A DNA stretch of 64,000 nt from the NCBI RefSeq assembly GCF_000964225.1, contig NZ_BAMZ01000008.1:1-64000 (forward strand). Reading direction: 5' to 3'. Each line of letters opens with the position of its first letter. The first letter of the stretch is position 1. The stretch is from Acetobacter syzygii (GTDB taxonomy: Bacteria; Pseudomonadota; Alphaproteobacteria; Acetobacterales; Acetobacteraceae). Made by a program: the position numbers and the translations under genes. A model generated the notes under the pieces. That model was not told where the DNA came from and did no database searches. It saw only the letters and a list, made by a program, of their open reading frames with translations. Shown here in pieces: positions 1 through 64,000 of the stretch.

Positions 1-189
1 TCTCGGGTCGTTCTGTCTCCACAAAACCCGGGGCAATTCATTACCCACGACATGCGCTTTGCCGAGGTCGCATCCGACACGGTTGTGTACATGGATGGTG
101 GCCATGTGATTGAGGCCGGTCCGCCAGAAGTCCTGTGTGTGAACCCTGCCCATGAACAGACCCGCCGTTTTATGAGGACAGTCCTGTGA
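1..189 (+). CDS. Amino acid ABC transporter ATP-binding protein, C-terminal fragment
   Basis: Only the last 62 codons are present; the gene begins before the window. The readable part carries the switch-region motif ITHDM and then the typical end of a polar amino acid ABC ATPase (VVYMDGGHVIEAGPPEVL). It would energise import through the permease encoded next. Its TGA overlaps the GTG of the following gene, so the two are translationally coupled. Oddity: the residues just before ITHDM (LSPQNPGQF) do not look like the hydrophobic strand normally found there (usually like TMLIVTHDM), which could mean a frameshift, an assembly edge or real divergence. Family call is firm, the exact substrate is unknown. 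Confidence 0.8.
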   Translation, partial: SRVVLSPQNPGQFITHDMRFAEVASDTVVYMDGGHVIEAGPPEVLCVNPAHEQTRRFMRTVL

Positions 190-1736
190 AGACGATCACA
201 CAGCCCAGCCCTCGGCGCCTGTGCCGCGCTCTTTTTGGCCTGTTCTGCCTTATGCTGGCATTGGGTGGCGTTGCTGCCATGCCTGCTCATGCGCAGAGCA
301 AACCCTTCCATTGGGCGGCCGATGCCTCGGCCGATGTGCCCTACACGTTCCATGACCTCAAGGATCAGAACAAGCTTACCGGCTTTGAATATGATCTGAT
401 GCAGGAGCTGAGCCGCCATATGGGCGCGCCGCTCGAGTTCATCAACAACGATTGGGACGGGCTTATTCCCGGCCTGCAACGTGGCCTGTACGACATGGTC
501 ATCTGCGGGATCGAGATGACGGATGAACATGCCGAAGGCATCGACTTCAGCGTTCCTTACTACATTACATCCGAGCGGCTGGTGGTGCGGCGCAAGGGCA
601 AGCAGTTGACCACTCTGGCTGCGCTGGAAGGGCATACGGTCGGTACAATCAAGGATACGCAGGCCGAGCGTATGCTGACCAACAATTCCAAAATCTCACT
701 CCGCACGTATGATGAAGAAACAGATGCCTTCATGGATCTGGCCAATGGTCGTACGGACGCCATTCTGATCGATGGTCCCATTGCCAAATATTACGGCGAG
801 ACCAATCCGGCCCTGCATATTGTGGGGGAACCCATCGGGCGGGTGCAGTATGGCATTGCCTTTGCCAAAGGCCAGAACAAGGAACTGCGTGAGCGGGTGA
901 ACGCCGCCCTTGTGGCAATGCAGCAGGATGGCAGCCTGCACCATATTCTGGTGCGCTGGGATCTGTGGACGCCAGAAATGGCGCAGCTGACCAACGACTA
1001 TACACAGCCAAACGTAACCCCTGCCGCATGGAACAACTATGTGGCCGAGCTGGAAGGCAAGGGGGGGCTGCGGGTCAAGCTTGAGCGTTATGCAGGTTTT
1101 GTGCCGCAGTTGCTCAAAGCCGCATGGCTGACCCTGCTGGTTTCGCTTTGTGCCATGGTTCTGGCGGTGGGGCTGGGCCTTGCTCTGGCGCTGCTGCGCC
1201 TGTACGGCCCCCGCCCGCTGGCATGGCTGGCTGGGGTGTATGTGGAGCTTGTGCGCGGCACACCTCTGCTTATTCAGGTCCTGTTTATTTTTTATGGTCT
1301 GCCGGAATTTGGCATCAGCATGACCCCGTTTGTTGCCGGTGTGGTCAGTCTGGGCATGAACTACGCGGCATATGAGGCCGAAAACTACCGGGCCGGTTTG
1401 CAGTCGGTCGCGCATGGGCAGATGGAAGCAGCGCTGGCGCTGAACATGACCCACAGGCAGGCGCTGCGTTATGTGCTGGTGCCGCAAGCGTTCAGGCTGG
1501 TTATGCCGGTCATGACGAACGATTTTATCTCTTTGCTCAAGGATTCGTCTCTGGTCAGCGTGATCACCCTGACCGAGCTGACCCAGACCTACGTCCGCCT
1601 GTCTTCTGCCTATTTTGACTATTTTGGCACGGGGCTGATGGTGGGTGCGGCTTACCTGCTGCTGGGCCTGCCGTTTGTGCGGCTGGCACGGCTGGCGGAA
1701 AAACGCCTGTCCATGCCCCATACCCGCCGTCGGTAA
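186..1736 (+). CDS. Fused amino acid ABC transporter substrate-binding protein/permease
   Basis: A 516-residue two-in-one transporter subunit. Residues 1-36 are a signal peptide ending in an AHA-type cleavage site. Residues about 40-270 are a periplasmic SBP_bac_3 domain of the HisJ/GlnH type. Residues about 300-510 are a HisM/GlnP-like permease with several membrane segments and an EAA loop (ALNMTHRQALRYVLVPQ) that docks the ATPase. Such fusions are known in bacterial polar amino acid importers. It starts at GTG 186, overlapping the ATPase stop, so ATPase and fused subunit form one operon and probably one complex. The substrate (glutamine, histidine, other) cannot be told from sequence alone. 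Confidence 0.92.
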   Translation: MKTITQPSPRRLCRALFGLFCLMLALGGVAAMPAHAQSKPFHWAADASADVPYTFHDLKDQNKLTGFEYDLMQELSRHMGAPLEFINNDWDGLIPGLQRGLYDMVICGIEMTDEHAEGIDFSVPYYITSERLVVRRKGKQLTTLAALEGHTVGTIKDTQAERMLTNNSKISLRTYDEETDAFMDLANGRTDAILIDGPIAKYYGETNPALHIVGEPIGRVQYGIAFAKGQNKELRERVNAALVAMQQDGSLHHILVRWDLWTPEMAQLTNDYTQPNVTPAAWNNYVAELEGKGGLRVKLERYAGFVPQLLKAAWLTLLVSLCAMVLAVGLGLALALLRLYGPRPLAWLAGVYVELVRGTPLLIQVLFIFYGLPEFGISMTPFVAGVVSLGMNYAAYEAENYRAGLQSVAHGQMEAALALNMTHRQALRYVLVPQAFRLVMPVMTNDFISLLKDSSLVSVITLTELTQTYVRLSSAYFDYFGTGLMVGAAYLLLGLPFVRLARLAEKRLSMPHTRRR

Positions 1737-1741
1737 CCCCG

Positions 1742-1770
1742 ATGGCCAGAGGCCATGTTTATAGCTTTAA
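1742..1770 (+). terminator. Weak terminator-like hairpin after the ABC genes
   Basis: ATGGCC and GGCCAT (1742-1747 and 1751-1756) form a 6-bp stem with a 3-base loop six bases after the transporter stop. Only a loose T-rich stretch follows, so termination is a guess. Confidence 0.3.
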
Positions 1771-1988
1771 TGCGCTATAGGCATGGCCGGTTCTTGTTCT
1801 GCATTGTTGTATCCGTCCTAACCTTGCTGCAATAGGAAGGATAACAGACTCGTAGCCTGAAACAGAATGCTGGATACAGGGCGGGACGGTTGGAGTCCTT
1901 TTTCGGCATACTCTTCACCGTTTCTCCTGTGGTTGTTGGCAGCACTGGATAAGGCTGACCGCCTACACAGGAAACGGTGCCGAACTCC

Positions 1989-2906
1989 ATGGATCTTCTC
2001 TCTGCACTGCATAGTTTTGTGCGTGTTGCCGCTACAGGCTCATTCTCCGCCGTCTCGCGCGAGACGGGGGTGAGCCAGCCTACCATCTCCCGACATATTG
2101 CCCTGCTGGAGGCGCACTACGGCACCACGCTGTTTGCGCGCACCACACGCAGCCTGACCATGACCGAAGATGGCCGCAGCCTGCTCCCCCACGCCTATGA
2201 GGTGTTGGAAATACTGGAAACCGCAGAAACCGTTCTGGGCCGCAGGCGCGCTTCGGTCTCCGGCCTTGTGCGGCTGGGGGTAACCACGGCCTTTGGCCTG
2301 TGCCTGACCCGCAGAATGGGCGAACTGCTGGACCGCCACCCCGACCTGTCGGTGGAGGTGGTCATGCGCGATTCGTTTGGCGATCTGGTGGAAGAAGGGC
2401 TGGATCTGGCCGTGCGGGTGGGTGAAATAGCCGAAGGCACCTTGATCGCCCGCAAGCTGGGGGTTGTCCACAAATGGCTGGTGGCCTCGCCCGCCTGCCT
2501 GCAACGCCACAATATGCCTGAATTCCCGCGTGATCTTACCGAGTATCCGGGGGTGGTGTACAATTACGGCTCCAGCCGTCTGGACTGGAATTTTGAGCGC
2601 GATGGGGAAGAGAGCGTTATTGCCCCATCCGCCGTGTTCCGCGCCAATAGTAGCGAGGCCGTTATGTACGCTGTGGAAGCGGGCATTGGTGTGGGGCTGC
2701 TTCCGGCTTTTCAGGTGCGCGATGCGGTGGCCAGTGGTCGTCTGGTCCGCCTGTTTGCAGATTGGAATATTCCGGGTCTGCCGTTCTATGCCGTGCATAC
2801 CGGTCCACGCACTCTGCCGTTGCGTACGCGCACGGTTATGGATTTTCTGGTCGAAGTCTCGGGCGATCTTCTGCGGGATGGCGGGGCTTTGTCCCCCGTG
2901 GAGTAA
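1989..2906 (+). CDS. LysR-family transcriptional regulator
   Basis: A 305-residue LTTR. The N-terminal winged helix-turn-helix lies at about residues 3-60 (VAATGSFSAVSRETGVSQPT), followed by a linker helix and a LysR substrate-binding domain. It resembles the large CrgA/DmlR-like subgroup. I chose ATG 1989 because the family usually starts MDLL...; a GTG at 1977 in the same frame is an alternative and lies only two bases after an AGGAAA. The gene follows the ABC operon after 250 bp and ends at a bidirectional terminator. Target genes are unknown; the divergent-neighbour rule does not help because the next gene upstream is on the same strand. Confidence 0.92.
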   Translation: MDLLSALHSFVRVAATGSFSAVSRETGVSQPTISRHIALLEAHYGTTLFARTTRSLTMTEDGRSLLPHAYEVLEILETAETVLGRRRASVSGLVRLGVTTAFGLCLTRRMGELLDRHPDLSVEVVMRDSFGDLVEEGLDLAVRVGEIAEGTLIARKLGVVHKWLVASPACLQRHNMPEFPRDLTEYPGVVYNYGSSRLDWNFERDGEESVIAPSAVFRANSSEAVMYAVEAGIGVGLLPAFQVRDAVASGRLVRLFADWNIPGLPFYAVHTGPRTLPLRTRTVMDFLVEVSGDLLRDGGALSPVE

Positions 2907-2935
2907 GCGGGGCCGGGTCCTTGTATTGACCTGCC

Positions 2936-2974
2936 AATAAAAAAGCCGGGCCAATAAAGCCCGGCTTTTTTATT
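2936..2974. terminator. Bidirectional rho-independent terminator
   Basis: A perfect 15-bp inverted repeat, AATAAAAAAGCCGGG at 2936-2950 and its complement at 2960-2974, with a 9-base loop. A-run and T-run flank the GC core on both strands, so it can stop the LysR gene on plus and the AAA+ operon on minus. Confidence 0.9.
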
Positions 2975-3009
2975 GTGTATGGTTGGGGCTGCCTGTTCAG
3001 GCAGAAGGA

Positions 3010-3975
3010 TTACCCATGAAAAGCCGGGTCCATGGCTTCCGCCGGAGGGGCGGTATTTGGGGTTAGCTTGCTGTCAAACCCATGTTCCAGTGTGGGCACC
3101 CATCCCCGCAGCCAGCTATTGGTGCGTTGCACAAAGTCCGTTACCGCGCCCGAATCGGCCATACCTGCACGGGACCAGTTTTCGGGCGAGCCGGGAACCC
3201 TGCGCCCGCCAGCTTCTGCCGGGCTGAGCAGCATGTGCACGCTCATAAAGTCCACGCCCGCGCCAGATTTGCTCTTTTCCACCAGATTCCATCCGGCATC
3301 GACCAGAATGGGGGGGAGGTCAAAGCCCATCATGGTCAGGCGCTGGACAGCGGGGGGAATGTACATCTGGTCGCTCAGGAGCGCCTGCAGGGCCTCGTTG
3401 GAGGTCAGGAACAGGTTGTTCACCACCCGTATGGGGGTGGTCATCCAGCATTCGTTGCGGTTGCCATCCTGCGGTGCGGCCTCGTTCATAAAGTTGAAGC
3501 TGCTGTGGCATTCGTCCTGAATCATACGCACGGCTGCAACTGGCAGGGACTGGGTGGTGGCCTGCGCAATAATCAGCCCGGTGACAATGCCCTGAGCGGA
3601 GCGGACATACAGGGTGGTCAGGACCTCCCCATGGGCCACGTCATCCTGAAAATTCACGATCGGGTGCCATTTGCCCGCAGGCAGGGGGAGTTGCCGCCCC
3701 GCAAACGCCACGGAGCCTTCAAACTGTGCATCCATGGGAGGGATGGAAACCGTACGCTGGTCTTCATCGGGGTGGAGTGCGTCACTCGCTTCGGTGCCGC
3801 CCATGGCTGAAGGCAGCATATGCCGGACCTTGCTGCTGAGCGCGCCATAGCCCGGCAGGCGGGCACTCAGCCACGGAGCGGGAAAAAGAATGGAGAGCGT
3901 GCCGCACACGCCTGCGGTTATCAGTGCGGTGCGCCATAACGGGGCGCGGTGCCACAGGCGGGTAAAAGCGGTCAT
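3010..3975 (-). CDS. Conserved hypothetical membrane-anchored protein of the AAA+ operon
   Basis: A 321-residue protein I do not recognise. A hydrophobic segment at about residues 15-35 suggests an N-terminal membrane anchor or signal peptide, leaving a mostly extracytoplasmic body. The body contains two cysteines (in DECHSS and NECWMT) that could pair, and a C-terminal Pro/Ala-rich tail. It is the last gene of the three-gene minus-strand operon, 45 bp after the AAA+ ATPase stop, and is followed by a strong terminator. The context suggests a partner or substrate of the ATPase, but there is no direct evidence of function. Confidence 0.75.
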   Translation of the reverse strand: MTAFTRLWHRAPLWRTALITAGVCGTLSILFPAPWLSARLPGYGALSSKVRHMLPSAMGGTEASDALHPDEDQRTVSIPPMDAQFEGSVAFAGRQLPLPAGKWHPIVNFQDDVAHGEVLTTLYVRSAQGIVTGLIIAQATTQSLPVAAVRMIQDECHSSFNFMNEAAPQDGNRNECWMTTPIRVVNNLFLTSNEALQALLSDQMYIPPAVQRLTMMGFDLPPILVDAGWNLVEKSKSGAGVDFMSVHMLLSPAEAGGRRVPGSPENWSRAGMADSGAVTDFVQRTNSWLRGWVPTLEHGFDSKLTPNTAPPAEAMDPAFHG

Positions 3976-4020
3976 GTAGTAACCTTGGTTATGGGGCGGT
4001 CGGTTAAAGGGGGCAGTGGG

Positions 4021-5295
4021 TTATGGGGTCAGGCGGGCGTGTAGCCCGTCATCCCGGTTGTCGGCTACCTTGGCTACCACGGTGCCGTCATCCTCCTTGA
4101 CCAGACGGACCATGCTGGCCCCCTGCTGGCGGGCAACAATCAGGGACTCGCTGATCATATCTTCAATCGAGCGGACCAGATCGCGGGCGGAGGCAGCATC
4201 GCCCATACGGCTCTGGCGGCGCATGACATCCAGCAGAAGCGAGGCATCAATCCCCGCGGTTTCCACCTTCAGGCCATAACCTTCGATCATGGCTTCAATT
4301 TCCAGTGCGCCAACGCGGGCAATGTCCAGACCACGCAGTGCGCGGAAGACAAAAATGCGGTCCAGCCGGTTAAGCACTTCGGGGGCAAAGCCCGCCTGAC
4401 GGAGGGCCTCAACCGATTCGGCCCGCATCCGGTCCGGGTCATCGTGCAGGCGGTCGGCAATTTCGGTCAGGGCATCGGTGGCAATGTTGGAGGTCAGCAC
4501 AAAAATGGCCCGCACGGTGGAAATCTGCTGCCCGGTGGAGGCCTCGGTAATATGTCCGTCGTTCCATGCCGTCAGGAATTTTTTGAACACATCGGGGTGG
4601 GCTTTTTCAATTTCGTCCAGCAGAACCACGGCATCGGGTTTTTCTTTCAGCCCGCCGGTCAGCTTGCCGTATGTGTCCGAGCCGACATAGCCTTTGGGGG
4701 AGCCAAAAAGCTGTGTGGCTGCGTGGGGGCTGCTCATCTGCGTCATGTCAAAATGCAGCAGGGGGCGTTCGAGCTGGCGGGCCATCTGTTTGGCAAGGTA
4801 GGTTTTACCCGTACCCGGTGGCCCCGCGAGCAAAAAGATACCCACAGGCTTGCCGCGTACCTGCAACGCAAGGCGGCGGCGGAGCTGGGCTGCAATATCC
4901 TCGCATACCTGATCCTGCCCAATCACCCGTGCGCGCAGGTTTGCGGCCAGTTCTTCGGCATCTATTGTGGTTTCGCGCTGTTCGCGCGCAAGCATTTCTT
5001 CCAGTTCAGCGCGATTGGTCAGTCTGGCAAGAACGTCCATGATGAACCCCCGTCGGCGTAGTAGCCCTTTGCGGGCCAGATGTTCGGCCCGAGTTTCAAA
5101 CAGCAGTCCTGCAACACTCAGCCCAAGGCCGGTTGCGGCCAGAACAGGCCAGGCAGATGCACACCATTGCAGCACATGCGCAACGGAATGCAGGGACAGA
5201 TGCAGGCTGAGAATGATCTGGATGCTGGCCAGCACCAGAAAAACCACCATCATCAGCGGCATCAGCCGGTTTAGTGTGGGAAGCAGACCCTTCAT
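4021..5295 (-). CDS. Membrane-anchored HSP100/ClpB-like AAA+ ATPase
   Basis: A 424-residue protein with two predicted membrane helices at about residues 12-32 and 48-66 and one AAA_2-type ATPase module. Visible motifs are Walker A GPPGTGKT (158-165), pore loop GSPKGYVG (198-205), Walker B VVLLDEIE (223-230), sensor 1 TSN (268-270), an arginine-finger region NRLDR (309-313) and a sensor 2-like GDAASARDL (365-373), followed by a ClpB D2-small-like C-terminus. The GYVG pore loop is the signature of threading unfoldases such as the D2 ring of ClpA and ClpB. There is no ClpP-binding loop that I can see. The start codon overlaps the stop of the upstream gene (ATGA). Likely role: protein unfolding or remodelling at the inner membrane; substrates unknown. 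Confidence 0.85.
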   Translation of the reverse strand: MKGLLPTLNRLMPLMMVVFLVLASIQIILSLHLSLHSVAHVLQWCASAWPVLAATGLGLSVAGLLFETRAEHLARKGLLRRRGFIMDVLARLTNRAELEEMLAREQRETTIDAEELAANLRARVIGQDQVCEDIAAQLRRRLALQVRGKPVGIFLLAGPPGTGKTYLAKQMARQLERPLLHFDMTQMSSPHAATQLFGSPKGYVGSDTYGKLTGGLKEKPDAVVLLDEIEKAHPDVFKKFLTAWNDGHITEASTGQQISTVRAIFVLTSNIATDALTEIADRLHDDPDRMRAESVEALRQAGFAPEVLNRLDRIFVFRALRGLDIARVGALEIEAMIEGYGLKVETAGIDASLLLDVMRRQSRMGDAASARDLVRSIEDMISESLIVARQQGASMVRLVKEDDGTVVAKVADNRDDGLHARLTP

Positions 5296-5879
5296 TGCGC
5301 GATCACCGTGAGTGCAAGGGTATCCCCTTGTTTATAAAGAACGGGCAGGGACTGGGGGCCAAAAACGGTTATGGCCCCGCTGCCAATCCCCGCAGGGCCG
5401 GGTGGGGTCGATGGAATGATGTCCACATTCCCGCTCATGCTTATGGGGAGGATAACCGTTGTGGGCTTGGCGGTCAGCCCCACGCTCTGCTGCCACGGGC
5501 CACAAACAAGGGTAATGGTGCCGCCAGCCCCCGTTGCATCATAGACCGGCATGGCCACCAGCCGTACATCGCGGCGTTTGACTGCGGCCAGAATATCCGC
5601 CTGCTGCTGGGGGGAAAAGCTGGAGCCTGCCAGTGCCTGCTCGGCATTTTGGGGGGCGATCACGTTCAGGGGCAGGCCCATACGCTGCGACTCGTCACCT
5701 TGTGCGGATTCGGCGGCAATGGCGGGGTTGGACTGGGTTTTGCCCCCGCCATAAAAATGCAGTCCGGCACCAGCCATAAGCACGCAGGCTGCCATACCAA
5801 TGAGGCCCAGCCTCATGTTGGGGGATTTTTCGGCCGCCTGGGGCTGAGGCTGCCATGCCGGGTCTGGCTTGTTCTGCAT
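5292..5879 (-). CDS. Hypothetical single-pass membrane protein, first gene of AAA+ operon
   Basis: A 195-residue protein without a recognised domain. One membrane segment lies at about residues 22-42 (LGLIGMAACVLMAGAGLHFYGG), after a short Pro/Gln-rich cytoplasmic tail. The remaining part is probably periplasmic, beta-rich and Gly/Pro-rich near the end. The start at ATG 5879 is chosen because AAGGAGG lies about 12 bases upstream; the frame stays open further upstream to 5975. Its stop overlaps the AAA+ start, which implies coupled translation and a shared job. It is divergent from rimP across a 213-bp spacer. Confidence 0.7.
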   Translation of the reverse strand: MQNKPDPAWQPQPQAAEKSPNMRLGLIGMAACVLMAGAGLHFYGGGKTQSNPAIAAESAQGDESQRMGLPLNVIAPQNAEQALAGSSFSPQQQADILAAVKRRDVRLVAMPVYDATGAGGTITLVCGPWQQSVGLTAKPTTVILPISMSGNVDIIPSTPPGPAGIGSGAITVFGPQSLPVLYKQGDTLALTVIAQ

Positions 5880-6092
5880 GATGACGGTCAGCCTCCTTGC
5901 TTGCGTAGTGGAGCGTTGCAGATATGTCGCAGCCAAAGCAATAAAAGCATGTCTGTGGGTTGGCGCAATGTGCAAAACTGGTCCAGCGGTAATTTATTTT
6001 TTATGGTCAGCCGTGCGCAAACATGGCGCGTGCAGTTTCTTCCCTTGCAGTTTGCGCCTTTGTGCACTAGATAAAGCATCATCCTTCTCAAT

Positions 6093-6719
6093 TTGAATGA
6101 CGTTTCGGGGGGTGGCCTTAGAAGGGCCGCCTTTTTTGCTTTGGACAATGATCTTTCTGCCCATTCTGGCCTTGAGGGCCGCCTGCTTGCATTGATTGCT
6201 CCCGCCGTAGAGGAAATGGGGTATGAGATCGTGCGCGTGGCAGTGCTTGGGCGTGAGCGCCCAACGGTGCAGATCATGGCCGACCGGCAGGACGGAATGT
6301 TGATCAATGTTGAAGATTGTGAGCGAATCAGCCACGCTGTAGGCGCTGTGCTGGACGTGGAAGACCCTATTCCGGGGGCGTGGACGCTGGAAGTTTCCTC
6401 CGCCGGGATCGATCGCCCGCTCACACGCGCCAAGGACTGGACCCGTTTTGCGGGGCATCAGGCCAAGGCGGAAGTTTTGGTCCCTATTGAAGGACGGCGG
6501 CGTTTTGCCGGTATTTCTCTGGGGTCCGATGGAACAGTTGCCCGTATGCGGCTGGATGACGGCACGGAAGTGGCTTTGCCACTGGCCGAAATCCGCAAGG
6601 CGCGACTGGTCCTGACTGATGCGCTGATTAAAGACAGCGCCCGTATGGTACAGCCTGCATCGGATGCAGGTGTGGAGCAGGATGGTAAAAAAGAGCCCCC
6701 TGCTTCCAAGGTGCATTGA
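6093..6719 (+). CDS. rimP: Ribosome maturation factor RimP
   Basis: RimP assists 30S subunit assembly in the cytoplasm. The N-terminal domain ([22 protein letters not shown], about residues 27-48) and the C-terminal SH3-like domain are both present; core matches run from about residue 25 to 180, and the last 25 residues are a charged tail. The start is uncertain: ATG 6093 gives 208 residues but lacks a Shine-Dalgarno, and a terminator-like hairpin lies inside its first codons. TTG at 6141 would place the start just after the hairpin and give 192 residues, closer to the family's usual length. First gene of the rimP-nusA-ylxR-infB-rbfA operon. Confidence 0.93.
6112..6137 (+). terminator. Terminator-like hairpin at the rimP 5' end (possible attenuator)
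   Basis: GGTGGCCTT (6112-6120) pairs with AGGGCCGCC (6123-6131) as a 9-bp stem with G-U wobbles, followed by a run of six T. This is the form of a rho-independent terminator, yet it sits between the operon promoter region and the body of rimP. It may attenuate the nusA operon, whose expression is autoregulated in other bacteria. The function is inferred. Confidence 0.5.
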
Positions 6720-6749
6720 TAAAGCTGCCTGTTTTGGAGAGCTGAGAGC

Positions 6750-8297
6750 ATGGATACCTCCGTTTCCCGTCCTGAACTGCTGCTGGTGGCAGACGCCGTA
6801 TCGCGCGAGAAGGGCATCGACCGTGAAGAGGTTCTGGAGGCCATGGAGCAGGCCATCCAGAAGGCTGGCCGCGCCAAATACGGGCACGAAAAGGACATTC
6901 GCGCCACAATCGACCGCCGCTCGGGCGAGGTTCGCCTCTCCCGCTGGACGGAAGTTGTGGATCAGGTGGAAAACGAGGACGCCCAGATCGCCCTTTCCAT
7001 TGCCCGCAAGTTCCGCCCCGAAATTCAGGCTGGCGAATATCTGATCGACCCGCTGCCCCCGATCGACTTCGGGCGCATTGCGGCGCAGACCGCCAAGCAG
7101 GTTATTGTGCAGCGCGTGCGTGAGTATGAGCGTAAGCGCCAGTACAATGAGTTCAAGGACCGTGTGGGCGAGATCGTCAACGGGACCGTCAAGCGGACCG
7201 AATACGGCAACCTGCTGGTTGAAATTGGCTCTGCCGAAGCGCTGCTGCGCCGCGATGAGCTGATCCCGCGTGAGACATTCCGCAACTCGGACCGTGTGCG
7301 CGCTTATATTTACGATGTGCGTGACGAACCGCGTGGGCCGCAGATTTTCCTGTCCCGCACACATCCGGCTTTTCTGGCCAAGCTGTTTGCGCAGGAAGTG
7401 CCCGAAATCTACGATGGTATCATCGAAATCAAGGCTGTTGCGCGTGACCCGGGGTCCCGTGCCAAAATGGCAGTGATCTCGCGCGATGCTTCCATCGACC
7501 CGGTCGGGGCCTGCGTTGGTATGCGCGGCTCCCGCGTGCAGGCCGTTGTGGCCGAATTGCAGGGTGAAAAAATCGACATTATCCCCTGGAGCCCGCAGGC
7601 TGCCACCTTTGTGGTGAACGCGCTGGCCCCGGCTGAAGTCAGCAAGGTGGTGATGGATGAGGAAGCCGGGCGCGTTGAAGTGGTTGTGCCGGATGACCAG
7701 CTTTCTCTGGCTATTGGTCGCCGTGGGCAGAACGTCCGCCTGGCCAGCCAGTTGACGCGTTGGGATATTGATATTCTGACCGAGGCTGAAGAATCCGAAC
7801 GCCGTCAGGAAGAATTCCGTCGCCGGAGCAACCAGTTTGTTGAGGCACTGGATGTGGATGACGTGATTGCTGGCCTGCTGGTGACCGAAGGGTACCACAG
7901 CATTGAGGAGCTGGCTTTTGCCGACCCTGATGAGCTGGTGGGTATTGAAGGGTTTGACGAATCGGTGGTGCAGGAGCTGGTCCAGCGTGCGGAAGGCCAT
8001 CTTGTCCGGCAGGAAGAAAAGCTGGATGAGCGCCGTCAGGAGCTGGGTGTTACCGACGATATTGCAAATATGGGTGTGTTCACCAACCAGATGCTTGTGA
8101 CACTGGGTGAAAAGGGTGTAAAAACTCTGGACGACCTTGGTGATCTGGCTGGCGATGAGCTGGTTGAGATTCTGGGGGCGGATGCCATAGAAGAAGACGC
8201 CGCCAACGAGATTATCATGGCAGCGCGTGCGCACTGGTTTGATGGGGAAGAGGGGGCAACTCCTTCATCCACGCCAGAAGGCGGGGCAGGCGTCTGA
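6750..8297 (+). CDS. nusA: Transcription termination/antitermination protein NusA
   Basis: A 515-residue NusA, the RNA polymerase-associated factor for pausing, termination and antitermination. Order of domains: RNAP-binding N-terminal domain (1-130), S1 domain (about 138-205), two KH domains (GMRG near 256 and GRRG near 324), and two C-terminal acidic HhH repeats (about 365-500) as in proteobacteria. It starts at ATG 6750 after GAGAGC, 30 bp downstream of rimP, and is followed by ylxR. All expected parts are intact. Confidence 0.98.
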   Translation: MDTSVSRPELLLVADAVSREKGIDREEVLEAMEQAIQKAGRAKYGHEKDIRATIDRRSGEVRLSRWTEVVDQVENEDAQIALSIARKFRPEIQAGEYLIDPLPPIDFGRIAAQTAKQVIVQRVREYERKRQYNEFKDRVGEIVNGTVKRTEYGNLLVEIGSAEALLRRDELIPRETFRNSDRVRAYIYDVRDEPRGPQIFLSRTHPAFLAKLFAQEVPEIYDGIIEIKAVARDPGSRAKMAVISRDASIDPVGACVGMRGSRVQAVVAELQGEKIDIIPWSPQAATFVVNALAPAEVSKVVMDEEAGRVEVVVPDDQLSLAIGRRGQNVRLASQLTRWDIDILTEAEESERRQEEFRRRSNQFVEALDVDDVIAGLLVTEGYHSIEELAFADPDELVGIEGFDESVVQELVQRAEGHLVRQEEKLDERRQELGVTDDIANMGVFTNQMLVTLGEKGVKTLDDLGDLAGDELVEILGADAIEEDAANEIIMAARAHWFDGEEGATPSSTPEGGAGV

Positions 8298-8311
8298 GGC
8301 CTTGATACAGG

Positions 8312-8962
8312 GTGGGTGGTGATTTCTTGCCAGCAGCAGAAGAGAAGGGCAGCCTCCGCAGGTGCGCAGTCACACGGGAGGAAGGAACTCCAGCTCAGAT
8401 GGTGCGGTTTGCTGTCTCACCCTCATCCATTATTGTCCCTGACCTAGACGCGCGTCTGCCGGGACGGGGAATATGGTTGAGTGCCCGTCGGGATGTGATA
8501 GAACAGGCCTGCAAGCGCGGCGTGTTCGCACGCTCGGCGCGGATGCAGGTCAAGGTGCCGGAAGATCTTCTCTCTCAGGTGGAAGTGGGTCTGCACCGGC
8601 GCATGATAGAAGTGGTTGGGCTGGCGCGGCGCGCTGGTCAGGCCATTAGTGGCTTCGTTAAGGTGCGGGAATGGGTTATGCAGCGTCGTGCTGCTGTTAT
8701 CGTTCACGCATCGGACGGAAGCAGGGAAGAACTGGACCGTCTGATTTCAGGCGGGCGGGACATTCCTGTCGTTGATGCGTTGTCGTCCGAGGAACTGGCT
8801 AAGGTTTTTGGGCGTGAACGTGTTGTGAATGTGGCGCTGGCGGCCGGCGGGCTGGCTACGCGTCTTTGTTGTGAAAACAGACGTTTTGCGGGGGTGGCCG
8901 TTGGCGATCCCCGGGTCTGCCGGACCTTTCCGGCGGATGGGTGTGAACAGGCGGGTCAATGA
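8312..8962 (+). CDS. ylxR: YlxR-family RNA-binding protein with L7Ae-like domain
   Basis: A 216-residue fusion typical of Alphaproteobacteria. Residues about 15-90 are the YlxR (DUF448) domain with RRCAVTREE and the [13 protein letters not shown] loop. Residues about 95-195 resemble a ribosomal L7Ae/L30e fold ([12 protein letters not shown]...VIVHASDGS). YlxR proteins bind RNA or act as nucleoid-associated regulators; the exact job here is not known. GTG 8312 is the likely start, 14 bp after nusA. The stop overlaps the infB ATG (ATGA), so infB is coupled to it. Confidence 0.92.
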
Positions 8963-11637
8963 GCGAAGGCAAGGATCAGGATCAGGGTAAGGGGCGTTTG
9001 TCCCTTCGGCCGGCAGGGCGTCCGGAGGTCGGACGGACGGTTGATGCCGGGTCCGTGCGGCAAAGTTTCAGTCATGGCCGTTCAAAGGTCGTGCAGGTGG
9101 AAGTGCGTAAAAAACGTGGTCCTTCCCCGGCAGGCGCTGGTGGGCGTGCCGGTGGTTCCCGTGCAGGTGGCGGCCGTACCCTGACCGCAGCCGAACTGGC
9201 CATGCGCCAGCGCGTGCTTCAGGAACAGAAGAAAGAAGCGGAAGAAGCTGAACGGCGTGAAGCCGAGCGGCGCGAAGCTGAGAAGATTCGTATTCTTTCC
9301 GCCGCTGAAGAAGCGCGCCGGAAGGAAGAAGAAGACAAGCGTCTGGCAGAAGAGCAGGCCGCTGAAGAAGCAGCCGCAGCCGATGCAGAACGCAAGGCCC
9401 GGATTGATTCGATCAAGCCGATCGAACTCAAAACGCCGGTCGTGTCCGCTGTGCCGATTCCGGGTGAAGTCACTCTGGCACCGCCTGCTGGACGCCTGCG
9501 TCCGTTGGCTGAACGTGCCATTATGCCAGCCAAGCCGCTGAACAAGCCGGCTGCTGCCCCTGCAAGAGCCCCCGCGGCACCCGCTGCGGAAAAAGATGCA
9601 AGTGCAGCCCAGACCCTGCGCCTGCGCGGTGGTCGTGGTGCGGAAGGCGAGGATGAGCAGCGCCGTGGCCCAGCCCGTAACAAGGCCGTGCCGCCCCGCA
9701 AGAACAGCAGCGGCCGCAAGGGCGATACCGGTGGTGGCCGTCGTGCGGGTCGTATTGACGTGCAGGCTGCGATTGAAGGGGATGACGATAAAACCCGTTC
9801 ACTCGCTTCTGTTCGCCGTCAGCGTGAGCGTGAGCGCCGTCAGGCCGAGTTGGAGCGCTTGCGTTCCGATCAGGTGAAGGTGGTGCGCGACGTGATCCTG
9901 CCGGAAACGATTACGGTGCAGGAACTGGCTAACCGTATGGCTGCCCGTCAGGGTGAGGTGATCAAGGCGCTCATGAAAATGGGTGTCATGGCGACCGTGA
10001 CCCAGAGCATTGATGCCGATACGGCAGAACTGGTGGTGGAAGAATTCGGCCACCGTGTCCGCCGCGTTTCCGAAGCGGATGTGGAACTGGGTATTGAGGG
10101 CGTGGAAGACACGACCGAAGATATGCAGCCGCGCCCGCCTGTGGTGACGATCATGGGGCATGTCGACCACGGCAAGACCTCCCTGCTGGATGCGCTGCGC
10201 ACCACCGATGTGGCCGCAGGGGAAGCCGGTGGCATTACCCAGCATATTGGCGCTTATCAGGTTACTCTGGAATCTGGTGCGAAGATCACCTTCCTGGATA
10301 CGCCGGGACATGAGGCCTTTACGGCTATGCGTGCCCGTGGCGCATCCATTACGGACGTGGTCGTGCTGGTGGTGGCCGCAGATGATGGTGTGATGCCGCA
10401 GACGATCGAAGCCATTAAGCACGCCAAGGCTGCCAATGTGCCCATGATCATTGCCATCAACAAGATGGACAAGCCGGGTGCCAAGCCGGACCGCGTGCGG
10501 CAGGATCTGTTGCAGCACGAGATCGTGGTGGAATCTATGGGTGGTGACGTGATGGACATTGAAGTGTCCGCACGCCAGCGCCTTGGGCTGGACAAGCTGG
10601 AAGAAGGGATTCTGCTACAGGCAGAAATTCTGGAACTTCAGGCCAATCCGGACCGCGCTGCTGAAGGTGCCGTGATTGAAAGCCGTCTGGACCGTGGGCG
10701 TGGTTCCGTTGCTTCCGTGCTGGTGCAAAAAGGTACACTCCGTAAGGGCGACATTGTTGTGGCCGGTGCAGAGTGGGGCCGTGTGCGTGCTCTGGTTGAT
10801 GACCGTGGTCGTCAGGTGGAAGAAGCTGGTCCGTCCATGCCGGTGGAAATTCTGGGTCTGTCCGGTGTTCCTGCCGCAGGTGCCCCTTTTGTGGTCGTGG
10901 AAAATGAAAACCGCGCCCGCGAAATTTCCGAGTTCCGCCAGCGCAAGCTGAAGGAGCATCAGGCTGCCGGTCAGGCTGCGGCCCGCGGTACGCTCGACCA
11001 GATGCTGGCCCGTATTCAGGCCGGTGTGCAAAAGGAAGTGTCTGTCCTTATCAAGGCGGACGTGCAGGGTTCGGCAGAAGCACTCCAGACGACAGTGCTC
11101 AAGCTGGCGAATGAAGAAGTTGGTGTGCGTGTTCTTAACGCCTCGGTTGGTCAGATCACGGAAAGTGATGTGCAGCTTGCCAAGGCATCGGATGCCGTAA
11201 TCATCGCCTTTAACGTGCGTGCAACCTCTCAGGCGCGGCTGCTGGCCCAGCGTGAGGGCGTGGATATCCACTACTACTCCATCATCTATCAGGTGGCGGA
11301 TGACGTGGAACTGCTCGTACGTGGCAAGATGGCACCCAAGCATCGCGAAAAGTTCCTTGGCTACGCCGAAATCCGCAAGGTTTTCGAAATCAGCAAGGTT
11401 GGCAAGGTGGCCGGTTGCTTTGTGACCGACGGTGTTGTCAAACGTGGCTGTGGCGTGCGTCTGCTGCGTGATGGCGTGGTGATCCATGAAGGTGATCTGA
11501 GCCAGCTCAAGCGCTTCAAGGACGACCAGAAAGAAGTCACCAAAGGTTACGAATGTGGTCTGTCGTTTGCGGGTTACAACGACCTGCGCGAAGGCGATGT
11601 GGTGGAATGCTTTGAAAGCGAGTTAATTCCAGCATGA
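8959..11637 (+). CDS. infB: Translation initiation factor IF-2
   Basis: An 892-residue IF-2, the GTPase that brings initiator fMet-tRNA to the 30S subunit and promotes subunit joining. Residues 1-300 are a low-complexity, Ala/Glu/Arg-rich N-terminal region with a long charged coiled coil, then an IF2_N domain (about 310-360) and the G domain: G1 GHVDHGKT (400-407), G3 DTPGHE, G4 NKMD. Domains II, III and the C2 fMet-tRNA-binding domain complete it. ATG 8959 overlaps the ylxR stop and its TGA overlaps the rbfA ATG. Confidence 0.98.
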
Positions 11638-12098
11638 GTCGTCGCCACGGATCAGGCAGTAAAACAGGGGGACCGGCGGACTATCTCGCCGGTCTTTCCT
11701 CATCTGGGCCATCGCAGCGTCAGTTGCGGGTAGGGGAGGAAGTCCGGCGCGTTCTGGCTGAACTCTTCGCACGCACCACGTTCCGTGACCCGGATTTGTC
11801 CGATGTTGCCATTACAGTAACCGAAGTGCGGCTTGCGCCGGACTTCAAACATGCAACGGTCTTTGTTACGCGGTTGGGTCGTAGTGATGTGGCCAGTCTG
11901 CTGCCCGGGCTTAAGCGGGTGGCTCCATGGCTGCGCACCCAGCTTGCCCATAAGCTGACAATCCGCACCGTGCCAGAGCTGCATTTTCAGCCCGATACGG
12001 CTTTGGATACGGCAATGCATGTTGATTCTCTCCTGCGTCTGCCCGAAGTCCAGCGTGACCTTGGTCATGCGGAACAGGATCAGCCAGAAGAAGATTAA
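11634..12098 (+). CDS. rbfA: Ribosome-binding factor A
   Basis: A 154-residue KH-like protein needed for late 30S maturation, 16S rRNA 5' processing and cold adaptation. The core matches RbfA from about residue 25 ([17 protein letters not shown]) to the end of the fold ([15 protein letters not shown]). Slightly longer than the E. coli protein, with an N-terminal Gly/Ser-rich extension and an acidic tail. It overlaps infB by four bases and closes the operon, followed by a rho-independent terminator. Confidence 0.96.
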
Positions 12099-12126
12099 GA
12101 CTGACAAGTCGCTCTATTGGAAAAAT

Positions 12127-12154
12127 CCGCCAGACCAGTCTGGCGGGTTTTTTT
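12127..12154 (+). terminator. Rho-independent terminator of the nusA-infB operon
   Basis: CCGCCAGA (12127-12134) and TCTGGCGG (12139-12146) form an 8-bp stem with a 4-base loop, followed by G and eight T. It lies 29 bp after rbfA and before the convergent Lrp gene. Confidence 0.9.
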
Positions 12155-12174
12155 TATGCGCTGTTGAGTGTGGG

Positions 12175-12627
12175 TTATGACCCTTTTTCCTGCTGGACAA
12201 TGGGGCGGATGGCAAAATTGCTTTGAATGCGCACAACGCCGGGCAAGCGGGATAATTCTTCTTTATGAATACGTTCGTAATCCTGCATGTCTTTGGCCTC
12301 CACCCGTAGCAGGTAGTCGGCATCGCCTGTCATCAGGTAACATTCTTTCACATCGGGGCATTCACGGATACGGCTTTCAAAGCGGCGCAGGCACTCCTCT
12401 GTCTGTCGTTCCAGAGTGATCTGCACAATAACCGTTGCAACAGATGGTGCATTGCGGCGGGCAATAATGGCCTGATAACCCCGTATAATCCCTTCTTTTT
12501 CCAATGTTTTAACCCGCCGCAAACAAGCCGAGGGAGAAAGGCCAATACGCTCGGCCAGTTCGGCGTTGCTCAGGCGGCCATTGTGGCGCAGGTGGCGGAG
12601 TATGGCATCGTTCAGGCGATCTGGCAT
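12175..12627 (-). CDS. Lrp/AsnC-family regulator, probable DadR-like regulator of alr-dadA
   Basis: A 150-residue Lrp-type protein. The N-terminal helix-turn-helix (LSNAELAERIGLSPSACLRR, residues about 19-38) is followed by a RAM ligand-binding domain with the usual acidic turn (LMTGDADYLLRV). I chose ATG 12627 because the DNA-binding domain begins four residues later; the frame stays open upstream to 12807 but without a sensible protein. It is divergent from alr-dadA, the layout of DadR, which activates D-alanine catabolism in response to alanine in other bacteria. That target is an inference from position. Confidence 0.93.
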   Translation of the reverse strand: MPDRLNDAILRHLRHNGRLSNAELAERIGLSPSACLRRVKTLEKEGIIRGYQAIIARRNAPSVATVIVQITLERQTEECLRRFESRIRECPDVKECYLMTGDADYLLRVEAKDMQDYERIHKEELSRLPGVVRIQSNFAIRPIVQQEKGS

Positions 12628-12764
12628 AATCTGTCTTTTGTGCCTTTTTTGTGCAACATTATGCAAAAATAATACAACCAAGCACGAATCATGCACCATA
12701 ATCGCAGGATATGCCATGAAGAGTGCGATAAAATTCTGATACCGTAACAGAACGGATATGCGCC
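12628..12764. promoter_or_regulatory. Shared lrp/alr promoter region with Lrp-like half sites
   Basis: The 137-bp divergent spacer contains an imperfect palindrome, TTTTTGTGCA...TATGCAAAAA (12646-12669), and repeated GTGC/TGCA words at 12682-12696 (GCACGAATCATGCAC). A/T-flanked TGCA-type dyads fit Lrp-family operators. No binding is proven. Confidence 0.4.
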
Positions 12765-13901
12765 GTGACCAATGCTTCCTCTCCCGTTCATGCAGGCTGG
12801 CCCGCACAACGTGCAGGTGCAGTTTTGACCATTAACCTGGAGGCGGTGGCCCACAATTATCGTCTGCTCAAGGCCCATGTGCCTAACGCCGTGTGTGCTG
12901 CTGTGGTCAAGGCCGATGCGTACGGCCTGGGCGCGGCACAGGTCGCACCGGTTCTGGAGCAGGCCGGTGCCAGCCAGTTTTTTGTAGCGCATGTGGATGA
13001 AGGACTTGCCCTGCGCCACCATGTGCGGGCTCAGGCAGGGATTACCGTGCTGCATGGTCCCCGCCCCGATGCGGTGGAAGCCTGCCTGGCCCACGGGTTA
13101 CGCCCGGTGCTGAACAGTCTGGACCAGCTTGGTTGGGTACGGGCGGTAGCGCGTAAGAACCAGAGGGCGCTGGGGGTTGTGCTGCAACTGGATACGGGCA
13201 TGTCCCGCTTTGGTTTGTCCGTGCAGGATGTGCGGCATATTGCGGCCAATCCGGACCTATTGGACGGGCTGAGTGTGGAACTGGTTATGAGCCATCTGGC
13301 CTGTGCGGATGATCCGGGCAATCCGGCCAATGCAGAGCAGGCGGCACGCCTTGTAGAGTACGCAGCGCTTTTACCTGTGCAGGCTCCGCTGAGTCTTGCC
13401 GCCTCCTCCGGTGTGTTCCTGGGGCCGGACTATCATTTTAACCTCGTTCGCCCCGGTGCGGCCCTTTATGGCGTAGCGCCAGACCCGCAGGCTACCAACC
13501 CTTTGCGGGCTGTGGTGGGGCTTAAGGCCCATGTGCTGCAAACGCGTGCGTTAAGCAAAGGGGACCGGGTGGGGTACGGGCTGACATGGCAGGCCTCTGG
13601 TCCATGCCGTGTTGCGACCATTGCCGCAGGGTATGCGGATGGTTTTATACGCGCACGGGCCAGAGGCTTTGCATGGTTCCGTGGCCAGCGCCTGCCCATA
13701 CTGGGCCGTATTTCCATGGATTCCATGACTGTGGATGTCTCCTCCATTCCAGAAGGCCAGCTTGAGACTGACGGCATGGTGGAGCTTTTGAATGATGCAT
13801 ACGGCGTGGATGATGTAGCCGCCGCCGAAGGCACCATTGGTTACGAAGTCCTGACATCACTGGGGCATCGGTATCATCGCAATTATGTGCACGCTGCCTG
13901 A
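12765..13901 (+). CDS. alr: Alanine racemase (catabolic DadX type)
   Basis: A 378-residue PLP enzyme interconverting L- and D-alanine. The PLP lysine is K49 in [10 protein letters not shown]; substrate-side elements GYGLTWQ (catalytic Tyr) and the ISMDSM loop are present. The start is GTG 12765 at the end of the divergent promoter region. It lies 29 bp before dadA, so the pair makes D-alanine and oxidises it to pyruvate, which argues for a catabolic DadX role. It could also supply D-Ala for peptidoglycan, since no second alr is visible here. Confidence 0.96.
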
Positions 13902-13930
13902 GGGCAGGACAGCAGGAGAAGAGTAAGATC

Positions 13931-15187
13931 ATGAAGGTTCTTGTTCTGGGCAGTGGCGTTGTGGGTGTAACAACCGCTTGGTATCTGGCGCAGGCGGGGC
14001 ACGAGGTCACAGTTGTGGACCGTCAGCCGGGTGCCGGGCTGGAGACCAGCTTTGCCAATGCGGGTCAGGTCTCGCCCGGTTATTCTGCGCCGTGGGCCGG
14101 GCCGGGTATTCCGCTCAAGGCGTTAAAATGGCTGTTTATGAAATACAGCCCCTTTGTGTTCTGGCCCATGCCAGACCCTCATTTGTGGAAGTGGCTGGTG
14201 CAGATGCTGGAGAACTGCAACACCCCGGCATACGACCGCAACAAGGGGCGGATGGTCCGGCTGGCCGAATATAGCCGCGATGTTATGTGTGATCTGCGCC
14301 GTGAGACAAATATTGCCTATGATGACCGGCAGCAGGGTACCCTGCAGGTGTTCCGTACCCAAAAGCAGATGGACGGCATTGCGCAGGATATTGCCGTGCT
14401 TAAACAGTACAACGTGCCTTACGAGGTGCTGAATACTGCGGAATGTGTACAGGCAGAACCCGGGCTTGCGGCATCGGCCGAAAAAATTGTGGGCGGTCTG
14501 CGCCTGCCGGGGGACGAGACGGGGGATGCCTTCAAGTTCTCGCAGCGGCTGGCGGAAATGGCTGCGGTTGCTGGTGTGACCTTCCTGTACAACACCGACA
14601 TTCGTAAAATTCGTACGGACAATGGGCGTGTGGTTGGGGTGGAAACATCCCGCGGTGTGTTGACGGCAGATAGTTATGTGCTCTCGCTGGGGAGCTTCTC
14701 TCCTGCGCTTGTGCGGCCTTTGGGGCTGAACCTGCCGATTTACCCGGTTAAAGGTTATTCGCTTACGGCGGATATTACCGATGCGGGCCGGGCACCTGTT
14801 TCCACCATTATGGATGAAACGTTTAAAATCGGCATCACCCGTCTGGGCGACCGCGTGCGTATTGGCGGCACGGCGGAACTGGCCGGGTTTAGCACCCGTT
14901 TGCGCGCTCCCCGCCGGGCGACGCTGGAGCATTCGGTCACCGACCTGTTCCCCAACTGTTGCGATGTGCCAGCTGCCCAGTTCTGGACCGGCCTGCGGCC
15001 CATGACGCCCGATGGCACGCCCATTATTGGCCGTACCGGGCTGGACAATCTGTACACCAACACCGGGCATGGCACGCTGGGTTGGACCATGGCCTGCGGG
15101 TCTGCCCGCGTGCTGGCGGATATTATGTCCAACCGTAAGCCGGATATTGCGTATGAAGACCTGAATATGTTCCGTTACCGGCCATAA
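13931..15187 (+). CDS. dadA: D-amino acid dehydrogenase small subunit
   Basis: A 418-residue FAD-dependent membrane-associated dehydrogenase that oxidises D-alanine to pyruvate and ammonia and passes electrons to the quinone pool. The N-terminal dinucleotide motif [17 protein letters not shown] (residues 7-23) and the C-terminal FAD-binding region [11 protein letters not shown] are intact. A good Shine-Dalgarno (AGGAGAAG) precedes ATG 13931. Operon partner of alr; terminated by a hairpin at 15209-15236. Confidence 0.96.
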
Positions 15188-15208
15188 AACGCGTTGTATT
15201 CTGCCATT

Positions 15209-15243
15209 ATTCAGGCCCGTTTGCGCGGGCCTGAATGCTTTTG
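15209..15243 (+). terminator. Terminator after dadA
   Basis: ATTCAGGCCCG (15209-15219) pairs with CGGGCCTGAAT (15226-15236), an 11-bp perfect stem with a 6-base loop and a following T-rich GCTTTT. Confidence 0.8.
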
Positions 15244-15368
15244 GGGCTGGCATATAGGTGGGTGTTGGCTAGAAAATGCTCTAGTGAAAATAAAAAAATA
15301 TAGATAAAATAAAGCCTCTACATGGGACCTTATCGAGAATTAGAAAAATAAGGGTAGCAGGTTTTAAC

Positions 15369-17234
15369 GTGATCAAGATTTATGTGAATTATTTTTCCAA
15401 CAACAAAATAATATCCAATTCTGTTCTTGAACCTATTCAGGTCGGAAAAGCCTTATCCCCTGTTGCATTGGATATGATCGCTGATGATACTGGCGAAAAT
15501 ATCTCCAAAAAAAATCCATCATATTGCGAAATGACAGGCGTTTACTGGGCGTGGAAGAACGATCGGCAGTCTGAATACATTGGGTTTATGCATTACCGCC
15601 GCTTTTTGGATTTTTCCTCTTCTGCGCAAAAGCGGGATACAACATTGGGGGGTACGGGTATTGGCCGCCTTGATGATGATTTTTTGAATAATTGTGGTCT
15701 GACCAGGCAGAATATGGCGCAGGTCTTGGCGCAGTGTGAGGGGGTGATCCCGGAACCGTTCAACGTTAAAGGGATCGGGTATAAAACACTTGAAGACCAG
15801 TACAGAGGAACAAAAGGCCACCATATTAAAGATTTTATGGCGGCAAAATCCGTTATTCATGATCTGTATCCAGATGATGTTGTTTTTTTTGAAAAAATGG
15901 CTTCCGGGTCATTACTGTATCCGTGCAATATTTTTGTTTTTAAGCGCGATCTTTTTCTGGAATACTGTGCATGGGTCTTCCCTATTTTGGAAGAGGTGGA
16001 AAAACGGATTGATACGTCCGGTTATAACCAGCAGGAAAAGCGCGTTATTGGTTATTTGAGTGAGCGGCTGTTTACGGCATTTATTCTCAAAATACGTGCA
16101 ACCCACCCTCACACGCGCTTTAAAGAACGTCCTATGGTGTTTATTCAGGATACGGCAGCCATTCCAAGTGGCCCAAAGCCTCCAAGAACCGACCTGTCCG
16201 TTATTTCTATCGTTGCTTCATCCGATCAGGCTTACCTGCCTCATCTGGCAACGCTGATTTATTCGATTTTTGACTCTGCACAGCAGACAACATTTGTTGA
16301 TTTTATTGTACTCGATGGTGGAATATCCGAGATCGATAAAACAATATTGAAAAAAATACCGGCCAGTTATGGTGGCAGGGGACGTATTACATTTGTAGAT
16401 ATGTCAAAGAACTTTCTGGATATAAAGGTTCATTCCTATTTTACCAGAAGTACATTCTACAGACTTGTTCTGCCGGATATTCTTAAAGACTATCAGCGCG
16501 TGCTGTTCCTTGATACGGATATGGTCGTCATATCCGACTTAACAGAACTGTTTGCAACCGATACGCAGGGTAAGGCAATTGCCGCTGTCCGCGACCTTGC
16601 CATGGCTTCCTTTGTGGGAGAAAAAACACCCTCTATTATAGAAGCCAATAGAGTTCCCGCGCAGCACTATATTTCTGATTACTTGGGAATGGGGGACGAC
16701 TATAAAGATTATTTTCAGGCTGGCACAATTCTGTTCAATCTCGATCTGATGAGAGAGCGCCATTATGCCTCTAAAATGATGCGGGATATTACGCAAAAAA
16801 AATACTGGTTCCTTGATCAGGATGTTCTTAATAAAAACTTAAAAGGTGATGTCCACTTTCTGGACCATCAATGGAATTTTCTATTTATACATAAAAATAA
16901 TATGCCTTATCTTGGGGCATCGGATAAAGTGCTTTACGAGGATTCTCTTAAAGCACCCAAAATTCTGCATTTTGCAGGAGCGCTTAAACCTTGGATTAAT
17001 GATGAGCACCCTCTGGGATTTTATTACTGGGTGTTTGCACGCAAGACACACCGGTATGAAACCGTTTTAAAACAATATGTTAACAAAAAAGCAACCCTGT
17101 ACGGACCGGGTACTAAGGCACCGCAGTCGGGATTTGTATGGAATCTTCTGCGCCGGGTGTGGCGTGCATTACCACCTGATGTTAAGAGGATAATTCATCC
17201 TATTGCTATTCAGATTGTCAAAGGTAAACAGTAG
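15369..17234 (+). CDS. WbbM-like bifunctional glycosyltransferase (DUF4422 + GT8)
   Basis: A 621-residue cytoplasmic-face polysaccharide transferase. Residues about 1-260 are DUF4422 with the signature NISKKNPSYCEMTGVYWAWK and IGFMHYRRFLD; residues about 275-560 are a GT8 domain with the metal-binding DTD at 382-384 and a C-terminal basic helix likely to bind membrane. This order is that of Klebsiella WbbM, the D-galactan I polymerase, where DUF4422 adds galactofuranose and GT8 adds galactopyranose (recalled family knowledge). The next gene, overlapping it, encodes the mutase that makes UDP-Galf, which supports this reading. Starts at GTG 15369. Notably AT-rich compared with the flanks. Confidence 0.85.
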   Translation: MIKIYVNYFSNNKIISNSVLEPIQVGKALSPVALDMIADDTGENISKKNPSYCEMTGVYWAWKNDRQSEYIGFMHYRRFLDFSSSAQKRDTTLGGTGIGRLDDDFLNNCGLTRQNMAQVLAQCEGVIPEPFNVKGIGYKTLEDQYRGTKGHHIKDFMAAKSVIHDLYPDDVVFFEKMASGSLLYPCNIFVFKRDLFLEYCAWVFPILEEVEKRIDTSGYNQQEKRVIGYLSERLFTAFILKIRATHPHTRFKERPMVFIQDTAAIPSGPKPPRTDLSVISIVASSDQAYLPHLATLIYSIFDSAQQTTFVDFIVLDGGISEIDKTILKKIPASYGGRGRITFVDMSKNFLDIKVHSYFTRSTFYRLVLPDILKDYQRVLFLDTDMVVISDLTELFATDTQGKAIAAVRDLAMASFVGEKTPSIIEANRVPAQHYISDYLGMGDDYKDYFQAGTILFNLDLMRERHYASKMMRDITQKKYWFLDQDVLNKNLKGDVHFLDHQWNFLFIHKNNMPYLGASDKVLYEDSLKAPKILHFAGALKPWINDEHPLGFYYWVFARKTHRYETVLKQYVNKKATLYGPGTKAPQSGFVWNLLRRVWRALPPDVKRIIHPIAIQIVKGKQ

Positions 17235-18382
17235 TGCGGAAAAACATCCTGATTATTGGCGCAGGAGTAACCGGCGCAATTGTTGCGCGTGAACTGGCCG
17301 TAAATGGCTACCACGTGACAGTCTTTGACAAACGCCAACATACCGCAGGCAACTGTTACACAAAAACCGACCCGCAAACGGGTATTCTTGTGCATGAATA
17401 CGGCCCGCATATCTTCCACACGGATAATACGACCGTATGGAATTATGTGAATGAGTTCGCCGATTTTGCACCCTATATCTGTCAGGTCAAAGCAACCACG
17501 CAGGGTAAGGTGTTTAGCCTACCTATTAACCTGCTCACCATTAATCAATTTTTTAACAAGACCTTCAGCCCGCAGGAAGCCAAGGATTTTATTGAATCCA
17601 TTAGCGAACCGATCGAGCCGGTCAAAAGCTTTGAGGATCAGGCTCTGCGCTTTTTGGGGCGCGATCTGTATGAAGCATTTTTCCGTGGGTATCCGCTCAA
17701 GCAGTGGGGGATGGATCCCTCCTTGCTGCCTGCCTCTATTTTAAAGCGCTTGCCTGTGCGCTTTAATTACAATGATAATTATTTCAATCATCAGTATCAG
17801 GGTATCCCGCGGGAGGGATATACCACAATGGTGGACCGCATTCTTGCGCATGAGAATATAACGGTGCATCTCAACCGGGATTTTAATGCGGCAGAAGAGC
17901 ATGGGTTTGACCATGTTTTCTATACCGGCCCGCTCGACTCCTGGTTCCAGCACAGGGCCGGGCGTCTTGGTTATCGTACCCTACGCTTTGAAAGGAGCCA
18001 CCATGCTGGCGATTTTCAGGGATGTGCGGTTATGAGCTACCCGGAAGAAAAAGTCCCCTTCACCCGGATTACCGAGCATAAATATTTTACCCCGTGGAAA
18101 AACTTTGAAAATACGGTCATTTTCCACGAATACAGCAGTTATTGTGGTAAAGATGATGACCCGTACTACCCCATCCGTCTTGTTGAGGAAGAGAAGGTTA
18201 TTTCCAACTACGTGGAAATGGCAGATCAGGAAAAAGGCGTGACCTTTATGGGGCGGCTGGCCACATACAGATATATGGATATGGATGTGGCCATTGCTGA
18301 AGCCTTGCAGGCTGCTGGTGAATTTATAAAACTGGACAGACAGGCACAAAATATTCCTGTTTTCTTCAATCGACCGATATAA
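17234..18382 (+). CDS. glf: UDP-galactopyranose mutase
   Basis: A 382-residue flavoenzyme converting UDP-galactopyranose to UDP-galactofuranose, the donor for Galf-containing O-antigens. FAD-binding GAGVTGAIVARELAVNGY lies at residues 8-25, followed by AGNCYT and the conserved HEYGPHIFHTDN. The GTG start shares one base with the preceding stop, so it is coupled to the WbbM-like gene. Length and motifs are complete. Together with the epimerase downstream it forms a Galf supply module. Confidence 0.95.
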   Translation: MRKNILIIGAGVTGAIVARELAVNGYHVTVFDKRQHTAGNCYTKTDPQTGILVHEYGPHIFHTDNTTVWNYVNEFADFAPYICQVKATTQGKVFSLPINLLTINQFFNKTFSPQEAKDFIESISEPIEPVKSFEDQALRFLGRDLYEAFFRGYPLKQWGMDPSLLPASILKRLPVRFNYNDNYFNHQYQGIPREGYTTMVDRILAHENITVHLNRDFNAAEEHGFDHVFYTGPLDSWFQHRAGRLGYRTLRFERSHHAGDFQGCAVMSYPEEKVPFTRITEHKYFTPWKNFENTVIFHEYSSYCGKDDDPYYPIRLVEEEKVISNYVEMADQEKGVTFMGRLATYRYMDMDVAIAEALQAAGEFIKLDRQAQNIPVFFNRPI

Positions 18383-18390
18383 GAAAAATA

Positions 18391-19359
18391 ATGTTAGAGA
18401 ATTCAGAAATTTTTGTCATTGGTGGTTTAGGTTTTATTGGCTGCCACGTCGTGCGCTCACTTTTGGCCCAAGGCTGCAAGGTGCGCGTTATGAGTCGGAC
18501 AAAAGTGCCTGATGCCCAGATCCACAATATGTTTGGCTATCAGGCTAATCTGAAAATAGTGACCGGAGATTTTACGTGCAAGGAAGACCTGCTTCCTGCA
18601 CTTGCCGGGTGCGATACCTGTATTCACCTTGCAACAACAACACTCCCCTCCACATCTAACAATAACAAAATTTTTGATATTCAAAGTAATCTAGCCGGAA
18701 CAGTCCAGTTGCTGGAGGCTATGCGCGAACAAAACATCAGGAAGATTGTCTATCTCTCTTCTGGTGGAACGGTGTACGGTAATCCGATTCATGTTCCAAT
18801 TAGCGAGACACACCCGACTAACCCGATTTCCTCATATGGTATTGTTAAGCTCGCGGTTGAGAAATACTGTTATCTTTTTCAGGAACTCTACGGCATACAG
18901 TCGGTAGTTCTGCGCCTTTCCAACCCTTATGGGCCGGGGCAGACGGGTAATCGCATACAGGGTGTTGTCCCCGTCTTTATTGAAAAAGCCCTGACCGGAA
19001 AGCCCATAGAAATCTGGGGTGATGGTAATGTGGTGCGTGATTACATTTATATTGATGATGTTACTTCTGCCATCAATGCCGCGCTTTGCTACCAAGGGCA
19101 GGAGACGGTGTTTAATATCGGTCATGGAACTGGTACAAGACTGAACGATATTGTGGATGCACTAAAGGTGCTGATCGGCCAGAACATTCTGGTGGAATAT
19201 AAACCCGGTCGCTCTTTGGATGTTTCAAAAAATATTTTGGACATTAGCAAAGCCCAGAAGTACCTGAACTGGTCGCCGCAGGTTGATTTTGAAGCAGGTA
19301 TTAAAGCGGTTATTTCCAGCCTGGCTGATGAGCAGGTTGCAAAAAAGGAATTCTCCTGA
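18391..19359 (+). CDS. NAD-dependent nucleotide-sugar epimerase (GalE/WbpP-like)
   Basis: A 322-residue extended SDR. GGLGFIG (residues 11-17) binds NAD; the catalytic set is SSGGTVYG followed by YGIVK with the active-site Tyr and Lys. Best guess is a UDP-hexose 4-epimerase that makes UDP-galactose for the mutase encoded 8 bp upstream, but dehydratase or other hexose specificity cannot be excluded. It ends the three-gene operon beginning at 15369. A separate galE lies at 32988-33974. Confidence 0.88.
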   Translation: MLENSEIFVIGGLGFIGCHVVRSLLAQGCKVRVMSRTKVPDAQIHNMFGYQANLKIVTGDFTCKEDLLPALAGCDTCIHLATTTLPSTSNNNKIFDIQSNLAGTVQLLEAMREQNIRKIVYLSSGGTVYGNPIHVPISETHPTNPISSYGIVKLAVEKYCYLFQELYGIQSVVLRLSNPYGPGQTGNRIQGVVPVFIEKALTGKPIEIWGDGNVVRDYIYIDDVTSAINAALCYQGQETVFNIGHGTGTRLNDIVDALKVLIGQNILVEYKPGRSLDVSKNILDISKAQKYLNWSPQVDFEAGIKAVISSLADEQVAKKEFS

Positions 19360-20048
19360 ACTCTTGCGGGAGTAGCCTGTGGCCTGTTCCTGATTAACGG
19401 AAACAAGCTGTTTGGATTGGCAAAAGCCCCGCACAATGCTTTTTATCCGGCGCTTCAGGGGGGTATTCAGTCAAAATGTGTCCGGTGTGTTCAAAGGATG
19501 CACCTGCGCTATAATTCTTCCAATAAACAGTTTTCCTTCGGGAATTAGGTGCTGGTCTGTTTATTTTTCTGGCGTCGATACAATGTTAAAACAGCTTCCC
19601 GCACTAATGAGCAGAGAGTCGTCGATGTAAGCAGTATGAAAATACCAACAATAGGCTATAAAGAACAGTATAACGCAGAATAGGGATGTATATAAAAATT
19701 ACGAAATATACGTGAATTATAGAAAATATAGATCCGATAATTATTATATATATAATCAATAAATTTTATTTTTTATCAGGATATTGTAATTTTCAAAATT
19801 TAAAACTCTTATTTTATCCGTATTTAACATAAATAATACTTTCATATTCCCATATTGTTTGGGGCGGATCTATTTTCTGATGACTGGAGCATCCGGCTGA
19901 ATGCGCGGTGCAATCCATTTGCCTGTTTGTGCTGGAGCCTTTAATGTCGGCCATATGTTAAATTAAGGCGTTGTGCGCGTTGGCACATTATGAGGTGAGC
20001 ATATAGCCGTGTTGTTTCATCCCTTCTGCTCCTTGGCCTTATAACGCC
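19360..20048. other. Gene-poor, very AT-rich spacer
   Basis: This 689-bp stretch contains no convincing gene. Between about 19640 and 19860 it is almost entirely A and T. A 72-codon open frame at 19412-19630 has no recognisable domain and no good ribosome-binding site. The rest probably carries the hldD promoter near its right end. Confidence 0.6.
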
Positions 20049-21056
20049 ATGTCTTGCCGTATTGTTGTAACTGGTGCTGCCGGGTTTATTGGCAGCAACA
20101 TTATACACGGGCTTAACCAGCGTGGTCTGACGGATATTATCGCCGTGGATAACCTGACCAATGGCAGCAAGGCTCTGAACCTCGCGGACCTGACAGTCAG
20201 CGATTATCTGGATAAAGACGATTTTTATGATGCCCTGCTTGCTGGGCGTTTGGGTGATATTGATACAATTTTTCATGAAGGTGCCTGCTCTTCTACCGTA
20301 GAGCAGAATGGCCGCTATATGATGGCCAATAATTTTGAGACCAGTAAAAAACTGCTCGCTTATTGCCAGCAAACGGGCACCCGGCTCCTGTATGCTTCGA
20401 GCGCTGCGGTTTATGGAGCATCCACGGTTTTTAGTGAGCAGCCGCAGCACGAAAAACCGCTTAATGTTTATGCGTATTCAAAGCTGTTGTTTGATCAGAT
20501 GGTCCGGCGTGCACTGCCGGGCTTGACCGCGCAGGTGGCGGGTTTCCGGTATTTTAATGTCTATGGCCCGCGTGAGCAGCATAAAGGGCGGATGGCATCG
20601 GTTGCGTTCCACAACTTCAATCAGTTCATGGCCGATGGCTGTGTGCAACTGTTTGGTGAATATGATCAATGCAGCGCGGGCGAGCAGAAGCGCGATTTTA
20701 TCTCTGTTCATGATCTGGTGGCGACAAAACTCTGGTTCTTTGACCACCCTGGCCACAGTGGTGTTTTTAATCTGGGCACCGGTCATGCTGAACCGTTTAA
20801 TAATATTGCAGGCGCGGTTGTGAATACAATCCGCGAGCAGCAGGGCCTTGCTGCTCTTTCCTTGGTGCAGATGGTCGAGCAGAAGCTGGTTAACTATATT
20901 CCTTTTCCGGATATGCTGCGGGGCAAATACCAGTGCTATACGCAGGCGGATATGCAGCTCCTCCGTGCTACTGGCTGCGATGTGGTGTTTAGTTCCGTGG
21001 CGCAGGGTGTGGGCGCCTATGTAAGGTCCCTGTACGCACATCATAAAAATACGTGA
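20049..21056 (+). CDS. hldD: ADP-L-glycero-D-manno-heptose 6-epimerase
   Basis: A 335-residue SDR that epimerises ADP-D,D-heptose to ADP-L,D-heptose, the donor for inner-core [13 protein letters not shown] (residues 9-18) binds NADP; the family marker HEGACSST and catalytic YAYSK are present, as is the heptose-specific [16 protein letters not shown]. Length matches the E. coli enzyme closely. It is followed directly by hldE (no gap), so the last two steps of heptose activation are coupled. Confidence 0.96.
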
Positions 21057-21059
21057 TTG

Positions 21060-22520
21060 ATGATGATTGAAAATTTCAAGTTTGGTCGGTTGCTTGTTAT
21101 TGGGGATCTGTTGCTGGACCAGTATATTTTTGGTTCGGTTGAGCGGATTTCGCCAGAAGCGCCGGTGCCCATCCTGCGTCAGTCGCACCAGCGTGCCGTT
21201 CCTGGAGGTGCCGCTAATGTGGCGGTCAACGCTGCGGCGTTAGGGTGCCAGGTCAGTCTGATTGGTGTGGTTGGGGCTGATAAGAATGCAGCGGTGCTGC
21301 GGCAGGCTCTTGGGCAATGGCCCCAGATTGATGTGACTGGGCTGGTCGAGGAGGAGGACTGGGCGACCATTTCCAAAACCCGGGTGATCAGCGGCCACCA
21401 ACAGATTGTGCGGATTGATAATGAAACCATTATTGATTTTTCGGCTAAAACCAAGCAGAGCCTGATTGCCGCTGCAAAAACTGCGCTGGATAGGGTCGAT
21501 GTTGTCATCTGTTCGGATTATGCCAAAGGCGTACTGTCCGACCTGGTGTTGCAGACTGTTATTGACGCCGCTCGGGCTCACAATATTCCTGTTATTGTGG
21601 ACCCCAAGCGCAAGGATTTTTCTGCGTATCGGGGGGCGTCGTTAATTACGCCCAATCTGGCGGAAATGGGCGTTGCGACCGGGTTGCCGTTGCGCACCAA
21701 TGCAGAGGTTGAAGCTGCGGCACAGGTTGCCTCCGACCAGTTCGGGGGGGATGTGCTGGTGACCCGCTCGGAACGGGGAATGACATTGTGGCAGCGCAAT
21801 GGGCACATCCGGCACGAAGTTGCCCGTAAATCTGAAGTGTACGATGTATCCGGCGCGGGCGATGCAGTTGTGGCGACTCTTGGCAGTGTGCTGTCCGCCG
21901 GGCAGGATCTGGATGTTGCTATTGTTATTGCAACGGTCGCGGCTTCCATTGCGGTTAGCAAGCTGGGTACAGCAGCTGTAACCCGTGCAGAGTTGAGCCG
22001 GGAATTAACAAAAGACCTGCCAAAAACAGGTGTTATTGCCACACTGGAGCAAGCCTGCGCCATTATGCAAAACTGGCGGGAGCACGGGGCATCCGTTGTG
22101 TTGACTAATGGATGCTTTGACCTTTTGCACCCGGGGCATGTCTCCCTTATTCATGCGGCCGCCCAAAAAGGGGACAAGCTTGTTGTGGCGCTGAATAGCG
22201 ACGCATCCGTGCGTCGCTTAAAAGGCCCTACCCGGCCTGTGCAGGATGAGCAGGCGCGGAGCACCGTTATTGCCGCCCTGCGTGATGTGGACATGGTCGT
22301 CATTTTTGGGGAGGATACACCACTCGCTCTTATTACCGCCCTTAAACCCGATGTGTTGGTTAAAGGAGCGGATTACACGGAAGAAAATGTGGTCGGTGGG
22401 GATGTTGTTAAGGCTGCCGGTGGTCGGGTGGAACTGGTCGATTTGGTCAATAACTGCTCAACCAGCAATCTAGTAAAAAAGATTACTACGTCATCTCACG
22501 ACCCTATCGGGGCAGAATAA
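21060..22520 (+). CDS. hldE: Bifunctional heptose-7-phosphate kinase/heptose-1-phosphate adenylyltransferase
   Basis: A 486-residue fusion. Residues about 10-320 are a PfkB/ribokinase-type kinase (PGGAANVAVNAAALG; anion hole DVSGAGDAVVATLG). Residues about 345-480 are a nucleotidyltransferase with NGCFDLLHPGHV and LVKGADYTEENVVGGD. It phosphorylates heptose-7-P at C1 and later attaches AMP. Starts ATG 21060 (a second ATG and an upstream TTG are adjacent). The isomerase gmhA and phosphatase gmhB of the pathway are not in this window. Confidence 0.96.
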   Translation: MMIENFKFGRLLVIGDLLLDQYIFGSVERISPEAPVPILRQSHQRAVPGGAANVAVNAAALGCQVSLIGVVGADKNAAVLRQALGQWPQIDVTGLVEEEDWATISKTRVISGHQQIVRIDNETIIDFSAKTKQSLIAAAKTALDRVDVVICSDYAKGVLSDLVLQTVIDAARAHNIPVIVDPKRKDFSAYRGASLITPNLAEMGVATGLPLRTNAEVEAAAQVASDQFGGDVLVTRSERGMTLWQRNGHIRHEVARKSEVYDVSGAGDAVVATLGSVLSAGQDLDVAIVIATVAASIAVSKLGTAAVTRAELSRELTKDLPKTGVIATLEQACAIMQNWREHGASVVLTNGCFDLLHPGHVSLIHAAAQKGDKLVVALNSDASVRRLKGPTRPVQDEQARSTVIAALRDVDMVVIFGEDTPLALITALKPDVLVKGADYTEENVVGGDVVKAAGGRVELVDLVNNCSTSNLVKKITTSSHDPIGAE

Positions 22521-22538
22521 TAATCTGAGTGGCAGAAC

Positions 22539-23684
22539 ATGTGGGTTCATGATGTAGCCTTGTGGAAGAACTGGATGGTAGGGCAAGCCCTGCCATTGTG
22601 GAGTCACGCTGGTTACGATTCGACCCGCCATTTTTATTATGAACGTTTGACGTTTGATGCAGCCCCCATTGCGGTGCCACATCTGCGGCTTATGGTGCAG
22701 GCCCGGCAGATTGCCACATTCTGTATGGCCGAACACGATGGTCTTTTCCATGCTGCTGACCATGCTTTGACCTGTTTGTCCGAAGTTACAAAGCGGTACT
22801 GGCGGGCGGATGGTCAGCCCGGCTGGGTTTTTGCCATTGGGGCAGATGGTTCCCCTTCCAATGGGGTAAGGGATCTGTATGCCCATGCGTTTATCCTGTT
22901 TGCTCATGCCTGGGCTTACCGCCTGAGTGGGGAAGAGGCACTCCGCGTTGTTGCAAAACAAACGGTTGAAGAACTGGAAAAGCTTTTTGCTGCACCAGTT
23001 GGCGGCTTCTGGGATGCCGTGCCCTTGCCGGATGCAATACGGCGGCAAAATCCACATATGCATCTTCTGGAAGCTTATCTGGCACTTTTTGAGGTTACGG
23101 CAGATCAGTTTTATCTGAATCGGGCTCAGGCTCTTGTGGCGTTAGCACTGGAGTATTTTGTGCGGCCGGAATCCGGACTGCTATTGGAATTTTTTAATGC
23201 AGACTGGCAACCGTGCAAAAATCTGGGGCATAACCCTGTGGAACCGGGCCATCTGTTTGAATGGTCATGGTTATTCAATACCTACATCATGCTTTATCCG
23301 ACTGATCCTCAAAAAGAGCGGATACAGGCCGTTGCAGAGCGTTTGTACCAGCTTGGTCAACGCTATGGGCTCAAGCAGAATGGCGTGTGTGATGGCATTC
23401 TGGACGATGGCACGTTAAGCCACGCCAGCACACGGATATGGCCGCAGACTGAACTGGTGCGACTGCTCGCCTGCCGCCAAAAAAGAGCTTTAGGGAATGG
23501 GGCAGAAGCGGGAGTGTTTAAAACTCTGACCCATATTTTCTTCACGCATTTTGCACCGGAGCATTTGCATGGAGGCTGGATTGACCGTCGGGCGGAGAAT
23601 GGTCAGCTTGCTGTTGATCACATGCCTGCAAGTTCTCTTTACCATATTTATGGTGCAGTGCGTGAGAGTGTGTCTCTCCTGTAA
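22539..23684 (+). CDS. AGE-family sugar epimerase/isomerase
   Basis: A 381-residue (alpha/alpha)6-barrel protein of the N-acylglucosamine 2-epimerase superfamily, which includes mannose-6-phosphate isomerases and cellobiose 2-epimerases. Family elements seen include NGVRDLYAHAFILFA, NPHMHLLEAYLAL and GHLFEWSWL, which hold the conserved catalytic His residues. It lies 18 bp after hldE and shares its terminator, so it is probably part of LPS sugar supply, either mannose-6-phosphate formation or a step in heptose synthesis. The substrate is not determinable here. Confidence 0.88.
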   Translation: MWVHDVALWKNWMVGQALPLWSHAGYDSTRHFYYERLTFDAAPIAVPHLRLMVQARQIATFCMAEHDGLFHAADHALTCLSEVTKRYWRADGQPGWVFAIGADGSPSNGVRDLYAHAFILFAHAWAYRLSGEEALRVVAKQTVEELEKLFAAPVGGFWDAVPLPDAIRRQNPHMHLLEAYLALFEVTADQFYLNRAQALVALALEYFVRPESGLLLEFFNADWQPCKNLGHNPVEPGHLFEWSWLFNTYIMLYPTDPQKERIQAVAERLYQLGQRYGLKQNGVCDGILDDGTLSHASTRIWPQTELVRLLACRQKRALGNGAEAGVFKTLTHIFFTHFAPEHLHGGWIDRRAENGQLAVDHMPASSLYHIYGAVRESVSLL

Positions 23685-23714
23685 AGATTTCTGGAAAATG
23701 CGTTCAAGATAGTA

Positions 23715-23748
23715 AAAAACCATCAGCCAGATAGGGCTGATGGTTTTT
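23715..23748. terminator. Bidirectional terminator between AGE gene and second WbbM-like gene
   Basis: AAAAACCATCAGCC (23715-23728) and GGCTGATGGTTTTT (23735-23748) form a perfect 14-bp stem with a 6-base loop; A and T runs allow use from both strands. Confidence 0.9.
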
Positions 23749-23764
23749 GTTGTGTGCGCGCTTT

Positions 23765-25723
23765 TTATTTGGAGATCAACTGATCTCTCATAAAGGTTGC
23801 AAAAGGCTTTATTTTTTCTTTCCCCTTGCTGGGGGTCAAATGCCAGCATTTTTGTAAAATAGAAAACCGGAGCGACCTTTTGGCATTGGAAACAATAGCC
23901 TGCACAGGTGTAGGATTCGGCGCTATGGGGGCTACCGTAATTGGCGCAGGGGGCGGCGGCGCTACTGGAGCAGGCGCTATGGGTGCTACCGGCATGGCTG
24001 GCGGATGCTTGACTGCGATGGTATGGGACAACGCATTCATCAGCACGGTTTCATAGTAAGGTGTTTTACGCAGATAGTACCAGTAATATTTAGAAAACGG
24101 ATGCTCCAGCCCATCCCATGGTTTGGGGTGTCCGGCAAAATGTACAATCTGCGGGTTTTTCTGGGCATTCTGGTAAGATTTGAGATCTTCATTACACAGA
24201 TTGGACCAGTGGTGTTCATCCATCACGACTGTGTTCATGCTGGATGGCAGGAACTTTACGCGGCCCTGGAAGTATTTGTTAAGAACATCTTGGTCAAGGA
24301 ACCAGAAGGGTCTGTTAATCAGATCCCTGATCATTTTCCTTGTAACGTTCTCTTTCCTCATTTCCTTCAGATTGAAGTAAATGACGCCAGATTGAAAATA
24401 ATCCCGGTATCTGGACTTCATGCCCAAATAATCAGACAGATATTTGACCGTGCTCAGTGCTCCAGTTTCCTGCAAGGAGCGCACACCCATGGAAATAAAC
24501 GCACGCACAACAAGGTCGGGAACAGCAGCGGCCAGATTATTCCCCAAGTCAAAATCAAAGAGGGGAGCAATATCAGACATAACAATCAGGTCTGTATCAA
24601 GGAAAACAATGCTGTCGTAGTCTTTAAGAAGTTCAGGCAGCTTCAGGCGGAAAAAAGTTGCCTGTCTAAAATATGTATTGGTTGGAATATCTTCGATATT
24701 ATTCTTCATGCTGATGTAGCGGATACAGGATTTTTCTGTATTTGCTATTTTGTTTAAAATTCTTCTATTTTCGTCTCCAAGCCCACCATCAAGAATAATA
24801 AGATCCAGAAAGTGTGAGCCGGAGGCATTATCCAGAATGGATGCGAGCAATGCCGCCAGATGCGCCACGTAATGTTCGTCCGAGGCAATGGCAATGGACG
24901 TAATGGGGAGGGATGACTTGGGTTTTTGGATATCAAAAACTGGTTTGGTATCCTGTATGAACACCCGCTCAGCAAAGTAAACCTTTCTCTGCTTGTCATC
25001 GAGCATCTTCAGGATGAACACAGTAAACAGGCGTTCGCTTATATAACCAATCGCACGCCGTGCTGAAGGCGTATAGTCCGATACGTCCATACGGCGTTCC
25101 AGCTTGGCCAGCACATCAAACAGCCACTCGGAGTATTCTTCAAACAGATCCCGGCGGAAAATGAACATATTGCCTGCGTAGATCGAAGTGCCACGCATCA
25201 TTTTTGTAAAATATTTAAAATATTCGGGATAAAACGAGTCGATAATATCGCCAGCAGCCTGCAGATCGTTAATGTGATGGTCCGGGGCTGTCCGGTATTG
25301 TTTTTCCAAGGTCATGCCAAAATCAAAAGGCGTAGGAATGACGGCGTCATACTCCTCCATCAGGGCATCTACGCGCTTTTGGGTCAGGTCATAACGTTCC
25401 AGAAAATTGGGCGTTACGGCGGGTTCGTACACCAATCCATGTACGTTAAGCTGGCGTTTACTGTTGGCCTTCAGGTCCAACAGGCGCCGATAGTGGAATA
25501 AACCGATGTTGTCCGATGTTTTGTCGTTCTTCCAGGCCCAGTAATGGGCTGTCAGTTCGCAATACTGGTCATTTTTTTTTGATATGTTCGGTCCTGTATT
25601 GTCGCCGAGCATATCAAGCTCGAATTTTGCTTTTGCACGACCTAGCTGAATAGGCTGCAACACATCAGATTTAAAAATATGTGAAGTGTTGAAATAACCA
25701 ACGTAAATAGTTGTACAATTCAT
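23765..25723 (-). CDS. WbbM-like bifunctional glycosyltransferase (DUF4422 + GT8), second copy
   Basis: A 652-residue paralogue of the protein at 15369-17234. N-terminal DUF4422 has NISKKNDQYCELTAHYWAWK and IGLFHYRRLLD; the GT8 domain has FLDTDLIVMSD with the metal-binding DxD intact. Unlike the first copy it carries a long Pro/Ala/Val-rich linker (roughly residues 572-610) before the basic C-terminal tail. ATG 25723 is chosen because the first copy aligns from there; a TTG at 25747 is in frame. It faces the opposite way, alone between two spacers. Likely adds a related disaccharide repeat or branches; specificity is inferred only. Confidence 0.85.
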   Translation of the reverse strand: MNCTTIYVGYFNTSHIFKSDVLQPIQLGRAKAKFELDMLGDNTGPNISKKNDQYCELTAHYWAWKNDKTSDNIGLFHYRRLLDLKANSKRQLNVHGLVYEPAVTPNFLERYDLTQKRVDALMEEYDAVIPTPFDFGMTLEKQYRTAPDHHINDLQAAGDIIDSFYPEYFKYFTKMMRGTSIYAGNMFIFRRDLFEEYSEWLFDVLAKLERRMDVSDYTPSARRAIGYISERLFTVFILKMLDDKQRKVYFAERVFIQDTKPVFDIQKPKSSLPITSIAIASDEHYVAHLAALLASILDNASGSHFLDLIILDGGLGDENRRILNKIANTEKSCIRYISMKNNIEDIPTNTYFRQATFFRLKLPELLKDYDSIVFLDTDLIVMSDIAPLFDFDLGNNLAAAVPDLVVRAFISMGVRSLQETGALSTVKYLSDYLGMKSRYRDYFQSGVIYFNLKEMRKENVTRKMIRDLINRPFWFLDQDVLNKYFQGRVKFLPSSMNTVVMDEHHWSNLCNEDLKSYQNAQKNPQIVHFAGHPKPWDGLEHPFSKYYWYYLRKTPYYETVLMNALSHTIAVKHPPAMPVAPIAPAPVAPPPPAPITVAPIAPNPTPVQAIVSNAKRSLRFSILQKCWHLTPSKGKEKIKPFATFMRDQLISK

Positions 25724-26145
25724 CGGATTACACTCATTGGATCCCAAAGTGGACTTGCATAAATTACTCTTATCTTATTCTATACCGGAAGCCATATGGG
25801 AGGCTAGCCTGAAGTCCATAAAAAAAAGCCTGTTTACGCAAGGGGTTCCATGCACAAATTGTACTGGACATAAGGGCATTTTTCCCTTTATATTAAAATT
25901 TGTTTTAAAAATAACAGTTTTATTACATAAATCTTAAAATAATTAGAGTCGCGCTACACTCAGGCAGTCTAGCTATCTTAACAAGAATAGTTTCTCATTG
26001 TTTCTGGGGTTATGTTTTCTTACCAAAAATAACGGGTGTGGTATTCTTGCCTTTGAGTGGGATTTTTTATATTCACATAAACGAATGATCAAAAGCTTTC
26101 TCTTTGGTTTTTTTGAAGAGAAGGATGTGGAGAATAGAATAAATT
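25724..26145. other. AT-rich divergent promoter region
   Basis: A 422-bp spacer between two oppositely directed glycosyltransferase genes. It is strongly AT-rich and must hold promoters for both. I see no gene, hairpin or repeat that I can name. Confidence 0.5.
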
Positions 26146-27048
26146 ATGAATAATATTATCCACTCCGTTTTGGTAACATACAATACGCAAATAGAAATAC
26201 TACATAAAACCATTGCCAGTGTGTGCGGGCAGGTCGATCAACTTATTGTTGTTGATAATGGATCGAAAAATATTCAGAGTATTACGGATGTTGCTCGTTC
26301 TTATGGTGCAGAACTTGTTGCCTTGCCGGTTAATAAAGGGATCGCCTATGCGCAGAATATTGGTATCCAAAAAGCTATTCAGCAGGGATGCCATTATATC
26401 CTGTTGATGGACCATGATACGATTATGGCTGATGGGTGTGTGCAGTATTTATGCCATGAGTATGAGCAAATAAAAAAGAACAATACTAAAATTGGCTCCT
26501 TATGCTGTGCGTATCAAAACACGCACGATAACATGGTGAGTGCCGTCTGGTACACGCAGGGCATAATGCTTTGTAAAAAGCAGGTTGATTATACGCAGCA
26601 AAAACTGTTTGAGGTGGATTTTACTGTAGCGTCGGGGTCTTTACTCTCTGTTGAGGCCCTTAAAGATGTGGGGCTGATGGATGAGAGACTGTTTATAGAC
26701 CTGGTTGATGTTGAATGGGGTTTAAGGGCGAATTATCTGGGATATAAGAATTTTCAAAGTTTTGAATATATTATGCAGCACACTCTGGGGGATAAAAAGA
26801 TAAAAACTCCCTTGGGGTCTGTAACCCTGCATTCTCCGGAACGAGATTATTATTATATAAGAAATTCCATTCTCATCTCCAGAACAAAAGTCATCAAAGC
26901 CTCATGGTTTATATTTTTCATAAAACGAATATTTATTTTTCTGATCGTTTTCTCCCTTTTCGGGGATCATAAGCTTCGTCGTTTGCGTCTGATGCTTGAT
27001 GGCGTAAGGGATGGTCTTGCAGGGCGGGGTGGTCCATTGCCACGGTAA
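26146..27048 (+). CDS. Family 2 glycosyltransferase, rhamnosyltransferase-like
   Basis: A 300-residue GT2 enzyme. The N-terminal nucleotide-sugar fold shows SVLVTYNT (residues 7-14), IVVDNGS, NKGIAYAQNIGI and the metal motif LLMDHDT; a second acidic motif DLVDVEWGLRA follows. A hydrophobic helix near residues 255-272 and a basic tail suggest membrane attachment. The pattern is like rhamnosyltransferases such as WbbL/RfbN, which would fit the rml genes nearby. Donor and acceptor remain unproven. Confidence 0.87.
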   Translation: MNNIIHSVLVTYNTQIEILHKTIASVCGQVDQLIVVDNGSKNIQSITDVARSYGAELVALPVNKGIAYAQNIGIQKAIQQGCHYILLMDHDTIMADGCVQYLCHEYEQIKKNNTKIGSLCCAYQNTHDNMVSAVWYTQGIMLCKKQVDYTQQKLFEVDFTVASGSLLSVEALKDVGLMDERLFIDLVDVEWGLRANYLGYKNFQSFEYIMQHTLGDKKIKTPLGSVTLHSPERDYYYIRNSILISRTKVIKASWFIFFIKRIFIFLIVFSLFGDHKLRRLRLMLDGVRDGLAGRGGPLPR

Positions 27049-27081
27049 GCGCGGTCGTGTCCGCCTGTTATTTTATTAAGT

Positions 27082-27327
27082 TTATTCAAAGGGGTTGAGG
27101 GTATTGCCCATGCAGATGGTTTCAAAAATTTCGTAAAGCATGTTTACACGCTCTTTTTTGCAGTTTCCATATTCTGTGTTGGAGCAGGTCGAAGCTTTTG
27201 CCGCGCATCCTCCGCGCTTTGTCTTGGCGGAATAACATTTTTTGCTAACAGTCAGGTCGGAGCGTCTGGGTCTTGTGGCGTCAGACCCCGACCTGTTTTT
27301 ATGTGCAAGATATAACCAGTCCAGCAT
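27082..27327 (-). CDS. Possible small hypothetical protein downstream of wzt
   Basis: An 81-codon open frame starting 41 bp after the wzt stop on the same strand. The product is Lys/Cys-rich with four cysteines in the middle and no recognised domain. No clear ribosome-binding site. It may be a real small gene of the exporter operon or chance. Confidence 0.25.
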   Translation of the reverse strand: MLDWLYLAHKNRSGSDATRPRRSDLTVSKKCYSAKTKRGGCAAKASTCSNTEYGNCKKERVNMLYEIFETICMGNTLNPFE

Positions 27328-27367
27328 GGCTTTTGGTCATGGCAAGCTGGTCATGCCTTCCCTGATG

Positions 27368-28111
27368 TTAATGGGAAAAATAAGCATCCAGAATGGGTTG
27401 GGGTTCGCCAATCGCTTTGATTCGTCCGTGTTCCAACCAGATAATCTTGTTGCAGTTCTGCTCAAGCATACTGCGTGAATGACTTGCCAGAACAAGAATT
27501 TTTGTTTTGTCTACAAGAGATTTCATGCGTTCATTGGCGCGGACCTTAAAGTTCTCATCGCCGGTGGATAGCCACTCATCCATGATCAGAATATCCGGGT
27601 CGATCGAGGTGGAGGTGGCAAAGGCAAGCCGCATTTGCATCCCGGAAGAATATGTTCTGAACGGCATATCCAGAAAATCGCCCAATTCGCAAAATTCGGC
27701 AATTTCTTCCATTTTTTCTTCAATCTGTTTGGGCTTCAGCCCCATCATGGCCGCACGAAGCTTGATGTTGGAGCGGCCTGTTTCTTCATGGTTAATGCCA
27801 AGGTGAATATTGATGAGCGAAACACACCGCCCCTCTACTTCGCACACGCCAGATGTGGGGATGTAAATGCCCGAAATCACGCGCAGCAAAGTGGTTTTGC
27901 CAGCTCCATTATGGCCCACCAACCCAACCCGGTCCCCGTGAACAAGGGAGAGAGAAATATCCTGTAGGCTTTTTACGACAACTGTATTGCCCTTGCCTTT
28001 TTCAATCTGCCCACCAGTTGCAAAGCTCAGAATGGTATTTTTCAATGACCGGCCTTGAGCATTGAAAATAGGAAACTCGACGCCAACATGTTCCAGGGTA
28101 ATAAAGGCCAT
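27368..28111 (-). CDS. wzt: Polysaccharide ABC exporter ATP-binding protein (Wzt-like)
   Basis: A 247-residue ATPase of the O-antigen/capsule export family. Walker A GHNGAGKTTLLR (residues about 69-80), signature region YSSGMQMRLAFA and Walker B ILIMDEWLSTGD are present. It lacks the C-terminal carbohydrate-binding domain found in Wzt proteins that read a chain terminator, so it is of the short type used in D-galactan I and capsule export. Three bases separate it from the permease gene upstream. Confidence 0.93.
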   Translation of the reverse strand: MAFITLEHVGVEFPIFNAQGRSLKNTILSFATGGQIEKGKGNTVVVKSLQDISLSLVHGDRVGLVGHNGAGKTTLLRVISGIYIPTSGVCEVEGRCVSLINIHLGINHEETGRSNIKLRAAMMGLKPKQIEEKMEEIAEFCELGDFLDMPFRTYSSGMQMRLAFATSTSIDPDILIMDEWLSTGDENFKVRANERMKSLVDKTKILVLASHSRSMLEQNCNKIIWLEHGRIKAIGEPQPILDAYFSH

Positions 28112-28114
28112 TTT

Positions 28115-28924
28115 TTATAACCAGTAAGCTATTCTACGTTTGTATTTTCCAAGGGTGTAGAGTGCAGCGCACCACCCAACGACTGCAAGGCCACAGCAGA
28201 ACATCCATTCAGATGCCGCCGGAGCGTACCCCAGCAGGGGCATTTTCACAACGTTGATGAAATTGTAAAACGGGTTCAGGGTCAGCATTAAAGGTGAAAA
28301 ATTGGGTGGAAATGCCTTAACGCTCCACACAACAGGTGTGACGTAAAAAAGAATTTGCATAATACTGATGATGATTTGCTGAAGGTCACGGAAGCGGGTG
28401 CAGAATACCGCGGCAATAATGCAGATCCAGCTGAGATTGAGAAAGACGATCAGCAGCCCGAAAATGGATAAAAAAGCGTAAAAATTTATTTTATATCCGA
28501 CACATAGGCAGATAAACGGGAAGATAACAATATTGTGGCAGAATGCGATAAAGTTCCGGATTAATGTTCTTATAATATAAGTAAAAAATGGCAGCTTGAC
28601 CTGAAGAATAATATTTTCAGAGCTGATAAAGGACATGGAGCCTTCCGTTATGGAGGCGTTCATAAAGTTCCACATGAGAACACTGGCAGAAATATTGGGC
28701 AAATATTCCAAAAGGTTAAACCGGAACAGACTGCCAAAAATAATGCCGAGTGTTGAGATGTAAATGAGCGTGTTAATGGTCAGCCAGAACTGGCCAAGCC
28801 GGGAGCGTTTGTAACGGATGGAAATGTCCTGCCAGGCGAGCATACAGGGCAGCCAGTACCCATGTAGTGCCTCAACAATGTCTTGCAGGCCGATATAGAA
28901 AGGTGTTTTTTTAAACATTTCCAT
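28115..28924 (-). CDS. wzm: Polysaccharide ABC exporter permease (Wzm-like)
   Basis: A 269-residue ABC2-type membrane protein with about six membrane helices. The cytoplasmic N-terminal part contains the family stretch DISIRYKRSRLGQFWLTIN, and the C-terminal part has the conserved YVTPVVWSV before a re-entrant segment and LNPFYNFINVVK. Together with Wzt it would flip lipid-linked polysaccharide to the periplasm. ATG 28924 is chosen; ATG 28918 and an upstream frame are alternatives. Confidence 0.92.
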   Translation of the reverse strand: MEMFKKTPFYIGLQDIVEALHGYWLPCMLAWQDISIRYKRSRLGQFWLTINTLIYISTLGIIFGSLFRFNLLEYLPNISASVLMWNFMNASITEGSMSFISSENIILQVKLPFFTYIIRTLIRNFIAFCHNIVIFPFICLCVGYKINFYAFLSIFGLLIVFLNLSWICIIAAVFCTRFRDLQQIIISIMQILFYVTPVVWSVKAFPPNFSPLMLTLNPFYNFINVVKMPLLGYAPAASEWMFCCGLAVVGWCAALYTLGKYKRRIAYWL

Positions 28925-29242
28925 TCCGAGAAAAATACATATACGTAAGCCATATAGCACGCATCAGCCATGTGTCATGTATCTGAGTAGATTTTAGACC
29001 CTTGGAATAAAGGGCATTTCTGGTTTTTGTGCGGCAAGGGAGTGTTCCAGCAGTCTGCGTGGTCAAAAAGCAGAGCAGGCAGGCCCAAAGGGGCGTGGGC
29101 AGGCACCCAGAGCACTTGGTCCGCAAAAGATCGATATGATTGTGGGGGGTAAAGGCCCCACCATGCTGGGCCAATGGCGGCATGGTGGAGACTGGGGCTA
29201 CCTGTTACGCAACCCACAGTGGCGTGGGTTGATGGCAGGTGT
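28925..29242. other. Spacer with two inverted repeats downstream of rmlA
   Basis: A 318-bp gap between rmlA and wzm on the minus strand. It contains CCACCATGC/GCATGGTGG (29158-29166 and 29180-29188) and CAACCCAC/GTGGGTTG (29210-29217 and 29224-29231). Neither has a T-run on the minus strand, so they may be RNA processing structures or weak terminators. The wzm promoter must lie at the left side. No gene seen. Confidence 0.45.
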
Positions 29243-30139
29243 TCAGGAACGGTCGCGCAGGGAGAGGTCCATAAGAACCCGGCCCAGCTCGGTTTTGCCA
29301 ATATTCTGGGCCTGTTCAATCAGCTGCTGGCGCGAAATGAACCCCATTCTGTAAGCGACTTCGGTGGGGGAGCCAACCAGCATTCCCTGCCGGGCCTGAA
29401 TGGTGTGCACAAAGGCGCTGGCTTCTAGCAGGCTGTCTGGCAAACCGGCATCCAGCCATGCGCAGCCGCGGCCCAGCCGTTCGACCTGCAGGTTACCTTC
29501 TTCCAGATACATGCGGTTCAGGTCTGTAATTTCCAACTCGCCGCGTGCGGAAGGGCGCAGCTTGCGAGAAAATTCCAGCACGCGATGGTCATAAAAATAC
29601 AGCCCGGTTACGGCCCAGTTGGAGGCCGGGTCGGCTGGCTTTTCAATAATATCCAGCGCGCGGCCTTCCGTATCAAACGTGATCACCCCATAACGTTCGG
29701 GGTCACGGACCTGATAGGCAAAAACCGTCGCGCCGATTGTGCGCTGGGTCGCCTGTTTGAGAATGGCGCTCAGATGGTCGGCAAAAATCAGGTTATCACC
29801 CAGTGCCAGTGCACAGGGGGAGCCATCCAGCCAGTCCGCCGCAATCAGGAATGCCTGCGGAATACCGTCGGGCGAGCTCTGGGTGCGGTATTCAAACGTT
29901 ACCCCAAACTGGGAGCCATCGCCCAACAGGCGTTTGAACAGCGGAATATCCTGCGGTGTGCTGATGATCATGATGTCCCGGATACCGGCGAGCATCAGCG
30001 TGGACAGCGGGTAATAGACCATTGGCTTGTCATACACTGGCAGCAATTGCTTGCTCATGGCCAGAGTCAGCGGGTGCAGCCGTGTGCCTGCGCCGCCAGC
30101 CAGCAGAATACCTTTCATGGGGGGGGTGCTATTTGTCAT
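29243..30139 (-). CDS. rmlA: Glucose-1-phosphate thymidylyltransferase
   Basis: A 298-residue enzyme making dTDP-glucose, first step to dTDP-L-rhamnose. The N-terminal [20 protein letters not shown] (residues 14-33) holds the nucleotide-binding loop and catalytic Arg/Lys; [10 protein letters not shown] follows. Complete length for RmlA. Its ATG overlaps the rmlB TGA. Last gene of the rmlC-rmlD-rmlB-rmlA series on the minus strand. Confidence 0.97.
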
Positions 30140-31194
30140 GAGTTTTTAATACCAAGCCTTTGTCCAGTATAGCGGCGGGCCCGAATGCTTTCCCACCATG
30201 TCCGGTTTGCCAGATACCATTGAATGGTACGCCGGATTCCGCTTTCAAAATTATGTTCGGCTTTCCAGTCCAGTGCCTGCTCGGCATGAGATGGGTCAAT
30301 CTCATAACGGAAGTCATGGCCCGGTCTGTCTGTCACATAGCGTATCAGACGTTCACGCGGTCCCTGCTCTTGTGGAGCAAGCTCGTCCAGAATCCGGCAG
30401 ATGGTCTGCACGACTTCCAGATTGGTGCGGGGCTGGCGTGCGCCAATGGCGTAGGTTTCGCCGGGTTGGCCACGTTCTACAGCGCGGATCAGTGCCTTGG
30501 CGTGGTCTTCCACAAACAGCCAGTCCCGGATGTTGTCCCCTTTGCCGTAAACGGGCAGGTCCTGCCCTTCAATGGCATTGATGGTAATGAGCGGGATCAG
30601 TTTTTCGGGGAAATGCCAGATCCCGTAGTTATTGGTCGTGTTGGTAACAAAGGTTGGAAGCCCGTAGGTATGGTACCACGCCCGCACCAGATGGTCGGAT
30701 GCCGCCTTGCTGGCCGAATAGGGGCTGCGGGGGTCGTATGGGGTGGTTTCCGTAAAGGGAGGATCATCGAGGGAGAGGGCACCAAACACTTCATCGGTGG
30801 AAATGTGGTGGAAGCGGAAAGCCTTCTGGTCCTCGCGGTCGAGTGTCTGCCAGTAACGGCGTGCGGCTTCCAGCATGGAATGGGTGCCGACCACATTGGT
30901 CTGGATAAACACATCGGGCGAATCAATCGAGCGATCGACGTGACTTTCTGCCGCCAGGTGCATGACCGCATCGGGGCGGAAGGTATCAAAAAGCGTATTC
31001 AGGCTGGCGGTATCGACAATATTGGTTTTGGAAAAGCTGTAACGCTCACTCTGGGCAGAGTTTTCGATTGTTTCGGGCGAGGCTGCATAGGTCATGCAGT
31101 CTACGTTCAGCACCGAATGGTTGGTTGATTGAATAATGTGTCGGATAACGGCGGATCCTATAAATCCACATCCACCGGTTAGCAGGATACGCAC
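30136..31194 (-). CDS. rmlB: dTDP-glucose 4,6-dehydratase
   Basis: A 352-residue SDR converting dTDP-glucose to dTDP-4-keto-6-deoxyglucose with NAD. NAD motif GGCGFIGS (residues 7-14), catalytic TDEVFG and [15 protein letters not shown] (Tyr/Lys) are intact, plus the family string TNNYG. Ends overlapping rmlA by four bases. A 164-bp gap separates it from rmlD upstream, so it may have its own promoter. Confidence 0.97.
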
Positions 31195-31358
31195 ATATCA
31201 CCTCAAGAAAAAATTAAGAGGCAGCCATCCACTTTGCCAAAGGGAAAGCAGTCCCAGTCCACATAAAGATTGTTCAGTCTGTAACAGAAATATTTTGGAA
31301 TTTATATATCTATAACGGCAGATTATCCAGCCTGATACATGGGTGTTGTTCCGGAGTG

Positions 31359-32306
31359 TTAGTTCTGCGCCTCTTTTTGGGGGGAGGTGCTTAATATTTG
31401 ATGAACAGTGTTGTGCAGGCTGCCCTGCCAATGGGGCAGGGTCAGGCCGAAAGTCTGGTGGAGCCTGCCAGTATTCAGCCGCGTATCTGCCGGGCGGGGG
31501 GCTGCTGTTGGCCAGTCTTTGGTGGCAATGGGCACAATATCGGGCGCTGTAAGGCCGTGGCGGGCTGCGGCTTTAAAGGTTTGAACAGCAAGCTCATACC
31601 AGCTTGCATCCCCTGTGCCACAGGCATGAACAAGACCCGCGTAACGCTCCTGCCAGCCCGTGTGTTCGATTTGGCAGAGGATGCGCAGAATCGTCCACGC
31701 CAGATCATCCGCGCTGGTCGGGTTTCCCCTCTGGTCGTCCACCACGCGGAGTTGTGGCTGCTGCTGCCCGGCATTGAGAATGGAGCGGACAAAGTTTTTG
31801 CTATGGGCGGAGTAGACCCATGCCGTGCGTAAAACAATGCTTTGCGCATGGGTGCGCAGCACGGCTTCCTCCCCCTCGGCTTTGGTGCGGCCATAAACAC
31901 AACGGGGGGAGGTGGGGTCGCTCTCCGTGTAAGGGGTGCCTTTAAGGCCATCAAATACGTAATCGGTGGAAATGTGCAGCAGTGGAATGCCCCGCTCGGC
32001 GCAAAGGCGTGCCAGCGTGTGGGGGGCATCGCGGTTGGCTCTGGTCGCGGCCGCCGGTTCGCTTTCCGCCAGATCAACATGGGTCCATGCTGCGGCGTTA
32101 ATAATGGCGGCGGGGGCTACGCGTGCAACCGTTGTGGCCAGTGTGGCTGGGTGGTCAAAGTCAAGCTCGGGGCGGCCAGCAAGGCGTATGCGTGGCCCTC
32201 CCTGTGCAGCCAGTGCCTGTGCGAGCTGCCCGTGCAGACCTGTAACCAGAATGGGTTTGCCGTGGGGGATAAGGGCTGGTTGTATGCCGTATTCAGCTCC
32301 GGTCAT
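31359..32306 (-). CDS. rmlD: dTDP-4-dehydrorhamnose reductase
   Basis: A 315-residue reductase, last step of dTDP-L-rhamnose synthesis. NAD(P)-binding GLHGQLAQAL near residue 23, the family HISTDYVFDG with catalytic Thr, and YGRTKAEGE with Tyr/Lys are present, as is the RPADTRLNT substrate loop. The N-terminus is about 15 residues longer than usual. Start overlaps the rmlC stop (ATGA). Confidence 0.96.
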   Translation of the reverse strand: MTGAEYGIQPALIPHGKPILVTGLHGQLAQALAAQGGPRIRLAGRPELDFDHPATLATTVARVAPAAIINAAAWTHVDLAESEPAAATRANRDAPHTLARLCAERGIPLLHISTDYVFDGLKGTPYTESDPTSPRCVYGRTKAEGEEAVLRTHAQSIVLRTAWVYSAHSKNFVRSILNAGQQQPQLRVVDDQRGNPTSADDLAWTILRILCQIEHTGWQERYAGLVHACGTGDASWYELAVQTFKAAARHGLTAPDIVPIATKDWPTAAPRPADTRLNTGRLHQTFGLTLPHWQGSLHNTVHQILSTSPQKEAQN

Positions 32307-32857
32307 ACAGACCAGTCTTTAACGGCGGCAAAGTCGGGGGCCTGCTGGTCTTTATCAGACAGAAGGGCATCCTGTTCGCTTACAGGCCATGTTATGCCCA
32401 GTTTCTGACTGTTCCACCGAATAACGCGCTCTGCATCCCGGTTATAAAAATCCGTGCATTTGTACTGCACTTCGGCCCCATCTGTCAGGGTGCAGAACCC
32501 GTGCAGAAAACCGGGGGGAATCCATAGCTGTGCGCGGTTCTGTGCGGAAAGCTCGGACGTGACCCACTGCCCAAAGGTGGCTGAGCCGGGGCGGATGTCC
32601 ACTGCAACATCCCATATGCGTCCGTGCGTACAGCGGACCAGCTTACCCTGAGCATAAGGGGCAAGCTGGCAGTGCAGGCCACGCACAATCCCCTTGGAAT
32701 GGGAAATACTGTGATTGTCTTGTACAAAAGTGGCGTCTATGCCCATTTCCCGGTAGCGGTGCTGATTGTATGTTTCAAAAAAGCAGCCGCGAGGGTCATC
32801 GTATTGATGTGGCGTAATTAAGATGACGTCTGGGATAGAGAGGCGCTGCACATTCAT
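32303..32857 (-). CDS. rmlC: dTDP-4-dehydrorhamnose 3,5-epimerase
   Basis: A 184-residue cupin that epimerises C3 and C5 of dTDP-4-keto-6-deoxyglucose. Conserved residues appear in RGCFFETYNQ, VQDNHSISHSKGIVRGLHCQ (catalytic His) and DVAVDIRPGSATFGQW. Full length. It is the first gene of the minus-strand rml set and is divergent from galE across 130 bp. Confidence 0.97.
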   Translation of the reverse strand: MNVQRLSIPDVILITPHQYDDPRGCFFETYNQHRYREMGIDATFVQDNHSISHSKGIVRGLHCQLAPYAQGKLVRCTHGRIWDVAVDIRPGSATFGQWVTSELSAQNRAQLWIPPGFLHGFCTLTDGAEVQYKCTDFYNRDAERVIRWNSQKLGITWPVSEQDALLSDKDQQAPDFAAVKDWSV

Positions 32858-32987
32858 CGGAAAACTGTATCAGATTGTTTTTGGTTCAAAAAGTGGAAAG
32901 GTAAGACGGTTTGGTGGCATGGCTAAAGAGTTTACTTTTTTGTAAAAGCGCCGTTGGCCTGAATGCCGGTGTAAGTGGGAGACGTGT

Positions 32988-33974
32988 GTGCGGTATTTGG
33001 TAACGGGTGGAGCAGGCTTTGTTGGGAGCCATGTTGTGCTGGCCCTGCTGGATGCCGGGCATGATGTTGCCGTGCTGGATAACTTTAGCACCGGGCATAG
33101 GGCGGCCGTGCCAGAGGGGGTGCCGGTTTATCATGTGGACCTCATGGACGATCAGGCAACAGCAAACGTGCTGGGGGACAAGCCGTGGGATGGCGTTCTG
33201 CATTTTGCATCGCTGTCCCTCGTTGGGGCCAGCATGGCGGATTCTTTCCATTATTTGCGGCAGAATTATGTGACCGGGCTTAACCTTGTGCAGGCCTGTG
33301 CGGCACATGGCGTTAAAAAAATCGTTTTCTCCTCAACCGCAGCCCTGTTTGGTGGGCCGGAACGGGCAGAGCCTATACCGGAGACCGCTCTGGTCCAGCC
33401 GGACTCCCCTTACGGGGAAAGCAAATTTATGGTCGAGCGCATTCTGCACTGGGCGGACCGGCTGTATGGGGTCAAAAGTGCGTGCCTGCGTTACTTCAAT
33501 GCCGCCGGAGCGGACCCGCACGGCCGCGCGGGGGAAGACCACCGGCCAGAAACACACCTGATTCCCCTCGCCATTGATGTTGCCTTGGGGCGCAGGTCAG
33601 CGCTCCGGCTGTTTGGTACAGATTATCCAACGCATGATGGTTCCTGCATCCGCGATTATATTCATGTCACGGATCTGGCGGATGCTCATATCCGCGTTCT
33701 GGACCAGATCGGGGCGCGGAGTGTTGTGTATAATCTTGGGAATGGCCGGGGCTATTCCAATCTGGAGGTTATCCAGAGTGTGGAGCGTGTAAGTGGCTGT
33801 AGGGTCGCGTGGGAAAAAGCCGGGCGTCGCCCTGGGGATGCTGCCGTGCTGGTGGCGGATTCCACCAGCTTGCGGCAGGATACGGGCTGGACGCCGCAGT
33901 GGAGCACGCTTGATAAAATTGTTGAAACCACCTTGCAGTGGCGCAAAAACAACCCCGAAGGGTACACGCGCTAA
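32988..33974 (+). CDS. galE: UDP-glucose 4-epimerase
   Basis: A 328-residue GalE, interconverting UDP-glucose and UDP-galactose. NAD motif [10 protein letters not shown] (residues 7-16), SSTAALFG and catalytic YGESK are present, with the GalE-specific [11 protein letters not shown] and a [12 protein letters not shown] string. The usual Tyr of the SSxxxYG segment reads Phe here, which is minor. Starts at GTG 32988. It supplies UDP-Gal for the galactan-like and Galf pathway. It ends 6 bp from the convergent ugd gene. Confidence 0.96.
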
Positions 33975-33980
33975 CGGGGG

Positions 33981-35147
33981 TTAGTCGGTGCCAAACAGGT
34001 CGCGGGTAAACACGCGGTCCTTCACATGTTCCAGTTCCGGGCGCATCCGGTTGCTGACGATAATGGATGATAGGGACAGGAACTCTTCCAGATCGTGCAG
34101 AACCCGCGAGCCAAAGAACAGCTCTTCCTGCATGGCGGGTTCGTAAACAATAATCTCGATCCCCTTGGCCTTGAGCCGCTTCATGATTCCCTGAATGGAG
34201 CTTTGCCGGAAGTTATCGGACGCGGTTTTCATGACCAGCCGGTAAATGCCCACCACCTTGGGCTGCATGGCCAGAATCTGGTCTGCCAGAAAATCCTTGC
34301 GCGTGCGGTTTGCATCCACAATGGCGCGGATCAGGTTCTGGGGCACCTGTATGTAGTTGGCTAGCAGCTGTTTGGTATCTTTGGGCAGGCAGTACCCCCC
34401 ATACCCAAAAGAGGGGTTGTTGTAGTGCTGGCCTATACGGGGGTCCAGGCACACGCCTTCAATAATCTGCCGGGTATCCATGCCACGGGCCAGCGCGTAG
34501 CTGTCCAGTTCGTTAAAGAACGCGACCCGCATGGCCAGATAAGTGTTGGCAAACAGTTTGATGGCCTCGGCCTCGGTTGCACCGGTAAAAAGGACGGGAA
34601 TATCCTTTTTAATCGCCCCTTCGACCATGAGCGCTGCAAAGCGTTCCGCCCGTTCGCTCCGTTCGCCCACAATAATACGCGATGGGTGGAGGTTGTCGTA
34701 TAAGGCGCGGCCTTCGCGCAGGAATTCGGGGGAAAACATGACCTGATCGGTTTGCAGCTCCGTACGGATCTGTTCCACAAAGCCAACCGGAATGGTGGAT
34801 TTGATGACAATGCTCGCATCCGGGTTAAGGGCGCATACGCTGGCGATCACTCCGGTAACGGAGGATGTGTCAAAGTAGTTTTCCCGCGCATCGTAATTGG
34901 TTGGTGTGGCAATAATGACAAAGTCTGCATGGCGGCAGGCGGCAGCCAGATCGGTCGTGGCGGTGAGCGAGAGCGGTCTGTTGCGCAGGTAGTCTTCAAT
35001 CTCGGTGTCAATAATGGGGGATTCCCGGTTGTTCACCCTGGCAACCCGGGCGGCATCCACATCCACAGCCATGACATCATGATGCTGGGCGAGGAGAATG
35101 GCGTTAGACAGGCCAACATACCCCAGACCGACCACTGCAATTTTCAT
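33981..35147 (-). CDS. ugd: UDP-glucose 6-dehydrogenase
   Basis: A 388-residue enzyme oxidising UDP-glucose to UDP-glucuronate with two NAD. N-terminal [15 protein letters not shown] binds NAD; the catalytic cysteine is in [14 protein letters not shown]. Length and this motif match the short E. coli-type Ugd. ATG 35147 is chosen because GAGGGAG lies just upstream and the Rossmann strand begins directly after. The product feeds acidic exopolysaccharide or LPS sugars. Confidence 0.96.
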
Positions 35148-35273
35148 GACCACTCCCTCAGCCGTATACAGGCGGGCATGTTGGCCCGGCGCACTATGGC
35201 GTTGCAATACATGAGCGGCCAGAATCCGTCACGCTGTTTTGGCAGCGTGGGGCAGGGGAGTGCGGCGGCTGGC

Positions 35274-35765
35274 TTAGCTGGTCCGTACGCGTTTGGGCAG
35301 GGCTGGCGGGCGGGGTGGAATAGCGGTCTTTTTGGGTAAGATCAGATATTCTTCAAGGTATTTGCCAAGTTTGATGTCCCGCAGATGTGCTTTGAGTGCA
35401 AGGAGTGTCTCAAACGAGTGCGGGTGGTAGTCACCTATCGTGGCATCCCTTCCGACGACCAGTGTGGAATCTGCAAAAGCAATCAGCAGGCAATGTTTGG
35501 TATTGTCCAGAAAAAGCCGGTTTTCCCCGCGTGCAAAATATCCGCTCAGCCGTTCACGGGTTTTGGCGAACAGGTAGTACGCTGGCTTGTAAATGGTTTT
35601 CCCCCCGTTTTCTTCCGCACGCATGATCAGGAACGAATGGCTTTGCGCCGGAGGGGGGATCAGCACATGGCTCGTAGCCAGTCCGCGCAGGGCATATTCC
35701 AGCCGGGATACCAGAATATCCAGCAGTTCATAAAAAAAACGGAGGATGTTGTATTGGTATGTCAT
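35274..35765 (-). CDS. Hypothetical protein upstream of ugd
   Basis: A 163-residue protein with no recognised domain. It has no signal peptide or clear membrane helix, a mixed alpha/beta composition, and a Pro/Arg/Lys-rich C-terminal tail. It precedes ugd on the same strand by 126 bp and may share its transcript. It could be a small accessory protein of polysaccharide synthesis, but that is only context. Confidence 0.6.
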   Translation of the reverse strand: MTYQYNILRFFYELLDILVSRLEYALRGLATSHVLIPPPAQSHSFLIMRAEENGGKTIYKPAYYLFAKTRERLSGYFARGENRLFLDNTKHCLLIAFADSTLVVGRDATIGDYHPHSFETLLALKAHLRDIKLGKYLEEYLILPKKTAIPPRPPALPKRVRTS

Positions 35766-36138
35766 GGGGGTATCAAATTCGGGGCTGGAATGACCAAGGG
35801 CTTCTTATAGGCGCATTGCCGGGTGGGACGCACGCGGTTGTTTTGCATGGTGGTGTCATTTTTTTACACACGTCTTGCTGGTGTTTCCCACCGGGGTGTG
35901 GGGGCGGCAGAGGCTGGGCAGACATGCGGTATGGGCTGTGGCCTGCCCCATAGCCCTTGAGGCACACATAAAAACATGAATATTTTCTGAAATTCGGGAG
36001 ATTCCGGTAGGGAGCCACACGCCCTGCACTGGCGGGGCCGGGGTTCAGCCCCCTATAATCCGGGGTAGGCGGGGCTGCGTTGTACCGCCCCCGGCACGGA
36101 TATGGTGCCTGCTGTGGCAGTGGGCCGGTTGTGAACAG
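35766..36138. other. Divergent spacer without recognised gene
   Basis: A 373-bp region between the hypothetical gene (minus) and the glucoamylase-fold gene (plus). It is GC-rich from 36010 on, with imperfect GGGG/CCCC repeats around 36028-36080. It must contain both promoters. No coding frame with family support was seen. Confidence 0.45.
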
Positions 36139-37725
36139 ATGAGGAATGCTAGGCTTATGGCTCCGAGGCGCTTTTTGGCACGCAGCAAAACAGATACACA
36201 CCAGCCCCCCCAAAGGTATGGGCAAAAACCCGGTCTGCTTTTTCTTTCCTGTCTCATGCTGTCGGGCGCAATCAGCACCGTGCATACCGGTGGCGCGCAG
36301 GCGGCAGCCGTGCCATCCGTTGTGGCGCGGCCAAGTGGTGCGGCCTTCCACCCGGACCAGGCGGACAGGGCTTTTCTGGCAGATCTGGAGCACCGGACTT
36401 TCCAGTGGTTCTGGACTGCGGCAGACCCCGCAACCGGGCTGGTGCCCGACCGCTACCCGTCTGACCAGACCCAGTCCAGTGTTGCCTCCATCGGTTTTGC
36501 CCTGACCGCATATGGCATTGGTGCGGACCGGGGGTACATTAACCGCCAGCAGGCGGTAGACCGGACTCTGGTTACCCTGCGCTACCTATGGAAGCTCCCG
36601 CAAAACGATACGCCGGACAAGGCTGCGGGGTTCCACGGTTTTTATTACCATTTTCTCAAGCGCGAAAACGGGTTGCGGCTTAACCCGGATATTGAACTTT
36701 CAAGCATAGATACGGCTCTGCTCATGCAGGGGGTTCTGTTTGCCAGCAGCTACTACACGCATGATTCTGCCGCCGAAGCCGAAATACGGGATCTGGCAGG
36801 CAAGCTGTTTGACCGCGTGGACTGGCGCTGGATGCTCCGCTCCGATAACCGGCTCAGCATGGGCTGGTCACCCGAGCGTGGCTTTTTGCCCAATTACTGG
36901 GAGGGCTATAGCGAGGGGATGATGCTGTATGTGCTGGGGCTTGGCTCTACCAGCCATCCGCTCGACCCTACTTCGTGGCAGGCATGGATTTCCACCAACA
37001 AAAGCCGTTGGGGCGAATCCTACGGTCAGACGTTTCTTAACTTTGCTCCGCTGTTTGGCCACCAGTACACCCATGCGTGGATCGACTTCCGCGGGATTCG
37101 GGACGAATGGAGTCGCTCCGCTGGCATAGATTACTTTGAAAACAGCCGCCGGGCCGTGTACGCCCAGCAGAACTATGCAGTGCAGAACCCCGGCAAATGG
37201 CAGGATTATGGGCCAAACGTGTGGGGGCTGACCGCGAGCGATGGCCCGGCGGAAACCACAAAGGTGGAAAATGGCCAGCAGCGTAAGTTCCTCGCCTATT
37301 CCGCCCGTGGCGTTGGGCGCGACTATACGCAGGACGATGGCACACTGGCCCCCACGGCGGCTGGTGGCTCCGTTGCTTTTGCACCGGAACTGGCCATTCC
37401 CGCCCTACGCACCATGAAGGATAAGTACGGGGACAGGATTTACAGTACTTACGGGTTTGTGGATGCGTTCAACCCCAGTTACCACGATGGCAAGCAGGCA
37501 TACTGGGCGGATGATACCTACCTGGGTATTGATCAGGGGCCCATTCTGCTGATGGTGGAAAATTGGCGGGACGGCATGGTGTGGAACACCATGAAGGAAA
37601 ACCCCATTATCTGCCGCGGGCTGATCCGCGCGGGCTTCAGGGGGGGGTGGCTGACAACCCACCACGCCATTGTAGACCATGATGATGCGGTGCGGCTTAA
37701 ACAGCAGCAAACACACACAGGCTGA
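36139..37725 (+). CDS. Exported glucoamylase-fold protein (PF10091), possible beta-1,2-glucan hydrolase
   Basis: A 528-residue secreted protein. A basic N-terminus and hydrophobic stretch (LLFLSCLMLSGAISTV, about residues 33-48) form a signal peptide. The rest, from FLADLEHRTFQWFW on, is the alpha-helical glycoamylase domain (DRYPSDQTQSSVASIGFALTAY, WSPERGFLPNYWEGYSEGMMLY, WAWI/TYLGIDQGPI-type blocks). Proteins with this domain include GH144 endo-beta-1,2-glucanases and the tail of cyclic beta-1,2-glucan synthase. Function as a periplasmic glucanase is an inference. The start may be ATG 36139 or 36157. Confidence 0.85.
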   Translation: MRNARLMAPRRFLARSKTDTHQPPQRYGQKPGLLFLSCLMLSGAISTVHTGGAQAAAVPSVVARPSGAAFHPDQADRAFLADLEHRTFQWFWTAADPATGLVPDRYPSDQTQSSVASIGFALTAYGIGADRGYINRQQAVDRTLVTLRYLWKLPQNDTPDKAAGFHGFYYHFLKRENGLRLNPDIELSSIDTALLMQGVLFASSYYTHDSAAEAEIRDLAGKLFDRVDWRWMLRSDNRLSMGWSPERGFLPNYWEGYSEGMMLYVLGLGSTSHPLDPTSWQAWISTNKSRWGESYGQTFLNFAPLFGHQYTHAWIDFRGIRDEWSRSAGIDYFENSRRAVYAQQNYAVQNPGKWQDYGPNVWGLTASDGPAETTKVENGQQRKFLAYSARGVGRDYTQDDGTLAPTAAGGSVAFAPELAIPALRTMKDKYGDRIYSTYGFVDAFNPSYHDGKQAYWADDTYLGIDQGPILLMVENWRDGMVWNTMKENPIICRGLIRAGFRGGWLTTHHAIVDHDDAVRLKQQQTHTG

Positions 37726-37753
37726 CCATTCGGTTTTATCATCCGGCCTGTAG

Positions 37754-37787
37754 CGGGTGCCCGGTTATGCGGGCACCCGTTTTTTTT
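37754..37787 (+). terminator. Terminator after the glucoamylase-fold gene
   Basis: CGGGTGCCC (37754-37762) and GGGCACCCG (37771-37779) form a 9-bp stem with an 8-base loop followed by eight T. Confidence 0.92.
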
Positions 37788-37789
37788 GC

Positions 37790-38182
37790 TTATCCCTGAT
37801 AGGAGGCAATCTCGATCAGGTTTTCATCCGGGTCGTGGCAGTAAACGGACGTAATGGGGCCAATAGCGCCAAGGCGGGCTACCGGGCCATCCACAATGGT
37901 AATGCCGCAGGCTTTAAGGTGTTCCACCACATCGTCACTGGTAATGGCGGTAATAAAACACAGGTCATTGCCGCCGGGCAGGGCGTGGGTGGCGGTGTCC
38001 CACCCTGTGGCGTCATGCGGGCGGAGGTTGAGTTTCTGCCCGCCAAAACGCAGGGCTGTGCGGTTGTTGCGCCCGTATTCCTCCCGCTCCATGCCCAGAA
38101 CACGCTGGTACCACGAGGCGGAAATTTCAACATCGCGCACGGTCAGGACAACATGGTCCAGACGATCAACTGTAAAGCGCAT
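37790..38182 (-). CDS. VOC-superfamily (glyoxalase/bleomycin resistance-like) protein
   Basis: A 130-residue single-domain VOC protein. It shows the paired beta-alpha-beta motifs: DHVVLTVRDVEISASWYQRVLG near the N-terminus and VYCHDPDENLIEIASY at the end. The likely metal ligands His and Glu are in LDHVVL and LIEI. It resembles the GLOD5/virulence-associated subgroup; a substrate cannot be named. ATG 38182 is chosen, because the VOC fold starts directly after it. Located between two convergent genes. Confidence 0.88.
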   Translation of the reverse strand: MRFTVDRLDHVVLTVRDVEISASWYQRVLGMEREEYGRNNRTALRFGGQKLNLRPHDATGWDTATHALPGGNDLCFITAITSDDVVEHLKACGITIVDGPVARLGAIGPITSVYCHDPDENLIEIASYQG

Positions 38183-38250
38183 GAAAACCACACAGCTCCT
38201 TTTCTGTCCGCCCCACCACGGTGTGGTGGCGGGGCAGCCCCGGTTGGGGG

Positions 38251-39903
38251 TTACAGTTCAGCGTAGAAGTCGTTGCCTTTATCATCAATAACAATAAAGG
38301 CCGGAAAATCCTCAACTTCGATCTTCCATACCGCTTCCATGCCCAGTTCGGGGTATTCCAGCACTTCCACCTTGCGAATGCAGTCCTTGGCCAGCCGGGC
38401 TGCCGGGCCACCAACCGACCCAAGGTAAAAGCCGCCATACTTCTGGCACGCATCGCGCACGACCTTGGAGCGGTTGCCCTTGGCCAGCATAACGTAGGAC
38501 CCGCCATTGGCCTGAAGCTCGGCAACGTACGAATCCATGCGCCCGGCTGTGGTGGGGCCAAAGGAGCCGGTGGGCATCCCTTCTGGCGTTTTGGCCGGAC
38601 CGGCATAGTACACGGGGTGGTCTTTAAGGTACTGGGGCAGCCCTTCACCACGCTGGAGTCGTTCGCGGAACTTGGCGTGGGCAATATCGCGCGCAACCAC
38701 CACCGTGCCGGTCAGGGCAAGGCGGGTTTTGACCGGGTATTGCGAGAGCGTTTTGCGGATTTCGTCCATCGGGCGGTTCAGGTCGATGCGTACGGCTTCG
38801 CCCTCAAGGTGTTCGTCCGTGGTTTCGGGCAGGAAGCGGGCGGGATCGTGCTCAAGCTGTTCCAAAAAGAACCCTTCCGCCGTAACCCGTGCCTTGATCT
38901 GGCGGTCAGCAGAGCAGGAGACGCCAATCCCCACAGGAAGCGATGCCCCGTGCCGGGGCAGGCGCACCACGCGCACATCATGGCAGAAGTATTTGCCGCC
39001 AAACTGTGCGCCAATGCCCAGCTTGCGGGTGAGTTCCAGCACCTTCTGCTCCATCTCCAGATCACGGAAGGCGTGGCCCGTCATGTCGCCTTTGGTGGGC
39101 AGGGCATCGTACCAGTGGGTGGAGGCCAGCTTGACGGTCTTGAGTGTCTGCTCGGCTGACATGCCGCCAATCACAATGGCAAGGTGGTAGGGGGGGCAGG
39201 CAGAGGTGCCCAGCGTGCGTACCTTTGTGTCCAGCCAGTCCAGCAGTTGCTGTTCGGAACCAAGGAGCGCGCGTGTTTCCTGGAACAGGAAGGTCTTGTT
39301 GGCGGAGCCGCCGCCCTTGGCCACAAACATCAGGTCCATCTGCTCGTCATGCTCGCCAGCGGGGCTGGCAAAAATATCGCACTGTACGGGCAGGTTGGTG
39401 CCTGTGTTCTTTTCCTCGAACATGGTCAGCGGGGCCATTTGCGAATAGCGCAGGCTGGTGCGGGTGTAGGTTTCGTACACACCTTTGGAAAAGGCGATTT
39501 CCTCGTTCCCTTCCACCCAGACCCGCTGGCCTTTTTTGCCAAATACAATGGCGGTTCCGGTGTCCTGGCACATGGGCAGAATACCACCCGCGGCAATGCA
39601 GGCGTTCTTGAGCAGGTCAAGGGCTACAAAGCGGTCGTTATCGGAGGCTTCGGGGTCTTTGAGGATATTGGCCAGTTTTTGCAGGTGCGTGGGCCGCAGG
39701 AAGTGCGCAACCTCATGGAAGGCACGGGCGGTCAGTTCGGTCAGTGCTTCGGGGGTTACGTGCAGAACGGTTTTGCCACCGCACTGCGATGTGCGCACAC
39801 CGGCAATGTCCACCTTATGGTACGGTGTTGTGTCCTCCCCCAGCGGGAACAGGGGGGAATATGCAAATTCTGGTACTGGGGGGCGGGGGGGCTGGCTGGT
39901 CAT
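38251..39903 (-). CDS. fumA: Class I fumarate hydratase (iron-sulfur)
   Basis: A 550-residue [4Fe-4S] fumarase catalysing the reversible hydration of fumarate to malate in the TCA cycle. The N-terminal Fe-S domain contains the cluster cysteines (in [18 protein letters not shown] and GVSCSAD) and the C-terminal swivel domain has [12 protein letters not shown]. Length and order fit two-domain FumA/FumB proteins. The gene symbol is used for the class, not for a proven orthologue. Oxygen-sensitive class I enzymes are common in acetic acid bacteria. Confidence 0.95.
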
Positions 39904-39953
39904 GGTCGTGTCTCTATTCTCTCCGTCGGCCTGACCCCCCGCACACCGGGGGA

Positions 39954-40487
39954 TCAGGCTGGTGATGGTCCTTTGCGGCGGAAGGCGTCAAGGCTCACAA
40001 CCTGGGAGGAGGAGTCGCCCTGTGCTTCCGTGTTGTCATCGGTCTCGGCCGATGTGGAGTCTGCCGGGACTTCCTCCGCGACTTCCCCCAGCTCAAAGTG
40101 CAGGTTGAAGTGGATGGAAGGGTCTGCAAACCCGGTAATGGCCCGAACGGGAATAACCAGTATGGACCCAACACCCCCAAAGGACAGACCAACGGACACA
40201 ACGCCCGCCTTGCGGTCCACGTTCAGGTCCCAGAACTGGTGTTGGAGCACAATGGTCATTTCGTGCGGGTACTGGGCACGGAGCCGGTCGGGAATTTGCA
40301 CCCCCGGCAGGTCCGTGCGGAAAGTCAGATAGAAATGGTGCTGGCCTGCAAGCCCTTCGCGGCTCACATGTTCGAGTGCTTTGAGCATGACGCCCTTGTA
40401 AGCCTCCTGTAGCCACTGGTCGTAGGGCAGCAGGCTGGTGGGGGAGAAGGCGTCATTTCCCGTGGTATTGTCGTGGTCATCAGCCAT
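39954..40487 (-). CDS. sspB: SspB-type ClpXP protease adaptor
   Basis: A 177-residue SspB-alpha family protein. The substrate-binding fold covers about residues 15-125 ([69 protein letters not shown]). An acidic linker follows, then a short C-terminal basic tail ([12 protein letters not shown]) resembling the XB motif that docks on ClpX. SspB delivers ssrA-tagged proteins to ClpXP. The tmRNA gene that encodes the tag lies directly upstream on the same strand. Confidence 0.93.
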
Positions 40488-40689
40488 GCTTGCTCTCCTT
40501 GCTTCAGCCGGTTTGGGTCGGGCTGGCTATTCTTATCACTCTAGCGTCAGCCATGCGCGAAAGGGTCGGCCAGTGCAAGCACCAAGGGCTGCCTGCGACC
40601 ATGTTCTGTCATACACGCGGGGCGTGCGCTCCAGCAAACATGGCCTCTGTGGGGCCTGAGTGGTGGCATCTATCCGGAGTGTGTGGGGA

Positions 40690-40987
40690 GTGTTTTCAAG
40701 TGGGGGGGCTTCTGTTGCCCGGTGCCCCCCCGAACCGCGCTTATTGCTTATGCAGCAACAGCGAGCACCTCAGTGTTATCATTGGCACTTGTAAATTTAG
40801 CCCGATAACGGTGGTACAATGCCGGGCAAAAAAGATGTCTTTACTGCGCGTGTCGAGCCTGTTTCGTCCCCATCGGTTCGGGTCTTGCGACCTGAATGTC
40901 TGGTGGAGACGCCGGGTACCGCCCCCGGGTCCACTACGCCTATGCCACATCCCGTTTATTGCCATAGCCGCAAGAAAACTTCCGGCA
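40690..40987 (-). ncRNA. ssrA: Two-piece tmRNA (permuted ssrA), alphaproteobacterial type
   Basis: Read on the minus strand. The acceptor piece comes first (about 40986-40901). It ends with a T-stem CCGGG, loop GGCGGTA, CCCGG, then CGTCTCC and ACCA, the layout of a tRNA 3' half. A 29-base intervening segment follows. The coding piece begins at 40871 with GGGGACG, which pairs with CGTCTCC to make the seven-base-pair acceptor stem (one G-U at position 3, as in E. coli tmRNA). A pseudoknot (GCCCG/CGGGC with TTGTA/TACAA) precedes the tag reading frame at 40786-40748. A GC-rich hairpin near 40706-40731 follows. The 3' end of the coding piece (about 40690-40705) is approximate. No protein gene fits this region. 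Confidence 0.93.
40748..40786 (-). other. tmRNA tag-peptide reading frame
   Basis: Codons GCC AAT GAT AAC ACT GAG GTG CTC GCT GTT GCT GCA TAA encode ANDNTEVLAVAA and stop. With the alanine carried by tmRNA the tag is AANDNTEVLAVAA. The AANDN start and AVAA end match alphaproteobacterial tags (Caulobacter AANDNFAEEFAVAA). Confidence 0.93.
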
Positions 40988-40992
40988 CCCCA

Positions 40993-41021
40993 AACATAGG
41001 GCTGTGGCTGGCGGATTGCAA
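40993..41021 (-). promoter_or_regulatory. Probable sigma-70 promoter of ssrA
   Basis: On the minus strand TTGCAA (41016-41021) and TATGTT (40993-40998) are separated by 17 bases, predicting transcription start near 40986-40988, just upstream of the acceptor piece. Good match to the housekeeping promoter pattern. Confidence 0.6.
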
Positions 41022-41181
41022 CAGTCTGCGCGACTTTCGCGGGTCTTGCGCACTAATTTGGGTATGATGAGGGGGGCGCATCTTTCCTGTTCAGGGCATT
41101 GCCTGCTACAACCCGCGGGCACAGGTGCCGCGGCTTCCGCCTGTGCTGTCTGTTTTTTCTAGCATGGTGGAGATCCTGCGC

Positions 41182-42099
41182 ATGTCACTGACCCAAGAGC
41201 AACGTGCCGAAATTGCGGCCCACGGGCAGGAAACATTCTCCACCCGCCGCCCCACAGTGCCCGCCCTTGAGGCCATTCTGTATGACCCGCAGGAAGTGCT
41301 GGACCACGGCTTTGTGCGTGTGATCGACTATATGGGCGACGATTCCGCCATTGTGCAGGCTGCGCGTGTGTCCTACGGGCGCGGAACGCGCAAGGTGTCG
41401 GAAGATGCGGGGTTGATCCGCTACCTGATGCGGCACCGCCATTCCTCCCCGTTTGAAATGTGCGAGATCAAATTCCACGTCAAACTGCCCATTTTTGTGG
41501 CGCGGCAGTGGATTCGCCACCGTATGGCAAGTGTGAACGAGTATTCCGCCCGCTATTCCATTCTGGATAGCGAGTTCTATCTGCCCGACCCCGCACACAT
41601 GGCGGCCCAGAGCGAGGTCAACCGTCAGGGGCGGGGCGATGTGCTGGCCCCGCAGGCCGCAGCGGAGGTGCTGGACATCCTGCGTGAGGATGCCGTGCGG
41701 ACCTACCGCGACTATGAGCGGATGCTGGATACGGAAAACGGTTACGGCCTTGCGCGCGAGCTTGGGCGCATTAACCTTACGCTCAATACCTACACGCAGT
41801 GGTACTGGAAGATAGACCTGCATAACCTCATGCACTTTCTGGCCCTGCGCATAGACCCCCACGCACAGTACGAAATCCGGGTGTATGCCGAGGCCATGCT
41901 GAAAATCCTGCACGCATGGCTGCCCATTACCGCCGCCGCGTTTGAGGAATACCGGCGCGGTGCGGTTACTTTTTCGGCCTCCATGCTGGCGGTTGTGCGC
42001 CGTATGCTGGCAGGCGAAGTGGTGGAACAGGCCAGTTCTGGTCTGAGCCGCCGTGAATGGGATGAAATGATGGCCACCCTTAAGCCTCCCGCAGGCTGA
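41182..42099 (+). CDS. thyX: Flavin-dependent thymidylate synthase
   Basis: A 305-residue ThyX that makes dTMP from dUMP using methylenetetrahydrofolate, NADPH and FAD. The ThyX signature RHR-x7-S is at [12 protein letters not shown], and a first RHRHSSPFE string precedes it. The C-terminal [15 protein letters not shown] region is typical. ATG 41182 is chosen (GGTGGAG upstream); frame 5' to it is not conserved-looking. Replaces the classical ThyA, which is not present in this window. Confidence 0.95.
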
Positions 42100-42122
42100 G
42101 TGGGGTCAAGCCGCACATTGCC

Positions 42123-42160
42123 AGGCGCCGGAGGGGCTACCCTTCCGGCGCCTGTTTTTT
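42123..42160 (+). terminator. Terminator after thyX
   Basis: AGGCGCCGGA (42123-42132) and TCCGGCGCCT (42144-42153) form a strong stem, extended by GGG/CCC, with a run of six T. Confidence 0.92.
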
Positions 42161-42357
42161 ATTCAGGATATTCTTGGCAAATCTGCCAGAACTTGACGCC
42201 GCTCATATAACCCTGCGGCAAAAACAGGCATGAAGCCGGGGCAGGCAGTTGGCGCGTCGCCTTGTACGCCAGTGTGGCCTGCTGTGATGTGATGCCCGGA
42301 TAAAGCCTGCGCGGTGCTACCATCAGTCCGGGAATTCTGGGGAATAAAGGATAGTCC

Positions 42358-42654
42358 ATGTTGTGTCTGAACCTGCGCTTTGTCCGTACGACTTTTCTGG
42401 CGTTATCTGCTCTGGCTCTGGGGGTGGCAAACCTGCCCGCAGCCCATGCCGACACTGCGCGGGAACAGCAGACCAAAGCCTGCAAGGGCGATGCCCTGCG
42501 CCTGTGCGCCCTTGCCATCCCTAATGAAAAGAAAATTACGGCCTGCATGGAGCGCAAAAAGGATAAGCTCAGCCCGGCCTGCCGCGTTTACTTCAAGGAC
42601 ACACCGGCCCACACGGGCAAATCTGCCAAACAGGCCCACAAGGCCAAACGCTAG
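42358..42654 (+). CDS. Small exported cysteine-containing protein
   Basis: A 98-residue secreted protein. Residues 1-31 are a signal peptide (TFLALSALALGVANLPAAHA). The mature part has four cysteines in the pattern C-x7-C-x12-C-x11-C, which may form two disulfides, and a basic C-terminus. It resembles small conserved cysteine-rich repeat proteins of unknown function in Acetobacteraceae. Not part of a clear operon; a terminator follows. Confidence 0.7.
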   Translation: MLCLNLRFVRTTFLALSALALGVANLPAAHADTAREQQTKACKGDALRLCALAIPNEKKITACMERKKDKLSPACRVYFKDTPAHTGKSAKQAHKAKR

Positions 42655-42681
42655 TTTTTAACGGGCAGGGGGCAGGTCCGG

Positions 42682-42710
42682 ACCGGGCGGGCCGCCTCCC
42701 GCCGGTTTTT
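42682..42710 (+). terminator. Terminator after the small exported protein
   Basis: ACCGGGCGGG and CCCGCCGGT (with one bulge) form a GC-rich stem at 42682-42705 followed by five T. Confidence 0.75.
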
Positions 42711-42735
42711 GCCAGCCCCCTGCTTGTGGCCGGTG

Positions 42736-43896
42736 TTAGTGCGGCAGAACGCGGATCGCTGCGGCAACGGTGTGTGCAATGGCGCGCCAGGCTTTGCCCC
42801 CTTCGCTGTTGGGGGCGCCAATAACAAGCGGTACCCCGCTATCCCCGCTGGAGCGGATGTCGGCCAGCAGAGGGACTTCGCCAAGGAACGGCACGCCCAT
42901 GGCCTCGGCCTCGCGCCGGGCACCGCCATGGCCGAACAGTTCCGTATTGTGCCCGCAGTTGGGGCAGCAGAAGTAGGACATGTTCTCCACCAGTCCAAGC
43001 ACTGGCACCTTGACCTTTTCAAACATGGTTACGCCGCGCCGTGCATCAATCAGGGCAATATCCTGCGGGGTGGATACAATAACAGCCCCGCTCAGAGGCA
43101 CCTTCTGGGTGAGCGAGAGGTGGGCATCCCCCGTGCCGGGGGGCAGGTCCACCACCATAACGTCCAGATCTCCCCAGTCCACATCGGTCAGAAGCTGGTT
43201 GATCGCCCCCATAACCATGGGGCCCCGCCAGATCATGGCTGCTTTTTCGTCCACCAGCATTCCAAGCGATACGGCGCGAATCCCCCATGCCTGCACGGGT
43301 TGCAGGCGGCCTTCCACCACATCGGGTTTGCCGGTTGTTCCCAGCATACGGTGCAGGGAGGGGCCATGAATATCGGCATCCAGCAGGCCGGTTTTCAGCC
43401 CTTCCATACCCAGTCCTACAGCAAGGTTGACCGCTGTTGTGGACTTGCCTACCCCCCCCTTGCCAGAGGCCACGGCAATAATGGTTTTAACACCGGGCAG
43501 CACAGGAGTACCCGGTGCGGGGGCGGCCCCCCCCAAGGGGCGGTGGCCTGCGCCTGCGGCCGGGCGTGCCGGTGCGGCGGCAGGGGGCAGGGACCCGGCA
43601 TGGCCGCCGGGTTGGGGGTCTGGCACACCGGCCGGGCGGTGCGCGGTTAAAATAATGGTGGCGCTGGTCACGTTGGGCAGGGTTTGCAGTTTTTTGGCTG
43701 CATCATCACACAGGGCGGACAGGGCAGATGCCTGCTCCCGCGGGACGGTCAGGGTCAGGGTCAGGCGCCCCCCGTCATCCACGGTGCAGCTTTCCAGCCG
43801 TCCGGCACTGGCAAGGGAAAGCCCCGTCTGTGGTGCTTTGACAGTGCTGAGCAGGTCCATCAGGGTGTCAGGAGAAAAAGGGGCTGTCTGCGCCAA
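42736..43896 (-). CDS. mrp: Mrp/NBP35-type iron-sulfur cluster carrier ATPase
   Basis: A 386-residue Mrp (ApbC) protein that carries and transfers [4Fe-4S] clusters. Residues about 1-95 are a MIP18/DUF59 domain, then a Gly/Pro/Ala-rich linker, and a P-loop ATPase with deviant Walker A GKGGVGKSTTAVNLA. The cluster-binding CxxC is in YFCCPNCGH. The family also includes YlxH/FlhG-like proteins, but the CPNC motif and DUF59 domain fix this one. Confidence 0.95.
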   Translation of the reverse strand: MAQTAPFSPDTLMDLLSTVKAPQTGLSLASAGRLESCTVDDGGRLTLTLTVPREQASALSALCDDAAKKLQTLPNVTSATIILTAHRPAGVPDPQPGGHAGSLPPAAAPARPAAGAGHRPLGGAAPAPGTPVLPGVKTIIAVASGKGGVGKSTTAVNLAVGLGMEGLKTGLLDADIHGPSLHRMLGTTGKPDVVEGRLQPVQAWGIRAVSLGMLVDEKAAMIWRGPMVMGAINQLLTDVDWGDLDVMVVDLPPGTGDAHLSLTQKVPLSGAVIVSTPQDIALIDARRGVTMFEKVKVPVLGLVENMSYFCCPNCGHNTELFGHGGARREAEAMGVPFLGEVPLLADIRSSGDSGVPLVIGAPNSEGGKAWRAIAHTVAAAIRVLPH

Positions 43897-44111
43897 GGGT
43901 CTGGTCCTGTACTGTGGGGTTATGTCGTGCTGTATGGTGGCAACAGCAGCGCAGGCGTTCCGTCAAGGGCGTTTGGGGGTATAACGCCTTTTTTCCTGCC
44001 CCGTCGCCCATAAAGAAACCGCATTTTTTCTGGCACATACAGGCCGGGATGGGTAGAGGTGCAGCCAAAGGCTAACCGGCGGGCGGGGCAGGCCCGTGCC
44101 GAAAGGGTAAG

Positions 44112-45365
44112 ATGCAGGCACACACGGACAAGGCGAATACACCACACTCCGCACCACAGCCCACTTCCGTGGTGCAGACGCACGGTGCGGATGGGGGGGC
44201 GGGGGCAGCCTCCTCCTCCCCCGCTACGGCCGCACCTGCACGCAGCCGCCGCGACCACAGGATTGACGCCCTGCGCGGTGCCGCCCTGCTGATGATGTTC
44301 ATCGACCATATTCCCCAGAACCTGCTCAACCGCTTTACCATGCGCAACGTTGGCTTTGCCGATGCGGCAGAGGTGTTTGTGCTGCTGGCGGGGTATGCCT
44401 CCTGGCTGGCCTATGGGCGGGGCTTTACCAAATATGGGGTTCTGCCCACCCTGCAACGCCTGTTCAAACGCTGTGTGCAGCTTTACATCGGCCAGACCAT
44501 TATGGTCATGGCCTATGTGTTTACGGTGCGCGGGTGGCGGCACTTTACCCCCGTATCGGTGGATTATCTGGAACCCGAACTGGCCCACGGTCTTGGCTGG
44601 ATCTGGCGGGTGATGATGTTTGATGCGCTGCCCAGCAACCTCAACATCATGCCGCTGTATCTGGTGTTGCTGACCGGCTTTCCCATTTTTTACCTGCTTA
44701 TGCGTATTCACCGCTCATTGGCGCTTCTGCTGTCCGGTGCGCTCTGGATGCTGGTGAACATGGACCCGGAGCTGAATTTTCCCAACTGGCTGGACCCTGA
44801 TGGCTGGTATTTTAACCCCCTTGCGTGGCAGTTCCTGTTTGCTCTGGGGTTAACGGCCTCGGCCGAAACCCAGCGCCGTGGCCGGGATTTTGCCCGTGTT
44901 CCCGCCCTTGTGGCGCTGTGCTGTGTTTATTTGCTGTTTTCCGCCCTTCAGGCTTTTCCGTGGACCTTGTGGGGCCTGCCCGACCTGCGCCCCTTTGGGG
45001 ATGCACTGGCTCCGGCCAAAAGCTGGCTCTCCCCTTTGCGGCTGTTTGATGTGATGGCCATTTTCTACCTCGTTCAGTCTTCGGAGCGGGCGCGCCACTG
45101 GGCGGCCCACACATGGGCGGGGCAGGAGCTGGCCCGTGTAGGCCGCCATTCGCTGGAAGTGTTTGTGGTCAGCACCATACTGGACCTGTATGCGCGCCTT
45201 ATCTTCAGCACCTTTGGGGAGGGCTGGGCCTTGCAGGTGGCTGTGAATGTGGTGGGGCTGGCTATTCTGGTTGGTCTTGCCTCATGGTTGGACCGCCGGC
45301 GCAATAATGCGGCGCGCAGGCCAGCAGGCGGGGGTGCCGCCGTACCCAATGGTGCAAAGGGGTAA
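44112..45365 (+). CDS. opgC: OpgC-family membrane acyltransferase
   Basis: A 417-residue integral membrane protein with about ten helices. After an N-terminal, Ala/Pro-rich disordered stretch (1-45) comes the OpgC hallmark RDHRIDALRGAALLMMFIDH. OpgC modifies osmoregulated periplasmic glucans with succinyl groups in enterobacteria; related proteins form a larger acyltransferase family, so the exact acyl group and acceptor are inferred. Overlaps no gene; 109 bp before degP. Confidence 0.88.
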   Translation: MQAHTDKANTPHSAPQPTSVVQTHGADGGAGAASSSPATAAPARSRRDHRIDALRGAALLMMFIDHIPQNLLNRFTMRNVGFADAAEVFVLLAGYASWLAYGRGFTKYGVLPTLQRLFKRCVQLYIGQTIMVMAYVFTVRGWRHFTPVSVDYLEPELAHGLGWIWRVMMFDALPSNLNIMPLYLVLLTGFPIFYLLMRIHRSLALLLSGALWMLVNMDPELNFPNWLDPDGWYFNPLAWQFLFALGLTASAETQRRGRDFARVPALVALCCVYLLFSALQAFPWTLWGLPDLRPFGDALAPAKSWLSPLRLFDVMAIFYLVQSSERARHWAAHTWAGQELARVGRHSLEVFVVSTILDLYARLIFSTFGEGWALQVAVNVVGLAILVGLASWLDRRRNNAARRPAGGGAAVPNGAKG

Positions 45366-45474
45366 GGCAGGCATGGCGGAATGGGGCTGTGACTTGCGGT
45401 CTTGCCACACCATGAATAACCTTTGCTCCCGTTGTTTGAGAATTGTCCTGTTCCGGCAGAAAGTTGTGTTGTCC

Positions 45475-47004
45475 ATGCGTGTGTCCGTCCGTCTGTTCTG
45501 CTCTGTTTCTCTTTCCACCCTGCTGGTTGCGGGTGTGGGGCTGAGCACGCCGCTCCTTGCGGCAGAAGCTCCGGTACCTGCGGTGGTGGCGGCTGGTGGC
45601 CGTGCGCCAGACAGCTTTGCCGACCTTGCCGCCAGACTGCTGCCCGCCGTGGTCAATGTTTCCACCACCCAGACCGTGCGGGAAGCTGATTCGGAAGAGG
45701 ATGACGAGGACGATCAGCTCCCCCAGATGCCCAATTTCCCTCAGGGTTCACCGTTCGAGAAGTTTTTTCATGACTTCATGAACCGTCAGACAGACCCTAA
45801 CGCCCCACCAAGGCGGATGCAGGCGCTGGGGTCGGGCTTTATTATTGATCCCACGGGTTACATTGTGACCAACAACCATGTGATCCGTAAGGCTGACCGC
45901 ATAACCGTTACCTTGCAGGACAATACGGTCCTGACCGCCCATGCCGTAGGGCATGATGACCGCACGGATCTGGCGCTGCTGAAGGTGGATAGCAAAAAGC
46001 CGCTGCCTTTTGTCAGCTTTGGCGATAGCGAACACCGCAGGGTGGGGGACTGGGTGCTGGCTATTGGCAACCCGTTTGGTCTGTCCGGTACGGTTACGGC
46101 AGGCATTATTTCCTCCCGCGGGCGCAATATCGACCAAGGCCCGTATGATGATTTTATCCAGACCGATGCGCCCATCAACAAGGGCAACTCCGGCGGTCCG
46201 CTGTTTGATATGGATGGCAATGTCATTGGTGTGAACACCGCCATTTACTCGCCGTCTGGCGGGTCGGTTGGTATTGGTTTTTCCATTCCTTCCAACGAGG
46301 CACGGACCGTGGTGGAGCAGTTGCGCAAGACCGGCAAGGTCTCGCGCGGGTGGCTGGGTGTGCGCATACAGAACGTAACGCAGGACATAGCCGATGGTCT
46401 GGGCCTGACCCCCGCCAGTGGCGCACTGGTGGCCGGGGTGGAAAAAGCGGGACCAGCCGACAAGGCCGGGCTTAAAACGGGCGATGTAATCCAGAGCCTG
46501 AATGGCCAGCCGATTGAGGGCAAGGCTCTGCCCCGCCTGTCTGCCCAGTTGCCCGTTGGCACGCAGGCCAAACTGGGCCTGTGGCGGCATGGCAAGGTTA
46601 TGGACGTTCCCGTGACCATTGGTGCCCTGCCCGAAGCCCCGGAGGAAGCGCCTGCCAAACCGGCACCGGCTCCCAAATCCGCCGCATCGGTCAGCTTTGC
46701 GGACTTTGGCTTTACCGTTGGCCCACTGGATGCGGCGGGGCGGCAGAAATACAACCTGCCTGCCAGCCTGAAAGGGGTGCTGGTCACCAGTGTTAAACCA
46801 GACGGCACGGCAGCCGACCGGGGGCTGAAGGAAGGCGATGTGATTACCGAGGTCCAGCAGGCCGAGGTTGGCACACCCGGCGCACTCAAACAGCGGGTGG
46901 AGGCTGCGCGCAAGGCCAAAAAGCGCTCGGTTCTGCTGCTGGTCCACGATTCGGATGGTCTGCGCTGGATTCCCTTCCCCCTTAACGCGGAGGACACCCC
47001 CTGA
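45475..47004 (+). CDS. degP: Periplasmic serine endoprotease DegP/Do family
   Basis: A 509-residue HtrA-type protease-chaperone. A signal peptide covers about residues 1-27 (ending LLAAEA). The trypsin-like domain has the catalytic triad His135 (TNNHV), Asp165 (DRTDLALL) and Ser239 (GNSGGP). Two PDZ domains follow, with a Pro/Ala linker between. ATG 45475 is chosen for the signal peptide; ATG 45412 is an in-frame alternative. The stop is immediately followed by the FUSC gene frame. Confidence 0.95.
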   Translation: MRVSVRLFCSVSLSTLLVAGVGLSTPLLAAEAPVPAVVAAGGRAPDSFADLAARLLPAVVNVSTTQTVREADSEEDDEDDQLPQMPNFPQGSPFEKFFHDFMNRQTDPNAPPRRMQALGSGFIIDPTGYIVTNNHVIRKADRITVTLQDNTVLTAHAVGHDDRTDLALLKVDSKKPLPFVSFGDSEHRRVGDWVLAIGNPFGLSGTVTAGIISSRGRNIDQGPYDDFIQTDAPINKGNSGGPLFDMDGNVIGVNTAIYSPSGGSVGIGFSIPSNEARTVVEQLRKTGKVSRGWLGVRIQNVTQDIADGLGLTPASGALVAGVEKAGPADKAGLKTGDVIQSLNGQPIEGKALPRLSAQLPVGTQAKLGLWRHGKVMDVPVTIGALPEAPEEAPAKPAPAPKSAASVSFADFGFTVGPLDAAGRQKYNLPASLKGVLVTSVKPDGTAADRGLKEGDVITEVQQAEVGTPGALKQRVEAARKAKKRSVLLLVHDSDGLRWIPFPLNAEDTP

Positions 47005-47120
47005 TTGCCCTTTTAACGGGTAAGCGCGCCCCGGTACTGGACGTAGGGCGGTATTGCCCATGGCTTGCACGGTGGCTGAGCAACGCGACCGTCTGCCAGA
47101 CCGTACGCCTGCTCAGTGCT

Positions 47121-48080
47121 GTGGGGGTTGCGGGGTTTGTGGCATGGCTGACAAACCTGCAGGAACCGGGCTGGGCGCTGATTACCTCGGTCATTGTAAC
47201 CCAGAACAGCATTACGGACACAATCTCCAAGGGGCGTGACCAACTGGTTGGTACGCTTATTGGGGCTACGGTCAGTATTGTGCCCATTACGCTGCTTATG
47301 TTCCTGCACTGGCCGTTGTGGGTGGCATTTACCATTGCATTTGTGCCGCTGGCCATTCTGGTCTCCTGGAAGCCAGAAGCCCGCATGGGCGTGGTCACCC
47401 TTATGGTGGCGATTCTCTTTCCGAGCGATAATGACCCCTACCTGCGCCCGATCGAGCGTGTGCTGGCTATTCTGATCGGGGTGGGGTCTGGCACGCTGGT
47501 CACTTACCTTGTGCTGCACGAACAGGCCCGGCGTGATGCGTTCCGCAATGCCGCCCTGACGGTGCGCCAGATTGTGGCCATGCTGCAAAAAGCCCGCAGC
47601 GGGCATGTGGAATGGTCGGTCATTCAGGACATGAATGACGAATGTGCCGCCTCCCTGCGCAAGGTGCAGGCTGCACTGGAGGAGGCCCGGCGCGAACACT
47701 GGCGGCCACTGGATGAGCGCGACCCCATGCTTGCACGCCTGCCCCCCAGTATCCGGCAGTTGCAGATGGATGCGCTGGTGGTGGCGCGCGCCATACTGGT
47801 GCTCCCCCAGACCGCCACCCCGGAGGAGCTGGAGCAGGCGGCCAGCGTGCGTGCTGGCATGTTGCGTGGATTCCAGTGGATTATCCAGCGCTGCGAGAGC
47901 GAGGCCGTGGCCCGCACGGGGGATGAATACCGCGTTGCAGCCGAAGTGATGGCCGCTTTGCCAACAGAAAATGAAACGGCAGACCCGATCATACGTTTTG
48001 TGGTGGGTATTCTGCTGACGGACCTGAGGCAGCTCATCCAGCTTCTGGGTGAGGATGATTCGGACCGCGCAACCCCGTAA
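47121..48080 (+). CDS. FUSC/aromatic acid exporter-family membrane protein
   Basis: A membrane protein of at least 319 residues with four to five N-terminal helices (from GVAGFVAWL) and a long cytoplasmic helical region (about residues 130-300), the architecture of FUSC proteins related to AaeB. It probably exports hydrophobic acids. The listed start is the first normal start codon, GTG 47121, but the frame is open upstream to 46986 and encodes a sensible N-terminus (CPWLARWLSNATVCQTVRLL). No ATG, GTG or TTG exists there; see findings. Lies directly after degP on the same strand. Confidence 0.82.
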   Translation: MGVAGFVAWLTNLQEPGWALITSVIVTQNSITDTISKGRDQLVGTLIGATVSIVPITLLMFLHWPLWVAFTIAFVPLAILVSWKPEARMGVVTLMVAILFPSDNDPYLRPIERVLAILIGVGSGTLVTYLVLHEQARRDAFRNAALTVRQIVAMLQKARSGHVEWSVIQDMNDECAASLRKVQAALEEARREHWRPLDERDPMLARLPPSIRQLQMDALVVARAILVLPQTATPEELEQAASVRAGMLRGFQWIIQRCESEAVARTGDEYRVAAEVMAALPTENETADPIIRFVVGILLTDLRQLIQLLGEDDSDRATP

Positions 48081-48149
48081 CCAAAAAAGCTCCGGCTGGC
48101 GCAGGCCCCACGCCCGCAGCCGGGGCGTAAGCAATAAAGGGGCGTAAGC

Positions 48150-49133
48150 ATGGTGGCGCAGCATAATCAGGTTGTTCGGGTGCATCAGACAGGTGGGCCG
48201 GATGTGCTTTTGCCCGAGTTCGTATCCGTTCCTCTGCCCCACAGGGGGGAGGTGCTGGTACGGCAGGAGGCGATAGGCGTTAATTTTATCGATACGTATT
48301 TTCGGAGCGGGCTGTACAAATTCCCTGACCTGCCTGCCATACCGGGCATGGAAGGGGCCGGGGTGGTAGAAGCCGTGGGGGCCGATGTTGTGGGCCTGAG
48401 CGTGGGAGACCGCGTGGCCTACGCCGGGGTGCTGGGGGGGTACGCCCAGTACCGGCTGATTGCGGCTGACCGGCTGGTTATTCTGCCTGATGGACTTTCC
48501 ACCGAGGTGGCCGCCTCCGTTATGCTGCGTGGATTATCCGCCTATATGTTGCTCTGGCAGGTCCACCGCGTGCGGGAGGGGGAGAGTATTCTGGTTTACG
48601 CACCAGCGGGCGGCGTGGGGCAGTTGCTGTGCCAGTGGGGGCATTATCTGGGTGCGCGGGTTATTGGCGTGACCTCATCGGAGCATAAGGCGCAGATCGC
48701 ACGGGCCTGCGGGGCGGCGGATGTGCTGGTGGGGATGGATAACCTGCCCGAGCGGGTGCGGGAGCTGACTCAGGGCGCCATGGTGCCCGTTGTGTACGAC
48801 AGCGTAGGCCGCGCCACGTTTGAGACCAGCCTGTCCTGCCTTGCTCCGCGTGGGCTTATGGTCAGCTATGGCAATGCGTCCGGCCCGGTTACGGGGGTGG
48901 ATGTTGGGGTGCTGGCGGCTAAGGGCAGCCTGTATCTGACCCGCCCCACGCTTTCCAGCTATATTGGCACGCGCCCGGCGCTGGAGGCGGCAGCACAGGA
49001 GCTGTTTGCCATGCTGGAACAGGGGGCTTTGCGCCCGGCAATCGGGCAGCGTTTTGCACTGGCGGAAGCCCACAAGGCGCATGAGGCGTTGGAGGCAGGG
49101 ACCACGACAGGCAGCACCATTCTGCTTCCATAA
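48150..49133 (+). CDS. qorA: Quinone oxidoreductase, zinc-free MDR family
   Basis: A 327-residue NADPH:quinone oxidoreductase of the QOR type. GroES-like N-terminal domain with AIGVNFIDTYFRSGLY and NADPH-binding AGGVGQLLCQWG (about residues 152-163). No zinc-binding cysteines are visible, as expected for QOR. The family reduces quinones and some enones by one or two electrons. Sits 69 bp after the FUSC gene and may be co-transcribed. Confidence 0.93.
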   Translation: MVAQHNQVVRVHQTGGPDVLLPEFVSVPLPHRGEVLVRQEAIGVNFIDTYFRSGLYKFPDLPAIPGMEGAGVVEAVGADVVGLSVGDRVAYAGVLGGYAQYRLIAADRLVILPDGLSTEVAASVMLRGLSAYMLLWQVHRVREGESILVYAPAGGVGQLLCQWGHYLGARVIGVTSSEHKAQIARACGAADVLVGMDNLPERVRELTQGAMVPVVYDSVGRATFETSLSCLAPRGLMVSYGNASGPVTGVDVGVLAAKGSLYLTRPTLSSYIGTRPALEAAAQELFAMLEQGALRPAIGQRFALAEAHKAHEALEAGTTTGSTILLP

Positions 49134-49272
49134 GTATTTTGCGCGTCTGGCATGAAGTGGCGCGGCATTTATGGATGTGAGATGGCATGACGTGGCGCGC
49201 CATATACGCTACACAGAAAAAGAAACGCCCGACCCGTGTTGGGTGGAACCCCATATTGAGGATGCTCAAGAC

Positions 49273-49374
49273 ATGGCAAAATGCCCCAAATCCCCCTGTG
49301 CACGCGGCATTCTGGCACTCGGCCTGATCGCAGCGGTTGTGTATTTCATCCGCAAAAAGAAGTGCTGCGGCTAA
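49273..49374 (+). CDS. Very small cysteine-rich membrane protein
   Basis: A 33-residue product from ATG 49273. It starts with a short cysteine-containing segment (AKCPKSPCA), then one membrane helix (ILALGLIAAVVYFI) and ends KKKCCG. A TTGAGGAT precedes the start by about 12 bases. The frame is open further upstream (ATG 49171) but that part looks unlike a protein start. No recognised family. Confidence 0.5.
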   Translation: MAKCPKSPCARGILALGLIAAVVYFIRKKKCCG

Positions 49375-49413
49375 TCCGGCGTCGGGTTCGTTCCTGAACG
49401 CCCGACATACGGT

Positions 49414-49445
49414 AAAAACCCGTCTGGCCCACCAGACGGGTTTTT
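49414..49445 (+). terminator. Terminator after the small membrane protein
   Basis: CCCGTCTGG (49419-49427) and CCAGACGGG (49432-49440) with flanking AAAAA/TTTTT form a 14-bp stem with a 4-base loop. Confidence 0.93.
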
Positions 49446-49592
49446 CTTTTGTGGTGGTGGCACCCCATGGGCCAGACCCGAACACACTGCGCAAAGCCGT
49501 GGCTTGTGTTATGGTGTGGGCGTTGTATCACTGCCAGTAACACATCTGGCCTGGCGCAGTCCGCTTCAGGCTTCTGACGGAAAGGATTGAGA

Positions 49593-50285
49593 GTGTTGCA
49601 TCCTCTTGTTTCCCGCTTTTCCTCCAAGGCTGCGGCTTCTGTAGCGGCATGTGCGCTCGGTTTGGCTGGCATGGCTGCGCTGGTTCAGCCCACGGCCGCG
49701 CACGCGCAGGCCTCTGTTCTGCTCAAAAGCCAGCAGGCAAACGCCGTGGTGGAAAGCGTTGACCGCGAAGCGCGCGAACTGCTGCTGCGCGAAGGTAATG
49801 GCCACCTGCTGACCATCGAATATGGTTCCGCCGTTAAGGACGTGCCCCACCTGCATGAAGGGGATACGCTGAAAATCCAGTTCGTGGAAACACTGGGTGC
49901 GCAGCTTGCCCCTCCCGGTAGCCCGCTGCCAGAATCCACGCTGACCACGGCGCGTGGCTTTGTGCATGGTCATCCGCGCGGCATTATTGCGGCCTTCAAC
50001 CGCGAACGTGCGACAATCAAGACCATTGATCTGGCATCCAGCACCATTTCCTTCACCACGGAAGGCGATGAGTCCCTGCATATTGCGGCCCTGCGCACCA
50101 AGGCCATGCAGGACTTCCTTAAAACGCTCAAAGTGGGCGACGTGGTGGATATTACCCGTGCGGAATCCATTACCTACATCGTTACCAACAAAACTGTTCC
50201 TCAGCCTGCTCCTGCTGCACCCCAGCTTGCGGCACCTGCGGGCGATATTATGGCCCCTGCTGCTCCGGCACCCGCCGCACAGTAA
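49593..50285 (+). CDS. Hypothetical periplasmic protein
   Basis: A 230-residue exported protein. A signal peptide spans residues 1-38 (CALGLAGMAALVQPTAAHA). The mature part is beta-rich with a repeated pattern around VVESVDREARELLL and IKTIDLASSTISFTT, resembling proteins with an OB-like or DUF-type fold of unknown function, and ends in a Pro/Ala-rich tail. GTG 49593 is chosen because AGGA lies six bases before it. No function assigned. Confidence 0.75.
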   Translation: MLHPLVSRFSSKAAASVAACALGLAGMAALVQPTAAHAQASVLLKSQQANAVVESVDREARELLLREGNGHLLTIEYGSAVKDVPHLHEGDTLKIQFVETLGAQLAPPGSPLPESTLTTARGFVHGHPRGIIAAFNRERATIKTIDLASSTISFTTEGDESLHIAALRTKAMQDFLKTLKVGDVVDITRAESITYIVTNKTVPQPAPAAPQLAAPAGDIMAPAAPAPAAQ

Positions 50286-50865
50286 GGCCGTCTGGCCCTC
50301 CCTTGTGCTGCATAGTCCGGCGCAAGGGAGGGTGAGTGCCGCATAAAAACCGGTCAGCCAGCCGGTTGGCCTGTCTGCCATAGGGCGGGCGTTGTCAGGT
50401 TTACGCATTCCAGTAACCCTGATGGGCAAAGACGACAGGCGCGTGCGCACCATCAAAGCCTGCCGTGGCATGGCGCGCGCCAATGCCGCTTTCTCCTCCC
50501 CCCTTCTGCCCAATGGCAGAGCATCCTGCGTTATGCAGCAGCAATGCGCCATGAAGACTTACGTGGCCTCAGAGTATGCGGCGGAGCGGCCTGTTCTGCT
50601 CCATGCTGGTTCTGCTTACAATAAACAGCGTGAGTTGTTCTGGGGGCATGTTGATAAAGGCCGTGCCAGCCTTTGGCATTGTGCTGCAACTCTGGTGCGG
50701 GGGCGGCTGCTTCCGCCACGGTGCCAGCAGGTGCCGGTTGTGTCAGGCGGACTGCGGGAAGCCTGAACTGAGCAAGGCTGGCCATGGATGGCCAGCGGCA
50801 GCAACAAAGCAGGGCCAGAGCCGGCGGGTGCCGTTCTGGCCGTTCTGCTCGGTTGGTCTGCGCCG
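50286..50865. other. Spacer downstream of ilvD with one hairpin
   Basis: A 580-bp gap. CCCTCCCTTGTGC (50296-50308) and GCGCAAGGGAGGG (50320-50332) form a 13-bp stem with one wobble after the hypothetical gene, without a T-run. An open frame at 50392-50766 has no family support and an odd composition. I see no RNA gene. Confidence 0.5.
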
Positions 50866-52734
50866 TTAGCGTGGAGTGCGGCGGGTCAGCTGGCTTACGT
50901 CGCGCACGGCACCACGGGCGGCACTGGTGGTCAGGGCCGCATAGGCCTTGAGGGCGTTGGATACCACGCGGTCACGCTTGGGCTGCCATGCCTGATCGCC
51001 CAGATCATCCATACGCGCACGGCGGGCGGACAATTCACTCTCTGCCACCGCAACAGACAGGCGGCGGTTGGGAATATCGATCTCGATTGTATCGCCTTCC
51101 TCTACCAGCCCAATAACGCCACCTTCGCCCGCTTCGGGGGAGATGTGACCAATGGACAGGCCCGAACTGCCACCCGAAAAACGACCATCGGTAATCAGGG
51201 CGCATTTTTCGGCCAGCCCCTTGGATTTAAGGTAGCTGGTCGGGTACAGCATTTCCTGCATTCCGGGGCCGCCTTTGGGGCCTTCGTAGCGGATCAGCAC
51301 AACATCGCCGGGGTTGATCTTGTTGCCCAGAATGGCGGAAACCGCATCATCCTGACTTTCAAAAATCCGTGCCGGACCAGAGAAGGTCTCAAGCCCTGCG
51401 GCAACGCCAGCGGTTTTAACAATCGCGCCATCTTCGGCCAGATTGCCGTAAAGCACGCACAGCCCGCCGTCCTGATTATAGGCATGAGCGCCATCGCGGA
51501 TGGCCCCGTTGGTCTGGTCCGTATCCAGCGTTTTGTACACGCTGGACTGCGAGAACGCGACCGTGGTGCGCACGCCCCCCGGTGCCGAGCGGAAGAATGT
51601 CTGGGCATCCGTATTGGATTCGGCACCGGGGGCGCGGATGTCCCATTTTTCCAGTGCTTCGGGCAGGTTGGCGGCATGGACCATCTTGATGTCGCGGTGC
51701 AGCAGGCCCAGCCGGTCCAGCTCGCCCATAATGGCGGGAATACCGCCAGCACGGTGCACATCTTCCATGTGCACATCCGGGCGGGAGGGGGAGACCTTGC
51801 ACAGATGCGGCACCTTGCGGGAGAGGCGGTCAATATCCTTCATGGTAAAGGGCACTTCGCCCTCGTGTGCGGCGGCCAGCAGGTGCAGGACCGTGTTGGT
51901 GGAGCCCCCCATGGCAATATCGACCGACATGGCATTCTCGAACGCGGCCATGGTGGCAATGCTGCGCGGCAGGACCGAGGTATCGTCCTGTTCGTAGTAG
52001 CGGCGGGCAAGGTCCACAATCCGGTGCCCGGCCTCGACAAACAGGTTGCGGCGGGCTGCATGGGTGGCCACAAGGCTGCCGTTGCCGGGCAGGGACAGGC
52101 CGAGTGCTTCGGTCAGGCAGTTCATGGAATTGGCGGTGAACATGCCGGAGCAGGAACCGCAGGTGGGGCAGGCGGAGCGTTCGATGGCAAGGGAGTCGGC
52201 CTCGCTTACGCCGGGGCTGGCGGCGGCAACCATGGAGGTCACAAGGTCTGCGCGCTGCTCAATGTCGTCCAGTGTTACGCGCCCTGCTTCCATGGGACCA
52301 CCGGATACAAAAATGACCGGAATGTTCAGCCGCATGGAGGCCATGAGCATACCGGGGGTAATTTTGTCGCAGTTGCTGATACAGACAATGGCATCCGCAC
52401 AATGGGCGTTGACCATGTATTCCACGGCATCGGCAATCAGCTCGCGCGAGGGCAGGCTGTACAGCATGCCGCCGTGGCCCATGGCAATGCCATCATCCAC
52501 GGCAATGGTGTTGAACTCGCGACCGATCCCCCCGGCCTCGGCTATGGCTTCGCACACAAGCTGGCCCATGTCCTTGAGGTGTACGTGGCCGGGTACGAAC
52601 TGGGTAAAGGAATTGGCGACGGCAATAATGGGTTTGCCAAAGTCGGAGTCTTTTACACCGGTTGCACGCCACAGGCTGCGGGCGCCTGCCATGTTGCGCC
52701 CGTGGGTGGTGGTGCGTGATCGGTAGCCGGCCAT
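50866..52734 (-). CDS. ilvD: Dihydroxy-acid dehydratase
   Basis: A 622-residue Fe-S dehydratase of branched-chain amino acid and pantothenate synthesis, converting dihydroxyacids to 2-keto acids. N-terminal half holds the cluster cysteines ([11 protein letters not shown] and [18 protein letters not shown]); the C-terminal half has [24 protein letters not shown]. The length agrees with the IlvD type. Divergent from pstC over a 323-bp spacer. Confidence 0.97.
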
Positions 52735-53057
52735 TATGGGGTCTCTCTGCTGGAATGCGGGGTCATTATCAGGTGGTGGGGTATGCGCGGTGGTTCAACC
52801 GGCATGGGCGCGCACATTACGCCACATTCTGCTGGCTGTCAGGGCTGGATTGTGCAGAAATTGTCCGGCAGCTTCCCGCTGGTCGTGGTGGGTTACGGTC
52901 CGTGGAGGAGTCCGCCGTGCGCAAAGACCCTGATAACACTACAGTTTTGTGACAAAAGTCCGATTAAGGGGACTTTCATGGGGTCTTCGTGTTGCAGGAG
53001 AGCACGGCGTTCAGTATTTCTCGGCCCATCCGGCTGATAGTTCGGAACGGAGAGCAG
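52735..53057. promoter_or_regulatory. ilvD-pstC divergent region with possible Pho box
   Basis: A 323-bp spacer. A Pho box-like 18-mer (TTGTCACAAAACTGTAGT on the minus strand, 52938-52955) agrees in about 14 of 18 positions with the PhoB consensus, about 100 bp before pstC but in the reverse orientation. The match is moderate and unproven. Confidence 0.3.
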
Positions 53058-54041
53058 ATGGAAATTCCCGCACGGCAGTCCCTGCCCGCGATGAAAAAAG
53101 CCCCTTCCCAGCAGGGAGGGCAAAAGGGTGACCCCGCCTTCAGGCTTCTGGTAACGGCAACAGGTGTTGGCGTGCTGGTTGTTCTGGGTGCCATTATTGC
53201 CGTTATGGTGACTGGTGGCTGGAAGGCGTTTGCAACTTTTGGTCCCGGCTTTCTGGTTTCCGCAGTGTGGAATCCGGTCACGCAACATTTTGGGGCGGCA
53301 GCCCCGGTCTTTGGCACCGTTGTCAGCAGTGCGCTGGCGCTGATTGTGGCCGTGCCGCTGGCATTTGGCACGGCCTTCTGGCTTACAGCACTTGCCCCGC
53401 CTGCCGCAGCAGCGGTTATTGGCATGGCGGTGCAGCTTCTGGCGGCTGTTCCCTCCATTATTTTTGGCATGTGGGGCTTTTTTGTGGTGGTGCCGGTCGT
53501 GGCGCATTACGTGCAGCCTGCGGCCCGCCAGTTTTTGGGGCATGTGCCCGGCCTGTCCGCCCTTGTGGCGGGGGCACCGTTTGGTACGGGTCTGTTTACC
53601 GCAGCGCTTATTCTGGCGGTTATGATTACCCCGTCCATTACCGCCGTCATGCGCGATGTGTTCCTGTCCATGCCTGCCGTCCTGCGGGAGAGCGGGTATG
53701 GCCTTGGCGCCACCCGGTGGGAGGTCATGCGCCATGTGGTGCTGCCATGGTCCCGCCAGGGGGTTGTTGGGGGTATTGTGCTGGGTATGGGCCGCGCCAT
53801 GGGTGAGACCATGGCCGTTACCTTTGTTATTGGTGATAGCAACCACATTGGCTGGTCGCTGTTTGCACCGGCCAACACCATTGCGTCCCTGATTGCCCTC
53901 GAATTCCCCGAAAGTCCGGCAGGGAGCCTCAAGCTTGCCTCCCTTATGGCGCTGGGTGCCATTCTGATGGCCATATCCTTTGTAACACTCTGGTTCTCCC
54001 GCTGGCTGCTGGCCCGTGGCGAACAGGCAGCAGGACGTTAA
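53058..54041 (+). CDS. pstC: Phosphate ABC transporter permease PstC
   Basis: A 327-residue inner-membrane permease of the high-affinity phosphate importer, with six predicted helices and an EAA-like loop (ESGYGLGATRWEVMRHVVLPW). ATG 53058 is chosen because GGAG precedes it; the frame is open upstream to 52989. First gene of pstC-pstA-pstB-phoU. The phosphate-binding protein PstS is not in this window. Confidence 0.95.
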   Translation: MEIPARQSLPAMKKAPSQQGGQKGDPAFRLLVTATGVGVLVVLGAIIAVMVTGGWKAFATFGPGFLVSAVWNPVTQHFGAAAPVFGTVVSSALALIVAVPLAFGTAFWLTALAPPAAAAVIGMAVQLLAAVPSIIFGMWGFFVVVPVVAHYVQPAARQFLGHVPGLSALVAGAPFGTGLFTAALILAVMITPSITAVMRDVFLSMPAVLRESGYGLGATRWEVMRHVVLPWSRQGVVGGIVLGMGRAMGETMAVTFVIGDSNHIGWSLFAPANTIASLIALEFPESPAGSLKLASLMALGAILMAISFVTLWFSRWLLARGEQAAGR

Positions 54042-54043
54042 GG

Positions 54044-54919
54044 ATGAAGGCGAACAATACCCTTATGCGGGCGGACCGTTCCGCATCGCTGCTGTGGCGC
54101 CGCCACCTGTGCGACCGGCTTGCCACCGTACTGAGCTGGCTTGGGATGCTTATTGTGGTGTTCATGCTTGGCTCCATTCTGTGGACCCTGTTCAAAAACG
54201 GTCTGGCGGGGCTGAGCGTGCACCTGTTCACCATGTCCATGGCGGCTCCGGGGCAGCCGGGTGGGTTGGCCAATGCCATTGTGGGCAGCATTATCCAGAC
54301 CGGCCTTGCCATTCTGATCGGTGCACCAGCCGGGCTGATGACGGGCATCTATCTGGCGGAATATGGCACAACCAGCCGCATGGCCCGCACCGTACGCTTT
54401 GTATCGGACATGCTGCTATCCGCCCCATCCATTCTGATCGGCCTGTTTATTTACATGATGCTGGTGGTGCCGTTCGGGCACTTTTCCGGCCTGTCGGGCG
54501 CTGTGGCGCTGGCTATTCTGGCCATGCCCATTGTGGTCCGCACCACGGAGGACATGCTGCGCCTTGTTCCCGTTGCCATGCGCGAGGCGGGCATTGCACT
54601 GGGCGCGCCCAAATGGCGGGTTATCCTGTTTATCTGCCTCCGCGCCGTGCGGGCTGGCATTATGACCGGTGTGCTGCTGGCCGTGGCCCGCGTTGCGGGG
54701 GAGACTGCACCCCTGCTGTTTACCTCCCTGGGCAATTCCGAATGGTCGCTTGACCTTGGTCGCCCCATGGCCAGCCTGCCTGTCGCTATCTACCAGTATG
54801 CCGGTTCCGCTTATCAGGACTGGATGCAGCAGGCATGGACCGGCGCGCTGCTGGTTACTCTGGGTGTGCTTATCATCAATATTGTAGTGCGGGTCGGAAC
54901 CCGCGGAGGACGGTCATGA
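54044..54919 (+). CDS. pstA: Phosphate ABC transporter permease PstA
   Basis: A 291-residue permease partner of PstC. The family elements ESI-type loop ([19 protein letters not shown]) and the string [18 protein letters not shown] are present, with about six helices. Two bases separate it from pstC and its stop overlaps the pstB start (ATGA), so the complex is made together. Confidence 0.95.
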
Positions 54920-55746
54920 GCGTAGAGGTTCCCGTAAAGACGGCAGGCATGACCCAACCGTTGGACACCGCCGCTCCCAGCAGGGATGCACACCCCGTGG
55001 CCATGCAGGTCAAAGGGCTGAACTTCTATTATGGTACGTCCCACGCCCTGCATGACATCTCGCTCGATTTTCCCGAGCGGAGCGTTACAGGCATGATCGG
55101 GCCATCGGGTTGTGGCAAATCCACCCTGCTGCGTGTGCTCAACCGGATGTACGACCTGTACCCCGGCCAGCGCGCAACCGGCGAGGTCATTTTTGACCGG
55201 CAGAATATCCTTAACGCCGGGGTGGACCTGAACGTCCTGCGTTCGCGCATTGGCATGGTGTTCCAAAAGCCAACGCCGTTCCCCATGTCCATCTACGATA
55301 ACATCGCCTTTGGCATTCGCCTGCACGAGCGCGTATCCCGCTCGGAAATGGATGGACGGGTGGAAGATGCCCTGCGCCGTGTGGCCCTGTGGCCAGAGGT
55401 GCAGGACCGGCTGAGTGCTTCCGCCACGGCCCTGTCGGGTGGTCAGCAGCAGCGCCTGTGCATTGCCCGCACCATTGCCGTGCGCCCGGAAGTGATTTTG
55501 CTGGATGAGCCGACAAGTGCGCTCGACCCGGTCTCCACCGCCCGGATTGAGGAACTGCTGGATGAACTCAAGACCGAGTTCACCATCGCCATTGTCACGC
55601 ATAACATGCAGCAGGCTGCCCGCTGCGCCGATCAGGTGGCGTTTTTCTATATGGGGCGGCTGATCGAAGTGGACAGCACCGCCCGCATGTTCACCACCCC
55701 GCGTGAGCAGCAGACGCAGGACTACATTACAGGCCGGTTTGGCTAA
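54916..55746 (+). CDS. pstB: Phosphate ABC transporter ATP-binding protein PstB
   Basis: A 276-residue ATPase. Walker [18 protein letters not shown], signature [16 protein letters not shown] and Walker [13 protein letters not shown] are intact, along with the PstB-specific [17 protein letters not shown] and FYMGRLIE. The first 30 residues form a longer N-terminus than in E. coli. Start ATG 54916 overlaps the pstA TGA. Confidence 0.97.
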
Positions 55747-55779
55747 CGGCCATTAGGGTAAGGCACGGAGGAAAGCGTT

Positions 55780-56496
55780 ATGGGCAACGAACCCGCACAT
55801 ACCATTACCCGCTACGATCAGGAGCTTGATCGCCTGCGTGGCATTGTGGCGCGCATGGGTGGCTTGGTGGAGCGGCAGACCGCTCAGGCCATTGCCGCCG
55901 TGGTGAACCAGAATGAAGAAGCCGCTCTGGAACCCCCCGAGCTGGACCCCGAAGTTGATGCGCTTGAGCGCGAGGCGGAAATGCTGGCTATTCGCATTCT
56001 GGCCCTGCGCGCACCCATGGCGGTTGACCTGCGTGTGATTGTGGCCGTGCTCAAGATGAGCGGCGACCTTGAGCGTATCGGGGATTATGCCTCTTCCATT
56101 GCGCGCCGTGCCGCCAAGGTGGAGGTGCTGGATGGCGCACTCTCCTTTAGCGCCCTGCGGGCCATGGCCCGTCTGGTGCAGGAAAACCTGCATATGGCCG
56201 TGGAATCCATGGTCGAGAACGATGCCGAACGCGCGCAGGAAGTATGGAAGGCCGATACAGCGGTAGATGAGCTGTATACCACCATGTTCCGTGAGTTGGT
56301 GACCTATATGATGGAAGACCCCCGCAAGATCGGGCCGTGCATCCACCTGCTGTTCGTGGCCAAAAACCTTGAACGGATCGGGGACCACGCCACCAACATT
56401 GCCGAGCGTGTGTACTACGCCGTTACGGGGGAAATGCTGCCATCCGTGCGTCCGCGCGGTGGGGCTGCCCGCACCAACATCGAACAACCCGAATAA
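55780..56496 (+). CDS. phoU: Phosphate transport system regulator PhoU
   Basis: A 238-residue, all-helical metal-binding protein of two PhoU domains. Conserved repeats DLRVIVAVLKMSGDLERIGDYA and FVAKNLERIGDHATNIAERV carry the acidic metal-binding residues. PhoU signals phosphate status from the Pst complex to PhoR in bacteria that have it, and can affect polyphosphate and persistence. It lies 33 bp after pstB. Confidence 0.96.
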   Translation: MGNEPAHTITRYDQELDRLRGIVARMGGLVERQTAQAIAAVVNQNEEAALEPPELDPEVDALEREAEMLAIRILALRAPMAVDLRVIVAVLKMSGDLERIGDYASSIARRAAKVEVLDGALSFSALRAMARLVQENLHMAVESMVENDAERAQEVWKADTAVDELYTTMFRELVTYMMEDPRKIGPCIHLLFVAKNLERIGDHATNIAERVYYAVTGEMLPSVRPRGGAARTNIEQPE

Positions 56497-56519
56497 GCGC
56501 CACACGTCTGGCGCGCAGG

Positions 56520-56557
56520 CGGGCACTCTGGCTATGGCAGCCGGGGTGCCCGTTTTT
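56520..56557 (+). terminator. Terminator of the pst operon
   Basis: CGGGCAC (56520-56526) and GTGCCCG (56546-56552) form the outer stem, GGCT/AGCC an inner stem, and five T follow, 24 bp after phoU. Confidence 0.85.
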
Positions 56558-56569
56558 GTTTGTGGGCTG

Positions 56570-57910
56570 TTAGTGCGCCTGTACGGTCAGCCCGATTTTC
56601 TGGGCCAGTTCCGGCATGGAGGCCAGATTGCCCAGCGTTGCCGCCACCATCATCAAAGGCATGGGTTGGGTGGGTTTGACGCCAATGCTCAGGGTCTGTT
56701 TGCCCGGATTGGCCAGCCAGTGGAAGAAGCTGGCAAAAGCCGGATTCTGCGCTGTGGCGGACTGGGACTGCACATAGGCCAGAAAATCCTGTGGCGGCAG
56801 GCCACGGGCGGTGGCAATGGCGTTCAGGGCTTTGGGCACCAGACCGTGGTCAAGGTAGTTCATGGTCATGGAGATGACCTGCATTTCCGCATTGCTGCCG
56901 TTCAGCATGGAGGCGGAGGCCGCCTGCCCGAACTCACCATTAATATGCAGCCGCCCCATGTTGGCGGAGTCGATGCTGAAGGTCTCCACGTGGAGTGCGC
57001 CGGTTTTAAGTGTATGTGTGTCGTTCAGGACCACATTGCCCACAAAACGGTCATACCCAAGGGAGGGCAGCCAGCCCAGATTGGGTACATCGGGCCAGAG
57101 TTCCAGCCCCTGAATGCTGGAGACTTCCTGCTCCGTGGCATCGGTACGGTTTGCGTGGGACAGAATGCGCCTAGCGTGCATAAGCGGCGTTGTGCCGTCT
57201 ATGCTCAACTGGTCAATAGTAATGTCGCGCGTGGTAGGCTGGGCTGTGTAGGGCGCGCCGGTGGACAGGGTTTTGTACAGGTCTGCAAGGGCCACGCCAT
57301 CCACCACAACGGAGTCGGCCTTAACATGGCGTGGTGGCGCCACATCGGTTGAGAGCTGGACTTTGCTGGCTTGCAGGTGCGAGGTTTCGTGCGCACCAAA
57401 ATTGTCCATGCTGGCCGTCTCGGCCGACAGATCCGACTGTAAGGAGCTGACAAACCCGTGCAGTCCGGTCGCCTGAGCGTGTTCTATGCTCAGGGTCTGC
57501 ACACCGGGGGTTGCGGGGTCTTCCGCCTTGGTGGGCAGGGCCAGATTGTCCATTTCCACCGTTTTCAGGTGCAGGCTGCCTGCGGGGTCCGCGAGCTGGA
57601 AATTGCGGAAGGTCAGGTGGTGAATCCGCGTTACGTCAGAATCCTGCGTATCGGGCTTGGTCAGTTCGGCCTCGTCCGCCGTAATGGTTTCCGGCCCTTG
57701 GCGGAAGACCAGCCCGTTAAAGCGCACGCTCCGCCCCAGCAGGCCCGGCCTTGCGCGGGTATAGGTAAAGGAGACATCCGGCCCCAGCGCCTGCTTGAAC
57801 CGTTCAATCCCCTTGTCCAGCATGACACGTTCCGCGTGGTGGGCGCCAAACCAAGCAATACCGCCCAGAATGGCAATGCCGGAAGCCGTGACCAGAATAT
57901 TCTTCTTCAC
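56570..57910 (-). CDS. Hypothetical membrane-anchored protein (DUF945-like)
   Basis: A 446-residue protein with an N-terminal membrane anchor (residues 5-22, ILVTASGIAILGGIAWFG). The rest is a large beta-rich periplasmic region containing LTFRNFQLADPAG, LSIDGTTPLMHARRILSH and similar repeating blocks, reminiscent of DUF945/YdgA or AsmA-like bridge proteins. I cannot name a domain with confidence. It is divergent from rplM and convergent with the pst operon. Confidence 0.65.
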   Translation of the reverse strand: MKKNILVTASGIAILGGIAWFGAHHAERVMLDKGIERFKQALGPDVSFTYTRARPGLLGRSVRFNGLVFRQGPETITADEAELTKPDTQDSDVTRIHHLTFRNFQLADPAGSLHLKTVEMDNLALPTKAEDPATPGVQTLSIEHAQATGLHGFVSSLQSDLSAETASMDNFGAHETSHLQASKVQLSTDVAPPRHVKADSVVVDGVALADLYKTLSTGAPYTAQPTTRDITIDQLSIDGTTPLMHARRILSHANRTDATEQEVSSIQGLELWPDVPNLGWLPSLGYDRFVGNVVLNDTHTLKTGALHVETFSIDSANMGRLHINGEFGQAASASMLNGSNAEMQVISMTMNYLDHGLVPKALNAIATARGLPPQDFLAYVQSQSATAQNPAFASFFHWLANPGKQTLSIGVKPTQPMPLMMVAATLGNLASMPELAQKIGLTVQAH

Positions 57911-57985
57911 CCGTTGGAAGTCCTGCTGTTTTTACTACAGACACCAGCTTTAGTGCATGAGGCGGAGGCGGGCAAGCCGGGGTAC

Positions 57986-57999
57986 GGTAACATGTTACC
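57986..57999. promoter_or_regulatory. Perfect 14-bp palindrome upstream of rplM
   Basis: GGTAACATGTTACC lies between the divergent hypothetical gene and rplM, about 45 bp before the -35 element of the ribosomal operon. The form is that of an operator for a dimeric regulator; no binding protein is known. Confidence 0.4.
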
Positions 58000-58043
58000 T
58001 AGAGAAAACTGCCTGAAAATACGGTCATTAACTGCAATAACTC

Positions 58044-58072
58044 TTGACGGCCCGTGCGCCACCCATCATAAC
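58044..58072 (+). promoter_or_regulatory. Probable sigma-70 promoter of rplM-rpsI
   Basis: TTGACG (58044-58049) and CATAAC (58067-58072) are separated by 17 bases, about 40 bp before the rplM start. A good housekeeping-type match. Confidence 0.6.
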
Positions 58073-58113
58073 GCGCCATCAATACGTAACTGTTCTCATA
58101 TGGAATCAGTGTC

Positions 58114-58590
58114 ATGAAGACCACCCTCTCGCTGAAGCCCGCGGAGGTGACGAAGAACTGGATCCTGATCGATGCCGAAGGTCTCGCTCTGGGTCGTCTC
58201 GCCGTCATCATCGCCACGCGCCTGCGCGGCAAGCACAAGCCTCAGTTCACACCGCACGTTGACTGCGGTGACCACGTTGTTGTCATCAACGCCGAAAAAG
58301 TGGCGCTGACCGGCAACAAGGCGGATCAGAAGCTCTTTCATTACCACACCGGCTATGCTGGCGGTATCAAGACCCGTACGGTCGCCCAGCGTCTGAACGG
58401 CAAGCACCCCGGCCATCTGGTCGAAAAAGCAGTTGAACGCATGATCACGCGTGGTCCGCTCCAGCGTGAGCAGATGCGCAACCTGCATGTGTATGCTGGC
58501 GCTGAACACCCCCACGGTGGTCAGACCCCCCAGGTGCTTGACGTTGCGGCGCTGAACCGCAAAAACGTCGTTATCACGCAGAAGGGCTGA
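58114..58590 (+). CDS. rplM: 50S ribosomal protein L13
   Basis: A 158-residue L13, which binds 23S rRNA early in 50S assembly. Conserved blocks [58 protein letters not shown] are intact. It is 4 bp before rpsI, the usual universal pair. The slight N-terminal extension ([15 protein letters not shown]) fits alphaproteobacterial L13. Confidence 0.98.
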
Positions 58591-58594
58591 GATC

Positions 58595-59083
58595 ATGTCT
58601 GAAACTCAGGAACGTACAGGCACACTGGCCGATCTCAAGGGTGTTGCACCTGTTCTGGCCGATTCTGCTCCGGTTTACGAAGCCAAGCGTGACGCACAGG
58701 GGCGCTCCTACGCCACTGGTCGCCGTAAGGATGCCGTGGCCCGCGTCTGGATCAAGCCGGGTAAAGGTGAAGTCACCGTTAACGGCCGTCCGGTTGTTCA
58801 GTATTTCGCACGCCCCGTGCTGCGTATGCTGCTGACCCAGCCTTTCCTTGTGTCCGACCGTTACAACCAGTTCGATGTGGTCTGCACCGTAACCGGTGGT
58901 GGTCTGTCCGGTCAGGCTGGTGCGGTTCGTCACGGTATCAGCCGTGCGCTGACCCACTACGAACCGGAACTGCGCAGCATCCTCAAGGCTGCTGGCTTCC
59001 TGACCCGCGATTCGCGTCAGGTTGAACGTAAAAAGTACGGTCGCGCAAAAGCACGTCGTTCCTTCCAGTTCAGCAAGCGCTGA
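58595..59083 (+). CDS. rpsI: 30S ribosomal protein S9
   Basis: A 162-residue S9, whose C-terminal tail reaches the tRNA-binding site. Family blocks [18 protein letters not shown] and [19 protein letters not shown] plus the terminal [11 protein letters not shown] are present. It has an alphaproteobacterial-type N-terminal extension of about 35 residues. Stops at the end of a two-gene operon before a strong hairpin. Confidence 0.98.
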
Positions 59084-59116
59084 TCTGGCTGGAAGAACGG
59101 TTTTTCGTTCGGCAGG

Positions 59117-59150
59117 CGGGCGGGGGGACTATGGTCCTCCCGCCCGTTTT
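59117..59150 (+). terminator. Terminator of rplM-rpsI
   Basis: CGGGCGGGGGGAC (59117-59129) and GTCCTCCCGCCCG (59134-59146) form a 13-bp stem with one wobble and a 4-base loop, followed by four T. Confidence 0.85.
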
Positions 59151-59278
59151 GCGTTTGGGGCCGGTTTGGCTCCATGTGCCGTGGCTGTGTGCCGGGGCCG
59201 TGGGCCTCCACAGGGGGGCATGTTGCTAAGGCACACGCCCCGCTACGTAGCCGGGGCGTGTGCTGTGTTTATGGTTGG

Positions 59279-60853
59279 TCAGGGGGTCAGGAAGGTCCGT
59301 ACATCGTGTGCGAGGGCTGCACGGCTGTCTGGCCGGGTGTAAAGCATGTGCCCACCGGGGTACACATGCAGGCCAATGCGGTTCCGCCCCACAGGAATAT
59401 GCTCCGCCACCCAGCGGGAGGAGGCATACGGGCAGACCAGATCATACGCACCATTGGCAATAAACACCCGCAGGGTGGGGTTAAGGGCCAACAGGCGGCG
59501 CAGGGTTGGTATGGGCCGCACAAGGGGTGCGTTTGTATCGCGGTAATCCCATGCCTGACTAATGGCGTAGTTGAGCAGGTTGTAGCTCAGTTCTGTCTGG
59601 TAGCGCAGTTCTGTGGCGGCGTAGTGTTCAAAGGCGCTGCCATAGGCATGGCCAAACCCGTCCAGCGTGGGTTCGGGGCTTTCCGCGTTGTCCACTCCTT
59701 CGGGGAAGGGGTCTGCAATGGAGAGCGTTGCATCATACAGCGAATACAGGTGGCCATCGCGGCTGCGTATATCGTGTGCTTCCGGCCGGGGAATGCCGCG
59801 CTGTTTGGCAATAATGTCCTGCTCAATGCCGGTATGGCTGGCTACGGCCTCGTAAAAATCATCTGCGGCTTCTCCCGTGGGCGGGGTGCCTGCCAGTGTG
59901 CTCAGGTATGGCCCCACGGCGTACTGGTACGCCTTGTCCAGATGCTGGGTCATGGTTTCAGGCGTAAGCTTGTGCTGGAGCGCCAGATTGGCGGCCTCGA
60001 GCGATGGCAGCACAAAGGCATCGGCCAGAATGTCGTTCTCCGTATCCAGCAGGGTCATGTCCAGCGCGGGGGAGATCATGACAATACCATTGAGCAGAAT
60101 GTGCTGGTCCTCGGCCAGTGCGCTGGCAACCTCTATGGCGCGCAGGCCACCATAACTTTCCCCCGCCAGATAGCGGGGGGAGATCATGCGTTTGTTGGCA
60201 TTGGCCCAGAGCTGAATGGCCTTGGCAAAGGTTTTGGCATCCTGCCGCACACCGTAAAACTGCTTGTCCGCCTGTTTGGGGTCAACCGGAACAGACCAGC
60301 CCGTACCCGGTGCATCCAGAAAAACCAGATCAGCCGCAGCTAACCAGCTTTCAGGGTTGGGTTTGATCTGGGCATTTGCGCCATCGGCAGGGTTGCCGGT
60401 GGGGAAGTCGAGCATAACCGGCCCGGCAGCACCAAGGTGCAGGTATGCTGTTCCCGCACCCGGGCCGCCGTTAAAAAAATACACCACGGGCCTGTGTGCC
60501 GGGTCCGCACCATCGCGCGTGTAGGCGGTGTAGAACATGCGGGCGGTGGGTTTGCCTGCATCATCGCGCAGGGTCAGCGTGCCAGCGGTGGCGGTGTAGG
60601 TCATTTTTTGCCCGCCAAAGGTGCCGCTGTGGTGGGTTACGGAATCCTTGGGGAGCAGGGCTGCTGCATCATGGAAGGTTTCTGCCTCGCTGGAGGGCTG
60701 CTGTGCCTGCGGTGTGGTCTCGGCTTTGGTGGGGGCAGGTGCCGGGGCCGCCAGCGCGGACGTGGACAGGCATAACGCCAGACAAAGGGGTAAACCGGGC
60801 CACAGGCCAACACGTGCAGAGGTACGGTGGTGCGGTGCGGTGGGTGTTATCAC
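59279..60853 (-). CDS. Peptidase S10 family exported serine carboxypeptidase-like protein
   Basis: A 524-residue secreted protein. A signal peptide (about residues 15-35) and a Pro/Ala linker precede the alpha/beta-hydrolase domain. The oxyanion-side string FFNGGPGAGTAYLHLG, nucleophile Ser in GESYGG, catalytic Asp in NGAYDLVCPYAS and His in PGGHMLYTR are all present. The S10 family removes C-terminal residues at acidic pH, which suits an acid-tolerant host. Physiological substrate unknown. Confidence 0.93.
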   Translation of the reverse strand: MITPTAPHHRTSARVGLWPGLPLCLALCLSTSALAAPAPAPTKAETTPQAQQPSSEAETFHDAAALLPKDSVTHHSGTFGGQKMTYTATAGTLTLRDDAGKPTARMFYTAYTRDGADPAHRPVVYFFNGGPGAGTAYLHLGAAGPVMLDFPTGNPADGANAQIKPNPESWLAAADLVFLDAPGTGWSVPVDPKQADKQFYGVRQDAKTFAKAIQLWANANKRMISPRYLAGESYGGLRAIEVASALAEDQHILLNGIVMISPALDMTLLDTENDILADAFVLPSLEAANLALQHKLTPETMTQHLDKAYQYAVGPYLSTLAGTPPTGEAADDFYEAVASHTGIEQDIIAKQRGIPRPEAHDIRSRDGHLYSLYDATLSIADPFPEGVDNAESPEPTLDGFGHAYGSAFEHYAATELRYQTELSYNLLNYAISQAWDYRDTNAPLVRPIPTLRRLLALNPTLRVFIANGAYDLVCPYASSRWVAEHIPVGRNRIGLHVYPGGHMLYTRPDSRAALAHDVRTFLTP

Positions 60854-61014
60854 GGTTTGGATCTTCCTTTGCAGGCCTTTGGTCGGGAGCCATGCTGGCT
60901 GTGCAAACGTGTTCCTGCAAGGGTGGGGTGGACTATTTTTTGCCTCAATCGCATGTCTTACAGATAACCGATGTTCGCGCCCTGTTGGGCGTGGGGCACA
61001 GGAAAGGAATATTT

Positions 61015-61557
61015 ATGCTGTCTATTCGGAAAATTGCGCTTCTTGGTCTGCCATTGATGACACTGGCTGGCGGGGCCTCTGTTGCGCATGCCGATCCATG
61101 CCTGTCCCTGACGGGCTGCCTTGAGCAGGATGCCAAAAGCCAGTTGGATTCGGCCAAGAGTTCCGTCAAAAATACGGGGAGCCAGTTTACCTCCGGTATG
61201 CGCGATCAGGCCAAACAGCGCTGGAACAATGCAACCGAAGCCGAGCGGGAAAAACTGCTGGCCAAAGGGGGCGCGCTGACCAGCCAGGGTGCCAATGCCA
61301 CGGAAAAACTGAACAACGCGGAAAAAACCGTCAAGGATCGCTGGAACAACGCCAGCCAGACCGAGCGTGAAAAAATTCTGGCCCAGCGCGACAAGCTGAC
61401 CAACGCGACCAATAGCGTGAGCAATGCGGAAAAAAATGCCAAGGACCGTTGGAACAATGCGTCCGAAAGCACAAAAAACGCATGGAAGAGCCAGAAGGAC
61501 CGCGTAAAATCTGACCTTAAGGACGCCACTTCCGTACCGTCCCTGCCTTCCCTGTAA
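61015..61557 (+). CDS. Exported repeat protein with RWNNA motif
   Basis: A 180-residue secreted protein with a signal peptide (residues 1-26, ending VAHA). The mature part is Lys/Ala/Asn-rich, probably helical, and contains three copies of the motif RWNNA (residues 69-73, 109-113, 145-149), each in a block with ER-EK-LL/IL. Spacing is 40 then 36 residues. It also has one Cys pair at 29 and 35. No family recognised. AGGAAAGGA precedes ATG 61015. Confidence 0.72.
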   Translation: MLSIRKIALLGLPLMTLAGGASVAHADPCLSLTGCLEQDAKSQLDSAKSSVKNTGSQFTSGMRDQAKQRWNNATEAEREKLLAKGGALTSQGANATEKLNNAEKTVKDRWNNASQTEREKILAQRDKLTNATNSVSNAEKNAKDRWNNASESTKNAWKSQKDRVKSDLKDATSVPSLPSL

Positions 61558-61594
61558 GGCTGGCAAGGCCGCTCAGGCTTCGGCGCTGGGCATA

Positions 61595-61631
61595 AAAAAA
61601 GGCTGCTCCATAGAATGGGGCAGCCTTTTTT
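61595..61631. terminator. Bidirectional terminator between the repeat protein and the helicase
   Basis: AAAAAAGGCTGCTCCAT (61595-61611) and ATGGGGCAGCCTTTTTT (61615-61631) form a 17-bp stem with one G-T pair and a 3-base loop. Confidence 0.93.
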
Positions 61632-61677
61632 GTATCAACCCGCCACGCAATCCGCAGCGGCGGGGGAGAGGGAAGAG

Positions 61678-63438
61678 TTACTTCCGCTTGCGTGAGGAGG
61701 CACCGCTTTTGCCAGCTGGTGGGCCTTTGCGTTCAAAGTTGGCACGCCCTTTGGAGGGGCCACGGCGTTCGCCAAAGGGGCGGCCACCCCCTGCACCGGG
61801 CGGACCCTTGCGGGGTGCTGCTGCGGGTTCGACCGTCATTTCATCCGCATCGGCGGCAGCGGCGCAGGCGGCAAAGCGTTCAGCCTTGTCCTGTGCAATT
61901 TCCACCAACGTATGGTCATTCACAATGCGGATTGCGCCGATGTCCTGCTTTTTAATGCCCCCAAGGCGGCACAGCACAGGCACCAGCCATTTGGGGTCGG
62001 CCCGGTCTGCACGACCAACAGACAGGCGGAACCAGCTCCCGTTCATTTCTGGTGCGCGTTCGCGGGGTTCACGCGGGGGAGCGTTTTCGTCCCGTGGGCC
62101 ACGGCTGCGGGTGGCATCGGGGGTAATAACGCGTAGCTGGGCGGGTTCGGGCAGGCTTTTGCGCCACAGGCCCACAAGGGCGGTCGCCAGCTGCTCTGGC
62201 GTATGCTCCGTGACCAGCCGCTCGGTCAGAGCCTTGATGTTTTCGTTCTCTGACGGGGGGAGGGACAGAAAGTGCGCCCCAAGCAGGCGTTCTGCATCGG
62301 CTTCGGCAATGGCCTGCGGTGTGGGTGCGCCACTCCATTCTGCCGTAACTTTGGCGGCCTGCAGCAGACGTTCGGCCAGACGGCGGCGTGAGGGCGGGAC
62401 TAGCAGAACGCAGGTGCCCTTTTTGCCCGCACGGCCCGTACGGCCGGAGCGGTGCAGCAGCGTGGCCGGGTTGGAGGGCAGGCTGGCATGGATGACCAGC
62501 CCAAGGTCTGGAATATCAATCCCACGTGCGGCTACGTCGGTGGCAACGCATACGCGGGCCTGACCATGGCGCAGGCTCTCAATGGCGCGGGTCCGTTCGT
62601 TCTGGCCCAGATCGCCAGAAATGGCGACGGAGGCAAAGCCCCGTTCGGTCAGAATGCTCTGGAGCTGGCGCACTGCCTCACGCGTGTGGCAGAACACAAT
62701 GGCGGACGGGGCCTCAATCAGGCGCAGCACGTTTACTACGGCGCGGGCCATATCGCCCTGATCTACCAGAACGCCACGGTAGGTAATGTCGGTATGGGCG
62801 GTGTTGGTGCCGACCGTATCCACCCGCAGGGCATCATGCTGGTAGCGCTTGGCCAGACCGGCAATTTCCCGCGCAATGGTGGCGGAGAACAGCAGGGTCC
62901 GGCGGTCCTTGGGGGTGGCGTCCAGCAGGGTTTCCAGCTCATCACGGAACCCGAGGTCCAGCATTTCGTCCGCTTCATCCAGCACGGCGGCTTTCAGGTG
63001 GGACAGGTCGAGGTTGCCCCGTTTGAGGTGGTCGCACAGCCGGCCGGGCGTGCCCACCACAATGTGGCAGCCAGCGGACAGGTGGCGTGCTTCCGTGCGG
63101 GGTTCCATGCCCCCTACGCAGGAGACAATGCGCGCGCCGGTCTTGGCATACAGCCATTCCAGTTCGCTGCGGACCTGTAGGGCCAGCTCACGCGTGGGGG
63201 CAATAACCAGCGCCAGCGGTGCGCCAGCAGGGGGGCAGCGCTCCGCATCATTCAGCAGCGTATCGGCAAGGGAGAGGCCAAAGGCAACAGTCTTGCCCGA
63301 CCCAGTGCGGGCGGAAACAAGCAGGTCACGGCCTTTGGCATCATCGGCCAGAATAGCGGCCTGAACGGCGGTCGGGGCTTCAAACCCGCGCGCGGCCAGA
63401 GCTTGGGCGAGCGGTGCAGGGGCGTTTTGAAAAGGCAT
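61678..63438 (-). CDS. deaD: DEAD-box ATP-dependent RNA helicase
   Basis: A 586-residue helicase. Motif I ARTGSGKT, Ia PTRELALQ, II DEAD, III SAT and VI HRSGRTGRAGKKG are intact. The C-terminal half has a DbpA-type RNA-binding domain (residues about 440-520, from WFRLSVGRADRADPKWLVPVL) and a Gly/Arg/Lys-rich tail. It resembles DeaD/CsdA-type enzymes that remodel ribosomal RNA or mRNA. ATG 63438 is chosen; the frame is open to 63465. Confidence 0.93.
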   Translation of the reverse strand: MPFQNAPAPLAQALAARGFEAPTAVQAAILADDAKGRDLLVSARTGSGKTVAFGLSLADTLLNDAERCPPAGAPLALVIAPTRELALQVRSELEWLYAKTGARIVSCVGGMEPRTEARHLSAGCHIVVGTPGRLCDHLKRGNLDLSHLKAAVLDEADEMLDLGFRDELETLLDATPKDRRTLLFSATIAREIAGLAKRYQHDALRVDTVGTNTAHTDITYRGVLVDQGDMARAVVNVLRLIEAPSAIVFCHTREAVRQLQSILTERGFASVAISGDLGQNERTRAIESLRHGQARVCVATDVAARGIDIPDLGLVIHASLPSNPATLLHRSGRTGRAGKKGTCVLLVPPSRRRLAERLLQAAKVTAEWSGAPTPQAIAEADAERLLGAHFLSLPPSENENIKALTERLVTEHTPEQLATALVGLWRKSLPEPAQLRVITPDATRSRGPRDENAPPREPRERAPEMNGSWFRLSVGRADRADPKWLVPVLCRLGGIKKQDIGAIRIVNDHTLVEIAQDKAERFAACAAAADADEMTVEPAAAPRKGPPGAGGGRPFGERRGPSKGRANFERKGPPAGKSGASSRKRK

Positions 63439-63567
63439 ATAAGTGAGGTCCAGACAAACAGGCATGAAAGAGGGGGAATAAAGCGTCCTGTCCGGAAAGA
63501 CCTCTCTCTTGTGTCGGGGCTAAGTGCTGCTGACCCGCAGCACCCCGGCAACGTGTAAAAGACATCC

Positions 63568-64000
63568 TTACTGGAAGGGTAGGTAACGGAAATCCATAAA
63601 GAGTTCGCTCAGGCTGGTGTCTGGCGCGCCACCGTTGCCATCCCACGCATGAATGCGGGAATAAGCAAGCTGCACACCAGCTTCCACCGTACCGTAACGG
63701 CCTTTAAGGAAGCGATACCACGCTCCGACTGTGGCTTCCATAACACTATGGATGTTACTGCCAGCCGCACAATTACCACTCAGCTCGGTATAGCATCCCG
63801 TATTGTTGTAGGCGGGGTTGCCATAACCATAGGCTTGACCACCTTCCGAGAAGTAGCTGCGACCGGCCTGTTGGTAGCCAAAATAGCCATACACGTCAAT
63901 GAGCGGGTTGGGGTGGGCAATAATTCCTGCTGTTCCCTGCAAGGAAAAGAGCGGCGAGGGTGCGCCATTGGACTTGAGCGTGGCATCGGGCAACAGTACG
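63568..64000 (-). CDS. Outer-membrane-like protein, C-terminal fragment
   Basis: The last 142 codons of a protein that begins beyond the window. The segment is rich in Gly, Tyr and Asn with alternating aromatic residues (DVYGYFGYQQAGRSYFSEGG, YRFLKGRYGTVEAGVQLAYS) and ends in FMDFRYLPFQ, close to the C-terminal aromatic signature of beta-barrel proteins. Probably a porin-like outer-membrane protein, but no family is named. Confidence 0.55.
   Translation of the reverse strand, partial: VLLPDATLKSNGAPSPLFSLQGTAGIIAHPNPLIDVYGYFGYQQAGRSYFSEGGQAYGYGNPAYNNTGCYTELSGNCAAGSNIHSVMEATVGAWYRFLKGRYGTVEAGVQLAYSRIHAWDGNGGAPDTSLSELFMDFRYLPFQ

Follow-up and report, generated by a model that had tools for sequence, protein, structure and literature searches.

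Does the gap between sspB and thyX in the genome of Acetobacter syzygii encode anything, and if so, is it a protein or an RNA? The original prediction, made from the letters of a 64-kb stretch of this genome (hereafter the window), described the gap as 640 bp without a protein gene and placed a permuted tmRNA on its minus strand. Both of the flanking genes that it named were recovered with Pfam models.

39954 to 40487, minus strand: sspB, encoding the adaptor for ssrA-tagged proteins, directly downstream of the proposed RNA (PF04386, 142.3 bits)
41125 to 42099, plus strand: thyX, the divergent neighbor, with an unsettled start codon (PF02511, 193.3 bits)

If the thyX open reading frame is counted from its earliest GTG in frame, the gap to sspB is 637 nt. 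One could argue that it contains a small protein gene, since five mechanically called open reading frames of at least 60 codons (60 to 169 aa) overlap it, or that any RNA-like features are a chance structure. However, none of the five frames matched Pfam at an E value of 0.01, and the coding signal that had been named beforehand as evidence against an RNA gene was, as far as tested, negative. Given the evidence from RNA models and from relatives that is presented below, we consider a small protein or a chance structure to be hardly credible.

Our results instead identify the gap as the site of ssrA.

40699 to 41025, minus strand: ssrA locus, permuted tmRNA (full RF01849 match; ARAGORN call at 40657-40993)

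Specifically, the alpha_tmRNA covariance model RF01849 aligned from position 1 to 355 of 355 with a score of 248.7 bits, far above its gathering score of 50, and with an E value of 1.5e-72 in a 2-kb search and 4.6e-71 across the whole window. The tmRNA_permuted model RF04321 was also covered in full at 40748-40963 with 148.9 bits, and these two were the only Rfam matches in the window to reach their gathering scores. In addition, the single gene that ARAGORN reported in the window was a permuted tmRNA (tmRNA*) at 40657-40993 on the minus strand with the tag ANDNTEVLAVAA. The RF01849 E value of 4.6e-71, together with a degenerate pattern for the tag and its stop that matched a single place in the window and none of 100 shuffled versions, excludes a chance origin. 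The proposed strand, gene form, and place were therefore borne out by the covariance-model search that had been suggested as a check. The span given at the time, 40690-40987, requires some revision: its 3′ end lies within 9 nt of the Rfam boundary, and its 5′ end falls 38 nt short. Likewise, the notion that this gene would be easy to miss did not hold up, as standard tools, namely, ARAGORN and two Rfam models, detect it immediately.

When read along the minus strand, the elements of the gene fall in the order that is expected of a permuted tmRNA.

40901 to 40993, minus strand: acceptor piece, the tRNA-like 3′ half, ending in ACCA (5′ end uncertain, taken from the ARAGORN start; CCA end read from the sequence)
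40912 to 40928, minus strand: T-arm, CCGGG-GGCGGUA-CCCGG (structure line of the RF01849 alignment)
40905 to 40911, minus strand: 3′ strand of the acceptor stem, CGTCTCC, followed by ACCA at 40904-40901
40872 to 40900, minus strand: intervening segment of 29 nt containing GGTC-GCAA-GACC (read from the sequence; its removal is suggested by the gene form)
40699 to 40871, minus strand: coding piece, the mRNA-like half, beginning with GGGGACG (3′ end uncertain)
40865 to 40871, minus strand: 5′ strand of the acceptor stem, GGGGACG, with 7 of 7 pairs to CGTCTCC, the third being G.U
40800 to 40824, minus strand: PK1, an H-type pseudoknot (alignment covariation)
40748 to 40786, minus strand: resume codon and tag frame ANDNTEVLAVAA with stop TAA (ARAGORN and pattern scan)
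40702 to 40731, minus strand: 3′ hairpin of the coding piece, with 8 pairs and a 14-nt loop (read from the sequence, in the region aligned by RF01849)

The circular permutation is directly visible, with ACCA at 40904-40901 lying upstream of the GGGGACG that begins at 40871 and 29 nt between them. Furthermore, the acceptor stem carries a G3.U70 pair and a discriminator A. The T-arm, ACCA end, short intervening segment, pseudoknot, and tag frame that had been described are all present on this strand, as is the proposed pairing of GGGGACG with CGTCTCC. The Rfam and ARAGORN spans differ, and the mature RNA may have ends other than these.

PK1 was examined across relatives using the segments upstream of the tag from 190 ARAGORN calls, which were placed by means of the ARAGORN tag offset; in 187 of the 190 cases, translation from this offset gave the tag that ARAGORN had reported. 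After two empty segments (L159 and L261) were left out, 157 distinct rows were aligned. Of the 628 cells in stem 2, 624 were paired, and 23 two-sided changes were seen; the corresponding numbers for stem 1 were 599 of 624 cells and 11 changes. The stems were chosen after viewing covariation in this very alignment, and the counts tally sequences rather than independent events. When one side of a stem was slid by 1 to 3 columns as a control, 0.3 to 69.6% of cells were paired in stem 2 and 24.2 to 74.0% in stem 1. In A. syzygii, stem 1 joins 40824-40822 to 40811-40809, and its fourth pair (40821/40812) is a C-A mismatch, a state that is shared by 25 of 156 distinct rows. Stem 2 joins 40817, 40816, 40814, and 40813 to 40800, 40801, 40802, and 40803. 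Both crossing stems of PK1 hold, with support from covariation. Such compensatory changes across relatives speak, along with the RNA model E value, against a chance structure.

A tmRNA of this kind is nearly ubiquitous among relatives. RF01849 scored above its cutoff in all 49 genomes of the genus that were searched and in 144 of 150 genomes of the family (a set that includes the focal genome and two others of the genus), rising to 124 of 126 for genomes with completeness of 90% or more and contamination of 5% or less. The model had no match in the other 6 of the 150, with stated completeness of 73 to 96%. The genus set comprised 51 loci from 49 genomes, two of which had a second copy. The other 141 matches, all from outside the genus, were retrieved as well, and ARAGORN called 139 of these. 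Within the genus, the 7 acceptor pairs, the G.U third pair, and ACCA were found in 51 of 51 loci, with the stem GGGGACG/CGTCTCC in 49 and GGGGATG/CATCTCC in 2. A script with a relaxed pattern recovered the same features in 136 of 139 loci outside the genus. When the remaining three were inspected by eye, L178 proved to be regular and simply missed by the pattern, and L219 and L258 keep the stem. Stems outside the genus included GGGGGCG/CGCCTCC (90 of 139), GGGGACG/CGTCTCC (36), GGGAACG/CGTTTCC (2), and GGGGGTG/CACCTCC (2), such that pairs 4, 5, and 6 underwent two-sided changes across the family. As a separate matter, no CCA is encoded after the stem in L219 and L258, which come from one family genome each, and in L258 the intervening segment is long and, on visual inspection, seems repetitive.

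An intact appearance might still be deceptive if the locus were a pseudogene or a remnant of a tmRNA, for example, one left behind by an integrated element. Integrating elements are said to use tmRNA genes and may leave fragments (PMC9004378, in its available portion), and two weak extra matches to RF01849, with 23.8 and 20.5 bits and thus below the cutoff, do occur elsewhere in the family. Yet the copy in A. syzygii covers the model from 1 to 355, all of its acceptor pairs and its tag frame are intact, and a tmRNA lies upstream of sspB in 49 of 49 genus genomes. It is also the one RF01849 match at an E value of 0.001 in its own genome, which is rated 100% complete; a second tmRNA sought there with the same model and threshold was not found. 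We therefore judge a pseudogene to be highly improbable. The locus is almost certainly ssrA in its circularly permuted alphaproteobacterial form and the only tmRNA detected in this genome.

The gene is real, was correctly read, and is ordinary, as the circularly permuted form is normal for alphaproteobacteria; it belongs to a kind that is already known. A two-piece permuted tmRNA was reportedly shown to be functional in Caulobacter by Keiler et al. in 2000, as cited in PMC3985003 and PMC8119881. With the RF01849 family, the locus shares the order of acceptor before coding piece, the acceptor stem, the T-arm, PK1, the 3′ hairpin, and a tag that starts with ANDN and ends with AA, and it differs by ordinary sequence variation only, ANDNTEVLAVAA being one of several tags in the genus. 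The match to RF04321 likewise covers the whole model, but that model is restricted to the shared tRNA-like domain and its score falls below that of the alpha model. According to the accessible part of PMC11915505, RF04321 merges the alpha, beta, and cyanobacterial forms and on average scores lower than the alpha model.

It had also been suggested that the tag may be specific to this lineage. This idea fared less well. Across the 51 genus loci, ANDNTEVLAVAA was encoded by 22, ANDNSEVLAVAA by 24, ANDDSEVLAVAA by 2, and ANDNTKVLAVAA by 1, with the other two being second copies. ANDNTEVLAVAA is thus common among the genus loci rather than peculiar to this strain. Outside the genus, it was absent from the 139 ARAGORN calls but was present in one further locus that was read directly, from a genome of another genus. 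This locus, L177, has a full RF01849 match of 247.2 bits without an ARAGORN call, and its T-arm reads GGGGCAG, one G fewer than in relatives. A text search of the literature for ANDNTEVLAVAA and ANDNSEVLAVAA returned nothing within a scope that left most subscription journals and tag databases outside. Among the rarer variants, ANDDSEVLAVAA (L102 and L126, 2 of 51 genus loci) has a D in place of the otherwise constant fourth residue, N. Its carriers, G188 and G187, are the two smallest genomes of the genus search (1.7 and 1.5 Mb), and the same tag occurs in L075, from a goat abomasum metagenome-assembled genome (MAG).

The position of the gene next to sspB extends well beyond this strain. We compared neighborhoods by tblastn (E value of 1e-4) of the window's proteins against flanks of approximately 1500 bases, an approach by which distant or diverged copies are missed. 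On this basis, all 49 genus genomes have sspB downstream of the tmRNA and on its strand, as do 105 of 139 loci outside the genus. For outside loci with at least 1300 bases downstream, the count was 103 of 133. The other 30 of these 133 eligible loci had no sspB match, and so the neighborhood is common and not universal. A divergent thyX was found in 45 of 49 genus genomes and 119 of 139 outside loci. When named loci were instead fetched by SspB, 62 of 68 also had a tmRNA call. The tmRNA shared the strand of sspB in every case and was at most 700 bases upstream in 60 of the 62. Because a few of these named loci are from Hyphomicrobiales MAGs (L094, L097, and L099), the neighborhood reaches past the family. 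By the similarity of SspB, at 84 to 86%, the closest named genomes to that of the window are those of Acetobacter lambici, A. okinawensis, A. lovaniensis, and A. fabarum, which points to Acetobacter as the genus.

This arrangement raises the question of whether ssrA and sspB form one transcription unit in the Acetobacteraceae. If so, read-through from ssrA could couple the supply of the adaptor to tagging capacity. We regard this idea as rather doubtful, together with a related one, taken up below, on the tags of plasmid tmRNAs. A simple scan for a terminator-like site on the minus strand within 40450-41250 was negative, which is weak evidence for a joint transcript. As a point against the tmRNA gene itself, no sigma-70 consensus promoter was found in this region, which says little given that the scan recognizes one type of promoter only. 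Among the titles and the beginnings of abstracts that were listed, there was no report of the ssrA-sspB neighborhood; subscription journals fell mostly outside this search and the association may be published.

Two genomes of the genus possess a second full-length match to RF01849 (231.8 and 227.7 bits), with the tags ANDNKVALAAVA and ANDNRVALAAVA, and these are the only 2 of 190 ARAGORN tags that do not end in AA. Two giant plasmids with complete sequences also bear tmRNAs with these two tags: the 471,287-bp pAP22518-1 from A. pasteurianus, which is 99.4% identical to the first of the second-copy loci over 1001 bases, and the 526,169-bp pAC1084_1 from A. persici. Plasmids and drafts together thus provide four second, complete permuted tmRNAs.

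L143, 10001 to 10350, plus strand: second permuted tmRNA
L148, 10001 to 10413, minus strand: second permuted tmRNA
L264, 12302 to 12651, plus strand: second permuted tmRNA
L265, 11946 to 12359, plus strand: second permuted tmRNA

All four tags follow the pattern ANDN[K/R]VALAAVA, ending in AVA instead of AA. This ending is the basis for the related idea mentioned above, namely, that a plasmid tag could divert rescued proteins from their normal handling by ClpXP. SmpB was sought on pAP22518-1 and pAC1084_1 and found on neither. No listed feature covers the tmRNA in either plasmid record, where the gene table omits RNA genes. In the parts of the plasmids examined, there is a flagellar gene set at 50-100 kb of pAP22518-1 and chemotaxis genes at 380-430 kb of pAC1084_1. 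In a tree of the 51 genus loci and every third of the 139 others, the plasmid copies branched apart from the remaining genus loci, although support was modest (0.915 for the grouping with one other genome; 0.74 and 0.745 at the next two nodes). Plasmid tmRNA alleles have already been reported as a kind (PMC4131195, in the portion available). For Acetobacter or plasmid tmRNAs, no report appeared in the titles and abstract openings among the matches listed, with subscription journals mostly outside, and one may be published.

The chromosomal tmRNA itself matched 14 of 72,556 plasmid records, none over 80% of the query, and 1 of 50,697 phage records, where 51 bases matched in a jumbo phage of Sinorhizobium. 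A search of viral contigs for the plasmid tag with one exact pattern returned nothing. In the Sinorhizobium jumbo phage Phosso (469 kb), there is an alpha-type match to a permuted tmRNA with a long insert (L266:2435-3124, 108.0 bits), for which we obtained no ARAGORN call and saw no RNA feature in the record. Two-piece tmRNAs in phages are known, according to the accessible text of PMC9004378.

How might the gene function in A. syzygii? The genome encodes one SmpB (PF01668, 162.7 bits, in a 175-aa open frame) and has one match to the ClpX zinc finger (PF06689). By analogy with the family, the observed sequence elements and partner genes suggest that the RNA would be expressed, cut, and charged in this strain, leading to the tagging and decay of proteins. 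Transcription would yield a single precursor in which the acceptor half precedes the coding half, and tRNA-processing enzymes may then excise the 29-nt intervening segment. The permuted form of the gene thus predicts a mature RNA of two pieces, which would stay joined by base pairing that includes the 7-bp acceptor stem. G3.U70 is an identity element for alanine, and on account of this pair the RNA is probably charged with alanine. Together with SmpB, it would then enter stalled ribosomes and append ANDNTEVLAVAA to the broken protein, which SspB, encoded next door, and ClpX may pass to ClpP. Such a pathway has precedents. The permuted gene and its two-piece product are described in the available portions of PMC3985003 and PMC11915505, along with a precursor whose cleavage, probably by tRNA-processing enzymes, yields two pieces that pair. 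The same portions describe a tRNA-like part that bears alanine, a partnership with SmpB at stalled ribosomes, and a tag that leads to proteolysis. The SsrA/SspB/ClpXP system is described for Caulobacter in the accessible part of PMC8119881.

The locus confirms an annotation rather than revealing something. Its use is twofold. It marks a gene in a stretch that annotation of proteins alone leaves blank, and it predicts ANDNTEVLAVAA to be the tag that marks proteins for degradation in this bacterium. The conserved neighborhood of tmRNA and sspB, along with the second tmRNAs on plasmids, offers modest leads for the field of trans-translation that are more interesting than the locus itself.
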